Part shown: positions 1 to 64,000 of the stretch, in pieces
How the letters are laid out: each line of letters starts with the position of its first letter
How positions within the stretch are numbered: the stretch's first letter is position 1
Assembly (NCBI RefSeq): GCF_003206715.1
Contig: NZ_PZJU01000049.1
Coordinates: 1-64,000, forward strand
DNA from: Salinicola peritrichatus
Lineage (GTDB): Bacteria; Pseudomonadota; Gammaproteobacteria; Pseudomonadales; Halomonadaceae
DNA: 64,000 nucleotides
Reading direction: 5' to 3'
The notes under the pieces: model-generated
Told to the model about the DNA's origin: nothing
The model's input: only the letters and a program-made list of their open reading frames with translations
Database searches by the model: none
Position numbers and translations under genes: made by a program

Positions 1-206
1 CCCAGTTCGATGATGTCGCCCTGACGCGCGCTGGAGACGAAATTGATCTCCGAGATGTACTTGGTGACCACCTTGGCATTGCCGAGCTGGATGATGGCGT
101 AGATTGCCGCCTCCTCGTCGATCCAGCGCAGCAGGCTGCCGCCGAACAACGAGCCGTTGGGATTGAGGTCTTCGGGCTTGATCCACTTGCGTGTATGGAA
201 ATTCAT
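1..206 (-). CDS. YciA-type acyl-CoA thioesterase, N-terminal part
   Basis: This is the first 68 codons of a minus-strand gene that runs off the left edge. The start ATG at 204-206 follows a strong ribosome site (GGAGGGGAAG). The protein begins MNFHTRKWIKPEDLNPNGSL and continues with a glycine-rich loop and a WIDEEAA segment. This matches the start of the hot-dog fold of YciA-like acyl-CoA thioester hydrolases, where the Asp in the W-I-D segment lies at the catalytic helix. Such enzymes hydrolyse acyl-CoAs in the cytoplasm. The C-terminal half is not visible, so the exact subfamily is uncertain. Palindromic repeat copy A lies just upstream, between this gene and mgtE. Confidence 0.75.
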   Translation of the reverse strand, partial: MNFHTRKWIKPEDLNPNGSLFGGSLLRWIDEEAAIYAIIQLGNAKVVTKYISEINFVSSARQGDIIEL

Positions 207-226
207 CTTCCCCTCCTACGCTTTGC

Positions 227-408
227 CTGAAAAATGCCTGCGCTCGCCCATACTGCGTTAAAAATCGGCTCACTGACCTCTGGTCAGAACGCCCGCAGGG
301 CGGCCCGAAGGGTGAGCGAAGCGAATAAAATGCTCATTTACCACCCTCGTAAACTCCGCTTTTTCGCCGCTTTTTGCCTTGTCTGGCCATCGCTCGTCGA
401 TTTTTCAG
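227..408. repeat. Palindromic intergenic repeat, copy A (long form)
   Basis: Imperfect inverted repeat. The ends CTGAAAAAT (227) and ATTTTTCAG (ending 408) are exact complements, and most of each half can pair. Inside are two small hairpins (GACC-TCT-GGTC and CGCCC-GCA-GGGCG), the string GAGCGAAGCGA, and the core AATGCTCATTTAC..GTAAACTCCGC shared with copies at 12215, 13681 and 58201. It ends 8 bases from the mgtE stop codon. Confidence 0.85.
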
Positions 409-415
409 ACAGAGC

Positions 416-1783
416 TTAGAGATAGAGCGTGGTCGCCAGCCCCAGAAAGGCGACGAACCCCACCACATCGGTAATCGTCGTCAGCAGCACGCCGCCGGAA
501 AGCGCGGGATCGATCTTGAGTTTTTTCAGCAGTACGGGAATGACGGTTCCCGCGAGCGTGGCGATGGTCAGGTTGATGACCATCGCCATGGCAATGATTT
601 CGCCAAGGCGGATGTCGTCGAAACGGAGTATCGACATGGCGCCTACCACCACGGCCCAGATCAGGCCGTTGGTCATGCCGACGAGCAGTTCACGTACTAC
701 CAGCCAGCGTACGTTGGCGCCGGATACATGCCCCAGCGCGATGCCGCGGATCAGCACGGTCAGGGTCTGGGAGCCGGCGATACCGCCCATGCTCGAGACG
801 ATCGGCATCAGCACGGCCAGCGCGGTGATCTGCTGAATGGTGTCCTCGAACACGCCGATCGCCAGCGAGACGATGGTAGCGGCCACCAGGTTGATGCCGA
901 GCCATACCGCCCGGCGACGGCTGGTCCGCAGCGCCGGGGCGAAGGTGTCTTCGTCCTCGTCGAGACCGGCCATGCTCATGACCTGATGTTCGGCGTCTTC
1001 TCGAATGACGTCGACGACGTCGTCGATGGTGATACGCCCGAGCAACTTGCCGTCGACGCTGACCACGGGAGCCGAGATCAGGTCATGCTTCTGGAACAAG
1101 TTGGCGACATCGCTATCCGAGGCGGTGGCCTGGATCGAGTGGAAACTGGTCTCCATCACCTCGCGCACCAGCATCGACAGGTCCGACACCAGCAGCCGAT
1201 TGATCGGCAGGATGCCGATCAGTTCATCGCGGCGGGTGACCACCAGCAGGGTATCGGTGGCGTCCGGCAGGCGTTCGTGACGGCGCAGATAGCGCATCAC
1301 CACATCGAGGGTGATATCCGGGCGGATGGTGATGGCATCCGGGTTCATCAGGCCGCCGGCGGTGTCCTCCGGGTAGGAGAGCACCTCTTCGACCCGCTGG
1401 CGCTCCTGTGCCTCCATCGACTGGAGGACTTCCTGGATGACCGTGTTCGGCAGCTGTTGCAGCAGGTCGGCGAGATCGTCGACGTCGAGACCTTCGGTGG
1501 CCGTCAGTAGCTGCTCCGCATCCATGCGGTTGAGGAACTCGATCTGGACGTCGTCGCCCAGATACTGCAGCACATCGCCGTGCAGTTCGGGGTCGAGCAG
1601 ACCCCACAGGATTTCGCGCTCTTTCGGCGGCGTCGATTCCAGCAGATGGGCGACGTCCACCGGGGCCAGGCCACGATTGAGCATGCGCCGAGCCTGATCC
1701 AGGGCGCCGCTTTCGAGGGCTTCGTTGAGTTTGGCCAGCCGGGGCTGCAGCCTTTCGGGATTATGGCTCATCCTGAACGTCAT
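416..1783 (-). CDS. mgtE: Magnesium transporter MgtE
   Basis: A 455-residue inner-membrane Mg2+ channel or transporter. The order is a helical MgtE N domain (about 20-150), a pair of CBS domains (about 150-270) that sense Mg2+, then five membrane helices from about residue 300. The C-terminal segment SGGVLLTTITDVVGF is the family signature in the pore domain, and the length is normal. The first ATG (1783) has AAGG directly against it. The second ATG at 1771 (MSHNPERL) is spaced better from that AAGGA and may be the true start, giving 451 residues. The position next to the ptsO-rapZ-ptsN block matches Pseudomonas. The gene ends at palindromic repeat A, which may act as its 3' structure. Confidence 0.93.
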   Translation of the reverse strand: MTFRMSHNPERLQPRLAKLNEALESGALDQARRMLNRGLAPVDVAHLLESTPPKEREILWGLLDPELHGDVLQYLGDDVQIEFLNRMDAEQLLTATEGLDVDDLADLLQQLPNTVIQEVLQSMEAQERQRVEEVLSYPEDTAGGLMNPDAITIRPDITLDVVMRYLRRHERLPDATDTLLVVTRRDELIGILPINRLLVSDLSMLVREVMETSFHSIQATASDSDVANLFQKHDLISAPVVSVDGKLLGRITIDDVVDVIREDAEHQVMSMAGLDEDEDTFAPALRTSRRRAVWLGINLVAATIVSLAIGVFEDTIQQITALAVLMPIVSSMGGIAGSQTLTVLIRGIALGHVSGANVRWLVVRELLVGMTNGLIWAVVVGAMSILRFDDIRLGEIIAMAMVINLTIATLAGTVIPVLLKKLKIDPALSGGVLLTTITDVVGFVAFLGLATTLYL

Positions 1784-1810
1784 CCTTGAACGACTGGCGG
1801 TAGGGTTCGC

Positions 1811-1838
1811 ATTCTACCATCGTCGAGGCGAATGACGA
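1811..1838 (-). promoter_or_regulatory. Candidate sigma-70 promoter for mgtE
   Basis: Read on the minus strand: TCGTCA (1838-1833), 16-base spacer, TAGAAT (1816-1811). Transcription would start near 1804, some 20 bases before the first mgtE ATG. Supported by pattern only. Confidence 0.4.
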
Positions 1839-1871
1839 GGATTGAAAACGCTGTTCACGAATAGGCGGTGC

Positions 1872-2141
1872 TCATTCGTCCTCGTGGAAGCGAGCCTCGA
1901 AAAGCGCGACGACCGCCTCCATCGCAGACTCCGCTTCCTCGCCCTCGGTGACGATCGTCAGCGGTGTGCCGCACGGTGCGGCCAGCATCAGCAGCGACAT
2001 GATATTGGCGGCATCGGCCTCGCGGTCACCGTGCCGAACCGAGACCCGGGCCTGAAAGGGATGGCAGCACTGAACGAGTTTGGTAGCAGCCCGGGCATGC
2101 AGGCCACGGCGATTGGTCAGGCGAAGTTCACGCGTCGGCAT
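1872..2141 (-). CDS. ptsO: Nitrogen-PTS phosphocarrier NPr (HPr family)
   Basis: An 89-residue HPr-fold protein. His15 in the GLHARAA motif is the residue phosphorylated by EI-Ntr, which then phosphorylates EIIA-Ntr. The serine-helix region (NIMSLLML) carries the conserved Ser. It is the last gene of rpoN-hpf-ptsN-rapZ-ptsO and overlaps the end of rapZ by 14 bases, implying translational coupling. The system has no sugar permease; it signals nitrogen, carbon and potassium status. Family and context agree. Confidence 0.93.
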   Translation of the reverse strand: MPTRELRLTNRRGLHARAATKLVQCCHPFQARVSVRHGDREADAANIMSLLMLAAPCGTPLTIVTEGEEAESAMEAVVALFEARFHEDE

Positions 2142-3039
2142 TGCTGTCTCGCGTCTGGGTATCTTGTAGCAGCGCAGTGTGGATGCCGAGTTCGCGGTGG
2201 CGAAGCCGAATGTCGACGCCTTCGTGATGGAAGTGCCGCGCCAGACGCTCGATCAGATAGACGGAGCGATGGTGACCACCCGTGCAGCCGACCGCGACGG
2301 TCAGGTAGCTGCGACGGCTGTCGAGATAGGCCGGTAGCCAGCGGCTCAGCCAGGCATGGATATCGCCGGCCATGGCATGGACGTCCGGGTAGGCTTCGAG
2401 GAATTCGACGATCTTGGCGTCGCGGCCGTCGAAACCGCGCAGTTCGGGATCCCAGAACGGGTTGGGCAGGCAACGCACATCGAACACCATGTCGGCATCC
2501 AGCGGTACGCCACGTTTGAAGCCGAACGATTCGAAGGTCAGGGTCAGCCGGCCGCCGGTGTGCTTGGCCACCTGTTCCGCGATACGTCCACGCAGATCGT
2601 GGACCGACAGGCCACGGGTATCGATGACCAGATCGGCCACGCGGCGAATCGGCGCCAGATACTCCTGCTCGTGGTCGATGGCCTCGGCCAGCGTCATGTC
2701 GTTGCCCCGCGTCAGCGGGTGGCGACGCCGCGTCGCCGAGTAGCGCTCCAGCAGAATCTTGGCATCGGCGGTGAGGTAGACCACCTGAACGTCGATGCCG
2801 CGCTCGCGGACCGCTTCCAGCAGCAGCGGGAAGCGTTCCAGCGATTCGGGGAGGTTGCGGGCGTCGATACTCACGGCCACGTTGGACCGGGAGGGCGGCG
2901 CGCTGCCCAGTTCGTCGATCAGCGGCGCCAGCAGATTGGCCGGCAAGTTGTCGATGGCATAGTAGCCGAGATCCTCCAGCGCCTGCAGGGCGATGGACTT
3001 GCCTGAACCGGAGCGGCCGCTGATGATGACGAGTTGCAT
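2128..3039 (-). CDS. rapZ: RNase adapter RapZ
   Basis: A 303-residue P-loop protein. Walker A is GRSGSGKS at residues 8-15, and the conserved C-terminal segment VGCTGGHHRSVYL belongs to the RNA-binding half. In E. coli RapZ hands the sRNA GlmZ to RNase E and so sets GlmS, hence amino-sugar supply for peptidoglycan and LPS. Whether GlmZ/GlmY exist in this organism cannot be seen here. The length is typical (E. coli 284). The gene starts 16 bases after ptsN and overlaps ptsO, so the three are one transcription unit. Confidence 0.94.
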   Translation of the reverse strand: MQLVIISGRSGSGKSIALQALEDLGYYAIDNLPANLLAPLIDELGSAPPSRSNVAVSIDARNLPESLERFPLLLEAVRERGIDVQVVYLTADAKILLERYSATRRRHPLTRGNDMTLAEAIDHEQEYLAPIRRVADLVIDTRGLSVHDLRGRIAEQVAKHTGGRLTLTFESFGFKRGVPLDADMVFDVRCLPNPFWDPELRGFDGRDAKIVEFLEAYPDVHAMAGDIHAWLSRWLPAYLDSRRSYLTVAVGCTGGHHRSVYLIERLARHFHHEGVDIRLRHRELGIHTALLQDTQTRDSNADA

Positions 3040-3055
3040 GGCTTGTCCGTCCTGG

Positions 3056-3538
3056 TTAGCCGTCTTCGCTGTCCCGATGGTGGCGGATGGCGTCGATCAG
3101 GGCATCGTACAGAGCGCGCTGGGAGTCGGCCTGGCGCAGCTGCTGACGCACGCTGCTCTGGTTCATGATGCCGGCGACTTCGGCCAGCAGCGACAGATGG
3201 GCATCGTCGGCCTCTTCCGGCACCAGCAGCACGAATACCAGGTCCACCGGATCGCCATCGATCGCGTCGAAGTCGATCGCGTCCTCGAGCCGCATGAAGC
3301 CGGCGACCGGCACCTTGCAGTGAGGGCTGCGCGCATGGGGGATGGCCACGCCGTTGCCGATGCCGGTGCTGCCCAGGCGCTCGCGGCCGATCAAGCGGCT
3401 GAAGACTTCCTGGCTATCCAGGCTGGGAGTGTTTTGGGCGATGAAGGTGCTGAAGAATTCCAGCAGGCGTTTTTTACTGCCCCCCGTGACCCCGTAAAGG
3501 GTGCGCTCGGGGGGCAGAATGGTTTCCAATGTCATCAT
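3056..3538 (-). CDS. ptsN: PTS EIIA-Ntr regulatory protein
   Basis: A 160-residue EIIA domain of the mannitol/fructose type. The active His is His68 in GNGVAIPHAR; it accepts phosphate from NPr. There is no attached EIIB or EIIC, as is usual for PtsN. In other bacteria the unphosphorylated form regulates potassium transporters and sensor kinases. Two adjacent ATGs (3538 and 3535) have no strong ribosome site, and the upstream hpf stop is 6 bases away, so coupling to hpf translation is likely. Confidence 0.94.
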   Translation of the reverse strand: MMTLETILPPERTLYGVTGGSKKRLLEFFSTFIAQNTPSLDSQEVFSRLIGRERLGSTGIGNGVAIPHARSPHCKVPVAGFMRLEDAIDFDAIDGDPVDLVFVLLVPEEADDAHLSLLAEVAGIMNQSSVRQQLRQADSQRALYDALIDAIRHHRDSEDG

Positions 3539-3544
3539 CAGGCG

Positions 3545-3853
3545 TTAACGGGCGCCGGCGCCTTGGGCGCGGGCTTGTGCCTTCTCTTTGTGTTTGACCA
3601 GTTGGCGGTCGAGTTTGTCGGCCAGCGCATCGATGGCCGCGTACATGTCGTTGTCACTGGCTTCGGCGTGTAGATCACCGCCTGCCGCATGCAAGGTACA
3701 GGCTGCCTGCTGACGCTCCTTTTCGATACTCAGGATGACCTGAACGGTAGTGATGTTGTCGTAGTGACGCTCCAGACGCGTGAGTTTCTCGTCGACATAG
3801 TCTCGAAGGGCGTCAGTCAGTTCTACATGATGGCCTGTGACGTTCACTTGCAT
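3545..3853 (-). CDS. hpf: Ribosome hibernation promoting factor (short form)
   Basis: A 102-residue S30AE/YfiA-family protein starting MQVNVTGHHVELTDALRDYV. It binds the small ribosomal subunit in the mRNA/tRNA channel during stationary phase. It has only the S30AE domain, so it is the short HPF type that works with RMF. The ATG at 3853 follows CAGGAG at a good distance; an upstream in-frame ATG would add 22 atypical residues. It lies between rpoN and ptsN as in E. coli and Pseudomonas. The basic, Ala/Gln-rich tail is unremarkable. Confidence 0.93.
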   Translation of the reverse strand: MQVNVTGHHVELTDALRDYVDEKLTRLERHYDNITTVQVILSIEKERQQAACTLHAAGGDLHAEASDNDMYAAIDALADKLDRQLVKHKEKAQARAQGAGAR

Positions 3854-3961
3854 GGCGCACTCCTGTTGCGGCAAATGGCACCTTTGATTGTAACCCTTTT
3901 CCGGGTTCTGCAAAGGCATCGCAACCGATCGGGAAACGATTGTAAGGGTCTGACGGCGGCA

Positions 3962-5374
3962 TCAAGATAGACGCTTGCGCTCGCTGGATGACGGAATGCC
4001 CATGGCCTCACGATACTTGGCTACGGTGCGTCTGGCCACGCAGATGTCGGATTGCGCCAGCAGCTCCACCAGCTTGCTGTCGGATAGCGGTTTGCGCGGC
4101 GACTCCTCGCCGATCAGCTTTTTCAGCCGGGCACGAATGGCGGTGCTCGAATAGCTGTCACCGTCGCCGCGCTGGCCGCCGACCTGGCTCGAGAAGAAGT
4201 ATTTGAGCTCGAACACGCCACGCGGGGTATGAATGAACTTCTGGGTGGTCACCCGCGAGATCGTCGATTCGTGCATGTCGACGCTGCGCGCGATGTCGGC
4301 CAGGATCAGCGGTTTCATCGCCTCCTCGCCGCGCTCCAGGAAGGCGACCTGCCGCGACATGATCTCGCGGCCGACGCGCAGCAGGGTGTCGTTGCGACTG
4401 GACAGGCTCTTGAGCAGCCAGCGCGCCTCCTGCAGATGCTGGCGCAGGAAGGTGTTGTCGTCGCTCTTGTCGGCGCGTTTGATCAATGCCGCATAGTCGG
4501 GTTGGATGCGCAGCCGGGGCAGGGCCTCGGCGTTGAGCTCGATACGCCAGCCGTCACGGGTGAGCTTGGCGACCAGGTCCGGGATCACGTAGTCATGGCG
4601 GCTATTGTCGAAAGCCTGGCCCGGGCGCGGGTCGAGTGTGCGGATCAACGCGATGACGGTATCGAGTTCGCTGTCTTCCAGGCGCAGGCGACGCTTGAGC
4701 AGACGCCGGTCGTTGCCTGCCAATGCCTCCAAAAACTGGCGCACCAGACGTTTGGCCTGCGGCAGCAGCGGCGTGTCGTCGTCGAGACTGCCGAGTTGCA
4801 GCAGCAGGCATTCGCGCAGATCACGGGCGCCGACACCGGTGGGGTCGAACTGCTGCAGCCGCATCAGTACGTGCTCGAGATCGGCCGTGCTGACGCTGTC
4901 GCCACGTTGTTCGCGCAGGCTGGCGGCGAGTTCGTCCAATGGGCCGACGAGATAGCCGTCATCGTTGATGGCATCGATCAGGCACTCGCCCAAGGCCCGC
5001 TCACGCTCGTCGAACTGTCCCATCGCCAACTGCCAAAGCAGGTGATCGTGCAGGCTGGTACCGGCTGCGTTGCGTTCGAAGTCGGGCGCTTCCTCGCTAC
5101 CGCCGCCGGCATCCTGATAGGTGTCGCTCCAGTCGCTGTCGAGGGCGAGTTCCTCGGGAATGTCGCTCGCCCAATCGTCCTCCGGAGCCTCGACGACGTC
5201 CTGTTCGGCGTACGGTTCTTCCAGCTCGAGCATGGGGTTGGCTTCGAGCGCCTGTTGGATTTCCTGACGTAGATCGAGCGTCGACAACTGCAACAACTGG
5301 ATCGCCTGCTGAAGTTGAGGCGTCATCGTCAACTGTGTGCCGACTCTGAGTTGCAGCGAAGGTTTCATGGACAT
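3962..5374 (-). CDS. rpoN: RNA polymerase sigma-54 factor
   Basis: A 470-residue sigma-54. The glutamine- and leucine-rich region I (QLTMTPQLQQAIQLLQLST) that contacts enhancer-binding proteins occupies the first 50 residues. Next come an acidic region II (about 50-110), the core-binding domain, and a helix-turn-helix. The RpoN box ARRTVAKYRE near the C terminus reads the -24 element. The start is ATG 5374 or, two codons later, 5368. The promoter region holds a close match to a sigma-54 promoter (5458-5473), suggesting the gene may control itself and the downstream hpf-ptsN-rapZ-ptsO. Confidence 0.96.
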   Translation of the reverse strand: MSMKPSLQLRVGTQLTMTPQLQQAIQLLQLSTLDLRQEIQQALEANPMLELEEPYAEQDVVEAPEDDWASDIPEELALDSDWSDTYQDAGGGSEEAPDFERNAAGTSLHDHLLWQLAMGQFDERERALGECLIDAINDDGYLVGPLDELAASLREQRGDSVSTADLEHVLMRLQQFDPTGVGARDLRECLLLQLGSLDDDTPLLPQAKRLVRQFLEALAGNDRRLLKRRLRLEDSELDTVIALIRTLDPRPGQAFDNSRHDYVIPDLVAKLTRDGWRIELNAEALPRLRIQPDYAALIKRADKSDDNTFLRQHLQEARWLLKSLSSRNDTLLRVGREIMSRQVAFLERGEEAMKPLILADIARSVDMHESTISRVTTQKFIHTPRGVFELKYFFSSQVGGQRGDGDSYSSTAIRARLKKLIGEESPRKPLSDSKLVELLAQSDICVARRTVAKYREAMGIPSSSERKRLS

Positions 5375-5457
5375 GGAAAGCGGGCGTCACAATCAACAAG
5401 GAGAGATCACGTTACTGATTGCGTCGACGACTTGCAATGCTTTGTGCGATAAGTTTA

Positions 5458-5473
5458 TGCAAGAAACATGCCA
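5458..5473 (-). promoter_or_regulatory. Sigma-54 (-24/-12) promoter upstream of rpoN
   Basis: On the minus strand the sequence is TGGCATGTTTCTTGCA. Against the consensus TGGCACG-N4-TTGCW it differs at one base, with exactly 10 bases between GG (5472-5471) and GC (5460-5459). Transcription would start near 5447 and run about 73 bases to the rpoN ATG. Enhancer sites were not identified in the short lptB-rpoN gap (5375-5551). Confidence 0.6.
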
Positions 5474-5551
5474 CAAGCTTTAGCGAGAGGTAATGCCGGT
5501 ACGTGCGGGAGGGAGAGGCCCGGGACCGCCGTGCCGCTCCGGACAGAAGGA

Positions 5552-6277
5552 TTATAAACGGAATTCGTGCCCGAGGTAGACATCGCGCACCCGTTGATTG
5601 TCCAGAATCGCCTCCGGGCGGCCTTCTGCAATGATCTGGCCGTCGCCGACGATGTAGGCGTTGTCGCAGATGTCCAGGGTCTCGCGCACGTTGTGGTCGG
5701 TGATCAACACGCCGATTTCACGATCGCGCAACTGGCGGATGATGCTCTTGATATCGCCGACGGAGATCGGGTCGACCCCGGCGAACGGTTCGTCGAGCAG
5801 CACGAAGGCCGGTTCTGTCGCCAAGGCCCGGGCGATCTCGACGCGCCGACGTTCGCCGCCGGAGAGCGACATGCCGAGATTGTCGCGGATATGATCGACG
5901 TGGAAGTCGTTGAGCAGCTGCTCGAGACGCTCACGGCGGCCGGCGCGGTCGAGGTCCTTGCGCGTCTCCAGAATCGCCATGATGTTGTCGGCGACGCTGA
6001 GCTTGCGGAAGATCGAGGCCTCCTGGGGCAGGTAACCGATCCCGGCGCGTGCGCGCTCGTGCATCGGCGCGCGGCTGAGGTCGCGCTCGTCGATATGCAC
6101 GCTGCCGGCGTCGGCTTTCACCAGGCCGACGATCATGTAGAACGAGGTGGTCTTGCCGGCGCCGTTGGGGCCCAGCAGGCCGACGATGCTGCCCTGGCGC
6201 AGGGTCAGGCTGAAATCATGGACGACGCGACGCCCCTTGTAGCTCTTGGCCAGATTGGCGGCCGTTAGCGTTCTCAT
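5552..6277 (-). CDS. lptB: LPS export ABC transporter ATPase LptB
   Basis: A 241-residue ABC ATPase that powers extraction of LPS from the inner membrane by LptFG. Walker A is GPNGAGKTT (about residues 36-44), the signature is [15 protein letters not shown], and Walker B is [13 protein letters not shown]. The terminal segment [12 protein letters not shown] is typical of LptB. The start follows AAAGGAAG at good spacing. It sits 27 bases after lptA in kdsD-lptC-lptA-lptB. LptF and LptG are not in this window. Confidence 0.96.
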
Positions 6278-6304
6278 CGATGCCTTCCTTTCGAGGTCGC
6301 GCGA

Positions 6305-6847
6305 CTATTGCTGTTGTTGGTCCGGCTGCTCTTGCTGACGCGGCGTCAGCGTCATGCGCACGCGGCCATCGCCGGTGCCATCGGTGCTGGAGCGCGCATT
6401 GATGCGGCGGGATTCGAGATAATATTCGACGTAGGCGCCGTCGAAGGTGTCGCCGGCCTGATGCAACTCGGCATGGCCCACGAGTTCCACGCGGCGCTCG
6501 GCGGCGTGATAGACGACGGTGTTGCCCCAGCCCTTGACGATCGCTTCGTCGGGCGCCGGTTTCTGTTCGAGGTAGGCGCGCTCTCCGCCCCCACCTTTGG
6601 CGGTGACCTGGTTGACCTCGCCGTTGTTACCCCGCTGGATGTCGACGCGTGCAGCCTTCAGTTTCATGCTGCCTTGTTGCATGTCGACATTGCCGGTGTA
6701 GACGGCAGTGCCCTGGCGGTCGTCGAGCTCGAACTGATCGGCGGCGATCTCGATCGGCGCGCTGGCATCGCTTTCCAGTGCCATGGTCGGAAGGCTGGTG
6801 AAGCCCAGCGCGGTAAGCACCAGGAGTTGGCCGAGTTCTCGCCTCAT
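6305..6847 (-). CDS. lptA: Periplasmic LPS bridge protein LptA
   Basis: A 180-residue exported protein. A signal peptide of about 23 residues (cut near TMA-LE) precedes an OstA-type beta-jellyroll (PIEIAADQFELDDRQGTAVY) that polymerises into the periplasmic LPS bridge between LptC and LptD. The C terminus is Gln-rich (PRQQEQPDQQQQ), as in many LptA proteins. Its ATG overlaps the lptC stop by four bases (ATGA), so the two are translationally coupled. Confidence 0.95.
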   Translation of the reverse strand: MRRELGQLLVLTALGFTSLPTMALESDASAPIEIAADQFELDDRQGTAVYTGNVDMQQGSMKLKAARVDIQRGNNGEVNQVTAKGGGGERAYLEQKPAPDEAIVKGWGNTVVYHAAERRVELVGHAELHQAGDTFDGAYVEYYLESRRINARSSTDGTGDGRVRMTLTPRQQEQPDQQQQ

Positions 6848-7458
6848 GATCCTTGATCCTCAGATTGCTGTGACTGGGATTGCTGTGATTGGGGTTGCTG
6901 TGGCAGGTGCCCCTGCACGTTGTCGGTCAGGCGCATACGGTCTTCGTTGATCCAGGCATCGAAGTGATCACCACGCATGCGCTGGTCATGCTGACGCAAC
7001 ACGGCGGGCGTGTCACTCCAGGCATGGGCTTCGCGATTATCGTAATGCAGTGTCTGCGTTTCCAGGCTCCACGCCTGCTCCGGTTGTATCAGGCGCGCAT
7101 TGCCCTCCAGGGTCAACTGCTCGCCGCTGCGATCCATTACCCCCGTGTCGCTGGTCACCTGCCATTGGCGCTGTCGGTCGTCGATCAAATAGCCGTGAGG
7201 CGCCTGGGCACGGATGATGTCGTCCGCCGGCGTATGCACCAGGCGTGGCGTGTCGAGCCGCTGATAGGCGCGGCCCTGCTGGTCGAAACGGGTCATGCTG
7301 GCGTCCTCCAGGTAGTAATCCGGTTCGCCCGCCGGATCGCTAGGGACGGGCTCGGGCTGGCGTTCGCCGAGCTGATCGAGATAGGCGAGACCGCCGCCCA
7401 GCAGCAACAGCAGGACGGTCAGACCGAGTCGACGCCACCAGGGGGATTGAAGGCTCAC
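6844..7458 (-). CDS. lptC: LPS export protein LptC, GTG start
   Basis: A 204-residue bitopic protein: one membrane helix at about residues 9-26 (LGLTVLLLLLGGGLAYL), then a periplasmic OstA-like jellyroll that passes LPS from LptFG to LptA. I chose the GTG at 7458 because AAAGGAGAG lies 3 bases upstream; the longer reading from 7518 would overlap kdsD and add an untypical tail. The C terminus is a Gln/Ser repeat (QPQSQQSQSQQS), longer than usual. In E. coli and Pseudomonas kdsC lies between kdsD and lptC; here the gap to kdsD is only 31 bases. Confidence 0.9.
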   Translation of the reverse strand: MSLQSPWWRRLGLTVLLLLLGGGLAYLDQLGERQPEPVPSDPAGEPDYYLEDASMTRFDQQGRAYQRLDTPRLVHTPADDIIRAQAPHGYLIDDRQRQWQVTSDTGVMDRSGEQLTLEGNARLIQPEQAWSLETQTLHYDNREAHAWSDTPAVLRQHDQRMRGDHFDAWINEDRMRLTDNVQGHLPQQPQSQQSQSQQSEDQGS

Positions 7459-7489
7459 ACGCTCTCCTTTGGACGGTTGACGACGGCCA

Positions 7490-8467
7490 TCAGATGACAC
7501 CGCTTCTGAGCAGATCATGCATATGTAGCGCGCCGATGGGATAACCGTCCTCGACCACGGCCAGGGCGGTGATCCGGTTGTCTTCCATGATCCGTACCGC
7601 TTCGGCGGCCAGCATCTCCGGGGAGACGGTCTTGCCGCCGCGGGTCATGACGTCGTCGACGCGCAGCATGGCGAAATCGCCGCGCTGATCCAGGGTCCGG
7701 CGCAAGTCGCCGTCGGTATAGACACCGATGAGCCTGCCCCGTTCATCGACCACGCAGGTAAAGCCCATGCCTTTGCGGGTCATCTCCAGCAGTGCCTCGC
7801 GCAGTGGGCTGCCGGCGGGCACGCTGGGCAGGCGCTCGCCGCCGTGCATCAGGTCGGCGACGCGCAGCAGCAGGCGCTTGCCCAGGGTGCCTCCCGGATG
7901 GGAGAGCGCAAAGTCCTCGGCGCTGAAACCGCGTGCCTCGAGCAGCGCCAGCGCCAGCGCGTCGCCCATCGCCAGGGCGGCGGTGGTCGAAGAGGTGGGC
8001 GCCAGATCGTGCGGGCAAGCTTCACGCGAAACGCCGACGTCGATATGCACGTCGCTGTAGCGCGCCAGCGTGGAGTGAGGGCGTCCGGTGAGACTGACCA
8101 AGGGCGATCCGAGGCGCTTGAACAGCGGTAGCAGGCCGGTGATCTCCTGGGTCTCGCCGGAGTTCGACAGCGCCACCACCACGTCTTCGCCGGTGATCAT
8201 GCCGAGGTCGCCGTGGCTGGCCTCGCCAGGATGGACGTAGAAAGCCGGCGAGCCGGTACTAGCGAAGGTCGCCGCCATCTTGCGCGCGATATGGCCCGAC
8301 TTGCCCATGCCGGTGACGATGATTCGCCCGCGGCAATCGAACAGCAGTCGACAGGCGTGGTCGAAACTGGCGTCGAGCTTGTCGATCAGCTCAAAGATGG
8401 CTTGCTGCTCGAGGGTCAAGGTGCGTCTGGCGCTGGCGCGAAAATCGAGAATGTCTGAATCGCTCAT
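7490..8467 (-). CDS. kdsD: D-arabinose 5-phosphate isomerase
   Basis: A 325-residue enzyme that converts ribulose 5-phosphate to arabinose 5-phosphate, the first step to the Kdo sugar of LPS. An N-terminal SIS domain (about 40-180; GMGKSGHIARK, ALSNSGET, and SHPGGTLGKRL with the conserved His) is followed by two CBS domains (about 210-325). The start ATG at 8467 (MSDSDILDFR) gives the family length; the frame stays open upstream, but that stretch is untypical. It heads kdsD-lptCAB and is divergent from mlaF. Confidence 0.95.
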   Translation of the reverse strand: MSDSDILDFRASARRTLTLEQQAIFELIDKLDASFDHACRLLFDCRGRIIVTGMGKSGHIARKMAATFASTGSPAFYVHPGEASHGDLGMITGEDVVVALSNSGETQEITGLLPLFKRLGSPLVSLTGRPHSTLARYSDVHIDVGVSREACPHDLAPTSSTTAALAMGDALALALLEARGFSAEDFALSHPGGTLGKRLLLRVADLMHGGERLPSVPAGSPLREALLEMTRKGMGFTCVVDERGRLIGVYTDGDLRRTLDQRGDFAMLRVDDVMTRGGKTVSPEMLAAEAVRIMEDNRITALAVVEDGYPIGALHMHDLLRSGVI

Positions 8468-8701
8468 GTCGTGGGTCCGGGTTTCCCTGAACGGTAGGGC
8501 GGCGGCCTGAAGGAGGTCGGTGGGCAACGCCACTTTTTCACAATGCGGACGAGTATACCTTTGATCGCACTGTGTTTCGTCTTCTGTCGTAGTGGCTACC
8601 GGTCGTTGCCGAGCGGTGGCGACAGCGTGTCGGCTGGTCGCTGTCGGCAAGGTTAGGATACAATGTTCGATAATCTATCGGATCAGAGTGGTGGATGGCG
8701 C

Positions 8702-9517
8702 ATGGATGACCCGATCATGGTCGAGGTCGAGAATCTGCATTTTTCCCGCGGCAATACAGAGATATTCCGCGGTGTCGATCTGCAGATTCCGCTTGGCAAG
8801 ATAACCGCCATCATGGGGCCGAGCGGCACCGGCAAGACCACGTTGTTGAAGCTTATCGGCGGACAGCTGGTGCCTGATCAAGGGCAGATCCTGATCGATG
8901 GCCAGGACGTTCACAAACTGTCGCGGCGCTCGCTGTTCAAGTTGCGTCGGCGCATGGGCATGCTGTTCCAAAGCGGCGCGCTGTTCTCGGATCTGGATGT
9001 GTTCGAGAATGTGGCGTTCCCGTTGCGCGTGCATACTGAACTGCCGAACGCGATGATTCGCGACATCGTGCTGATGAAGCTGCAGGCGGTCGGCCTGCGT
9101 GGCGCGCGCCACCTGATGCCTTCCGAGCTTTCCGGCGGCATGGCGCGGCGGGTGGCGTTGGCGCGCGCGGTGGCGCTGGATCCCGATCTGGTGCTCTACG
9201 ACGAACCTTTCGTCGGTCAGGACCCGATCTCGATGGGCGTGCTGGTGCAGTTGATCAAGAAGGTCAACCAGGCGCTTGGGCTGACCGCGATCGTGGTCTC
9301 CCACGACATCAAGGAGACGCTGTCGATCGCCGACTACGTCTACATCATCGCCGATGGCAAGGTCATGGCCCATGGCACGCCGCAGACGCTCGATGTCGAC
9401 GACGACGCCCACGTCAAGCAGTTCGTGCATGGCGAGCCTGACGGGCCGGTGCCGTTTCACTATCCGGCGCCGGATTTCTTTGACGACATTCTGGCGCCGG
9501 CGGGGCAGTTCTCATGA
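8702..9517 (+). CDS. mlaF: Phospholipid transport ATPase MlaF
   Basis: A 271-residue ABC ATPase of the MlaFEDB complex, which moves phospholipids to keep outer-membrane asymmetry. Walker A is GPSGTGKTT, the signature is [15 protein letters not shown], and Walker B is [14 protein letters not shown] chose the ATG at 8702 (MDDPIMVEV) after GGTGGATGG; an upstream ATG at 8663 would add 13 residues and falls on a -10-like TACAAT. First gene of mlaFEDCB, overlapping mlaE by four bases. Confidence 0.94.
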
Positions 9518-10296
9518 TCGATCATATTGCCTTGCTCGGCCGCGCCACGCTCGACACGCTGAGTGCCATTGGCCGTGCCGGGCTCTTCCTGGTGCAGTCC
9601 ATCTTCTGCCTGCCCTCGCGCGAAGGCTTCTATCTTTGGGTGCGGCAGATGCACTTCGTCGGCGTGATGTCGGTGGCGATCGTGTTGGTATCGGGGCTGT
9701 TCATCGGCATGGTGCTGGCGCTGCAGGGGTATACCATTCTGGTGGGCTTCGGCGCCGATGAGGCGCTGGGGCAGATGGTGGCGCTGTCGCTGGTGCGGGA
9801 GCTGGCGCCGGTGGTCGCCGCGCTGCTGTTTGCCGGGCGCGCCGGCTCGGCGCTCACGGCCGAGATCGGCCTGATGAAGGCGACGGAGCAGTTGACCAGC
9901 ATGGAAATGATCGGCGTCGATCCGCTGCGCCGTATCGTCGCTCCACGCCTGTGGGCCGGCTTCGTTTCGTTGCCGATCCTGACCGTGATCTTCGGCGTGG
10001 TCGGGATCTGGGGCGGCTATCTGGTCGGCGTGGACTGGCTCGGCGTCTACGAGGGTTCGTACTGGAGCAACATGCAGGACAGCGTCGATTTCGTCGACGA
10101 TGTGCTCAACGGCATGGTCAAGAGTCTGGTGTTCGGGCTGGTCGTCACCTGGATCGCGGTGTTCCAGGGCTACGACCTGATTCCCACCTCGGAAGGGATT
10201 TCGCGCGCGACCACTCGCACGGTGGTGTATGCCTCGCTGGCGGTATTGGGGCTCGACTTCGTGCTTACCGCATTGATGTTTGGAGATTTGGGATGA
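9514..10296 (+). CDS. mlaE: Phospholipid transport permease MlaE
   Basis: A 260-residue inner-membrane permease (MlaE/DUF140 family) with about five to six membrane helices; the conserved stretch [19 protein letters not shown] is visible as [19 protein letters not shown]. It forms the core dimer of the MlaFEDB ABC complex. Its ATG overlaps the mlaF stop (ATGA), and its stop overlaps the mlaD start (ATGA), so the three are tightly coupled. Confidence 0.95.
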
Positions 10297-10754
10297 AGCG
10301 CAACAGCGTACTCGAACTGGGTGTCGGCATTTTCATGCTGGCGGGCATCCTGGGCCTGGTCTTTCTCGGGCTGCGGGTCAGTGGTCTCGGCGTCGGCGTA
10401 CCCAACGACACTTTCACCCTGACCGCCAACTTCGCCAACATCGGCGGTCTGCGGCCACAAGCCAAGGTCACCATGTCCGGCGTGCGCGTCGGCAGGGTCA
10501 CCGACATCGAGCTCGACCCCAAATGGTTCGATGCCAAGGTCACCATGCAGCTGGACGCGGAATACGACGGCAAGCTGTCCGACGATACCACGGCGGCGAT
10601 CCTGACTTCCGGGCTGCTGGGAGAGCAGTACATCGGCCTGACCGTCGGCGGATCTCCGGATATGCTGCATGATGGCGACGTCATCCACGACACCCAGCAG
10701 GCGCTGGTGCTGGAGGAGCTCATCCAGCAGTTCGTGTCGAACATGGCCAAGTGA
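10293..10754 (+). CDS. mlaD: MCE-domain lipid-binding protein MlaD
   Basis: A 153-residue protein with an N-terminal membrane anchor (about 9-28) and one MCE domain (about 38-118; [25 protein letters not shown]). MlaD forms a hexamer on MlaE that receives or donates lipid to MlaC. The pore-loop motif [10 protein letters not shown] is present. It is slightly shorter than E. coli MlaD (183), lacking most of the C-terminal tail, as in Pseudomonas. Confidence 0.94.
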
Positions 10755-10774
10755 TCGAAGACAAGGAGTCAGTG

Positions 10775-11455
10775 ATGAAAACGACCTTCAAGCGTTACCG
10801 CCAGGATGGGCTGGGCGCGGCTATCCTGTTGCTGGCGGCATTCCTCGCCTTTTTTGCCACTACGTTCGCCACTACGGCGCAAGCGCAGCAGACACCGACC
10901 GAGGTGATCCGACAGAGCGTCGATTCGTTGATGTCGGAACTCGAAGGCAAGAAGGATTACTACGCCCAGCACGAGGGCGAACTGGCGCAGCTTGTCGATA
11001 GCAATATGGAAAAGGTGGCCGATTTCCGTTATATCGGCGCCAGTGTGATGGGGCGCTATTTCCGGGGGGCGACGCCGGAGCAGCGTACGCGCTTCGTCGA
11101 TGTCTTCCGCAAGACCCTGATCGATACCTATGCCAAAGGATTGGTGACCTTCGACTACCAGACGCTGCGTGTCTTGGATAGCGAGAGCGCCGGCCGCTAC
11201 GAGGATCAGGCCTCCGTGCCGATGGAAGTCGTCTCCACCGACGGCAAGACCTATCCGGTCAATTTCACGCTGCGCCAGAGCGATGGCCAGTGGAAAGTGG
11301 TCAATGTCATCGTCAATGGCATCAACCTCGGTCTGACCTTCCGCAATCAGTTCGATCAGTCGATGCGTGACCACGACCGCGACATTGATGCGGTCATCGA
11401 CAACTGGGCGCCGCAAGTCGGCACCGAAGAGCTCGAGCAGGGCGGCGACGCGTGA
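10775..11455 (+). CDS. mlaC: Periplasmic phospholipid shuttle MlaC
   Basis: A 226-residue exported MlaC/Ttg2D-family protein. The signal peptide runs to about residue 37 (cut near AQA-QQ); the mature part has the lipid-binding fold (RYFRGATPEQRTRF, TYPVNFTLRQSDGQWKV). It carries phospholipid between MlaA at the outer membrane and MlaD. The ATG at 10775 follows AAGGAG; an in-frame ATG at 10751 overlaps mlaD but has no better site. MlaA is not in this window. Confidence 0.94.
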   Translation: MKTTFKRYRQDGLGAAILLLAAFLAFFATTFATTAQAQQTPTEVIRQSVDSLMSELEGKKDYYAQHEGELAQLVDSNMEKVADFRYIGASVMGRYFRGATPEQRTRFVDVFRKTLIDTYAKGLVTFDYQTLRVLDSESAGRYEDQASVPMEVVSTDGKTYPVNFTLRQSDGQWKVVNVIVNGINLGLTFRNQFDQSMRDHDRDIDAVIDNWAPQVGTEELEQGGDA

Positions 11456-11814
11456 CTATATTGCTCCAGCGTGAAGATGCCACGCTCGAGATCGTCGACG
11501 ATCACGTGTTGACGATCCGCGGCGAGGCGGACTTCGACAGTGCCGGACCGCTCGCTCGGGCGGGCCGGCACTGGCTGGCGGATCAAGGCGCCGAGACCGA
11601 AGTCTCGTTCGATCTGACCGAGGTCAGGATCGCCAGTAGTGCCGTGCTCAGCGTATTGCTGGTATGGGTGCGCAGCGTCCAGAAACATTCGCTGCGTCTG
11701 CAGCGCGTCTCGCTATCGCCGCCGTTGCAGCGGCTGATGGACATCACCGAGCTCGCACCGCTGCTACCGGCCAAGGAAACCACCTGCAGCGAACTGGCGG
11801 ATTCTTCCCGCTAG
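11452..11814 (+). CDS. mlaB: STAS-domain protein MlaB
   Basis: A 120-residue STAS-domain protein that binds MlaF and is needed for ATPase complex assembly and activity. The conserved core (VSFDLTEVRIASSAVLSVLL) includes the Ser/Thr loop typical of STAS proteins. The start is GTG, overlapping the mlaC stop (GTGA). It closes the mlaFEDCB operon; ibaG follows after 144 bases. Confidence 0.9.
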   Translation: MTILLQREDATLEIVDDHVLTIRGEADFDSAGPLARAGRHWLADQGAETEVSFDLTEVRIASSAVLSVLLVWVRSVQKHSLRLQRVSLSPPLQRLMDITELAPLLPAKETTCSELADSSR

Positions 11815-11958
11815 ACCCGCCAAGGCGTTCTCGCCTCTCGATCGCCGGCTTGCGACGTTTTTGCATGCCGGCGACATCGCCAAGATAGGGCGCTTTCCGC
11901 TACCATGTGGCGCTTTCCCTGCGCATCCGGCGCAGCAGTCATAAGGGAGCCGATTGAC

Positions 11959-12216
11959 ATGCAACCCAGCGACGTCAAAAGCCGCCTCGAGGAACGAATC
12001 GACGGCTGCGAATTTCATATCCAGGGCGAAGGCTGCAACTTTCAGGTGATCGCCGTGGGCGAAGTCTTCGATGGCTTGAGCAAGGTCAAGAGCCAGCAGT
12101 TGATCTACGGCGCGCTTGCCGCGGAGATCGCCTCCGGCGCGCTGCATGCCATCAGCATCAAGACCTTTACGCCGGCACAGTGGCGGAGTGCCCCGGAGAA
12201 CGTGGGAGAACACTGA
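11959..12216 (+). CDS. ibaG: BolA-family protein IbaG
   Basis: An 85-residue BolA-fold protein (KH-like). Cys16 and Cys27 lie in the region where BolA relatives and monothiol glutaredoxins hold a [2Fe-2S] cluster; the conserved His in GALHAISIKT is present. E. coli IbaG (YrbA) is acid-induced and sits in the same place between mlaB and murA. The start at 11959 follows AGGGAG; the upstream in-frame ATG at 11905 has no ribosome site. The stop codon is the first base pair of palindromic repeat B. Confidence 0.9.
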   Translation: MQPSDVKSRLEERIDGCEFHIQGEGCNFQVIAVGEVFDGLSKVKSQQLIYGALAAEIASGALHAISIKTFTPAQWRSAPENVGEH

Positions 12217-12336
12217 GAAACGGCTGCGCTAGCCCATGCTGCGTTCAAATTCGCCTCACAATGCTCATTTACTGCTTGTAAACTGCGCTTGTTCGACGAA
12301 TTTCGCCTTGCCTGGGCGTCGCTCGCCACGTTTCTC
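12215..12336. repeat. Palindromic intergenic repeat, copy B (short form)
   Basis: The ends GAGAAACG (12215) and CGTTTCTC (ending 12336) are exact complements, and CAAATTCG/CGAATTT pair further in. The core AATGCTCATTTAC..GTAAACTGCGC is shared with the other copies. It lacks the two inner hairpins of copies A and D. It begins on the ibaG stop codon and ends 81 bases before murA; it may give the ibaG transcript its 3' end. Confidence 0.85.
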
Positions 12337-12408
12337 GGCATCCTCCGAGGGATTCCGATCGCGCCGGCTCGTGCTCGCCCGCGCGACCCTCTCTATTCGA
12401 TTGTATAG

Positions 12409-13680
<1,272 letters not shown>

Positions 13681-13836
13681 GAACCTGTCTACGATCTGCT
13701 GCGCGTCGGCCAAACATTGTTGAAAACACTTTCGGAATGCTCATTTAGCCCCATGTAAACTCGTACGCGAGCCCGGTCCTTTCCTCAAGTGTTTCCGCCT
13801 CGTTTGGCTCTAGCTCGCGAGATCGTAAACAGATTC
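13681..13836. repeat. Palindromic intergenic repeat, copy C (short form)
   Basis: It begins on the base after the murA stop. The outer ends GAACCTGTCTACGATCT and AGATCGTAAACAGATTC pair except for two bases; further in, GGCCAAAC/GTTTGGCTC and AAACACTT/AAGTGTTT pair. The core AATGCTCATTTA..TGTAAACTC is the most diverged of the four copies. It ends 21 bases before hisG. Confidence 0.8.
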
Positions 13837-13857
13837 CAGGCGACGATTTAGGTAACG

Positions 13858-14511
13858 ATGACCATGAGTGATCAATTGATTCTCGCGCTTTCCAAAGGGC
13901 GTATTCTCGAGGGGACGCTACCGTTGCTGGCGGATGCCGGCATCGTGCCGGCGGACGATTTCGGCAAGAGCCGCAAGCTGCTGTTCGATACCAACCTGGC
14001 CAACGTCAAGCTGGTGGTGATTCGTGCCGTCGACGTGCCCACCTATGTGCAGTTGGGTGCGGCCGACCTCGGTGTCGCCGGAAAGGATGTGCTGCTCGAG
14101 CACGGCGCCGAGGGGCTCTACGAACCGCTCGATCTCGAGATTTCACGCTGTCGCTTGATGACCGCGGGCATCGTCGGTGCCCAGCCGGCCCGCGCCAAGC
14201 GCCGCGTGGCGACCAAGTTCGTCAACGTGGCGCGGCGCTACTATGCCGAGCAGGGCATTCAGGCCGAAGTGATCAAGCTCTACGGGGCAATGGAGCTGGC
14301 GCCGCTGATGAATCTGGCCGATGAGATCGTCGATATCGTCGACACCGGCAATACCCTGCGTGCCAACGGCATGGAGCCGCGCGAGCTGATCGAGAACATC
14401 ACTACCCGGCTGGTGGTCAACAAGGCATCGATGACGATGAAGCACGCGCATTTGAAACCGTTGATCGAGCGCCTGCGCGGGGCCGTCAGTAAGCGTCGCG
14501 AAAGCGCTTGA
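13858..14511 (+). CDS. hisG: ATP phosphoribosyltransferase, short form
   Basis: A 217-residue (or 215 from ATG 13864) catalytic subunit for the first step of histidine synthesis, ATP + PRPP. It has the periplasmic-binding-protein-like fold ([42 protein letters not shown]). It lacks the C-terminal regulatory domain of the long form, so it should need a HisZ partner, which is not in this window. It is followed by hisD, 49 bases downstream. Confidence 0.95.
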
Positions 14512-14560
14512 GTCCGATCGGCAGATTGCAGAGCCGGCAGTCTTTAAAGAGAGTAGCCAG

Positions 14561-15871
14561 ATGAGCCAAACGTCAACCATTGCCCGCCTGACGACGCGGG
14601 ATGCCGATTTCGATACACGCCTGGAGACGCTGCTGGCCTGGGAGGGCGTTTCCGATCAGCAGGTTGTGGCCCGCGTCGACGAGATCATCGCCGCTATCCG
14701 GCAGCGTGGCGATGCCGCCCTGGTCGAGTACACCAACCGCTTTGACCGGTTGAGCGCCGACGACGTCGAAGCGCTGACGCTGACCGCCGGGCGTCTCCAG
14801 GCGGCATTCGACGGTCTGCCGCAGGAACAGCGCGTGGCGCTCGAGCACGCCGCCCAGCGTATCCGTGCCTACCATGAACGACAGAAGCCGAGCTCGTGGC
14901 AGTACGAGGAAGCCGACGGTACCGTGCTGGGGCAGAAAGTGACGCCGATCGAGCGTGTCGGCATCTACGTGCCCGGCGGCAAGGCCGCTTACCCTTCATC
15001 GGTATTGATGAACGCCATTCCCGCCGATGTGGCCGGGGTGCGTGAAATCATCATGGTGGTGCCGACGCCCGATGGTGTGGTCAACGAGCTGGTACTGGCG
15101 GCGGCGCATCTCTCCGGCGTCGAGCGGGTGTTCACCGTCGGCGGTGCCCAGGCGATTGCGGCGCTGGCCTACGGCACCGGGAGCGTGCCTCGGGTCGACA
15201 AGATCGTCGGGCCGGGCAACATCTATGTAGCGACCGCCAAGCGTGCGGTGTTCGGCCAGGTCGGGATCGACATGATCGCCGGGCCTTCGGAGATTCTGGT
15301 CGTTTCCGATGGTGGCACCGACCCCGAGTGGCTGGCGATGGATCTGTTCTCCCAGGCCGAGCACGACGAGGATGCCCAGGCGATCCTGGTGACCTGGGAC
15401 GCCGAACACCTGGAAGCCGTGGCGCAAGCCATCGAGCGTCTGCTGCCGAGCATGGAGCGCGAGGCGATCATTCGCGAATCGCTGTCGCGGCGCGGGGCGT
15501 TGATCCTGTGCGAAGGGCGCGAACAGGCGGTCGCGCTGGTCGACCGTATCGCTCCCGAGCATCTGGAACTGTCGGTGGAGGCTCCCGAGGAGATGGCGCA
15601 GGCGGTACGTCACGCCGGCGCCATCTTCATGGGCCGCTACACAGCGGAAGTTCTGGGGGATTATTGTGCCGGCCCCAATCATGTGCTGCCGACCTCCGGT
15701 ACCGCGCGTTTCTCTTCGCCGCTGGGCGTCTACGACTTCCAGAAGCGCTCTTCACTGATCCAGTGCTCGCCGGAGGGCGCCGATGTGCTGGGGCGGACTG
15801 CCGCGGTACTGGCACGGGGCGAGTCGCTGACCGCCCACGCACGCTCGGCCGAGAACCGGCTCAAGCGCTGA
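14561..15871 (+). CDS. hisD: Histidinol dehydrogenase
   Basis: A 436-residue NAD- and zinc-dependent enzyme for the last two steps of histidine synthesis. Conserved blocks include [31 protein letters not shown], the zinc/catalytic [10 protein letters not shown], and APEHLEL. The length is typical. In Pseudomonas hisC follows directly; here the next gene, algW, is convergent, so hisC has been lost from this place or moved. Confidence 0.97.
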
Positions 15872-15899
15872 GCGCCGGTTTCGTCACTTCCATACCATC

Positions 15900-15921
15900 A
15901 TCGCCGCCCTCGGGCGGCGAT
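15900..15921. terminator. Hairpin between convergent hisD and algW
   Basis: Perfect 9-base stem ATCGCCGCC / GGCGGCGAT with a four-base loop, placed between two convergent genes. It has no T-run on either side, so it could slow polymerase in both directions but is not a classical intrinsic terminator. Confidence 0.45.
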
Positions 15922-15935
15922 CTCGTTGATGGGCG

Positions 15936-17276
<1,341 letters not shown>

Positions 17277-17354
17277 GCGCGGAATCCTTAAACTAAGGCC
17301 GTTTGGCGCGGGGCGCCAGTGTAACATTCAACGACACGGTTCGCTGGAGGCGAG

Positions 17355-18113
17355 ATGATTTCGCGGCACACGCTTCAACGCACGATCGACACCGAGCTGC
17401 GCATCGACGCATTCAAGGACTACACGGTCAATGGCTTGCAGGTCGAGGGGAGAGAGACGGTCGGCCGCATCATGACCGGAGTGACGGCCTGTCAGGCGTT
17501 GCTCGACGAGGCCGTGGAGTGGGGTGCGGATGCGCTGTTGGTCCATCATGGCTATTTCTGGAAGAACGAGCCGGTGAGCGTTACCGGCATGAAACGGAAG
17601 CGCTTCGCCACGCTGCTCAAGCACGACCTGAACCTGCTTGCCTATCACCTGCCGCTGGATGCGCACGCCGCGCTCGGCAACAACGCTTGTCTCGGACGGC
17701 GCCTGGGGCTCGAGGTCGAGCGCTGTCTCGACGGTGAGTTGGGGCAGGGGCTGTTGTGGATGGGCTCGCCAGACGAAGCGATCGACAGTCGGGCGCTGGC
17801 GGCGCGGGTCGAGTCGGCACTGGGGCGGCGGCCGACGTTGATCGAGGGGCATCAGCGCGAACTGGGCAAGATCGCCTGGTGTACCGGCGGCGCGCAGGAC
17901 ATGCTGCCGTTGGCGGCCGAGGCGGGCGCCGATGCGTTCATCTCCGGCGAGATTTCCGAGCGCACCACACACATGGCGCGGGAAATGGGCGTGACCTATA
18001 TCGCGGCGGGTCACCATGCCACCGAACGCGACGGTATTCGGGCTCTGGGGGAGTGGCTGGTCGAACGTCTGGGCGTCGAGCATCAGTTCGTCGACATCGA
18101 CAACCCGGCTTGA
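17355..18113 (+). CDS. Nif3-like dinuclear metal-center protein YbgI
   Basis: A 252-residue NIF3/YbgI family protein starting MISRHTLQRTIDTELRIDAF. The metal ligands are visible as LLVHHGYFW (His-His), YHLPLDAH, and near the end GHHATERDG. Members form toroidal hexamers with two metal ions per subunit; the biochemical role is unsettled (GTP cyclohydrolase-like activity was proposed for some). The length is normal for the short bacterial form. GGAGGCGAG precedes the ATG. Divergent from algW and convergent with zapG. Confidence 0.88.
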   Translation: MISRHTLQRTIDTELRIDAFKDYTVNGLQVEGRETVGRIMTGVTACQALLDEAVEWGADALLVHHGYFWKNEPVSVTGMKRKRFATLLKHDLNLLAYHLPLDAHAALGNNACLGRRLGLEVERCLDGELGQGLLWMGSPDEAIDSRALAARVESALGRRPTLIEGHQRELGKIAWCTGGAQDMLPLAAEAGADAFISGEISERTTHMAREMGVTYIAAGHHATERDGIRALGEWLVERLGVEHQFVDIDNPA

Positions 18114-18121
18114 AATGAATA

Positions 18122-18158
18122 CCGCCGGCCGCAAATCGTCGAACTTGCAGGCCGGCGG
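18122..18158. terminator. Hairpin between convergent ybgI and zapG
   Basis: A perfect 9-base stem CCGCCGGCC / GGCCGGCGG with a 19-base loop lies between the two stop codons. It has no flanking T-run; possible bidirectional transcript end. Confidence 0.4.
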
Positions 18159-18176
18159 GGCTGACTGGCTGGTGGA

Positions 18177-18626
18177 TCAGTAGCGGGGCGGTGGCGTCAC
18201 GCTTTCCTGTTCGTCCTTGCGTTTACGAATACCATAGTCCTCGGCCAGCGTTCCCTGGTTGCCGTCGGCGTAATCCCGAGGGACCTGGGGTACATCGATT
18301 TCCTCGGCGTCTTCGTCATTGTTGCCATGCAGGCGACGCTTGAGTTGCAGATCGTCGACCAGGCGATCCGCGCCTTGAGCCAAATGATGTTCGAGCTCAT
18401 GACTCTGACGCTGAATACTCGATGCCAGGTCGGCCGCCTTGGCGAAATGATCGTTCAGCGCATCCTTGACCTGATTCAATTCCAGCTCGGTTTCGGCCAG
18501 CCGCTGCCGAACTTTCTGATTACGCGCCACATTGGCATTCAGCAGATGATAGCAAAGGGCGCCGATACCGATGCCCGCCAGGAAGCAGGCGATGGCCAGA
18601 ATCCAATCGATATTGCTTTCGTTCAC
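18177..18626 (-). CDS. zapG: ZapG/YhcB envelope-division protein (DUF1043), GTG start
   Basis: A 149-residue protein: one membrane helix (about 9-26, ILAIACFLAGIGIGALCYHL), then a long coiled coil (about 30-100) and an acidic, unstructured tail. This is the YhcB/ZapG layout; E. coli YhcB is 132 residues and interacts with division and peptidoglycan elongation proteins. The GTG at 18626 is chosen because AAGGAG lies six bases upstream; the open frame continues far upstream, but that is antisense to zapE. Divergent from zapE. Confidence 0.88.
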   Translation of the reverse strand: MNESNIDWILAIACFLAGIGIGALCYHLLNANVARNQKVRQRLAETELELNQVKDALNDHFAKAADLASSIQRQSHELEHHLAQGADRLVDDLQLKRRLHGNNDEDAEEIDVPQVPRDYADGNQGTLAEDYGIRKRKDEQESVTPPPRY

Positions 18627-18736
18627 AATGCGCTCCTTGTCGTCGTGCCCCGGCACGACCAGTCCTGTAGATCGGTACAGGGCCATTATATCGACCCGCT
18701 TGGTGACCGGGTCAAACCTTCCGCGCGTGCTAGGCA

Positions 18737-18765
18737 CTGTCAAGACTTTCGTCGAACGGTATAAT
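18737..18765 (+). promoter_or_regulatory. Candidate sigma-70 promoter for zapE
   Basis: CTGTCA (18737-18742), 17-base spacer, and a perfect TATAAT (18760-18765). Transcription would start near 18772, about 32 bases before the zapE ATG. Confidence 0.6.
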
Positions 18766-18803
18766 CCCCGCCACATGTTTCGACCCGAGGTCACGACACC
18801 GAC

Positions 18804-19994
18804 ATGAATTCTCCTCGCTCCGCGACGTCCGCCCCTGGTGCGATGAATGGCGCCATGACCCCGATGACGCGCTACCGCGCCGATCTCGAGCGCGAGGATT
18901 TCAGTTATGACGCCGCCCAGGAGAATGCCGTCAAACACCTGCAGCGTCTTTACGACGACCTGCAGCGCACGCCGGCGCCGAAGCCGTCGGCTTCGACCGG
19001 CGAGTCCAAGCTGTCCAAGGTGGCGGGGCTGTTCGGCAAGCGCAAGGTGGTCGCGCCCGCCGCGCCGGCCCGGCCACAGGTCATGGGGCTCTACTTCTGG
19101 GGCGGTGTCGGCCGCGGCAAGACCTATCTGGTCGATGTCTTTTATGAGTCGCTGCCGTTCGAGCGCAAGATGCGCACGCACTTCAACCGCTTCATGCAGC
19201 GCGTGCACCGTGAGCTGGATGCCCACAAGGGCGAGAAGAATCCACTGACGCAGATCGCCGCCCAGTTCGCCCGCGAGGCGCGTGTCATCTGCTTCGATGA
19301 GTTCTACGTCAAGGACATCACCGATGCGATGATTCTGGGCAACCTGATGGAGGCACTGTTCGCCCAGGGCGTGGTACTGGTGGCGACTTCCAACATCGTG
19401 CCGGACGAGCTCTACAAGGATGGCCTGCAGCGTGCGCGGTTCCTGCCGGCGATCGATCTGATCAAGCGCCACTGCGAGGTGGTCAATGTCGATTCCGGCG
19501 TCGACTATCGTCTGCGTGCGCTGGAGCAGGTCGAGATCTTCCACTCACCGCTGGATGAAGAGGCCGAAAGGCTACTGGAAAAGAGCTTTCGTTCGGTGGC
19601 CGGAAGCGAAGGCCGCGAGAACGTCAGGCTGACGATCAACCATCGCGAGCTGACCGCGCGTCGGCTGCACGAGGGCGTGGTCTGGTTCGACTTCAAGATG
19701 CTCTGCGACGGTCCGCGTAGCCAGAATGACTACATCGAGCTGTCGCGGGAGTTCCACACCGTGCTGGTGTCGAACGTGCCGCGCCTGGGCGCCGCGACCG
19801 ACGACCAGGCAAGGCGCTTCATCAGCATGGTCGACGAGTTCTACGATCGCGCCGTCAAGTTGCTGCTATCGGCGGAAACCGAAGTCGAGTCGCTCTATTC
19901 GGGCGGTAATCTGAGCTTCGAGTTCGAACGTACCTTGTCGCGCTTGCAGGAGATGCAGTCTCGCGATTATCTGGCGCTGCCACACAAGCCTTGA
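18804..19994 (+). CDS. zapE: Cell-division AFG1-like ATPase ZapE
   Basis: A 396-residue AFG1/ZapE-family ATPase: Walker A GGVGRGKTYLVD (near residue 97), Walker B VICFDEFYVKDI. E. coli ZapE acts at the Z-ring under stress and also in quinone-related protein maintenance. The start has a 15-20 residue Ser/Ala-rich lead. A Lys/Ala/Pro-rich insert (about 58-90, ESKLSKVAGLFGKRKVV) sits before the Walker A strand and is not usual in the E. coli protein. The gene precedes rplM, as in E. coli and Pseudomonas. Confidence 0.94.
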   Translation: MNSPRSATSAPGAMNGAMTPMTRYRADLEREDFSYDAAQENAVKHLQRLYDDLQRTPAPKPSASTGESKLSKVAGLFGKRKVVAPAAPARPQVMGLYFWGGVGRGKTYLVDVFYESLPFERKMRTHFNRFMQRVHRELDAHKGEKNPLTQIAAQFAREARVICFDEFYVKDITDAMILGNLMEALFAQGVVLVATSNIVPDELYKDGLQRARFLPAIDLIKRHCEVVNVDSGVDYRLRALEQVEIFHSPLDEEAERLLEKSFRSVAGSEGRENVRLTINHRELTARRLHEGVVWFDFKMLCDGPRSQNDYIELSREFHTVLVSNVPRLGAATDDQARRFISMVDEFYDRAVKLLLSAETEVESLYSGGNLSFEFERTLSRLQEMQSRDYLALPHKP

Positions 19995-20139
19995 GCAGAT
20001 GGGGCGGAAAGCGCATGGGGCTTTCGCCCCTTGATCGGCTCGTGTACAATGCGCGCTCTTTGTTCCGTTACCCCTTGGGAAGCCGTAATCACTGGCTGGC
20101 TGGCGAAGCGGGTAACCCAAGAAAAATAGGGATGGCCGA

Positions 20140-20177
20140 GAAGCGCTTCGCTTCGACGCCCAAATACGCTTATTTGG
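20140..20177 (+). promoter_or_regulatory. Tandem hairpins in the rplM leader
   Basis: Two short perfect hairpins precede rplM: GAAGCG-CTT-CGCTTC (20140-20154) and CCAAATA-CGCT-TATTTGG (20160-20177). The second ends 10 bases before the ATG at 20188, in the place of a Shine-Dalgarno, and no good Shine-Dalgarno is seen. A -10-like TACAAT at 20045-20050 would give a leader of about 130 bases. In E. coli L13 is reported to repress rplM-rpsI; this may be the local operator, by inference. Confidence 0.4.
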
Positions 20178-20187
20178 TGAAACACTC

Positions 20188-20616
20188 ATGAAGACGTTCA
20201 GTGCCAAGCCGCAAACCGTGCAGCGCGACTGGTATGTCGTCGATGCATCGGGCAAGACGCTCGGTCGTCTGGCGACGGAAATCGCTCGTCGCCTGCGTGG
20301 CAAACACAAGCCGGAATACACCCCGCATGTCGACACCGGCGATTACATCGTCGTCGTCAATGCCGAGAAAGTGCGTGTCACCGGCAACAAGGCGCAAGCC
20401 AAGAATTATTACCGTCATACCGGTTACCCGGGCGGTCTGCGTTCCATGTCGTTCGAGAAGCTGATCGACCATGCGCCGGAACGTGTGATCGAGACCGCCG
20501 TCAAGGGCATGCTGCCGAAAGGACCGCTGGGTCGCGCCATGTACACCAAGCTCAAGGTGTATGCCGGTACCGAGCATCCGCACGCCGCGCAGCAGCCGCA
20601 AGAACTGAACATCTGA
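20188..20616 (+). CDS. rplM: 50S ribosomal protein L13
   Basis: A 142-residue L13, the usual length, with family blocks [45 protein letters not shown] and [20 protein letters not shown]. It binds 23S rRNA early in large-subunit assembly. It is followed 12 bases later by rpsI, the conserved two-gene operon. The leader is long and structured (20140-20177), with a poor ribosome site. Confidence 0.98.
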
Positions 20617-20628
20617 GGGTAGACCGCT

Positions 20629-21018
20629 ATGGCACAACAGTACTACGGCACCGGGCGTCGCAAGACCTCCACCGCTCGCGTGTTTCTCAAGCCGGGCACC
20701 GGCAAGATCTCCGTCAACGACCGTGAGCTGGGCGAATATTTCGGCCGCGTGACCGCGCAGATGGTCGTGCGTCAGCCGCTCGAACTGACCGAAACCACCG
20801 AGCAGTTCGACGTCTATGTCACCGTCAAGGGTGGCGGCGGTTCCGCTCAGGCCGGCGCCATTCGTCACGGCATCACCCGTGCGCTGATGGACTACAACGA
20901 AGAGCTGCGCAAGCCGCTGCGCGCTGCCGGCTACGTGACCCGCGATGCGCGCGAGGTCGAGCGTAAGAAAGTGGGCCTGCGCAAAGCCCGCCGTCGCCCG
21001 CAGTTCTCCAAGCGCTGA
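20629..21018 (+). CDS. rpsI: 30S ribosomal protein S9
   Basis: A 129-residue S9 starting with [19 protein letters not shown] and ending in the basic tail RRRPQFSKR that reaches the P-site tRNA. The length is normal. GAGGGT precedes the ATG. The transcript should end at the strong terminator at 21046-21074. In Pseudomonas petABC (cytochrome bc1) follows; here sspA comes next, as in E. coli. Confidence 0.98.
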
Positions 21019-21045
21019 TCCTTTCGGGATCGCTTCCGCGCTCGA

Positions 21046-21074
21046 CGCCCGACTTCCCACAGTCGGGCGTTTTT
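21046..21074 (+). terminator. Rho-independent terminator of rplM-rpsI
   Basis: Perfect 9-base stem CGCCCGACT / AGTCGGGCG with a six-base loop, followed at once by TTTTT. Classic intrinsic terminator 27 bases after the rpsI stop. Confidence 0.93.
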
Positions 21075-21186
21075 GCTGTTGGAAGTGGCGCCATGGGCAT
21101 CGGTCTCTTCACGATCGGTGGTGTTCGCCCTGGCCAGTTGCCTGACGTGTTATCATTGGCTGTTGAATCAATGCGAGGAAAGTTTC

Positions 21187-21813
21187 ATGGGTGTAGTGGC
21201 CAAGCGATCGTCGATGACCTTCTACTCCGGCAGCGATGACCATTTCAGTCATCGCGTGAGAATCGTGCTGGCCGAGAAGGGCGTGGCCGTCGATATCCTG
21301 GATGTCTCGGCCGACGAGCACAATGCCGAATTGGCCGACTTGAATCCGTACAACAGCGTCCCCACGTTGCTTGATCGCGACCTGGTGCTCTACGAGTCCA
21401 AGGTCATGATGGAGTATCTCGATGAGCGTTTCCCGCATCCGCCGCTGCTTCCGGTATATCCGGTCGCGCGGGCCCAGAGCCGTCTATGGATGCATCGCAT
21501 CGAGCGCGAGTGGTGTCCGCTGGTCGAGCAGATCCAGCAGGGTGCCAAGAAAGACGCCGACAAGGCACGCAAGGAGTTGCGCGAGAGCCTGACGGGCATT
21601 TCGCCGATCTTCGAGGACATGCCGTACTTCATGAGCGAAGAGTTTACGCTGGTCGACTGTTGTATCGCGCCGATCCTTTGGCGTTTGCCGATACTGGGCG
21701 TGGAATTGCCCGAGAAGCAGGTCAAGCCGCTCATGAGTTACATGGAGCGTGTCTTTGCGCGCGATGCATTCAAGGTGTCGCTGTCCGAATCCGAACGTGA
21801 GATGCGTAGCTGA
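21187..21813 (+). CDS. sspA: Stringent starvation protein A
   Basis: A 208-residue GST-fold protein that binds RNA polymerase in starvation. The thioredoxin-like half ([41 protein letters not shown]) and the helical half are complete; the conserved surface motif P-H-P in [12 protein letters not shown] is visible. The start at 21187 follows AGGAAAG; an earlier in-frame ATG at 21073 would overlap the rpsI terminator. Operon with sspB, 38 bases on. Confidence 0.94.
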
Positions 21814-21851
21814 TACGGCATTCGTCGTAAGCTGCCCGAGGGGAGATGACA

Positions 21852-22337
21852 ATGCTGACGAGCCGTCCCTATCTGGCAAGAGCCCTGTACGAGTGGTTGC
21901 TCGATAACGACCAGACGCCTTACATCGTCGTCGACGCCGGGAAGGCGGGCGTCAGGGTTCCGCAGCAGTTCGTGCAGAACGGCCAGATCGTATTGAATAT
22001 CGCACCGGCTGCCGTTCGCGACCTGGCCATCGACAATGCCGCCATCACCTTCGGCGCGCGTTTCAGCGGTCAGCCGATGCAGGTAGTCGTACCGACCGAC
22101 GCTCTGATCGCCATCTATGCCCGTGAGAACGGGGTCGGCATGGTGTTTGGTCAGGAGCCGGTCATGCCCGCTTACTCCAGCGAAGAGGAGGCGGCGTTGG
22201 AAGGCGAAGAGCGCCCGTCGCTGGAAGGTATCGAGGGGCGGTCGGACGAAGCGCCTGCCGAGCCCGCCGCCGACAAGGATGGCGAGTCATCGGGCCGGCC
22301 TGAGAAAGGCAAGCCCTCGCTGCGCATCGTCAAATAG
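21852..22337 (+). CDS. sspB: ClpXP adaptor SspB
   Basis: A 161-residue protein: an N-terminal SspB fold (about 1-110; LTSRPYLARALYEWLLDN, FVQNGQIVLNIAP, FSGQPMQVVVPTDALIAIYA) that binds ssrA-tagged proteins and a flexible acidic linker. The end KGKPSLRIVK is the XB motif that docks on ClpX. ATG 21852 is preferred over 21846 because GAGGGGAG is then seven bases away. The gene ends at a strong terminator facing dolP. Confidence 0.95.
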   Translation: MLTSRPYLARALYEWLLDNDQTPYIVVDAGKAGVRVPQQFVQNGQIVLNIAPAAVRDLAIDNAAITFGARFSGQPMQVVVPTDALIAIYARENGVGMVFGQEPVMPAYSSEEEAALEGEERPSLEGIEGRSDEAPAEPAADKDGESSGRPEKGKPSLRIVK

Positions 22338-22361
22338 AGCGCATTGCCAAGTGGCTAAACA

Positions 22362-22395
22362 GCCGCCGTCGGAAATCTTCCGGCGGCGGCTTTTT
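22362..22395 (+). terminator. Rho-independent terminator of sspAB
   Basis: Stem GCCGCCGTCGGAA / TTCCGGCGGCGGC (one G-T pair) with a three-base loop, followed by TTTTT at 22391-22395. It lies between the convergent sspB and dolP. Confidence 0.9.
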
Positions 22396-22418
22396 CAATG
22401 CCTGGAAATGGGTCGTCC

Positions 22419-22973
22419 TCAGTTCAGGTATTCGAATACCTTGACGATACGCTGTACGCCGCCCACGCCGGATGCGGCGCCGACCACTTCGCTGGCTTGC
22501 TCCTGGGTGACCATGCCCATCAGATAGACGGTGCCATTTTCGGTGATCACGCGGATCAGGTTGGCGTCCACGTTTTCGTTGGCGGCCAGATTGGCCTTGA
22601 TGCGGCCGGTGATCCAGGTGTCGGTCATGCGTTGGCTGATCGGCGTATTGGCCGAGACCGTCAGTTCGTTATGCACTTGGCGTACGCTGCGCACGTTACG
22701 GGCGATCTCGCCGGCACGCTGCTTCAGTTCGTCGCTAGGAACCTGGCCGGTCAGCAGCACGTTGCTGTTATAACTGTCGACGTTGACATGGGCATCACCA
22801 TAGCGGGCATCCGCTGCTGTCAGATCCTGGTAGATCTTTTTCTGAATGGTACTGTCCTCGACTTTCGCCCCCGGGGTGCGCTCGGCGTAGTTTTCCTGTG
22901 AACCGTTGCTGGCGCAGCCGCCCAATGTGAGCAGGGCGATCAGGCAGGAGGAAACGATCAGGGTCTTCTTCAT
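22419..22973 (-). CDS. dolP: Outer-membrane BON-domain lipoprotein DolP
   Basis: A 184-residue lipoprotein. The signal peptide ends in the lipobox LGGC with Cys20 as the lipidated residue. Two BON domains follow (about 45-110 and 118-184; DAHVNVDSYNSNVLLTGQVP and NVDANLIRVITENGTVYLMG). E. coli DolP (YraP) sits at the outer membrane and division site and supports envelope integrity. The ATG at 22973 is used; a GTG nine bases upstream is possible. Last gene of lpoA-yraN-diaA-dolP. Confidence 0.92.
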   Translation of the reverse strand: MKKTLIVSSCLIALLTLGGCASNGSQENYAERTPGAKVEDSTIQKKIYQDLTAADARYGDAHVNVDSYNSNVLLTGQVPSDELKQRAGEIARNVRSVRQVHNELTVSANTPISQRMTDTWITGRIKANLAANENVDANLIRVITENGTVYLMGMVTQEQASEVVGAASGVGGVQRIVKVFEYLN

Positions 22974-22978
22974 AAGGC

Positions 22979-23941
<963 letters not shown>

Positions 23942-23958
<17 letters not shown>

Positions 23959-25834
23959 CGTCGTTGCCGTGCACGCTGTCACCGTCATCCAGCGCCGCGC
24001 CGTTGAGTTCCTGGCCGGAGGCCGTCGTGTCAGTGTCCGTTGACGGTTCATCGAGATCGGCAGGCGATCCGCTGGCATCGGAGGGGGATGCCGGTGCGAT
24101 CAACAGCGGCTGCGGAATCCCCGACTGGAACTGCGCCCAGGGCAGCGTGCGCTGGATGCGTCCGTCATCGCGTGCTTGCAGATTGCCGGTGGCACCGAAA
24201 ACCTGGGTATTGGGCAGTGCCTGGATCAACGGCAGGCGGCGGGCGAGTTCGAACGCATCGACGCCCATGGCGTTCAGCTTGAGTAGCCCCGGATCGTCCT
24301 GGCCTACCAGTTGGCGGTAGGTGGAAACGAAAGGCAGGGCGTCGACACCGCCGACGGCGGCGTCGGGGATCATCCACGGGATATCGACGAACTGGACGTC
24401 GTTGAGGTCATGGTCGGCTCGCGGTTGCGGCGTGCCTTCGTAAAGGTGCGACGTTGCGTAGATCGGCAGATCCGCGGCGTAGTAGAAATCCAGCGTGGGT
24501 GGCACTTGCCGGGCGTAAGTGGGTAGCGCGAGCAGAAACAGCATGTCCATGCTCGAAGGATCGCTGTTGAGCAGGTTGCGTACGGCGCTCGCCACGGAAC
24601 CCGAAGGGTCGTAGCTGACCACCGAGGCGACACGGCCGCCTTCGTCCTCCCAGCGTTTGCGGAAAGCGGCCAGGATGCGCGAGCCCCATTCGTTGTCGGG
24701 CACCATGATGCCGGCGCGGCGATGGCCGTCGAGATGGGCGCGATGCGCGACCTGGCGGGCCTCGTCCTCGGCGGACAGTCCGTACTGGAACAGGTTGGTG
24801 GCGTTGTTGCGCGAATGCTCGCCATAATTCAGCGCCAGTGTCGGCAGGGGGACGTTGTCCCGGCTTTCCAGCTCGCTCACCTTGTCCTTGTCCAGGGGGC
24901 CGATGACCGCCTGGGCGCCGCTCATCGTCGCCTGGGCGTACAGCGCGTCGATGTTCTGCTGGCTGGAGTCGATGAACGTCAGCCGCGGCGTGTTCTCGCC
25001 TTGCGCCCTGGCGTCGTCAGCGCGGGTTTCGAGCCCTTGACGGATGGCCGAAGCGATGCTGGCCAGCGGTCCGCTCTCCGGCAGCAACACCGCGATCTGG
25101 TCGATCTCGTTGCCCTCGACCTGGCGCAGCGCCGTCAGGTCCTGGGGCAGGCGGCGATTGGCGGGGTGGTCCGGATAACGGCTGCGCCACTGATCCAGGC
25201 GGTCGAAGAGGCCGGAGACGTCGCCGCCGCTGGTACGATAGAGCCGGGCCAGATCGACCCAGCCCTGAGTGATCGGGTCGTCGCTGATGGCGGCCAGGGC
25301 ATCGAGCGCGGTGGGGCTCAGGCGCGACAGCGGCTTCCAGATCTCGTCGTTGAGCTCATAGGGCGCATTGTCGCGCTGCAGACCGATCAGCAGGCGCGAC
25401 GCCGCCTCGGGTTCTCCGATCATGTTCAGAGCGATGCCGCGACGGTAGCGTAGCGTCTGGGCGTCGTCCTGGGCGATGGGGGTCGTGCTGTTCAGGATGT
25501 CGGTGGCGCGGATGACGCTCCAGCCATCCTCCTCGGCGAGCCCCGCATCGGAAAGCACCATGGCCCAGCGCACCCGCTGGGAGGCGTCGAGCTGAGCGCT
25601 GTCGATCTGCCCGGCGATCTGCAGTGCCTGCGCCGAGTCGCTCTGGCGTGCTAGCATGTCGGCCGCTTCGAGACGGGTCGCCGCAGCCTGCTGTCCGCTC
25701 TGCTGGTTGGCTTGCTCGAGCAGCTCCTCGGCGCTCGGGCCGGTGATGCTCTGCATCATGCCCTGGCCGGCACAGCCTGCCAGAATCAGTGTTGCCATCA
25801 ATGGCAGGAGAAATCGCCGCAGCGCGTAACGCAT
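23942..25834 (-). CDS. lpoA: Penicillin-binding protein activator LpoA
   Basis: A 630-residue outer-membrane lipoprotein with lipobox LAGC (Cys21). The N-terminal half is built of TPR-like helices (about 30-260). The C-terminal half is a periplasmic-binding-protein-like domain (about 280-580; IAVLLPESGPLASIASAIRQG, AQAVIGPLDKDKV). LpoA reaches through the peptidoglycan to stimulate PBP1A. The tail is rich in Ser, Asp and Thr. The ATG at 25834 (MRYALRRFLLPLM) gives a proper signal peptide; longer readings do not. Confidence 0.92.
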
Positions 25835-26054
25835 AGTGTCTTTCCCTTTACGTGTTGAGAGGCCTGGCGGTCTTGCGGCCGATCGCGGTGATCGACATGG
25901 CTGGCCCCGTTCCTTGTTCCGCCGGACGAGCCATGAGAGTCGGCGGTGTCGTCGGCCGACAGTCCAATCCCTTTGGACGGTTCCTTGAACTGACAAGTGG
26001 CGCCTGCTCGGCAGGCGTAATGTCTGAATGCACCTCTATCCGGGATGGTATCGA

Positions 26055-26918
26055 ATGAGCGAGACAAAGGAAGGCGTATTGTACGTGGTCGCTACGCCGA
26101 TTGGGAATCTCGAAGACATGAGCGCCCGGGCGGCGCGCACGCTCGCGCAAGTGGATGCCATCGCCGCGGAAGATACCCGCCACACGCTGCGGCTGCTCCA
26201 GCACCTCGGTATCGAGCGTCCATTGATTTCGCTGCACGAACATAACGAAGCGGCGCGGGTTGCGCGTCTGCGCGAGCGGCTCGAGGCCGGGGGCCAACTA
26301 GCCCTGGTCAGCGATGCGGGGACGCCGCTGATTTCCGATCCCGGCTTCGTGCTGGTGCGGGAGTTGCGGCGTGCCGGCTGCCGGGTGGTGCCGGTTCCCG
26401 GCCCTAGTGCGCTGATTGCCGCACTCAGCGTGGCGGGTCTGCCCACCGATCGTTTCACCTTCGAGGGGTTTCTGCCCGCCAAGTCGGCCTCGCGCCGGCG
26501 TCAGCTGGAGATGGGAGCCATGCGCGCAGAGACGCGCGTCTTCTATGAGTCGCCGCATCGCATTCGCGATCTGCTCGGCGACATCGAACAGACCCTGGGC
26601 GAGCGCCAGGTGGTGTTGGCGCGGGAGCTGACCAAGACGTTCGAGACCCTGCTGGACGGCACGGCGGCGGAATTGTTGCAGCGGATGGAGGCCGATCCCG
26701 ACCAGGCGCGCGGCGAGTTCGTGGTGATGCTGGCAGGAGCGCCGCCGGCCGATACGACGACGGATGACAGTGAGGGAGAGGCGCTGATCCAGGCGCTGCT
26801 CGACGAAGGGGTGGCGGTGAAGAGCGCTGCGGCCGTGGCGACCCGGATGCTGGGCGGGCGCCGCAAACAGTGGTATCAACTCGCGCTGCGGCTCAAGGCG
26901 GATGGCGAGCCAGACTGA
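26055..26918 (+). CDS. rsmI: 16S rRNA 2'-O-methyltransferase RsmI
   Basis: A 287-residue SAM-dependent enzyme of the tetrapyrrole-methylase fold that methylates the ribose of C1402 in 16S rRNA, paired with RsmH at the same base. Signature blocks are LYVVATPIGNLEDMSARA, AEDTRHTLRLL, SDAGTPLISDPGF and VVPVPGPSALIAALSVAGL. It is divergent from lpoA over a 220-base gap. The gap holds a perfect 7-base hairpin (CGCCTGC-TCG-GCAGGCG, 26001-26017). Confidence 0.96.
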   Translation: MSETKEGVLYVVATPIGNLEDMSARAARTLAQVDAIAAEDTRHTLRLLQHLGIERPLISLHEHNEAARVARLRERLEAGGQLALVSDAGTPLISDPGFVLVRELRRAGCRVVPVPGPSALIAALSVAGLPTDRFTFEGFLPAKSASRRRQLEMGAMRAETRVFYESPHRIRDLLGDIEQTLGERQVVLARELTKTFETLLDGTAAELLQRMEADPDQARGEFVVMLAGAPPADTTTDDSEGEALIQALLDEGVAVKSAAAVATRMLGGRRKQWYQLALRLKADGEPD

Positions 26919-27005
26919 ACGGGCGCATTCGAGCCGGAAATTGTCGCCGTCGGGCGACGCTTTCGAGGGGCTCGACAATCAATCGGGCAACGCACCACGG
27001 CAGCC

Positions 27006-27034
27006 TTGAGAGGGCCTCGGGGGGCTGGTATTCT
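27006..27034 (+). promoter_or_regulatory. Sigma-70 promoter of rnpB
   Basis: TTGAGA (27006-27011), 17-base spacer, TATTCT (27029-27034). The start would fall 7-10 bases on, near the visible 5' end of RNase P RNA. Confidence 0.7.
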
Positions 27035-27043
27035 TGCGCGCTT

Positions 27044-27393
<350 letters not shown>

Positions 27394-27427
27394 CTTCGAT
27401 TTTTCGCCGTCCGTAACCGAGAACCCC

Positions 27428-28408
27428 ATGCTGCACCGCGACAACGCTCCACAGGCACCCGCAAGCGGTACGGCCGGTCTACCGGACTTCCGCCACACCA
27501 GCGTTCTGCTCGACGGTGCCGTGGACGCCCTGGTGCAGTCGCCGGCGGGCGCCTATCTCGACGGCACCTTCGGTCGCGGCGGTCATTCGCGCGCGATCCT
27601 TCAGCGTCTGGACGCCAGCGGGCGATTGTTGGCCATCGACCGCGACCCGGCGGCGCTCGAGGCCGCCGCCCAGATCGACGACCCGCGCTTTATCATCCGC
27701 CGCGGCGTGTTCGCCGAACTCGACCGCCACGCGGCTGCCGAAGGGCTCGAGGGACGGCTCGACGGCGTGCTTCTCGATGTCGGCGTTTCGTCACCGCAAC
27801 TGGATGACCCCGAGCGCGGTTTCAGCTTTCTTCGCAACGGCCCGCTGGACATGCGCATGGATCCCGCTTCGGGCATCAGCGCCGCCGAATGGCTCGCGCG
27901 CAGCGACGAGCAGGAGATGGCGCGGGTGTTCAAGACCTATGGCGAGGAACGCTTCGCCAAGCGCATCGCCCGGGCCATCGTCGCTGCCCGGCGCGAAGCG
28001 CCGATTACCCATACCCATCCGTTCGCCGAGATCGTCAAGGCCGCGCATCCCGCGTGGGAAAAAGGCAAGCATCCGGCGACACGAGTGTTTCAGGCCATTC
28101 GCATCCATCTCAACGACGAACTCGGCCAGCTCGAGCGAGCGTTGACCGCTGCACTGAATGCCCTGGCTCCCGGTGGCAGGCTGGTGGTGATCAGCTTCCA
28201 CTCGCTGGAGGATCGGCTGGTCAAGCGTTTCATCCGCGATCAGTCTCGCGGCGACACTCACTTGCCCCGGGGCATGCCGATACGCGAGGATCAGCTCAAC
28301 AAGCGGCTCAAGCCGGTGGGCAAGGCGCTGCGCCCCGGTGCGAGCGAAGTCGATGCCAATCCCCGCGCGCGTAGCGCGGTGATGCGCATCGCCGAGAAGT
28401 TGGTGTAA
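27428..28408 (+). CDS. rsmH: 16S rRNA N4-methyltransferase RsmH (MraW)
   Basis: A 326-residue SAM-dependent enzyme that methylates N4 of C1402 in 16S rRNA. Blocks: [55 protein letters not shown] and [14 protein letters not shown]. The length is slightly above E. coli (313), with a short N-terminal lead. It opens the dcw cluster and starts only about 35 bases after rnpB. There is no separate promoter or clear ribosome site, and mraZ is absent. Confidence 0.96.
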
Positions 28409-28417
28409 AGGAGTCAC

Positions 28418-28747
28418 ATGGCCGTTCAAGGAAGACGCAGTCCGCTGGGAATCGGCGACTGGCCATTTGCCCGCCGTGCGGGCTCGCGTTCGTTCCTGTT
28501 GAGTATCCTGGTGGTTGCCATCCTGATCACCGCCTTGGCGATCATCAGCACGTCCCACCTGACCCGCCTGCAGTACGCTCGTCTACAGAAGCTCGAGAAC
28601 CAGCGCGACGCCTTGCAGACGGAGTGGGGGCGTCTGCTGCTCGAAGAGAGCACCTGGTCGTCGCCGGCTCGGATCGAGTCGCTCGCCAGCCAGCGTCTGG
28701 ACATGCGCGTACCGAGCGTCGACGAAGTCAAGGTGATCCGTCCATGA
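28418..28747 (+). CDS. ftsL: Cell-division protein FtsL
   Basis: A 109-residue bitopic protein: cytoplasmic lead (1-26), one membrane helix (about 27-47, LLSILVVAILITALAII), then a leucine-zipper-like periplasmic coiled coil (RLQYARLQKLENQRDALQ). It forms the FtsQLB divisome complex with FtsB and FtsQ. AAAGGAG precedes the ATG. The stop overlaps the ftsI start (ATGA). Confidence 0.93.
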   Translation: MAVQGRRSPLGIGDWPFARRAGSRSFLLSILVVAILITALAIISTSHLTRLQYARLQKLENQRDALQTEWGRLLLEESTWSSPARIESLASQRLDMRVPSVDEVKVIRP

Positions 28748-30462
28748 GTGCATCGCGCCGCTCGGCGACGCCCAAGACACGGGCGCCGGATGCGCCACTG
28801 GGAGCCGGTCGCTACTGGTTCATGCTGTTGATCATTCTGGTCGCGTTGTCGGCGCTGGTCGGTCGCGTCGTCTATCTGCAGGTGATCGATCGCAGCTTTT
28901 TGCAGAACCAGGGGGATGCGCGCACGCTGCGGGTCGAGACGATCGGTGCCCATCGCGGCATGATCAGCGATCGCAACGGCGATCCGCTGGCGATTTCCAC
29001 GCCGGTGGTCACGCTGTGGGCCAATCCGCAGGAGTTGCCGCAGGATCCGATTCAGCAGACGCTGTTGGCGCAGGCGCTGAAAGTGAATCCGCAGCAATTG
29101 CGCGAGCGTATCGAGCGCTACTCGAAGCACGAGTTCATGTACCTCCGGCGCCAGCTGACGCCCGCCGAGGCCAAGCCGGTGCTCGACCTGCAGATGGCGG
29201 GGGTCTATGCGCGCGACGAATACAAGCGCTACTACCCGGCGGGAGAGGTCGCGGCCCAGCTGGTCGGCGTCACCAATGTCGACGATCAGGGCCAGGAAGG
29301 TCTCGAGCTCGCCTACAATCGCTACCTCACCGGCCAGCCCGGCAAGCGCCGCGTGCTCCAGGATCGTAAGGGGCGGCTGGTGCGCGACCTGCACCTGATC
29401 GAGGCAGCCAAGCCGGGCGGCGATCTGACGCTGTCGATCGACCTGCGCCTGCAGTACATGGCCTATCGCGAGCTGGCCGCCGGGGTTCGCGAGAACGATG
29501 CCGACGGCGGCTCGCTGGTGATGCTGGACGCGCGTACCGGCGAAGTGCTGGCGATGGCCAATCTGCCCTCCTACAACCCCAACAATCGTTCCGATGTCGA
29601 CGTACGCGGATTGCGCAATCAGGCGATTACCGATGCCATCGAGCCGGGCTCGGTGATGAAGCCGCTGGCGATGTCGGCGGCGTTGGCCAGCGGCGAGATA
29701 ACCCCGGACACGATCATCGATACATCGCCCGGCTGGATGGTGGTCGATGGCTATACCATTCGTGACTTCCGCAACTACGGTAAACTCACGCCCGCCGGGA
29801 TCTTGCTGCACTCTTCGAACATCGGCATGTCGCATATCGCACTCAAACTGCCCAAGGACACCATCTGGAATCGCTATCGCGAGCTGGGCCTGGGGCAGTC
29901 GCCGGGAACGGGGTTTCCGGGCGAGAACGGCGGCAGCCTGCCGTCATTGGCCAACCTCGCACGCAGTTCCCAGGCCGCCATGGCTTACGGTTATGGCATC
30001 GCGGTGACGCCGCTGCAGCTGGCCAGCGCCTATACGGCGATCGCCAACGATGGTCGCCGGCTGCCGCCGTCGCTGCTCAAGGTCGACGGCCAGCCGGACA
30101 GCGAGCAGGTGATGTCGCCCAAGGTCGCGCATGAACTGCTGGAGATGCTGGAGCAGATCGTCAAGCCCAATGCCGGCGGCCACCTGGCGATGGTTCCCGG
30201 CTACCGCATCGCCGGCAAGACCGGGACGGTGCGCAAGGTGACCAGCCAGGGATATCAGGAAACCGAGTATCGCGGACTATTCGCGGGTATCGCGCCGGCG
30301 TCGGACCCACGCATCGTCACCGTGGTGATGATCGACAATCCCAAGAAGGGCGATTATTACGGCGGCCTGGTGGCGGCGCCGGTGTTCAGTAGGGTCGTCG
30401 GCAGCGCCCTGCGGCTGCTCGATGTGCCGCCGGACCAGCCGGTGGAGGAGACATCGCCATGA
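28744..30462 (+). CDS. ftsI: Septal transpeptidase FtsI (PBP3)
   Basis: A 572-residue class B penicillin-binding protein. It has an N-terminal membrane helix (about 25-48), a dimerisation domain (about 65-230) and a transpeptidase domain with Ser303-X-X-Lys306 (PGSVMKPL), Ser357-Ser-Asn359 and KTGT near residue 490. It crosslinks septal peptidoglycan with FtsW. Translationally coupled to ftsL and murE, each by an ATGA overlap. Confidence 0.96.
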   Translation: MSASRRSATPKTRAPDAPLGAGRYWFMLLIILVALSALVGRVVYLQVIDRSFLQNQGDARTLRVETIGAHRGMISDRNGDPLAISTPVVTLWANPQELPQDPIQQTLLAQALKVNPQQLRERIERYSKHEFMYLRRQLTPAEAKPVLDLQMAGVYARDEYKRYYPAGEVAAQLVGVTNVDDQGQEGLELAYNRYLTGQPGKRRVLQDRKGRLVRDLHLIEAAKPGGDLTLSIDLRLQYMAYRELAAGVRENDADGGSLVMLDARTGEVLAMANLPSYNPNNRSDVDVRGLRNQAITDAIEPGSVMKPLAMSAALASGEITPDTIIDTSPGWMVVDGYTIRDFRNYGKLTPAGILLHSSNIGMSHIALKLPKDTIWNRYRELGLGQSPGTGFPGENGGSLPSLANLARSSQAAMAYGYGIAVTPLQLASAYTAIANDGRRLPPSLLKVDGQPDSEQVMSPKVAHELLEMLEQIVKPNAGGHLAMVPGYRIAGKTGTVRKVTSQGYQETEYRGLFAGIAPASDPRIVTVVMIDNPKKGDYYGGLVAAPVFSRVVGSALRLLDVPPDQPVEETSP

Positions 30463-32006
30463 AAGTCGACACTTCACGCTTGGTGGACGCATTGGCGGCC
30501 GGCTGGCCCGAACAGCTGGACGCGGCACGGCTGCAGGCGTGGTTCGACGACGCGGCCGAGATAGGGCTCGCGCTCGACAGTCGCAACCTGCGACAGGGAG
30601 AGCTGTTTCTCGCCGTTCCCGGCGTGCATGTCGACGGTCGCGACTATATCGTCCAGGCGCTGGAAGCCGGTGCCGCCGGTGTGCTCTGCGAAGCACAGGG
30701 GCTGGATGCCGCGTGGAAGCGTGATGATCGCATCATTGCGCTATCGGGGCTCGTGACAAGACTCGCCGAGCTGGGGCGGGCGCTGTTCGCGGTGCCCGAA
30801 TCGATGAGGTTGATCGGTGTCACCGGTACCAACGGCAAGAGCTCGGTGACTCACTATATCGCCGCGTTGCTGGAGTCGTTGGGTCAGCCGGCAGGCGTGA
30901 TCGGGACGCTCGGTTATGGCCGTCCCGGCGAATTGAGTCCGGCGTTGCAGACCACGCCCGGTCCGCTGGAACTGCAGCGGATGCTGGGAGAGATGGCGCG
31001 GGTGTCGGTCGGCACCGTCGCCATGGAAGTGTCATCCCATGCCCTGGAGCAGGAGCGCCTGGGCGACAGCCGTGTCCAGGTGGCAGTGTTTACCAACCTG
31101 AGTCGCGACCATCTGGATTACCACGGCAGCATGGCCGCCTACGCTGCGGCCAAGGCCAGGCTGTTCCGCCGCGCGGGCCTGCAACTGGCCGTGGTCAATG
31201 GCGACGACCCCTTGGCCCGGCTGATGCTGGCGGGGCTTCCCGAAGGCGTGCGGGTGCTGGCCACCGGCGCCGGGGAAGCCACGACGCTCCGCGTGATCGC
31301 TTGCGAGGCGCTGCCCGGGGGAGTGAGAGCGGTCATTGCGTCGCCCGAGGACGAGCACATACTGGAGCTGCCGCTGATGGGGCGCTTCAATCTCGACAAC
31401 GCACTGCTGGCGATGACCACCCTCTACGGTCTCGGATATTCGCTCGCCGAACTCTGGCCGGCGGCGGCGCGCCTGCAGCCGGTGCCGGGGCGTATGCAGC
31501 GCCTGTCCAGGGAAGCTGGCGACTCGACGCCCGTGGTGGTCATCGACTACGCCCACACGCCGGATGCGCTGGACAATGCGCTGTCGGCCCTGCGCGAGCA
31601 TCTGCCGGCACGAGCCGGTGGCCAGCTCTGGTGCGTGTTCGGCTGTGGCGGCGATCGCGATAGCGGCAAGCGTCCGCTGATGGCCGCCGTGGCCGAAAGG
31701 CTCGCCGACCGGGTCGTGATCACCGACGACAACCCGCGCGGCGAAGACGCCGCGGAGATTCGTGATCAGATCCTGGCCGGATTGACGCCGGCGGCACGGG
31801 AGCGCGCCTGGTCGATCGACGGCCGGCGCGAGGCGATCGAACGGGTCATCGCCCAGGCCGGCGCGGACGACATCGTGCTGATCGCCGGCAAGGGGCACGA
31901 GGATTATCAGGAGATCGCCGGCGTGCGATATCCGTTCAGCGATCTCGCGGTGGCCGCCCGGGCTTGTCGTGAACGAACCGGCCGCGATCGGGGAGCGTCG
32001 GCATGA
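30459..32006 (+). CDS. murE: UDP-MurNAc-tripeptide synthetase MurE
   Basis: A 515-residue Mur ligase that adds the third amino acid, expected to be meso-diaminopimelate, to UDP-MurNAc-Ala-Glu. The ATP loop is GVTGTNGKSSV. The diaminopimelate-selecting motif DNPR is visible (VITDDNPRGED), which supports meso-DAP rather than lysine. Three Mur domains are complete. Start and stop overlap ftsI and murF by four bases. Confidence 0.96.
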   Translation: MKVDTSRLVDALAAGWPEQLDAARLQAWFDDAAEIGLALDSRNLRQGELFLAVPGVHVDGRDYIVQALEAGAAGVLCEAQGLDAAWKRDDRIIALSGLVTRLAELGRALFAVPESMRLIGVTGTNGKSSVTHYIAALLESLGQPAGVIGTLGYGRPGELSPALQTTPGPLELQRMLGEMARVSVGTVAMEVSSHALEQERLGDSRVQVAVFTNLSRDHLDYHGSMAAYAAAKARLFRRAGLQLAVVNGDDPLARLMLAGLPEGVRVLATGAGEATTLRVIACEALPGGVRAVIASPEDEHILELPLMGRFNLDNALLAMTTLYGLGYSLAELWPAAARLQPVPGRMQRLSREAGDSTPVVVIDYAHTPDALDNALSALREHLPARAGGQLWCVFGCGGDRDSGKRPLMAAVAERLADRVVITDDNPRGEDAAEIRDQILAGLTPAARERAWSIDGRREAIERVIAQAGADDIVLIAGKGHEDYQEIAGVRYPFSDLAVAARACRERTGRDRGASA

Positions 32007-33358
32007 ACGAAACATTGAGCGCGATCGCCGCGCGCCTCGGCGGTTCCCTGAATGGCCCCGATGCCCGGGCTTCCCGGATCGTCACCGATACCCGGAGCCT
32101 GCAAGCCGGGGATCTGTTGGTGGCGCTCGCGGGCGAGCGTTTCGATGCTCATGACTTCATTGCCCAGGCGCGTGAAAAGGGCGCCGTTGGGGCCGTGGTA
32201 TCGCGTCCGCTGCAGGATCCGCTGGCGCAGATCGTGGTGCCCGATACGCGCCTGGCGCTGGGGCTGCTGGCTCGCGCGCACCGTCTGGCGTGGCATGGGC
32301 AACTGGTGGCGGTGACCGGCAACAGCGGCAAGACCACGGTCAAGGAGCTGTTAGCGTCGATTCTGTCGCAACGGGCACCGACGCTGGCGACCCGCGGCAA
32401 TCTCAACAACGACATCGGCGCGCCGCTGACGCTGCTGGAACTGACGTCGAGCCAGCGCTACGCGGCGATCGAGCTGGGCGCCAACCACTTGGGAGAGATC
32501 GCCTGGACCACGGCGCTGGCCAAGCCCCAGGTCGCGATCATCACCAACGTCACCGGTGCCCACGTCGGCGAGTTCGGCGGCATGGGGCAGATCGCCCAGG
32601 CCAAGGGCGAAATCCTCGCCGGCCTGCCCACCGACGGTTGTGCCGTACTCGATCGGGAAGAGCGCTATTTTCCGGTCTGGCGGACGTTGGCGGGACGTAG
32701 CCGGGTCGTCGATTTCGCCATCGAGACGCCGGCCAGCGTGACCGCCGGCGATCTGGCCTGCGACAGCGGTGGACGTTATGCTTTCACGCTGTCGCTGCCC
32801 GGCGAAACCTCGGTGCGAGTGGCGCTTGCGCTGATCGGGCGACACAACGTGCGCAATGCGTTGGCGGCGGCGGCGGCAACCCATGCGCTCGGCTTCACGC
32901 CCGCGGAAATCGTCGCCGGGCTCGAAGCCGTTCAGGCGCTGGCCGGGCGCATGCAGGTACTGGCCGGCATTCGCGATAGCCGCCTGATCGACGACACTTA
33001 CAATGCCAATCCCGGCGCGATGCGCTCGGCGTTGGAAGTGCTGGCGACAATGCCGGCGCCGCGCTGGTGTTTCCTCGGGCCCATGGGCGAGTTGGGGAGC
33101 GACGCCGAGCGACTGCACGCCGAGGTCGGGCGTATGGCGCGCGCGCTCGGCATCGATTTTCTGGGCACGCACGGTGACGCCGCACGGGCCGCGGCCGAGG
33201 CCTTCGGCGACGAAGGCCGCCATTTCGACGACTGGGCGGCGCTCGAGCGTTTCGCCCGCGACCAGCTTCCTTCCCGGGCCAGCGTGCTGGTCAAGGGATC
33301 ACGCAGCGCCGGTATGGAGCGACTCGTCGCCGCGCTGCGTGCTGATGCTTCAAGGTGA
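32003..33358 (+). CDS. murF: UDP-MurNAc-tripeptide D-Ala-D-Ala ligase MurF
   Basis: A 451-residue Mur ligase that adds D-Ala-D-Ala, the last cytoplasmic step of the stem peptide. The ATP loop is AVTGNSGKTTVKELL; other family blocks are TRGNLNNDIGAPLTLL, ELGANHLGEIAWT and DTYNANPGAMRSAL. The D-Ala-D-Ala substrate comes from a Ddl ligase, but the ddlB usually found after murC is missing from this cluster. Confidence 0.96.
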   Translation: MNETLSAIAARLGGSLNGPDARASRIVTDTRSLQAGDLLVALAGERFDAHDFIAQAREKGAVGAVVSRPLQDPLAQIVVPDTRLALGLLARAHRLAWHGQLVAVTGNSGKTTVKELLASILSQRAPTLATRGNLNNDIGAPLTLLELTSSQRYAAIELGANHLGEIAWTTALAKPQVAIITNVTGAHVGEFGGMGQIAQAKGEILAGLPTDGCAVLDREERYFPVWRTLAGRSRVVDFAIETPASVTAGDLACDSGGRYAFTLSLPGETSVRVALALIGRHNVRNALAAAAATHALGFTPAEIVAGLEAVQALAGRMQVLAGIRDSRLIDDTYNANPGAMRSALEVLATMPAPRWCFLGPMGELGSDAERLHAEVGRMARALGIDFLGTHGDAARAAAEAFGDEGRHFDDWAALERFARDQLPSRASVLVKGSRSAGMERLVAALRADASR

Positions 33359-33367
33359 AACTGACTC

Positions 33368-34450
33368 ATGCTGCTTTTCCTGGCTGAACTGCTGACGCAT
33401 TTTCAAAGCGCTTTCAACGTCTTCGGATATCTGACCCTGCGGGTGATCCTGGGAACGTTGACGGCGCTGTTTCTGAGCCTGTGGATGGGGCCGCAAATGA
33501 TCCGCCGGCTGGTCGAGCGCCAGATCGGCCAGGCGGTTCGCGACGATGGCCCGCAATCGCATCTCTCCAAGGCGGGAACGCCGACCATGGGCGGGGCGAT
33601 GATCCTGATCTCGATTGCGGTCAGTACCTTGCTGTGGGGCGATCTGACCAACCACTACGTGTGGCTGGTGCTGGTGGTGACGCTGGGCTTCGGGGCGATC
33701 GGCTGGGTCGACGACTTCCGCAAGGTGGTCGAGAAGAACCCACGTGGTCTGCCGGCGCGCTGGAAGTACTTCTGGCAGTCGGTGATCGGGCTCGGTGTGT
33801 CGCTGGTGCTCTATTTCACCGCCGCGAGTCCGGTCGAGATCAGCCTGATCGTGCCGCTGTTCAAGGACGTGGTGATTCCGCTGGGGGCGTTCTATATCGT
33901 GCTCAGTTACCTGGTGATCGTCGGCAGCTCCAATGCGGTCAATCTCACCGACGGTCTGGATGGGCTGGCGATCATGCCGACCGTACTGGTATCGATGGGG
34001 CTGGCGGTGTTCGCCTATGCCAGCGGGAACGCGGTGTTCGCCAACTATCTGCATATCCCCGAAGTGCCGGGGGCGGGCGAATTGGCGGTGTTCTGCGGCA
34101 CCATCGCCGGGGCCGGTCTCGGTTTTCTGTGGTTCAACACCTATCCCGCCCAGGTGTTCATGGGCGATGTCGGCGCGCTGGCCCTGGGCGCGGCGCTGGG
34201 CGTGGTGGCGGTGATCGTGCGTCAGGAGATCGTGCTGTTCATCATGGGCGGGGTGTTCGTGATGGAGACGGTGTCGGTCATCCTGCAGGTCGGTTCCTAC
34301 AAGCTCACCGGGCGGCGAATCTTTCGCATGGCGCCGCTGCATCACCATTTCGAGCTCAAGGGATGGCCCGAACCCCGCGTCATCGTGCGTTTCTGGATCG
34401 TCACCGTGATGCTGGTCCTGCTGGGGCTGGCGACACTCAAACTGCGCTAA
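33368..34450 (+). CDS. mraY: Lipid I synthase MraY
   Basis: A 360-residue integral membrane enzyme with about ten helices that transfers phospho-MurNAc-pentapeptide to undecaprenyl phosphate. Catalytic-site blocks are [10 protein letters not shown], the Asp pair in [18 protein letters not shown] and [10 protein letters not shown]; the histidine cluster is [11 protein letters not shown]. The exact family length and all blocks are present. AAGGTGA overlaps the murF stop. Confidence 0.97.
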
Positions 34451-34481
34451 CGTCATGGATGAAAGACGTTCGGGAAACAGC

Positions 34482-35894
34482 ATGACTGCCACGGATGTGG
34501 CGCGTTGCGACGACGAGGCGCCGGTCGGTCGCCGGCTGGTGGTCGGGCTGGGCATTTCCGGCCGGGCCATCGCCCGTTTCCTGTCCGCGCGGGGCGAGTC
34601 CTTCGTGATGGCGGACACTCGCGCCGAACCTCCCGGCGTGGAGGCGTTTCGTCAACGCTACTCCGGGGTCGAACTGCATCTCGGCACGCTGGCGGCGCTG
34701 GATCTCGAGTCGTTCGCGGAGATCGTCGTCAGCCCCGGCATCGATCTCGAGCGCGCGGGTCTCCTGCCGATGCGCCACCGGGTAGTCGGGGAGATCGCGC
34801 TCTTCGCCCGATACTGCCGTGCGCCCCTCGTCGCCATCACCGGGTCGAACGCCAAATCCACGGTGACCACGCTGGTGGGGGAAATAGCCCGGGAAGCGGG
34901 CCGCAAGGTCGCGGTCGGTGGCAATCTGGGTGACGCGGCACTGGATCTGTTGCTCGACAAGCCCGACGCCGAGCTGTTCGTGCTGGAGCTTTCGAGTTTC
35001 CAGCTCGAGACTATCGAGCATCTGGGCGCGACCTGTGCCGCCTTCCTCAATCTATCGGCCGACCACCTCGACCGCCACGGCGACATGGAGAGCTATCGGC
35101 TTGCCAAGGCGCGCATCTTCGCTGGCGCCGAGCACGCCGTGGTGAATGCCGAGGATACGGCGACTTGGCCCGGAAATTTTGGGCATGAGGGTTTTGGTCC
35201 CGAGGAGCCTGCACCGCTGCTCACGCGCTTCACCACCCGCGCGCCGGCACCGGACGAGTGGGGCATCGCTGCCGTCTCCGCCGATCGCGAGGCCTGGTTG
35301 TGTCGCGGCGATCAGGGGCTGATGCCGGTCGCCGAATTGCGCCTGGCCGGTCGTCACAATCAGGCCAATGCGCTGGCGGCAGCCGCCATCGCCGATGTCA
35401 TGGGGTTGCCCTGGTCGGCGATACGCCGGGTGCTTGCGCGTTTTCCGGGACTCCCGCATCGCGGCGAGATCGTCGCGGAGCGCAATGGCGTGCGCTGGAT
35501 CAACGACTCCAAGGGGACCAACGTCGGCGCGACGCTGGCGGCCATCGCCGGTCTTGGCGAGACGCTGAGCGGGCGCCTGATCTGGCTGGGCGGGGGCGTA
35601 GGCAAAGGGGCCGACTTCTCTCCGTTGGCCGAGCCGCTGTCGCGCCATGCGCGGGAGGCCATCGTCTTTGGCCGGGATGCCGACCAACTGGTGGACGCGC
35701 TCGCCGCCAGGGTTCCGACCCGACGCGTCGACACGCTCCAGCAGGCGATGCGGCGAGCGGCGTCGATCGCCCGGCCGGGCGACTGCGTGCTGTTGTCGCC
35801 GGCCTGTGCCAGTCTCGATCAATTTCCGAATTATCTGGTTCGCGGAGAGACCTTTCGCGAGATCCTCGAGCAAGGGCAGGAAGCCGCATGCTGA
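34482..35894 (+). CDS. murD: UDP-MurNAc-Ala-D-Glu ligase MurD
   Basis: A Mur ligase adding D-glutamate. ATP loop: AITGSNAKSTVTTL. Other blocks: LELSSFQLE, LNLSADHLDRHGDM, VRWINDSKGTNVGATLAA and LLSPACASLDQF. From ATG 34482 it is 470 residues; an ATG at 34455, four bases after mraY, would add nine. Both are longer than E. coli (438), mainly through an extra N-terminal lead. Overlaps ftsW by seven bases. Confidence 0.95.
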   Translation: MTATDVARCDDEAPVGRRLVVGLGISGRAIARFLSARGESFVMADTRAEPPGVEAFRQRYSGVELHLGTLAALDLESFAEIVVSPGIDLERAGLLPMRHRVVGEIALFARYCRAPLVAITGSNAKSTVTTLVGEIAREAGRKVAVGGNLGDAALDLLLDKPDAELFVLELSSFQLETIEHLGATCAAFLNLSADHLDRHGDMESYRLAKARIFAGAEHAVVNAEDTATWPGNFGHEGFGPEEPAPLLTRFTTRAPAPDEWGIAAVSADREAWLCRGDQGLMPVAELRLAGRHNQANALAAAAIADVMGLPWSAIRRVLARFPGLPHRGEIVAERNGVRWINDSKGTNVGATLAAIAGLGETLSGRLIWLGGGVGKGADFSPLAEPLSRHAREAIVFGRDADQLVDALAARVPTRRVDTLQQAMRRAASIARPGDCVLLSPACASLDQFPNYLVRGETFREILEQGQEAAC

Positions 35895-37069
35895 AGGCGC
35901 TAGAAGAGAGATTTACCACGCGATACCAGGCTTTCGATGGCTGGCTGCTGCTGTCGGCGCTGTCGTTGATGCTGATCGGTTGGGTCATGGTGACCTCGGC
36001 ATCGACCGAGATCGCCGCGAGCCTCACCGGCAATCCGTACTATTTCAGCATTCGTCATGGCGTTTTCGTGCTTGCCTCGATCGGCATCGCCCTGGTGACG
36101 GTACGGCTACCGCTGGACTGGTGGCGCGAAAAGGGGCCGATGCTGCTGATCGTCGGTTTGCTGCTGCTGTTCGTGGTGCTGTTCGTCGGTCGCGAGATCA
36201 ACGGCAGTCGACGCTGGATTCCGCTCGGAATCGTCAACGTTCAGGCATCCGAAGTCGCCAAGCTGTTTCTGATCGTCTATATCGCCGGCTATCTCGAGCG
36301 CTACCTGCCGGAAGTGCGCCGGACCTGGGGCGCCTTTCTGCGGCCATTGGCGGTGATGGCATTGATCGGCTTCCTGCTGATCCTCGAGCCGGACTATGGT
36401 GCGGTGGTGGTACTGACCGGCTGCGTGATGGGCATGCTGCTGCTGTCGGGCGCACCGCTGTGGCGTTTTTTGTTGATCCTGGTCATCGTCGGTTCCGGTG
36501 CCGTGATGCTCGCGGTGGCCGAGCCCTACCGCCTGCAGCGTATCACCAGCTTCGCCAATCCCTGGGCCGACCAGTACAACACCGGCTATCAGCTGACGCA
36601 GGCGCTGATCGCCTTCGGGCGTGGCCACTGGTTCGGTCTTGGCCTCGGCAATAGCGTGCAGAAGCTCTTTTACCTGCCGGAGGCGCATACCGACTTCGTG
36701 TTCGCGGTATTGGCCGAGGAATTGGGACTCTTCGGCGCGGTCGGCGTGATCCTGCTGTTTGCGCTGCTGGTCTTTCGCGCCTTCCGCATCGGGCGCAAGG
36801 CCGAGCTGGCCGGCATTCCGTTCGCTGCCTATCTCTGTTACGGCATTGCGCTGGTCATCGGTGCCCAGGCCTTCATCAACATCTCGGTCAGCGCCGGCAT
36901 GCTGCCGACCAAGGGGTTGACGCTGCCGCTGTTGAGTTACGGCGGCTCGAGCCTGGTCATTAGCGGCATCATGGTCGCCATCCTGTTTCGCGTCGACGCC
37001 GAAGTGCGGCGGCGCCAGCGACGCTCGGCGCCAACGGCCAGGCCCGAGCCGGCGGAGGCTGCATCGTGA
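35888..37069 (+). CDS. ftsW: Septal SEDS glycosyltransferase FtsW
   Basis: A 393-residue SEDS-family membrane protein with about ten helices that polymerises lipid II at the septum with FtsI. Conserved stretches are INGSRRWIPLG, QPSEVAK-like VQASEVAKLFLI, PDYGAVVVL, LPEAHTDFVFAVLAEELG, and GLTLPLLSYGGSSLV near the end. The start (MLKALEERFTTRY) overlaps the murD end. Confidence 0.96.
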   Translation: MLKALEERFTTRYQAFDGWLLLSALSLMLIGWVMVTSASTEIAASLTGNPYYFSIRHGVFVLASIGIALVTVRLPLDWWREKGPMLLIVGLLLLFVVLFVGREINGSRRWIPLGIVNVQASEVAKLFLIVYIAGYLERYLPEVRRTWGAFLRPLAVMALIGFLLILEPDYGAVVVLTGCVMGMLLLSGAPLWRFLLILVIVGSGAVMLAVAEPYRLQRITSFANPWADQYNTGYQLTQALIAFGRGHWFGLGLGNSVQKLFYLPEAHTDFVFAVLAEELGLFGAVGVILLFALLVFRAFRIGRKAELAGIPFAAYLCYGIALVIGAQAFINISVSAGMLPTKGLTLPLLSYGGSSLVISGIMVAILFRVDAEVRRRQRRSAPTARPEPAEAAS

Positions 37070-38151
37070 GTCGATCCCGACGGGTGTTGATCATGGCCGG
37101 TGGTACCGGCGGTCACGTGGTACCGGCGCTGTCCCTGGCCAAGGCGTTGGGCGAGCGCGGTGTCGAAGTCGAATGGCTCGGTAGCCCTCGTGGCATCGAA
37201 AACCGGCTGGTGCCGGCCGCGGGCATCCCGTTGCACCGCATCGACGTGTCGGGGCTGCGGGGCAACGGTCTCGCCGGTTGGCTGGCGGTGCCGTGGCGTC
37301 TGAGCCGCGCCATCTGGCAATCGCATCGGGTGATCCGGCGCTTCGAACCGCAGTTGGTCGTCGGTCTGGGCGGTTTCGCCAGCGGGCCGGGCGGCCTCGC
37401 TGCCCGTTTGAGCGGCAAGCCGCTGATCGTGCACGAACAGAACGCTATCGCTGGCCTGACCAATCGTTCGCTGGCGCGGCTGGCGACGCGGGTCTACGCC
37501 GCTTTTCCGGGAGCCTTTCCCGGAGGCAGGGCCGAGGTCGTCGGCAACCCGGTGCGTGACGATATCGCCGCTCTGGGAGAGCATCCGAAGAGCGCGCAGC
37601 AGATGCGCGATCGGCCCTTGCAGTTGCTGGTGCTCGGCGGCTCCCTCGGTGCGCAATCGCTCAACGAAAAGTTGCCGCTGGCGTTGGCACAATTGGATCC
37701 CGCGCGGCGGCCCCGGGTGCGCCATCAGGCCGGGCGGGACAAGGATGACACCACGCGCGAGGCCTATCGCGCGGCCGCTGTCGAGGCCGATGTCAGCGCC
37801 TTTATCGACGACATGGCCGAGGCGTACGATTGGGCGGATGTCATCGTCTGCCGGGCCGGTGCCTTGACCATCGCGGAGTTGACCGCGGCGGCCAAGCCGT
37901 CGCTGCTGGTGCCGTTCCCGCACGCGGTCGACGATCACCAGACGCACAACGCGCGTCATCTGGTCGAGGCCGGTGGCGCGGAATTGATACAGCAGGCCGA
38001 GCTCACCCCGGAGCGACTCACGGTGGCGCTCGAGTCACTACTGCGCCCCGACGTGCTCGCGCACATGGCCGTTCAGGCGCGTCGGGTGGCCCATCTGGAT
38101 GCCGTCGAGCGCTTGGTCGACGGCTGCATGGAGATCGGTTTTGAGCGATAG
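37066..38151 (+). CDS. murG: Lipid II synthase MurG, GTG start
   Basis: A 361-residue GT-B glycosyltransferase that adds GlcNAc to lipid I on the inner face of the membrane. Blocks: [64 protein letters not shown] and [16 protein letters not shown]. The start is GTG overlapping the ftsW stop (GTGA). The length is normal. Confidence 0.96.
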
Positions 38152-39595
38152 CATTCAAACGCGCCCGACGCCGTCGCACCTCGGCATGCGGCGCATTCGG
38201 GGCATTCATTTCGTCGGTATCGGCGGAGCCGGGATGTGCGGTATCGCCGAAGTCCTCGCCAACGAAGGCTACGAAGTCAGCGGAAGTGATCTCCGTGAAT
38301 CGGCAGTCACTCACCATCTGCGTGACTGCGGTATCCGCGTGGCGATCGGCCACGCTTCCCATAATGCCGAGGGGGCCGATGTGGTCGTGGTGTCGACGGC
38401 CGTCGATCCGGCGAATCCGGAACTTCGATGGGCGCGAGAACATCGGATACCGGTGGTGCGCCGGGCGGAGATGCTCGCGGAATTGATGCGCTTCCGTCAT
38501 GGCATTGCGGTTGCCGGGACGCACGGCAAGACCACCACCACGAGCCTGTTGTCGACGCTGTTCGCCGAGGCGGGGCTCGATCCTACCTTCGTGATCGGCG
38601 GTAAATTGACCAGTGCCGGTACCAATGCCCGCCTGGGAGCGGGGGATTTCCTGGTCGCCGAGGCCGACGAATCCGATGCTTCTTTCCTGCACCTACAGCC
38701 GATGACGGCGATCGTCACCAATATCGATGCCGACCACATGGCGACCTACGATGGCGACTTCTCGCGACTGAAGACGACCTTCGTCGAATTCCTGCACAAT
38801 CTGCCTTTCTATGGGCGGGCAGTGTTGTGCCTCGACGACGACAACGTGCGCGAATTGCTGCCCCAGGTGCAGCGTCATTTCGTGACGTACGGCTTCAGCG
38901 ATGATGCCGACTACCGGGTGCGGAAGTTTCGCCAGCAGGCGGGCGAGATTCGTTTCGTTGCCGAACGGCCGGAGGGTTTTGAAGACCTGGATATCCGGTT
39001 GTCGATGCCCGGCGCGCACAATGCGCTCAACGCGCTGGCAGCTATTGCCGTGGCCACCGACGCCGGCATCTCCGATGACGACATCGTCAGGGGGCTCGCG
39101 ACCTTCGGCGGCGTGGGCCGGCGCTTCCAGGTACATGGCGATTACCCGCTCAAGTCCGGCGGCGAAGTCATGTTGGTCGACGACTACGGCCATCACCCCC
39201 GCGAAGTCGAGATGGTCATTCGTGCCGTACGCGGGGGATGGCCCGAGCGGCGGTTGGTGATGGTCTACCAGCCTCACCGCTACACCCGTACGCGCGATCT
39301 GTACGAGGACTTCGTTCGCGTGCTTTCCAGTGTCGATACTTTACTGCTGCTGGACGTCTACAGTGCCGGCGAGGCACCGATACCGGGCGCGGAAGGCAAG
39401 ACGCTGGCGGGATCGATTCGTCAACGCGGACAGGTCGACCCGCTGTTCGTCGAGGAGAAGGCTGCGCTACCGGAGATGCTGTCACGCGTGTTGCATCCTG
39501 GCGACATTCTCATCACGCAGGGAGCCGGTGACGTCGGCAGTATCGCCCTACGGCTGGCGAAAAGTGGGCTCGATCTCGATGAGGTGACGCTTTGA
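38141..39595 (+). CDS. murC: UDP-MurNAc-L-alanine ligase MurC, probable TTG start
   Basis: A Mur ligase that adds the first stem-peptide residue, L-Ala. Blocks: [34 protein letters not shown] (ATP loop), [26 protein letters not shown] and [13 protein letters not shown] prefer TTG 38141 (484 residues): GGAG lies nine bases upstream, and Pseudomonas MurC carries a similar short lead before MRRIR. The ATG at 38186 (469 residues) has no ribosome site. ftsQ follows; ddlB is absent. Confidence 0.93.
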
Positions 39596-39623
39596 GCGCG
39601 GTGAGACGACAGGATGGTGTGTC

Positions 39624-40346
39624 ATGAATTCCAGCGCACGTGGAACGCTCCTCGGCCTGCTCATGATCGTTGCGCTCCTCGGCGCCGGCGGCAGGGCCCT
39701 GTGGCTGTGGCTGGATAAACCGATCGCGCGCGTCTCCATCAGTGGCGACCTGAATTACGTCAGTGCCAGCTATCTGCAGCGGGAACTGGCGCCGCTGGTA
39801 AGAGGTCATACCTGGTTGTCGCTGGATCTTCCGTCACTGCGTGATCAGGCTCGCCACATACAATGGCTGCGCGAGGTCAAGGTGTCACGGGAATGGCCCA
39901 ATGCGCTGCGCTTCGAACTCTATGAGCAGGACCCTGTCGCGCGATGGAACGATGATGCCCTGCTGAACAGCCGTGGCCAGCCGTTTCTACCGGGACCGGT
40001 CAGCGATTTTGGTCGCCGCTTGCCGGATCTGGGGGGGCCGGAAGGTAGCGGTCACGAGGTTTTGGCCTACTACGATTCTCTGCGCCAGACACTTTCGGAC
40101 CTGGGCCTTACGATCACGCAGCTGCGATTGGAACCTCGCGGTGCATGGCGCTTTCAGATCAATGACGGTGTCTGGGTGATTCTGGGACGAACCGATCTGG
40201 ACGCACGACTGGCACGCTTTATTGCGGCATGGCGGCGACAGTTGGGGGAACAAGCGTCGCAGATGCGCTACATCGACTTGCGTTATCCGAACGGGGTTTC
40301 GGTCGCCTGGCATGGCGAAACGGCAGCCGCCTCGGGGAAAGAGTGA
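39624..40346 (+). CDS. ftsQ: Cell-division protein FtsQ
   Basis: A 240-residue bitopic protein: membrane helix at about 8-30, POTRA domain (about 35-105; IARVSISGDLNYVSASYLQREL), then the beta domain (WLREVKVSREWPNALRFELYEQDPVARW). It organises FtsL and FtsB in the divisome. It ends 338 bases before ftsA, unlike E. coli where the two overlap. Confidence 0.94.
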   Translation: MNSSARGTLLGLLMIVALLGAGGRALWLWLDKPIARVSISGDLNYVSASYLQRELAPLVRGHTWLSLDLPSLRDQARHIQWLREVKVSREWPNALRFELYEQDPVARWNDDALLNSRGQPFLPGPVSDFGRRLPDLGGPEGSGHEVLAYYDSLRQTLSDLGLTITQLRLEPRGAWRFQINDGVWVILGRTDLDARLARFIAAWRRQLGEQASQMRYIDLRYPNGVSVAWHGETAAASGKE

Positions 40347-40684
40347 TTCGTTCACGGAAGTGCGAGACTCATCGCAAGCCCGCGAGTGGCCTCGCAGTCG
40401 ACTTACGTATGCTCATCGTCTAGGGCCGACTTGAATGTTGCTGGTGCGATTTCCGAGGCCGGATGAATCGACCAAGAGTGACGTTGCCGACTCGCAACAC
40501 TCACGACCTAAAAACCCTTCGACTCGATTCCCATTTCCCTTTTAAAGAAAAAGCGCTTAATGTGACTTTTGTCTCAACAATAGGCTGGTGAAAAAGGCTG
40601 TCTTGTTCCTATAATAAGCGCGAGTCTTTATTGGCCCTTTTTTATCGGATTTTATCGGTGAAGTTTGAGGAGCGACCCCGACCT
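40347..40684 (+). promoter_or_regulatory. ftsQ-ftsA intergenic region with ftsAZ promoter
   Basis: 338 bases without a gene. A perfect TATAAT at 40610-40615, with TGGTGA 18 bases upstream (40586-40591), is a good -10 for an ftsA-ftsZ transcript starting near 40622. The stretch 40500-40640 is clearly richer in A and T than its surroundings. I see no convincing terminator for the murE-ftsQ run and no small ORF with a good ribosome site. Confidence 0.55.
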
Positions 40685-41956
40685 ATGGCAGGACAATCCA
40701 ACGCTTCCAATATGGTGGTCGGGCTGGATATCGGAACATCCAAGGTGGTCGCCATCGTGGGGCAACCCACTGACGATGGTGGGTTGGAAATCGCCGGGAT
40801 TGGTTCACATCCTTCGCGTGGTATGAAGAAGGGTGTCGTGATCAATATCGAATCAACCGTTCAATCGATTCAGCGTGCCGTGGAAGAGGCCGAGCTGATG
40901 GCCGGCTGCGACATTCATTCGGTGTATGTCGGCATTGCCGGCAGCCACATCAGCTCCATGAATTCCGATGGTGTCGTGGCGATCAAGGAGCGTGAAGTCG
41001 GGCAGGCCGATATCGAGCGTGTCATCGATTCCGCCCGTGCCCGCGCCATCTCCGAAGGCCAGCGCGTCCTCCACGTCATACCGCAGGAGTTCGCGATCGA
41101 CACCCAGGAAGGCATTCGCGAGCCCCTGGGTATGTCCGGTGTACGTCTGGAGGCACGAGTGCACCTGGTGACGGCGGCGATGAACGCCGTCCAGAACATC
41201 GAGAAGTGTGTGCGGCGTTGCGGCCTGGAGGTCGACGACATCATCCTCGAACAACTCGCTTCCAGTCACGCGGTATTGACCGAGGATGAGCGTGAACTGG
41301 GCGTCTGCATGGTCGATATTGGTGGTGGCACGACGGATATTGCCGTGTTCACCGAGGGGGCGATTCGCCACACGGCAGTGATCCCGATTGCCGGTGATCA
41401 GGTGACCAACGATATCGCCATGGCGCTACGCACGCCGACCCAGTATGCCGAAGACATCAAGGTCAAGTACGCCTGTGCGCTGACGCAACTGGCGAGCAGC
41501 GATGAAATGATCAAGGTTCCGAGCGTCGGCGATCGGCCGGCGCGGGATCTCTCCCGCCAGGCGTTGGCGGAAGTGGTAGAACCCCGTTACGAGGAACTCT
41601 TCACTCTGGTGCGCGAAGAATTGCGCCGCAGTGGCTACGAGGACCTGGTGGCGGCCGGGGTCGTACTGACGGGCGGCACGTCCCGCATGGAGGGGGTCGT
41701 GGAGCTGGCGGAGGAGATATTCCACATGCCGGTTCGCGTCGCCTGCCCATACAATGTTCGCGGCTTGGCGGATGTAGTGCGTAACCCGATTTATTCGACG
41801 GGGGTAGGTTTGCTACTCTACGGAATGAAGGACGCCAAGCACTCTCGCGCAGCATCAGCCCAGCCTCAACGGGAAGACTCTTTTCCCCGGCGCGCAACCA
41901 GGGACGAGGTTTCGACGCTGGAGCGACTCAAAGGCTGGTTTAAAGGAAATTTCTGA
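40685..41956 (+). CDS. ftsA: Cell-division actin-like protein FtsA
   Basis: A 423-residue actin-fold ATPase that tethers FtsZ to the membrane. Blocks: VVGLDIGTSKVVAIVG, the 1C-domain region (AGSHISSMNSDGVVAI), VDIGGGTTDIAVFTEG, GVVLTGGTSRMEGVVELA. The amphipathic membrane-targeting helix is at the C terminus (LERLKGWFKGNF). ATG 40685 gives the family start; GAGGAG lies 13 bases away, which is long. ftsZ follows 30 bases on. Confidence 0.96.
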   Translation: MAGQSNASNMVVGLDIGTSKVVAIVGQPTDDGGLEIAGIGSHPSRGMKKGVVINIESTVQSIQRAVEEAELMAGCDIHSVYVGIAGSHISSMNSDGVVAIKEREVGQADIERVIDSARARAISEGQRVLHVIPQEFAIDTQEGIREPLGMSGVRLEARVHLVTAAMNAVQNIEKCVRRCGLEVDDIILEQLASSHAVLTEDERELGVCMVDIGGGTTDIAVFTEGAIRHTAVIPIAGDQVTNDIAMALRTPTQYAEDIKVKYACALTQLASSDEMIKVPSVGDRPARDLSRQALAEVVEPRYEELFTLVREELRRSGYEDLVAAGVVLTGGTSRMEGVVELAEEIFHMPVRVACPYNVRGLADVVRNPIYSTGVGLLLYGMKDAKHSRAASAQPQREDSFPRRATRDEVSTLERLKGWFKGNF

Positions 41957-41986
41957 CAGGCCGCAAGCGGTCTTGGAGACGGGGCA

Positions 41987-43156
41987 ATGTTCGAACTAGT
42001 AGATAATGCACCTTCTAGTAGTGCAGTCATCAAAGTCATCGGTGTCGGCGGCGGCGGCGGCAACGCCGTCAACCACATGGTCGAGAGTAACATCGAAGGC
42101 GTCGAATTCATCTGCGCCAACACCGATGCCCAGGCGCTCAAGCGCGTGGCGGCCAAGACCGTTCTTCAACTGGGTGGCGAGATCACCAAGGGGCTGGGCG
42201 CCGGGGCGAATCCCGATGTCGGCCGTCAGGCGGCGATGGAAGATCGCGAGCGCATCGCCGAAATGCTGCAAGGCGCGGACATGATCTTCATTACCGCCGG
42301 CATGGGTGGCGGTACCGGTACCGGTGGCGCGCCCGTCGTCGCCCAGGTAGCCAAGGAACTGGGCATCCTGACTGTCGCCGTCGTCACTCGTCCGTTCCCG
42401 TTCGAGGGGCCCAAGCGGATGCGCGCGGCGGAAGAGGGCATGAAGGCGCTGTCCGAATACGTCGACTCGCTGATCACCATTCCTAACGAGAAGCTGCTTT
42501 CGGTACTGGGCAAGAACGCCAGCCTGTTGACCGCTTTCAGCGCTGCCAACGATGTGCTGTTAGGTGCCGTGCAAGGCATTGCCGAGCTGATCACCAGTCC
42601 GGGCATCATCAACGTCGACTTCGCCGACGTGCGTACGGTGATGTCGGAAATGGGCATGGCAATGATGGGAACCGGCGCTGCGACCGGTGAGAATCGCGCT
42701 CGCGAAGCCGCAGAGAAGGCCATTCGCAGCCCGTTGCTCGAAGACATCGATCTGCACGGGGCGCGTGGTATTCTGGTCAATATCACGGCTGGCCCGGATC
42801 TCTCCATCGGTGAGTTCAACGACGTGGGGGCGACGGTTCAGGAATTCGCCTCCCAGGACGCCACCATCGTGGTGGGGACTTCCATCGACATGGAAATGTC
42901 CGACGAGCTGCGAGTCACCGTCGTTGCTGCGGGGCTGGATGCCCAGAAAGAGAAGGCGGTTCCGCGCGAAAGCGTTGCCTCTCGCCCGGAGACGACCGAT
43001 TATCGCAAGCTCCAGCAGCCGGCGGTGATGCGTCAGCAAGCCGCGCGTGCCGAGCAGGAAGCGGCTGCGAAAAAATCGCAGCAGGAGAAGCGCAAGACCT
43101 CGGACATGGATGATTATCTGGACATCCCGGCATTCTTGCGTCGTCAGGCGGATTGA
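41987..43156 (+). CDS. ftsZ: Cell-division GTPase FtsZ
   Basis: A 389-residue tubulin homologue. GTP-binding signature [10 protein letters not shown] (near residue 105), the [11 protein letters not shown] loop, and the synergy loop [11 protein letters not shown]. The Gln/Ala/Lys-rich linker ends in the conserved tail [14 protein letters not shown] that binds FtsA and ZipA. GGAG precedes the ATG. A separate promoter follows for lpxC. Confidence 0.98.
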
Positions 43157-43200
43157 TAGGTTTTTAGTCTGCCTGCCATCATTCTGTAACGTCGGACTGT

Positions 43201-43229
43201 TTGGCGGAACGGTTGTTTGGTGTTATAGT
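43201..43229 (+). promoter_or_regulatory. Sigma-70 promoter of lpxC with extended -10
   Basis: TTGGCG (43201-43206), 17-base spacer, TATAGT (43224-43229) preceded by TGT (extended -10). Transcription would start near 43236, about 34 bases before the lpxC ATG. It gives lpxC expression independent of ftsZ. Confidence 0.75.
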
Positions 43230-43269
43230 GAACACCGTTTCCAAACTATTTGACTGTCAGGTCGATGCC

Positions 43270-44181
43270 ATGATCAAACAACGAACGTTGCAGAACACGA
43301 TCCGCGCCACTGGCGTGGGGCTCCACTCCGGAGAGAAAGTGTATCTGACGCTGCGTCCTGCGCTGCCCAATACCGGCATCGTGTTCGTGCGTACCGATCT
43401 CGACCCGGTGGTGCACATTCCGGCCCATGCTGAAAGCGTCACCGACACCAACCTTTGCACCGCGCTGTCCAAAGATGGCGTCAAGGTCGCCACGGTCGAG
43501 CATTTGATGTCGGCTTTCGCCGGTTTGGGCATCGATAACGTCTACGTCGAGCTGAGCGCACCGGAAGTGCCGATCATGGACGGCAGCGCCGGCCCGTTCG
43601 TCTTTCTGATTCAGTCGGCAGGTATCGCCGAGCAGGCGACAGCGAAGCAGTTCATTCGCATCAAGCGCGAAGTGAGCGTCAACGATGATGGCAAGCAGGC
43701 GGCGTTTCTGCCGCATAACGGCTTCAAGGTCAGCTTCGCGATCGACTTCGATCATCCCGTTTTCGAACAGCAGAAGCAGACTGCCAGCGTCGATTTCTCG
43801 ACGACCTCCTTCGTCAAGGAGGTGTCTCGTGCTCGCACCTTCGGTTTCATGCGGGATCTGGAATTCCTGCGCTCACAGAATCTGGCGCTTGGCGGTAGTC
43901 TCGACAATGCGATTGTCGTCGATGATTACCGTATCGTGAACCAGGACGGTCTGCGCTACGATGATGAATTCGTCAAGCACAAGATGCTGGACGCCATTGG
44001 CGATCTGTACCAGCTCGGCCATAGTTTGATTGGCGAGTTCAAGGGCTACAAGTCGGGTCATGGCCTCAACAATCAGCTCTGTCGTGAATTGCTGGCGCAT
44101 CCCGAAGCTTATGAAATCGTGACCTTCGAAGAAGCGACGCAGGCTGCTCCGATCTCTTATGCGGCACCCGCCATGGCTTGA
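43270..44181 (+). CDS. lpxC: UDP-3-O-acyl-GlcNAc deacetylase LpxC
   Basis: A 303-residue zinc enzyme for the committed step of lipid A synthesis. Zinc ligands are the His in [11 protein letters not shown] and the His and Asp of [12 protein letters not shown]; the catalytic acid/base His lies in [13 protein letters not shown]. Start [21 protein letters not shown] is standard. Last gene after the dcw cluster and ended by a strong hairpin. The C-terminal tail, which in E. coli directs FtsH turnover, is [13 protein letters not shown]. Confidence 0.97.
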
Positions 44182-44211
44182 ACCCATCGTCCAAGCGATT
44201 GAATGTCAACT

Positions 44212-44251
44212 GACGACGCCGATCCCGCCCCGGATCGGCGTCGTCGCATTT
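44212..44251 (+). terminator. Terminator hairpin after lpxC
   Basis: A perfect 14-base stem GACGACGCCGATCC / GGATCGGCGTCGTC with a six-base loop, then GCATTTA. The T-run is short. It lies between the convergent lpxC and dciA and may stop both. Confidence 0.8.
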
Positions 44252-44296
44252 AGAGCCGGTTGAAGGTAGGACGGTTGCCGGCTCGGCTGGCGGTTC

Positions 44297-44767
44297 TCAA
44301 GAGTCGCGATTGTCCGTTCGCGCGTGCGAGGCCAGGCGGGTCAGGGCGCGTTTGAGTGGAGAGTCATCGAGACCCTCGGCGCAGTGAGACAACGCCTCGG
44401 CGCCAGCCGGCGTCATTCGACGCGTCTGCCGCGGCTTGGCCTTGAGCGGTCGAATCGGCCGGACCTTGAGCGAGAACTTCATTACCGCCTCGAAGCCTGG
44501 CAACTGATGCAGCAGCTCGAGCAGGCGGGGCTGCTCGTAGCGCAGCCAGGTGAGCCAGGCCGCACGGTCGGTGATCAGCGTCAGCACGCCGTTGCGATAG
44601 CCGCCAACGTAGACGTGCTCCGCAATCTCGGCCGGCAGGTGGCGGCGAAGGTGACGCTGGGCACGCTCGATCAGCGTCGCCATCCGCATCACGTCGCCCA
44701 GGCCCCCCGGTTGGTCGAGCAGGTGGGAAACGGACTGGGCGCGAAAACGCTTAGCCTTTATACTCAT
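44297..44767 (-). CDS. dciA: DnaB helicase loader DciA (DUF721)
   Basis: A 156-residue DUF721 protein. The KH-like domain (about 10-100; VMRMATLIERAQRHLRRHLP, HVYVGGYRNGVLTLITDRAAWLTWLRYEQPRLL is the typical region) is followed by a basic, disordered tail. DciA is the ancestral replicative helicase operator where DnaC is absent, so its presence suggests the organism loads DnaB without DnaC. Position between lpxC and secA matches Pseudomonas. The ATG at 44767 (MSIKAKRF) is used; longer readings are atypical. Confidence 0.85.
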   Translation of the reverse strand: MSIKAKRFRAQSVSHLLDQPGGLGDVMRMATLIERAQRHLRRHLPAEIAEHVYVGGYRNGVLTLITDRAAWLTWLRYEQPRLLELLHQLPGFEAVMKFSLKVRPIRPLKAKPRQTRRMTPAGAEALSHCAEGLDDSPLKRALTRLASHARTDNRDS

Positions 44768-44829
44768 CGGCCTGCACACAGTGGGAAATGACCCGCTAAA
44801 CCTATCACGACGCGGAGTTCGTCGACAGC

Positions 44830-45171
44830 ATGACATCGGCCCATTCGCAGTCCGGCCATCGCGCTAACGTCTGGCGTCCCCGGCAGCGAGCCCATTGGTG
44901 GCTGGCCAGCGTGCTGGTCGGCTGCCTGCTGCCCGCCGGTCTCGTGCATGCCGAGGCCATGCGTCTCGCCGAACGCCTGACCCAGGTCTACCTTATGGCG
45001 CCGGAGGCCATCCGCGCCGAATCCCGCCGCATGGCTCGCGCTCCCACGACGCATCCCCAGCCACGCGCGGTCATGCCGCTGGCCTCGTTCGCGGCATACA
45101 CCGCACCGGTCGTGGTGGCCAGCGCGGCGCTCGATGCGTTCTCTCGTCGCGGACCGCCAGTTTCTGTCTGA
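44830..45171 (+). CDS. Small secreted ORF before secA, candidate SecM-like arrest peptide
   Basis: A 113-codon ORF. A long basic N-terminal region (to about residue 21) and a hydrophobic core ([15 protein letters not shown]) end at the likely signal-peptidase site VHA-EA near residue 42. The mature part is only about 70 residues and ends [11 protein letters not shown]106-R-G-P109 lines up with R-A-G-P of the E. coli SecM arrest site and resembles RAPP-type motifs of other arrest peptides. [10 protein letters not shown] just before it recalls FSTPVWISQA of SecM. GGAG lies 12 bases before the ATG. The stop is 83 bases before secA and takes part in a predicted helix with the secA ribosome site. 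I do not recognise it as a named family; the function is inferred. Confidence 0.7.
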
Positions 45172-45251
45172 TTCTTGCTCGGCGTTTCAAGTCACCGATG
45201 GCGGGCATCCTTGTCGATCGCCACGCTGTCACAGGATCATGCAGGAAAATC
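45170..45251 (+). promoter_or_regulatory. Predicted helix hiding the secA Shine-Dalgarno
   Basis: GATTCTTGC (45170-45178, overlapping the stop codon of the upstream ORF) can pair with GCAGGAAAATC (45241-45251), which holds the secA ribosome site AGGA. That gives nine pairs, one of them G-T, with a two-base bulge. An inner ATCCT (45207-45211) / AGGAT (45233-45237) stem may add to it. A ribosome paused at the Gly-Pro-Pro codons (45151-45159) would reach the 5' arm. Predicted by eye only. Confidence 0.45.
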
Positions 45252-45254
45252 ATC

Positions 45255-48002
<2,748 letters not shown>

Positions 48003-48045
48003 CAAGGCCGGGCACGAGCACCGCGTGCCCTCGAGGAGAGACGAG

Positions 48046-49254
48046 ATGGCTGTAGGGCAGTCAATATTTCCCCGTATGCCGGCGATCGACGGTGTGCGCT
48101 TGGGAACGGCGATGGCGGGCATCAAGAAACCCGAGCGTCGCGACCTGGTGATCATCGAGGTGCCGGAGGGCGCCGCGGTGGCGGCGACATTCACGCGCAA
48201 TGCGTTTTGCGCCGCCCCCGTTCATGTTGCCAAGGCGCATCTCGAACACGCCACGCCGCGTTATCTCCTGATCAATACCGGTAACGCCAATGCCGGTACC
48301 GGCGCGCGCGGTATCGAGGACGCCGAGAGCTGCTGCACCGCGCTGGCCGACCTGGCCGGTGTCGTCTCGCACCAGGTGCTGCCGTTCTCGACCGGTGTCA
48401 TCGGCGAGCCGTTGCCGGTCGAGCGCATCGCCGCGGGTCTACCGCATGCGCTGGAGTCGCTGGATGCCGATAACTGGGCGGCGGCAGCCGAAGGGATCAT
48501 GACCACCGATACGCGTATCAAGGGCGCATCGCGGCAGGTCGAGCTGAGCAGTGGCCGGGTGACGATCAACGGCATCAGCAAGGGGTCGGGCATGATCCAT
48601 CCCAATATGGCCACCATGCTGGGTTTCGTCGCCTGCGACGCCGCTGTCGAACCGGCACGGCTCACCCAATGGTTGCGCGAGGCGGTCCAGGTCTCGTTCA
48701 ATTCGATCACGGTGGATTCCGATACCTCCACCAACGATGCCTGTACCCTGATTGCCACCGGACGAGGTCCGGCGGTAGTATCCGCCGATGACGAACGGCG
48801 CTTTTGCGAAGCGCTGACCGAAGTGCTCACCGAGTTGGCGCAGGCGATCATTCGCGACGCCGAAGGCGCCACCAAGTTCGTCACGCTGCAGGTCGAGCAG
48901 GCGGCCAGCGTCATCGAGGCGCGGGCGGTGGCGTTTACCGTCGCTCATTCGCCGTTGGTCAAGACCGCGCTCTATGCCTCCGATGCCAACTGGGGGCGAA
49001 TTCTGGCGGCGGTTGGCCGGGCGCCGGTCGATGACCTGGATGTCGATCGCATCGTCATCGACCTGGGTGACGTGCGCCTGGTCGAACAGGGCGGCCGTGC
49101 TGGGAGCTACACCGAAGAGGCCGGCAGCCGGGTGATGGCGCAAGACGAGATCACCATCCGCATTCAGCTTGGCCGCGGCGAGGAAGCCGCCACGATCTGG
49201 ACATCGGATCTGTCCCACGATTACGTATCGATCAACGCGGATTACCGCAGTTGA
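48046..49254 (+). CDS. argJ: Glutamate N-acetyltransferase / ornithine acetyltransferase ArgJ
   Basis: A 402-residue N-terminal-nucleophile enzyme of the arginine acetyl cycle. The self-cleavage site is the Ala-Thr bond in HPNMATMLGF; the new N-terminal Thr is the nucleophile. The mature halves end in the conserved SHDYVSINADYRS. It transfers acetyl from acetylornithine to glutamate and may also use acetyl-CoA. The ATG at 48046 follows GAGGAGAG; the upstream in-frame ATG at 48025 is less likely. It lies 43 bases after secA, as in Pseudomonas. Confidence 0.96.
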   Translation: MAVGQSIFPRMPAIDGVRLGTAMAGIKKPERRDLVIIEVPEGAAVAATFTRNAFCAAPVHVAKAHLEHATPRYLLINTGNANAGTGARGIEDAESCCTALADLAGVVSHQVLPFSTGVIGEPLPVERIAAGLPHALESLDADNWAAAAEGIMTTDTRIKGASRQVELSSGRVTINGISKGSGMIHPNMATMLGFVACDAAVEPARLTQWLREAVQVSFNSITVDSDTSTNDACTLIATGRGPAVVSADDERRFCEALTEVLTELAQAIIRDAEGATKFVTLQVEQAASVIEARAVAFTVAHSPLVKTALYASDANWGRILAAVGRAPVDDLDVDRIVIDLGDVRLVEQGGRAGSYTEEAGSRVMAQDEITIRIQLGRGEEAATIWTSDLSHDYVSINADYRS

Positions 49255-49316
49255 CGCCGTAACGGCAGTCAATACCCCAGCGAGCAACACCCAAATGGTG
49301 CGAGAGACATAGCAAG

Positions 49317-50270
49317 ATGATCAAGAGACGGGTCCACGTAGCGGCCGCCGCCGTCATTCGCGGCGATGGGCGGGTGCTGATCGCCAGACGACCGGCTACC
49401 GTTGACCAGGGCGGTCTATGGGAGTTTCCCGGCGGCAAGCTGGCGCCTTATGAAACCGGCTTCGAAGCGCTCAAGCGGGAGCTGGGCGAGGAGCTGGGCA
49501 TTCAGATTCGGCGCGCTCAGCCATTGATCCGCGTGCACCACGAATATCCCGACAAGCACATTCTGCTGGACGTTTGGCAAGTGCACGATTACGAAGGCGA
49601 CCCTTACGGCCGCGAAGGGCAGCCAGTGCGTTGGGTCGAAGTGGACGACCTGCCGAACTATCCGTTCCCGGCGGCCAACCTGCCGATCCTGCGTGCGGTG
49701 GCGCTACCGCAGGAATACCTGATTACCGCCGAGGAGCCGGACGACGCGGTTTTCCTGCAGCGGCTCGAGCGCGCACTGAAGGAGGATCGCATCCGCCTGG
49801 TGCAGCTGCGGGCAAAGACCCTCGACGAGGCAGCCTACCAGGCTCGGGCCGAGAAGACGCTGGCCCTGTGCCATCGTTATTCGGCCAAGCTGTTGCTCAA
49901 TGCCGACCCGGCCTGGCTGGATCGTGTCGACGCCGACGGCATCCATCTCACCAGTGCCCGCTTGATGGAACTCAAGCGGCGGCCGATTCCGAGCCACAAG
50001 TGGCTGGGCGCCTCCACCCATGACGACGCGCAGCTGGCGCAGGCCGGACGTATCGATTGCGACTTCGTCACGCTATCACCGCTGGCGCCGACGCCATCGC
50101 ACCCGGATGCGGTGACCATCGGCTGGCACGATTTTCAGCAGATGGTCGAGACCGCCGCGATGCCGGTGTTCGCCCTCGGTGGCATGACGCGTTACCACGC
50201 CAACCAGGCCCGCGCTGTCGGCGCCCAGGGAATCGCCTCGATCCGGGATTTTTGGCGCGATGATGCCTGA
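49317..50270 (+). CDS. Nudix hydrolase fused to ThiE-like domain
   Basis: A 317-residue two-domain protein. Residues 1-130 are a MutT-type Nudix domain (Nudix box GGKLAPYETGFEALKRELGE, then ELGI) that should clean oxidised dGTP or similar. Residues 135-317 resemble thiamine-phosphate synthase (VQLRAK, DADGIHLTS, LGASTHD, PVFALGGM). The usual GPVFPTxTK segment is replaced by LSPLAPTPSHPD, so thiamine activity is doubtful. The same fusion next to argJ is known in Pseudomonas. Downstream lies repeat E1. Confidence 0.88.
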   Translation: MIKRRVHVAAAAVIRGDGRVLIARRPATVDQGGLWEFPGGKLAPYETGFEALKRELGEELGIQIRRAQPLIRVHHEYPDKHILLDVWQVHDYEGDPYGREGQPVRWVEVDDLPNYPFPAANLPILRAVALPQEYLITAEEPDDAVFLQRLERALKEDRIRLVQLRAKTLDEAAYQARAEKTLALCHRYSAKLLLNADPAWLDRVDADGIHLTSARLMELKRRPIPSHKWLGASTHDDAQLAQAGRIDCDFVTLSPLAPTPSHPDAVTIGWHDFQQMVETAAMPVFALGGMTRYHANQARAVGAQGIASIRDFWRDDA

Positions 50271-50274
50271 GCCA

Positions 50275-50430
50275 CCGGGCTTCGCCCGGAGAGATAAGGG
50301 TTAAGCGCCGCTTTGCGGCTAGAAGAAGGAAGTACGGCGCTACGCGCCTTAAGATAGAAGATAAACGCATAGTTTCACTTCTCTCTTACTCCTTCCTTCT
50401 TATTTCTTCGTCCTTATCTCTTCCTTCTTC
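50275..50430. repeat. Hairpin/polypyrimidine repeat, copy E1
   Basis: It holds three perfect small hairpins: CCGGGC-TTC-GCCCGG (50275-50289), GCCGC-TTT-GCGGC and GGCGC-TAC-GCGCC. The marker TAGAAGAAGGAAGTACGG and a long pyrimidine tract (50377-50430; repeated CTTCCTTCTT and TTATCTCTTCC) are also present. The region from about 50304 onward aligns with the reverse complement of 52195-52345. Lies between the Nudix/ThiE gene and the convergent yacG. Confidence 0.75.
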
Positions 50431-50432
50431 CG

Positions 50433-50675
50433 TTATTCCTGTCCCCGTTCGAGACGGTCGATGAGTTCGTCGAGCTCGGTTTCGTCCATGTGAGGCTCGC
50501 CCGGAATGCGGTGCGAGCCGTCGGCCCAGGCGCCGAGATCGAGCAGCTTGCAGCGCTTCGAACAGAACGGGCGATAGGGGTTGTCGGTGGTCCAGGCGAT
50601 CGGCGTCTGGCACTGAGGACAACGCACGGTCAGTACGTCGTCCCGGTCGTTGCATTGATCCTTGCCTCGGTTCAT
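50433..50675 (-). CDS. yacG: DNA gyrase inhibitor YacG (zinc finger)
   Basis: An 80-residue protein with a four-cysteine zinc finger: RCPQCQTP and [14 protein letters not shown]. coli YacG binds GyrB and inhibits gyrase, a protein-protein role. Its ATG overlaps the coaE stop (ATGA). Last gene of pilB-pilC-pilD-coaE-yacG, the Pseudomonas order. Confidence 0.93.
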
Positions 50676-51331
50676 GGTGGCGTATCGTGTCGGTTCGGTG
50701 ATGAGGCCAACTGGCGGTAGAAGGCGTCCAGTCGGGCGACCTGATCGTGCAGGCTTTGCCTGTTGCCACTATTGTCGATGACGTCATCCGCCGCTGCAAG
50801 GCGGCGCGCCCGCGGACTCTGCGCTTCGATGATCGCCTCGACCTGACGATGCTCCACGCCATCGCGTGCCAGGGTGCGCTGGATCTGAACGGCTTCGGGG
50901 ACGTCCACCACCAGAATCCGGTCGACCAGTTCGTGCTGTCCCGATTCGATCAACAGCGGTGACACCAGCAGGCAGTAGGGCGCACCCGTCCGCCGTAGGC
51001 GCGCGAGGCGTTGCTCGAGGCGCTGGCGAATGCGCGGGTGGGTTTCTGCCTCCAGCCAGCGGCGCTCGGCGGCGTCGTCGAAAATGCGCGAACGCAGCGC
51101 GCGGCGATCGAGTGTGCCGTCGGGCTGCAGTATCGAGGGGCCGTAGCGCTCGGCGATGGCGGCGAGTGCCGGTTCCCCGGGCATGACCACTTCGCGGGCA
51201 AGGTGATCGGCATCGACCCAATCGATGCCGAGTTCGCCGAAGGCCTCGGCGACGGCGCTCTTGCCGGAACCGATGCCGCCGGTCACGCCGATGACGAGCG
51301 CGCTGTCCTTGCCGGGTATCCGTGCATTCAT
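50672..51331 (-). CDS. coaE: Dephospho-CoA kinase
   Basis: A 219-residue P-loop kinase for the last step of coenzyme A synthesis. Walker A is [17 protein letters not shown]; other blocks are [26 protein letters not shown] and DVIDNSG. The ATG at 51331 is chosen because GGAGG is then six bases upstream; the ATG at 51337 touches it. It overlaps the pilD stop by one base. Confidence 0.96.
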
Positions 51332-52188
51332 CACCATCCTCCGAGAAGCAGCGCCTGATAGCTTGCCATCAACGGCTTGCCGACCAACAGGGCGACCCAG
51401 CCAGCCAGCGCAATGTAGGGACCGAACGGCATCGGCTGATCGCGTGCGTGGCGCCGCAAGGCTACCAGAACGATGCCTACGATTGCACCGACGCCGGCGG
51501 AAAGCAGCAGCAACAACGGTAGATTCTGCCAGCCGAGCCAAGCGCCGAGCGCGGCCATCAACTTGAAATCACCATAGCCCATGCCTTCCTTGCCGGTGGT
51601 CAACTTGAACAGCCAGTAGACCGTCCACAGCGATACATAGCCGGCAATGGCGCCGAGCACGGCGCTTTCGAGCATCAGCGGTTCGAACAACCACTGATAG
51701 AGCAGGCCCGCCCATAGCAGCGGTAACGTCAGCGCGTCCGGCAACAATTGCGTGCGCCAGTCGATGACCGCCAACGCCAACAAGGTCAGACAGGCGCCGA
51801 TCAGCCACAGGCTCTGCCAGCCCGCTCCATGTAGCGCGATCACGGCGACGGCCAGCAGCGCCGAGACCAGTTCGACGAGCGGGTACTGAACGCTGATGGG
51901 CGTTCCGCACGCCGCGCAGCGACCACGGCGCTTCAGCCATCCGACCAGCGGAACGTTGTCATGCCAGGCAATGAAATTGCCACAGGCCGGGCAGTGGGAT
52001 CGCGGCGTCGCCAGGTTGTAGCGGGGCTGCGGCTCCGCTTCCAGTTCCAGCGCCGCCCGTGCTTCCGCTCGCCAACGTTGCATCAGCATCACCGGCAGCC
52101 GCACGATGACCACATTGAGAAAACTGCCCAGCACCGCGCCGAATACGAACGCCAATGGCCAAATAATCGAAGGGGACAGAGCGGACAA
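51331..52188 (-). CDS. pilD: Prepilin peptidase / N-methyltransferase PilD, TTG start
   Basis: A 285-residue inner-membrane aspartic peptidase that cleaves type IV prepilin leaders after Gly and methylates the new N terminus. Zinc motif CPAC...CAAC (residues about 70-105); the two catalytic Asp are in VIDWRTQLLPD and GMGYGDFKLM. About eight membrane helices. There is no ATG; TTG 52188 is chosen because CTGGAG is spaced six bases before it. A TTG at 52206 is the alternative. Confidence 0.93.
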   Translation of the reverse strand: MSALSPSIIWPLAFVFGAVLGSFLNVVIVRLPVMLMQRWRAEARAALELEAEPQPRYNLATPRSHCPACGNFIAWHDNVPLVGWLKRRGRCAACGTPISVQYPLVELVSALLAVAVIALHGAGWQSLWLIGACLTLLALAVIDWRTQLLPDALTLPLLWAGLLYQWLFEPLMLESAVLGAIAGYVSLWTVYWLFKLTTGKEGMGYGDFKLMAALGAWLGWQNLPLLLLLSAGVGAIVGIVLVALRRHARDQPMPFGPYIALAGWVALLVGKPLMASYQALLLGGW

Positions 52189-52194
52189 GACGAA

Positions 52195-52345
52195 CTCCAG
52201 GGGCAAGAAGAGCGTGACAAGAAGAAAGGGGTAAGAATGAAGAGGGAAGAGATAAGAAGGAAGACGTAAGAGGGAAGAAATTTTCTCATATCTTCAAGGT
52301 GCGAAGCACCGTTCTTCCTTCTTCTAGCGGCGTAGCCGCGGTTCT
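52195..52345. repeat. Hairpin/polypurine repeat, copy E2 (inverted to E1)
   Basis: On the plus strand: a purine tract (52200-52280; repeats of AAGAGGGAAGAGATAAGAAGG type), the hairpin GGTGC-GAA-GCACC (52298-52310), CGTTCTTCCTTCTTCTA, and the hairpin GCGGC-GTA-GCCGC (52327-52339). Its reverse complement aligns with E1, and both hairpin stems differ by paired changes. Fills the pilC-pilD gap. Confidence 0.75.
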
Positions 52346-52359
52346 CTACCCTTCGTTCT

Positions 52360-53586
52360 TCAGATCGCGGAGCCCATCTGGAAGATCGGCAAATACATCG
52401 ACGCCACCAGCCCTCCCACCATCACGCCCAATACCACGATGATGAATGGCTCCAGCAGCGAGGTGAGCGCATCGACCTGATTGTCGACCTCCTCCTCATA
52501 AAATTCAGCGACCTTGTCGAGCATGACGTCGAGTTCGCCGGACTCCTCGCCGATGCTGACCATCTGCACCGCCATGAGTGGGAAGACCTTGGTACGTCGC
52601 ATGGCGAAATTGAGCTGCTGACCGCTATCCACGTCTTCGCGAACGGCGGCGATCGCGCGTTGATGCACCCGATTGCCGGTGGCTCCGGCGGCGGTTTCGA
52701 GCGCTTCCACCAGCGGGATGCCGGCATTGAAGGTGGTCGCCAGGGTGCGCGAGAAGCGTGCGATCGATCCCTTGTCGACGATATTGCCGAGCACTGGCAG
52801 CTTGAGCATCAACTGATGCAGGCGGTATGCGAAGCCCGGCGAGCGAGCCGCCGCCTGACGCATGCCGAACACGAGCAGCGCCACCGCCAGGATCGCCTGC
52901 CACCAGTAAGCCTGGGTCAGTTCGGAGAGATGAATGGTGAAACGCGTGAACGCCGGCAATTCAGCGCCGAAGCCCGCGAACAGACTTTCGAACTGGGGCA
53001 CGACCTTGACCAGCAGTAGCGCAGTCACTCCCAGGCCCACCAGGATGACGGCGGCGGGATAATAGAGCGCTTTCTTGACCCGTCCCTTGAGGGTTTCGAC
53101 CTTCTCGCGATAGCTGGCGACGCGCTCCAGCATCTTGTCCAGCGCACCGGACTGTTCGCCGGCCGCCACCATGTTGACGAACATCCGATCGAACCTCGTC
53201 GGATGCTTGGCCAGCGCTTCCGAGAAACTCGCTCCGGCGCTGATGTCGTTGGCGAGGGTTTCGACAAGGTTGCGCATGGCCGGATTCTTGAGCGTCTCGC
53301 CGACCACCTTGCAGCCCTGCAACAACGGGACGCCGGCACGGATCATCGTCGCCAGCTGGCGGGCGAATAGGGTCACGTCGCGGGAGCGGATGCGCCCGAG
53401 GCCGAACAGGCCGGACTTGCGGCTAATGCGCTTGACGATGATCTTCTGCCGGGCAAGCTCCTGGCGAACCTCGCCGATGTCGCCGGCGATCAGCTCGCCG
53501 CTGACCATCTCGCCGCGAAGATTCTTGCCGCGCCAGTGCCAGCGGTGCATGACGAGACGCTTGGGTGGCTTGAGCGTGGTAGCCAT
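52360..53586 (-). CDS. pilC: Type IV pilus platform protein PilC
   Basis: A 408-residue inner-membrane protein of the PilC/GspF family with two T2SSF repeats (about 75-200 and 280-400) and three membrane helices. Typical blocks: FARQLATMIRAGVPLLQGC, MVAAGEQSGALDKMLERVA, GESGELDVMLDKVAEFYEEE and LEPFIIVVLGVMVGGLVASM. It links the pilus fibre to the PilB motor. AGGAAA precedes the ATG. Confidence 0.95.
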   Translation of the reverse strand: MATTLKPPKRLVMHRWHWRGKNLRGEMVSGELIAGDIGEVRQELARQKIIVKRISRKSGLFGLGRIRSRDVTLFARQLATMIRAGVPLLQGCKVVGETLKNPAMRNLVETLANDISAGASFSEALAKHPTRFDRMFVNMVAAGEQSGALDKMLERVASYREKVETLKGRVKKALYYPAAVILVGLGVTALLLVKVVPQFESLFAGFGAELPAFTRFTIHLSELTQAYWWQAILAVALLVFGMRQAAARSPGFAYRLHQLMLKLPVLGNIVDKGSIARFSRTLATTFNAGIPLVEALETAAGATGNRVHQRAIAAVREDVDSGQQLNFAMRRTKVFPLMAVQMVSIGEESGELDVMLDKVAEFYEEEVDNQVDALTSLLEPFIIVVLGVMVGGLVASMYLPIFQMGSAI

Positions 53587-53653
53587 AGTATTTCCTGGAA
53601 GTTCGGCGGGCGTCGGTGCGGTGTTATCTCATCGGCCTCTGCACGACCGCACA

Positions 53654-55381
53654 TCAATCCGTGGTGACCCGGTTGATCTCCTCGAGATTGGTCAGGCCTT
53701 GAAGCACCTTGTCGATGCCGCTCTGACGCAAGCCGGGGTAGCCCTCTTCGCGGGCCAGCCGGGCGAGTTCCAGGGCGTGGCTGCCGTTCATGATCAACTG
53801 GCTCATGGCATCGCTCACGGGTACCACTTCATAGATGCCGATGCGCCCCTTGTAGCCGAGGGTGCAGTGATCGCAGCCAACGGCGCGGTAGAGCGTGGCC
53901 TCGGCCAGGCGCTCGCGGGAAACGCCTTCCTGCAGCAGCACCTCGTCGGGAATTTCCGCCGGCGTCTTGCAGCGAGGGCAGAGCAGGCGCGCCAGTCGCT
54001 GGGCGATGATCAGCGACACGGAACTGGCGACATTGAAGCTGGCGACGCCCATGTTGCGCAGGCGTGTCAGGGTTTCGGCGGCCGAATTGGTGTGCAGCGT
54101 CGACAGCACCAGGTGGCCGGTCTGGGCCGCCTTCACCGCGATCTCGGCGGTTTCCAGATCGCGGATCTCGCCGACCATCACCACATCCGGGTCCTGGCGC
54201 AGAAAGGCGCGCAGGGCGCTGGCGAAATCCAGGCCGATGCGTGGCTGCACGTTGACCTGGTTGATACCGGGCATCTTGAGTTCGACCGGATCCTCGGCGG
54301 TGGAGATGTTGCGCTCTTCGGTATTGAGCAGGTTGATGCCGGTATAGAGCGTGACCGTCTTGCCGCTACCGGTGGGGCCGGTGACCAGAATCATGCCCTG
54401 GGGTTCGGCCAGCACCGCCTCGAACAGCTTGCGTTGATCCGGCGTGAAACCCAGCGCGTCGATACCCCAGCTGGCGCTCTGGGCATCCAGCAGTCGCAGC
54501 ACGATCTTCTCGCCGAAGACCGTCGGCAGGGTGCTGACGCGAAAATCGACGGCGCGCTTGGCATCGAGGCGAAGCTTCATCGAGCCATCCTGCGGCAGGC
54601 GACGTTCGGAGATATCGAGGCGTGCCATGACCTTGAGCCGCGCCGCCAGCCGGGTGCGCAGGTTGAGCGGCGGGCGCGCAATCTCCAGGAGCATGCCGTC
54701 GATGCGGAAGCGAACCCGGTAGCTCGATTCGTAGGGCTCGAAGTGAACGTCGGAAGCGCCGCGGTGAATGGCGTCGCGCAGGATCTTGTTGACGAAGCGC
54801 ACGATCGGTTCGTCATTCTCGGCACGATTGTCGAACGCCGCCGCCTCACGCTCGAGATCGATCTCGCTGGTATCCAGCGTCACCGCATCGCTGGCTTCGT
54901 CCAGTGCCTCCAGCATGCCGGAGGTTTCCTGACGCTGGTAGCGTTTGATCAGCGCCCGCTCCAACTGATCGAAAGCGACCAATACGCCCTCGATCGTCAG
55001 TCCGGTGGTGAACTGCAGCTCATCGAGTTTGGCCAGGGTCGAGGGAAAGGCGATCGCTACGGTGAGGCGGCGGTCGTCGCGGGCCAGCGGCAGGACCTGA
55101 AAGCGGCGAATGACCTTGTCGGCCACCGGTTCGATGATCGGCAGTTTGTCCCAGTCGACATGCTGGAGGTCGAGGAAGGGCAAGCCATATTCGCGGGCGG
55201 CGAGCACCCCCGCCTCGCGAGCATCGACCCGGCCGTTGCGGACCAGGAACTCGATCAGGGTCTGCTGCGCCTCGGCGGCATCCTTCAACGCCCGATCGCA
55301 CGCCTCGGCAGTGATCAGGTGATGATCGATAAAGCGCTGGGCAAGGCCGCTCTGCGCCCGCTGGGTCATGGCTTCCGGCAT
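53654..55381 (-). CDS. pilB: Type IV pilus extension ATPase PilB
   Basis: A 575-residue GspE/PilB-family hexameric ATPase. MshEN/GspE-N domain in the first 160 residues; Walker A GPTGSGKTVTLY, Asp box, Walker B QDPDVVMVGEIRDLETAEIA. The zinc tetracysteine is CPRC...CDHC (near residue 480-510). It powers pilin addition. The start is ATG 55381 or 55369 (MTQRAQSG), the latter with GGAAG close by. Divergent from pilA over 261 bases. Confidence 0.95.
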   Translation of the reverse strand: MPEAMTQRAQSGLAQRFIDHHLITAEACDRALKDAAEAQQTLIEFLVRNGRVDAREAGVLAAREYGLPFLDLQHVDWDKLPIIEPVADKVIRRFQVLPLARDDRRLTVAIAFPSTLAKLDELQFTTGLTIEGVLVAFDQLERALIKRYQRQETSGMLEALDEASDAVTLDTSEIDLEREAAAFDNRAENDEPIVRFVNKILRDAIHRGASDVHFEPYESSYRVRFRIDGMLLEIARPPLNLRTRLAARLKVMARLDISERRLPQDGSMKLRLDAKRAVDFRVSTLPTVFGEKIVLRLLDAQSASWGIDALGFTPDQRKLFEAVLAEPQGMILVTGPTGSGKTVTLYTGINLLNTEERNISTAEDPVELKMPGINQVNVQPRIGLDFASALRAFLRQDPDVVMVGEIRDLETAEIAVKAAQTGHLVLSTLHTNSAAETLTRLRNMGVASFNVASSVSLIIAQRLARLLCPRCKTPAEIPDEVLLQEGVSRERLAEATLYRAVGCDHCTLGYKGRIGIYEVVPVSDAMSQLIMNGSHALELARLAREEGYPGLRQSGIDKVLQGLTNLEEINRVTTD

Positions 55382-55642
55382 CGAGGGCTACCGCCTGGTG
55401 ATAGAAATGAACGCCGCACCGTCGGCGCGCATACCCTGGCTATCGGCGAGTGCGATTTTTTCTTAAGGGACCTTCCGCAGCTGCCGATAAGTCACGTGGA
55501 GTGTAATATAAGGTAACTATGCGTATCTATTCGTACCGGAATCAACGCTGACGAAGACGGTGCGCAGAGGGGAAGGCATTCGGACGGACTGGCAAGCGGC
55601 GCCATGACGGCCGGCTCAACATCGGCAAGGCAGGGAACATCC

Positions 55643-56134
55643 ATGCAACAGCAGAAATCTCATTACCAGGCATACCGGCAGGGCGGCTTCACCCTGATCG
55701 AACTGATGATCGTCGTCGCCATCATCGGCATCCTCGCCGCGATTGCGATCCCGCAGTATCAGGCCTACGTAGCGCGTTCAGAAGCTGCTTCGGGGCTGGC
55801 TACGCTCAGAGGAATTCAAACTAGCGCCGAGAACGCGATTCTAAGCGGCAATGAGCTGACGTTTAACGACGAATCAGGAACTGGTACGCTCGGAATTAAA
55901 GATGACGCAAATAGTCTTGGCACGATCTCACGAACACCAGAATCCGGCGTAGTGGGTGAAGATGGCGAGGCGACTCTGAAATTTACTTACAAAGCCGCTG
56001 GGGTGAGCCCCGATCTGCAAAACAAGGTCATAACCTATTCGCGCGACGGCGATGGTAACTGGAGCTGTTCGACCGATATTCTCGACGATTACACGCCAAA
56101 AGGCTGTGACTCAACGAACAACGGTACTGAATAA
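55643..56134 (+). CDS. pilA: Type IV major pilin PilA
   Basis: A 163-residue type IVa prepilin. The leader is 15 residues, cut at GG-FTLIELM by PilD; Glu5 of the mature protein is present, followed by the hydrophobic helix [23 protein letters not shown]-terminal Cys pair ([14 protein letters not shown]) closes the disulfide loop. AGGGAA precedes the ATG at 55643. The region after the helix uses more A/T-rich codons than all neighbours, as expected of a diversifying or exchanged pilin. The upstream gap holds an A/T-rich stretch near 55500 but no convincing sigma-54 site. Confidence 0.95.
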
Positions 56135-56142
56135 ATTTCTCG

Positions 56143-56170
56143 GGCCGGCACTCGCCGGCCTTTCTCTTTC
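56143..56170 (+). terminator. Terminator of pilA
   Basis: A perfect stem GGCCGGC-ACTC-GCCGGCC starts 8 bases after the pilA stop and runs into TTTCTCTTTC. The T-run is broken by C but should serve. Confidence 0.8.
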
Positions 56171-56222
56171 TTCTCTCTTCCTTCTCTCTTCCTTCTTATA
56201 ACTTACAGCTTAAAGCTTACCG
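56160..56222. repeat. Polypyrimidine tract after pilA (E-family-like)
   Basis: An almost pure C/T run (TTTCTCTTTCTTCTCTCTTCC then CTTCTCTCTTCCTTCTTATA), followed by ACTTACAGCTTAAAGCTTACCGCTTA. The C/T part matches the pyrimidine arm of E1 and E2, but the hairpin part is absent, so this is at most a partial copy. Confidence 0.45.
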
Positions 56223-56223
56223 C

Positions 56224-56508
56224 TTAATAAAGCGCCTTCTCTTCCCCCACGACCTCCCGCAGTACCTCCAGAAACAGCTTGTCCGCATCCGAATGCTCGG
56301 CCGGATCTTCGGGGATATGCACGCTGGTGGTGGCGGAGATCTCGTTGGCGATCGCCGCCCAGGCCCTGGGGTCGTTGCTGCCGTCCGAATGGTGCTTGGC
56401 GATGGCCAGCGAGGTTTCCAGAATGCCGGGCTCCTGCAGCAGTTTCTTGATGAAGGCGCGCAGTTCCTGAATTACGCGGACCTTCTGCATTTCCGAAGCG
56501 GAACTCAT
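56224..56508 (-). CDS. Hypothetical protein, 94 residues
   Basis: A cytoplasmic, acidic 94-residue protein with no signal peptide or membrane segment. A helical start (MQKVRVIQELRAFIKKLLQE) is followed by SLAIAKHH, a DPRAWAAIANEIS segment and an acidic end. GGAGAG precedes the ATG, so it is probably a real gene. I do not recognise the family. It lies convergent to pilA and divergent from trkH; nothing in the context fixes a role. Confidence 0.65.
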   Translation of the reverse strand: MSSASEMQKVRVIQELRAFIKKLLQEPGILETSLAIAKHHSDGSNDPRAWAAIANEISATTSVHIPEDPAEHSDADKLFLEVLREVVGEEKALY

Positions 56509-56725
56509 GTGACTCTCCTGCTTTTCATAGACGGATCGCGTTCTCGGCCTCGCCGCTCTCGTTGCTAGCCGTCGGCGCGGCGAGATATTGGCGCCACGAT
56601 ATCACAGGGCGGGCGTGGCGCGCCCGAGGCAAGCGTTGAGACGCGCTGGTGGTGTCCTCGGGCTCGCGATTGGCCTATGATCGCCCCTCGTCGCCTCTCT
56701 CGCTTCGAAGGGAAAGGGGCGCCGG

Positions 56726-58201
56726 ATGGGCGCGAAAGGGAGAGAGACTTTGCTGGACGCCAAACCGATTCTCAAAGTTCTGGCGCTGTTGCTGGTCGTG
56801 CTGGCGGCGTTCATGATTCCGCCGATCGTGCTGTTGGGGCTGGAGAGCGACCCCGATCTGTGGGCGTTTCTCAAATCGCTGGCGTTGGTGGCAACGGTCT
56901 CGGTGGGGTTGCTGGTCTGGACCTGGCGTACACCGGTCGAGCTGAAGACCCGGGACATGTTCGTGCTTACCACCTTGAGCTGGGTGTCGATCAGCGCCTT
57001 CGCCAGCCTGCCGCTGATTCTCGGCGCGCCGCAGCTTTCGTTCACCGACGCGGTATTCGAATCGGTCTCGGCAATCACCACCACCGGCTCCACGGTGCTG
57101 ACGAAGATCGAACTGCTTTCCGACGGGCTCAAGCTGTGGCGTGGACTGATGCAGTGGCTGGGCGGCATCGGCATCATCGTCATGGCGATCGCCATTCTGC
57201 CGTTTTTGAAGGTGGGGGGAATGCGCCTGTTCCAGACCGAATCCTCGGACTGGTCGGATAAGGTGCTGCCCCGGGCGGGCGGGATCGCCAAGGCGTCGAC
57301 GGTGATCTATCTCGGCTTCACGCTGGCCGCGATCTTGTGCTACCGGCTTGCCGGCATGGGCACGTTGGACGCGATCGTCCATGCCATGAGCTCTGTCTCC
57401 ACCGGTGGCTTCGCCAACTATGACGCCTCCTTCGGCATCTATCGGGATCGGCCGGTGATTCTGTGGCTCGGGTGCCTGTTCATGCTTGCCGGGGCGTTGC
57501 CGTTCGTGCTCTACATCCGCCTGGTACGCGACAGTCGCGGTGCGCTGTGGCAGGACCAGCAGGTGCGCGGCCTGGTCATGGTGTTGGCCATCGTGATCGG
57601 CGTATTGACGCTCTACCGCATGCTGGCTTTCGGCGAGGTACCGTTCGCGGCGCTGACGGCGGTGGCGTTCAACGTGATTTCGGTGGTCACCACCACCGGC
57701 TATTCCAGCGAGGATTACAGTCTGTGGGGCCCGCTGGCGGTGACGACTTTCTTCTTCATTACCTTCATCGGTGGTTGTAGCGGTTCGACCAGCGGCGGGA
57801 TGAAGATCTTCCGCTTCCAGATCGGCGGGTTGATGTTGCTCAACCAGCTGCGCTATCTGGTCCATCCCAGCGGTGTCTTCGCTCAGCGCTATAACGGCCG
57901 GCCGCTCAATGACGAGGTGGTGCGGGCGGTCATCGCTTTCTCGTTCTTCTTCTTCCTGACGTTTGCGGTACTGGCATTGGCGCTGGCCGCGATGGGACTC
58001 GACATGGTCACCGCCATTACCGGCGCGGCCACCGCATTGGCCAACGTCGGGCCCGGCCTCGGCGAGACTATCGGTCCGGCCGGCAACTTCCTCAGTCTGC
58101 CGGCCGCCGCCAAGTGGCTGCTATGTGTCGGCATGCTGATGGGGCGTCTGGAGATCCTGACTGTGTTGTTGTTACTTATGCCGTTCTTCTGGCGCAAGTA
58201 A
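56726..58201 (+). CDS. trkH: Trk-type potassium uptake membrane protein TrkH/TrkI
   Basis: A 491-residue K+ channel-like subunit with four pore repeats: ITTTGSTVL, SSVSTGGFANY, VTTTGYSSEDY and ALANVGPGLGE, each with the selectivity-filter Gly. It works with the NAD-binding ring protein TrkA, not in this window. ATG 56726 has AAAGGGG upstream; a TTG at 56750 with GGGAGAG is nearly as good and would remove eight residues. Halophiles such as Halomonas elongata use TrkH and TrkI for osmotic K+ uptake; which one this is cannot be told here. Followed by repeat D. Confidence 0.93.
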   Translation: MGAKGRETLLDAKPILKVLALLLVVLAAFMIPPIVLLGLESDPDLWAFLKSLALVATVSVGLLVWTWRTPVELKTRDMFVLTTLSWVSISAFASLPLILGAPQLSFTDAVFESVSAITTTGSTVLTKIELLSDGLKLWRGLMQWLGGIGIIVMAIAILPFLKVGGMRLFQTESSDWSDKVLPRAGGIAKASTVIYLGFTLAAILCYRLAGMGTLDAIVHAMSSVSTGGFANYDASFGIYRDRPVILWLGCLFMLAGALPFVLYIRLVRDSRGALWQDQQVRGLVMVLAIVIGVLTLYRMLAFGEVPFAALTAVAFNVISVVTTTGYSSEDYSLWGPLAVTTFFFITFIGGCSGSTSGGMKIFRFQIGGLMLLNQLRYLVHPSGVFAQRYNGRPLNDEVVRAVIAFSFFFFLTFAVLALALAAMGLDMVTAITGAATALANVGPGLGETIGPAGNFLSLPAAAKWLLCVGMLMGRLEILTVLLLLMPFFWRK

Positions 58202-58402
58202 GAGGGTATTTACAAAAGGGCTGCACTTGGCAATACGGCGTTGAGTCGGAGCTCCGCGGAGACAACAGCCGGAGGCTGGCCCGTAGGGAGAGCGAAGCGA
58301 GTCAATCATCCTCAAAATGCTCATTTACCCCGTGTAAACTCCGCTTTTTCGTTCGATTTCGCCTTGTCTTGCCTTCGTTCGCCTATTTTGTAAACACCCT
58401 CT
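58201..58402. repeat. Palindromic intergenic repeat, copy D (long form)
   Basis: The outer ends AGAGGGTATTTACAAAA (58201) and TTTTGTAAACACCCTCT (ending 58402) pair over 17 bases with one G-T. Inside are CGGAGCTCCG (self-complementary), CAGCC-GGA-GGCTG, GAGCGAAGCGA and the core AATGCTCATTTAC..GTAAACTCCGC. It starts on the last base of the trkH stop and ends 12 bases before the stop of the convergent kinase gene. Confidence 0.88.
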
Positions 58403-58414
58403 AAGCGCATTGCG

Positions 58415-59131
58415 TCATGAATCCTTGCGCTCGGGCATCGAGGCCAGGCGTCGCTTCAGGCGTGGCAACAGACGTCGCTTCCAGGTGCGCTGTAGCGACT
58501 GCTGCCAAGCCGGCTTGCGTCGCAGGCGGATTTCCTCAGGTGTCAGCGCCTCTCCGGTCAGCCGGGTCTTGAACTTGAGCCCGCCGGCGAGATCGCTGCG
58601 CCGCATCGGGCGCAGCAGAAAGCGCAGCAAGCGGCCGCCGGGGAGGTAAAACGCCGAGGCGAAATCGATCAGCACTACCCGGCCACGGCTCAGTATCACG
58701 TTGGAACCACGTATGTCGTTATGCACGATCGAGGCGCCGTGGAGCGAGGCCAGTGCCGCCATCAACTGGGCAAAATAGACTGGGTTGGCGGGATTCGCCG
58801 CTTCGCTGAGCATCTCGCCGGGAATGTATTCCAGCAACAATGTGAGCTTGCCTAGCTGGCCGATCACACGCGGGGCGTGGGGCCAATGATGCAGCCGCTT
58901 CAGAATGCTTGCCTCGTGTCGCAGCAACAGACGCGCCGGCAGGGCCAGCCAGGTGCCGGCATAGCGTTGATAATCCTTGCAGATGACGGGCTCGCCGGCA
59001 TGGATGGTGAGTAGGACATCCGCTTTGAGCAGACCGTGGCCGTGCTGCAGGGTGACGGGCGGTGACAGGGGATTGGCGAAGTTGCCTGTCACGACGCCCT
59101 GCGGATTCTCGAGTAGGGGTAGTGAGTCCAT
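58415..59131 (-). CDS. Protein-kinase-fold protein, RIO/Kdo-kinase-like
   Basis: A 238-residue protein with a minimal kinase fold. A Lys in EPVICKDYQRY and a Glu in LLRHEASILKRL suit the ATP-binding lobe. The catalytic loop is SIVHNDIRGSNVILS (His-x-Asp...Asn), and the metal-binding DF is in VVLIDFASAF instead of DFG. This is the pattern of RIO-like and LPS core-sugar kinases (KdkA, WaaP, InaA). The C terminus is strongly basic. A role in LPS core phosphorylation is a guess from the fold. No clear partner gene adjoins it. Confidence 0.7.
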   Translation of the reverse strand: MDSLPLLENPQGVVTGNFANPLSPPVTLQHGHGLLKADVLLTIHAGEPVICKDYQRYAGTWLALPARLLLRHEASILKRLHHWPHAPRVIGQLGKLTLLLEYIPGEMLSEAANPANPVYFAQLMAALASLHGASIVHNDIRGSNVILSRGRVVLIDFASAFYLPGGRLLRFLLRPMRRSDLAGGLKFKTRLTGEALTPEEIRLRRKPAWQQSLQRTWKRRLLPRLKRRLASMPERKDS

Positions 59132-59313
59132 GACAATACCGGAAAATTATAAACAAACTAATTAGCATACTATATTTAAGTTTATTTTAAGGAAACATTG
59201 TTCACGGCGCCAGTCCCCCGAGTCGGCAAGCCGACCCGGAGAGGCAATGGGCGGGAGGAATGCCGATGGAGCCATCGGCGAGGCCAATGAAGCAGGCGAG
59301 GCTTGCGTATTGC
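59132..59313. other. A/T-rich gap between kinase and acyltransferase genes
   Basis: 59140-59205 is strikingly A/T-rich (ATTATAAACAAACTAATTAG and more) in a GC-rich window. On the minus strand TATAAT (59151-59146) could be a -10 for the kinase gene, but no good -35 is seen at 16-18 bases. The rest shows no gene. Such patches often bind H-NS-like proteins; that is inference. Confidence 0.4.
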
Positions 59314-60552
59314 TCAATCGTCGCGGGGCTGGGCTCTTCCGGCACGATTGAGGATGGGGTTGGCATACTGCATCAGCCACCAGTGCTGCAGGCCTTCGGG
59401 AACCTCGGCCAGGCGTGCCTGGAAGCGCTCACGATCTTCCGGCGTCACTGCGGCAAGATCGACCAGATCCGGTGCCAGCCCGGTCTCGGCCAGCGCGAGC
59501 TGATGGCTGGGAAAGAGGGGGTAGTTCTCGAGTACCTGGCGATCGATTTCGTTGGCCACCGCATCGGGCGTGTCGAACGCCGCGCTTTCGGGCGCTGCGC
59601 TCAAAGGCGTACCGAAGACCAGCTTGACGCGCCCCTTGTCGCCGGTGATGCCGGCGACGATGGAAAGAATATCCTCGAACTCGACCTTCTGATAACTGCC
59701 GTCGGTTTCCCTGGCGTGCAGTTCCCGCGCCTTGTTGATGGCGCAGGGATCGTACTCGTAGCTGATCGAAACCGGCACGATCTTGAGTTCGCGTACGGCG
59801 TTGCCGATGTCGCTGTCGCCCTCCTCGATCCGGCGTGCCATGCACAGCATCTTGACGATGGCGCTGTCGGTACGGTCGACCCCGTCCTTGGCGCGGCCTT
59901 CGCGCTGAGCCAGCCACACCGAGTGGTTGTCGTCGGTGATCGAGTGGCGAATATAGCCCGACAGCGACTGGTAAGCCGCGAGCATGGCCCGCTTGCCCTT
60001 CACCGAGCGGGGCACGATGAAGCTCTTGTTGAGGCGCATCAGGTCGGTGACGAAGGGCTTCTGCAGCAGGTTGTCGCCGATGGCGATACGCACGGTGTCG
60101 TGGCCTTTGACATAGAGCGCGTAATTGACGAAGGCCGGATCGAGGGCGATATCGCGATGGTTGCCGATGAACAGATACGCTTCGTTGGGCGACAGCCGGT
60201 CCAGGCCCTCGACGCTGAAGCCCTGCGTCGTCCGGCTGATCATGTGTGCCATGTAGTCGGCGATACGTAGCTGGAAGTCTCTGATCGTGGCGACGCCGCG
60301 CATTTCGCGCTGCAGCCGGAAACTGGCGATGGCGCGGGCCAGCGGCGGGGCGAGACGGGCCAGGCGCGGCAGGCGGTAGCGCGTGATGGCGTTGAGCAGT
60401 TCGCTGTCGTGGGCCAGCCTGGCGAGCACGGTCGCGACTTCGTCGTCGTGATACGGGCGAATGTCGGCGAAGCGGTCGAGATCGATCGCCGCTTCTGCGT
60501 TATTGGAATTCACGGGTGCTGAGCTGTCGTCGGTCACGGAACGGGGCGTCAT
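59314..60552 (-). CDS. PlsC/PlsB-like 1-acylglycerol-3-phosphate acyltransferase family protein
   Basis: A 412-residue acyltransferase-fold protein. Motif I appears as FIGNHRDIALDPAF; motif II is near LNKSFIVPRS; motif III-like VWLAQREGRAKDG matches the FPEG/REG position. The helical N-terminal third is not typical of PlsC. No clear membrane helix is seen, so it may be peripheral. Motif I has five residues between His and the second Asp instead of the classic four (HX4D). The substrate is unknown. It overlaps rdgC by four bases (ATGA), forming an operon with it. Confidence 0.75.
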   Translation of the reverse strand: MTPRSVTDDSSAPVNSNNAEAAIDLDRFADIRPYHDDEVATVLARLAHDSELLNAITRYRLPRLARLAPPLARAIASFRLQREMRGVATIRDFQLRIADYMAHMISRTTQGFSVEGLDRLSPNEAYLFIGNHRDIALDPAFVNYALYVKGHDTVRIAIGDNLLQKPFVTDLMRLNKSFIVPRSVKGKRAMLAAYQSLSGYIRHSITDDNHSVWLAQREGRAKDGVDRTDSAIVKMLCMARRIEEGDSDIGNAVRELKIVPVSISYEYDPCAINKARELHARETDGSYQKVEFEDILSIVAGITGDKGRVKLVFGTPLSAAPESAAFDTPDAVANEIDRQVLENYPLFPSHQLALAETGLAPDLVDLAAVTPEDRERFQARLAEVPEGLQHWWLMQYANPILNRAGRAQPRDD

Positions 60553-61475
60553 GGTGTCGGCACTGACGGGTCGGCCTCGCCGCCCAGCCAGTCGATCAGT
60601 TGTGCGATGAAGGTGGCCAGCGTTTGCGACATGAGCGCGAAGTCCGTTTCCAGGCGTACGACCGGGTCGTCGCCATCATCGCTCTGACTGGCTTCGTCCA
60701 GCAGGGCGTCGTCGAATTGCAGCGACTTGAGTGCCAGATCGTCATGGAGCACGGTACGCAGCTGTCCTTCGCTGCCGAGGCTCAAACGACTGGCCTGGCG
60801 GCCGCCCTCGAGCAGCGACTGGATTTCCTCGCTGTCGAGATCGACCTGGCGGGCGCGCAGTACGCCCTCGTCCTCGGCGGCGCGCAGTTCTACCTGGTCG
60901 CCGAGCAGCAGGCTGGCGGGGCGGCTGGCCGGGTCGCTCAACCATTGCGTCATGCCGCGCGCCGGTGGTGTGCGTGTCGCCAGCGGCGTGACCTTGAGCG
61001 AGCCCAGCGATTGGCGCAGCAGGTCCAGGACTTCTTCGGCGCGCTTGCGGCTCGAGGCGTTGATGCCGATCAGACGATTGCGGGTATCCCACCATAGTTC
61101 CACGCGCTGCGTGCGGGTGAACGCCTGCGGCAGCAGCTCCTCGAGCACCTGCTCCTTTAGCAGTTGACGTTCGCGACGCGACAATGGCTGGCCCTCGGCC
61201 TGCTCGCGCGCCTCGCGACGCTCGTTGACCTCTTCATTGACCACGGCGGCGGGCAGCAGGCGCTCCTGGCGCAGCATCGACAGCAGCCGGTGGCCCTGGA
61301 TTTCATGCACGCGTCGTTCGCTGCGACGACCGGCCGGGGCACTCCAGCCGACGCGCTTGGCCTCGCGCGGAGAGACGGGGCGAAACGCAAATTCTGCCAA
61401 CGCGATTTCCAGATCCTCGAGCGGGAGGACCTCGACGTCATGGCAGCGGTAAAGATGACAATGCTTGAACCACAT
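60549..61475 (-). CDS. rdgC: Recombination-associated protein RdgC
   Basis: A 308-residue ring-forming DNA-binding protein that limits RecA. Blocks: MWFKHCHLYR, FRPVSPREAKRVGWSAP, HEIQGHRLLSMLRQERLLPA, LWWDTRNRLIGINASS and DFALMSQTLATFIAQLIDWLGGE. The ATG at 61475 matches the family start and gives nearly the E. coli length (303). A longer reading from 61568 would run through the strong ribosome site of the tiny ORF on the other strand. Confidence 0.93.
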   Translation of the reverse strand: MWFKHCHLYRCHDVEVLPLEDLEIALAEFAFRPVSPREAKRVGWSAPAGRRSERRVHEIQGHRLLSMLRQERLLPAAVVNEEVNERREAREQAEGQPLSRRERQLLKEQVLEELLPQAFTRTQRVELWWDTRNRLIGINASSRKRAEEVLDLLRQSLGSLKVTPLATRTPPARGMTQWLSDPASRPASLLLGDQVELRAAEDEGVLRARQVDLDSEEIQSLLEGGRQASRLSLGSEGQLRTVLHDDLALKSLQFDDALLDEASQSDDGDDPVVRLETDFALMSQTLATFIAQLIDWLGGEADPSVPTP

Positions 61476-61505
61476 ACGCCCGTTCCGTTTGAAAGGAGGC
61501 ACATT

Positions 61506-61559
61506 ATGGCGAAACGACCCAGGCGTTACCACCGAGGTCGACCATCGATAGTTGCGTGA
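61506..61559 (+). CDS. Possible 17-residue basic micro-ORF
   Basis: A perfect AAAGGAGG lies six bases before an ATG that opens MAKRPRRYHRGRPSIVA and a TGA stop. Nine of 17 residues are Arg, Lys or His. It is divergent from rdgC and 28 bases beyond its start. The ribosome site is the best in the region; nothing else supports it, and the sequence could be fortuitous. Confidence 0.3.
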   Translation: MAKRPRRYHRGRPSIVA

Positions 61560-61587
61560 TTGTTTCAAACGAGCGTATGTTTTTGAC

Positions 61588-61632
61588 GGGCTTCGGGCTT
61601 CGGGCTTCGGGCTTCGGGCTTCGGGCTTCGGG
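61588..61632. repeat. Six tandem copies of a 7-base repeat
   Basis: The unit GGGCTTC is repeated six times without error, then GGG. It lies 86 bases upstream of the thioesterase gene, in a 158-base gap. Seven-base units shift reading frame and are prone to slippage. Confidence 0.95.
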
Positions 61633-61717
61633 CGAAGGGATTGTGGATTTCATATGCCGGCCGATGCTCGCCTTCGCGGCTCGCGGTCTATGACTTCACG
61701 CTTGATCGGAGGTTTTC

Positions 61718-62149
61718 ATGGATTCGCGCATCACTCTGACCCAGATTCGCGTTCGTGGCTTTCACCTGGATGGATACGGCCACGTCAATCATGCCCGCTA
61801 CCTGGAGTTCCTGGAGGAGGGGCGCTGGGCCTATTTCGACGACCATGCCGAGTTCGCCTCCGGGCTGGCCCAGGGCGCGGCCTTTGTCGTGGTCAATCTC
61901 AACATCGACTACCGCCGCGCGGCGGTAGTGAATGACGATCTCGATATCGAGACCTATCTGACCCGCCTCGGCGGTCGCAGCGGTGTGGTCGGCCATCGCG
62001 TCACTCACCGCGCCAGCGGCGAGCGGGTCGTGGCGGCCTCGCTGACCTTCGTGCTGCTCGACCAGAAAAGCGGCCAGGTGATCCCGTTGGCAGGCGAGTG
62101 GCATGAACGCCTGGCGCCGCTGGTGGTGGAAGACCCCGACGCGGCGTAG
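61718..62149 (+). CDS. Hot-dog acyl-CoA thioesterase (YbgC/FadM-like)
   Basis: A 143-residue 4HBT-family protein. The active-site region HLDGYGHVNHARYLEFLEEG has the conserved Asp and the HVN-x-x-x-Y of YbgC/FadM thioesterases; VVNLNIDYRRAAVVND is the central strand. It should hydrolyse acyl-CoA esters in the cytoplasm; the substrate is not known. GGAGG precedes the ATG. Upstream is the 7-base tandem repeat; downstream is gyrA. Confidence 0.88.
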   Translation: MDSRITLTQIRVRGFHLDGYGHVNHARYLEFLEEGRWAYFDDHAEFASGLAQGAAFVVVNLNIDYRRAAVVNDDLDIETYLTRLGGRSGVVGHRVTHRASGERVVAASLTFVLLDQKSGQVIPLAGEWHERLAPLVVEDPDAA

Positions 62150-62176
62150 AAAACCCATTCAAAGCGCGTCAATGCC

Positions 62177-62205
62177 TGCCTTTGGAAGCCCTGAAATGGT
62201 ATGAT
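62177..62205 (+). promoter_or_regulatory. Candidate gyrA promoter with extended -10
   Basis: TGG-TATGAT (TATGAT at 62200-62205) is an extended -10; the -35 (TGCCTT, 62177-62182) is weak. It gives a leader of about 97 bases before gyrA. Confidence 0.5.
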
Positions 62206-62308
62206 CCCGTGATTGCGCGGCTGCATCAGGCAGCCACGTTGTCGGGCTTTATTAACGTTGCCGTGGCCGCTTTGGGTCATGGCAGCGGTGCAAAGGATTT
62301 GACGACCC

Positions 62309-64000
<1,692 letters not shown>

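Follow-up and report, generated by a model that had tools for sequence, protein, structure and literature searches.

Does the small open reading frame that directly precedes secA in Salinicola peritrichatus monitor protein export, and does it set the supply of SecA? Around this locus, the whole stretch of DNA analysed (the window, 64,000 nucleotides) carries ftsQ-ftsA-ftsZ-lpxC, dciA on the minus strand, the ORF in question, secA and argJ, where the names of the fts genes, lpxC and argJ were assigned by reading the translations. The ORF (44830..45171, plus strand) begins with ATG, encodes 113 residues ending in SRRGPPVSV, and lies on the same strand as secA (45255..48002, plus strand; 915 aa, TIGR00963 and NF009538); the gap to the secA ATG at 45255 is 83 nt, and the likely Shine-Dalgarno sequence of secA, read from the sequence, is AGGAAA at 45243..45248 on the plus strand. 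On the other side, the divergent dciA (44297..44767, minus strand; PF05258) starts about 60 nt before the ORF. These coordinates agree with the initial annotation, which had noted an ORF of 113 codons that starts with a signal peptide and ends 83 bases before secA. Searches of the ORF or its leader against Pfam, NCBIfam, PHROGs and Rfam returned 0 matches, and a scan for sigma-70 promoters upstream of the ORF found none. The secA reading frame has no stop codon for a long way before its ATG and runs through the ORF (44895-48002), so that a naive ORF call yields a secA of 1035 aa. Adjoining argJ, the translation of 49317-50270 reads as a MutT-type Nudix domain apparently fused to a thiamine-phosphate-synthase-like domain.

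The ORF is far beyond chance, as seen from the spread of its homologues, from the codon positions at which it changes and from the many spellings of its C-terminal motif. With a profile of 13 members, 235 of 250 Halomonadaceae genomes and 21 of 24 genera are found to have a homologue, one of the 235 being doubtful (E = 5e-4, in a genus otherwise without a homologue), and wherever the locus was read, the homologue lies upstream of secA. A search with the single protein in 98 related genomes likewise recovers the ORF in 18/18 Salinicola genomes and in most of the Halomonadaceae. Across 391 genomes of the whole order Pseudomonadales, in which we take GTDB to place the Halomonadaceae, strong matches are confined to this family; the matches elsewhere in the order are weak (E > 1e-3) and were judged to be due to chance. 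One genome each from 33 other families of the order showed no upstream ORF with a RAPP-like motif before secA (two flagged matches were discounted, one inside a peptidase and one in an unrelated frame), and neither did 8 genomes of Halomonadaceae genera that lack the ORF. In most of these other families, and in the Halomonadaceae genera lacking the ORF, the gene directly before secA encodes an M23 peptidase; in Salinicola, the spot held elsewhere by the peptidase gene (44768-45254) carries the ORF. Among the Salinicola copies, substitutions fall at codon positions 1, 2 and 3 in a ratio of 624/275/2314, and the R107-G-P-P core is encoded by 52 different strings of 12 nt; it is thus the peptide that is under selection.

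Aligning the homologues, the check proposed in the initial annotation, gives the signal peptide and the C-terminal motif as the conserved parts. The predicted Sec signal peptide (residues 1-41, 44830..44952, plus strand) has, by inspection, a basic n-region, a hydrophobic core of 16 residues and an AxA-like end (VHA|EA), the cleavage point being set by eye from the sequence. Its core is invariant in relatives; the stretch WWLA[GS]LLV[GS]CLLP at residues 23-38 (44896-44943), including the Cys, is far more conserved than is usual for signal peptides. It is followed by an early mature segment (residues 45-67, 44962..45030, plus strand), about 23 residues long and partly basic, which is conserved in relatives in most genera and is diverged to the point of loss in one (L181, L182); this genus retains the R[GA]PP core. 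With the arrest motif at the peptidyl-transferase centre, the segment would sit outside the ribosome tunnel. Between it and the C-terminal block the sequence is free to vary. The initial annotation had seen in this region a parallel to FSTPVWISQA of E. coli SecM; the matching stretch is unconserved even within Salinicola and the parallel carries no weight. The distance from the predicted signal end to the P site is 68-75 residues throughout the family.

The C-terminal block (residues 99-110, 45124..45159, plus strand), delimited by conservation in relatives, has the consensus A-A-[HL]-D-V-L-[ST]-R-R-G-P-P, and few parts of the ORF are under stronger constraint than its codons. It ends in the arrest core R107-G108-P109-P110 (45148..45159, plus strand), which is invariant as R[GA]PP: in 85 distinct homologues it reads RGPP 83 times and RAPP twice, counts that result in part from selection, as sequences entered this set only if they had the signal core and R[AG]PP. 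The same holds for the counts from the set of named relatives, which was gathered with two patterns, one of them containing RRGPP. The sets not gathered by the exact motif (among them those of the single-protein and order-wide searches) agree on R[GA]PP; every homologue read carries R-[G/A]-P-P, RAPP is found in one further genus, and the most divergent genera, read separately, again end in RGPP or RAPP. The exchange between the two is the sole one seen in the core and occurs twice, in different groups of the family (the RAPP copies are L177, L192, L193, L071 and L097). Some relatives have Gln, Pro or Cys directly before the Arg, and the Arg itself is invariant (85/85), which fixes the register as R107GPP110; the residues that follow RGPP are free among homologues. 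The initial annotation had set Arg106-x-Gly108-Pro109 against R163-A-G-P166 of SecM, and this register is off by one: it is R107-G-P-P that should align with RAGP.

What such a core does is known from published relatives. Arrest is most widely supported by RGPP and RAPP, and among the cores tested it is most robust with RGPP (PMC12992588); the natural exchange of RGPP and RAPP in the family matches the prediction from this laboratory work; RAPP-like motifs fail to stall in some contexts. In Fujiwara et al. 2024, toeprints place the third motif residue of RQH peptides in the P site of the stalled ribosome (PMC10987492), by analogy with which P109 (45154-45156) is expected in the P site and P110 in the A site. 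Together, the published work on RGPP cores and RQH peptides (PMC12992588; PMC10987492) is the ground on which the Salinicola peptide is proposed to stall.

The ORF very likely encodes a Sec-monitoring arrest peptide that controls secA and works like E. coli SecM, and the SecM-like role that the initial annotation had proposed for this lineage gains support from the conserved motif and signal peptide. Starting from what is observed directly, namely the peptide family and the parts it keeps invariant, where it lies relative to secA, and the co-variation of the stem arms described below, the circuit would run as follows. The signal peptide would direct the nascent chain to SecA and SecYEG; once R107-G108-P109 is made and Pro110-tRNA occupies the A site, the ribosome should stall, as the motif and its published relatives suggest. 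Where export is brisk, the pull on the chain would presumably free the ribosome at once; where it is slow, the stalled ribosome would cover 45161-45170 in the 5' arm of an mRNA stem, the secA ribosome-binding region would be exposed, and more SecA would probably be made.

The 5' arm of this stem (45161..45175, plus strand) comprises the last codons of the ORF and the nucleotides just past its stop, and pairs with the secA ribosome-binding region; the 3' arm (45233..45247, plus strand) overlaps the Shine-Dalgarno sequence AGGAAA. A ribosome held at P109, with its leading edge near 45170, would cover most of the 5' arm. The fold energy of the window's own leader is ordinary (z -1.3), and comparison alone is informative here. 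RNAalifold, applied to one subgroup, gave a weak covariation term because the subgroup is too alike, and the MAFFT alignment has the 3' arm of Salinicola in the wrong place; the arms were therefore assessed by swapping, with 5' windows exchanged between 46 sequence clusters in 5000 swaps. Between the arrest-codon window and secA -28..-1, pairing averages -14.8 kcal/mol for native combinations versus -12.1 +/- 0.45 kcal/mol for swapped ones, and 0/5000 swaps are as good, a count that is no exact probability, as the clusters are partly non-independent. When the ORF is scanned, pairing is strongest for the window that begins at P-6, 6 nt before the P-site codon. When the ribosome footprint is masked, the gain in openness at secA -28..-6 is larger with native arms than with swapped ones (p = 5e-6). 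Most of this effect stems from -28..-15; for the Shine-Dalgarno core alone (-14..-6) the difference between native and swapped arms across the family is not significant (p = 0.16).

One Halomonas group retains TGCGTGG as the 5' arm even though it is translated in two frames (PPAWAS* versus PFCVDMLNS*), and as the nucleotides stay while the frame drifts after RGPP, it is the RNA that is under selection there. The Onishia arms show joint changes, CCCAGT occurring with ACTGGG and CCAAGT with ACTTGG. In the window's leader, masking 45169 and everything upstream allows the Shine-Dalgarno sequence to re-pair with 45172-45178; its computed openness thus does not rise, but goes from 0.31 to 0.26. A stem that conceals the ribosome-binding site of secA and would be opened by a stalled ribosome is thus supported family-wide by sequence comparison, and is not clean for the window's sequence. 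The pairing between the mRNA that follows the arrest codons and the secA ribosome-binding region, with predicted arms that co-vary, is new here.

These observations bear differently on the other explanations of the locus. The ORF could stall the ribosome without sensing export, acting either as a constitutive translational coupling to secA or as a fixed brake; the co-varying arms would serve this equally well, as any ribosome passing would open the stem, and release by export is among the inferred steps of the circuit. Such an arrangement would have no need of an invariant signal core or of a conserved spacer of 68-75 residues, and is judged improbable. A different question is one of ancestry, which is compatible with a SecM-like function: the ORF could be a divergent orthologue of SecM by common descent. 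It occupies the same lpxC-secA interval as secM of E. coli and has a core motif of the same kind; set against this, SecM and SecM_small of Pfam (PF06558, PF10818) match 0/13 members, hhalign gives a probability of 0.1%, and the 33 other families without a RAPP-like upstream ORF, mostly with an M23 peptidase gene in its place, favour a separate origin, so that descent from SecM appears somewhat less probable still. Least probable, and hardly to be entertained, is an exported small protein with an independent role in the envelope, for which its place before secA and its RGPP end would be incidental: it would account for the conservation of the first 25 mature residues in most genera, and is at odds with C-terminal codons that are among the most constrained while the middle varies, with the drift in reading frame of the residues after RGPP, and with a genus that has lost the mature segment and retained RGPP.

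A Sec-monitoring peptide at secA would extend nascent-chain monitoring of export to nearly all members of a halophilic bacterial family, whose homologues, from hundreds of species, are numerous enough to study how such sensors evolve; peptide and RNA stem together provide comparative evidence for a full SecM-type circuit at secA outside the enterics. More tentatively, and as a possibility that we would at present rather doubt than favour, the secA-controlling family may have arisen once, within the Halomonadaceae, at the spot of the M23 peptidase gene; its nascent chain may carry a second conserved sensor, formed by the WWLAxLLVxCLLP core and the segment R..AERL.QI.L.AP..IRA.SRR just outside the tunnel, and its arrest codons may form, with the nucleotides that follow, one arm of an RNA switch.

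Among known systems, SecM of E. coli and the small-type SecM resemble the Salinicola ORF in their place before secA, their signal peptide, their C-terminal Arg-x-x-Pro core and a stem that masks the ribosome-binding site of secA; in the short SecM the distance from signal to arrest site is also similar (median 71, compared to 68-75). They differ in the motif, which in SecM is FxxxxWIxxxxGIRAGP, whereas the Salinicola ORF has RGPP with variable upstream positions and no conserved mid-tunnel FxxxxWI; in addition, the Salinicola family has a short spacer and no detectable sequence homology to SecM. An assignment to SecM by sequence was accordingly rejected, E. coli SecM itself matching PF06558 at 4e-58 as a positive control, and a search of 185 genomes of the class for the SecM family found none, E. 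coli again serving as positive control. ApdA, ApdP and ApcA share a core of the RAPP/RGPP type and stall with its third residue in the P site; they differ from the Salinicola ORF in their place, ahead of secDF or yidC, and in their hosts, Actinobacteria and Alphaproteobacteria. uDF_RQH_Enterobacterales of Alteromonas naphthalenivorans, for which induction by arrest was shown by a reporter, combines an RGPP core with a stem that covers the Shine-Dalgarno sequence of the next gene; it differs in being another peptide and in controlling secDF2 rather than secA. A literature search for Halomonas or Chromohalobacter together with SecM found no paper.

The closest counterpart is uA_RQH_Pseudomonadales (Fujiwara et al. 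2024, PMC10987492), which is described as an upstream ORF of secA with a signal peptide, a C-terminal RGPP and a spacer of over 30 residues, in the GTDB order Pseudomonadales. Judged by its sequence, the ORF fits the RQH class as described there: it precedes secA and matches no Pfam, NCBIfam or PHROGs family, has a predicted localisation signal and a conserved C-terminal RAPP-like motif, and its spacer exceeds 30 residues. The initial annotation, which did not recognise a described family, is to be revised on this point, RAPP/RGPP upstream ORFs of secA being the RQH family of that paper. The tested member of the Pseudomonadales group, R109GPP, stalls ribosomes of both E. coli and B. subtilis in the PURE system with fAP > 0.9 (PMC10987492), and four Salinicola relatives of 115 aa (L011, L012, L013, L016) likewise have their Arg at position 109. 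The published group was defined through a motif search and taxonomic order, not through homology, and the available text of PMC10987492 names no species; as no RAPP-like upstream ORF was seen in the other families sampled, it is very probably the Halomonadaceae family described here, and the Salinicola ORF is perhaps already listed in it. Compared to the available part of that paper, what is new is the homology family, its spread over the Halomonadaceae and the predicted mRNA stem.
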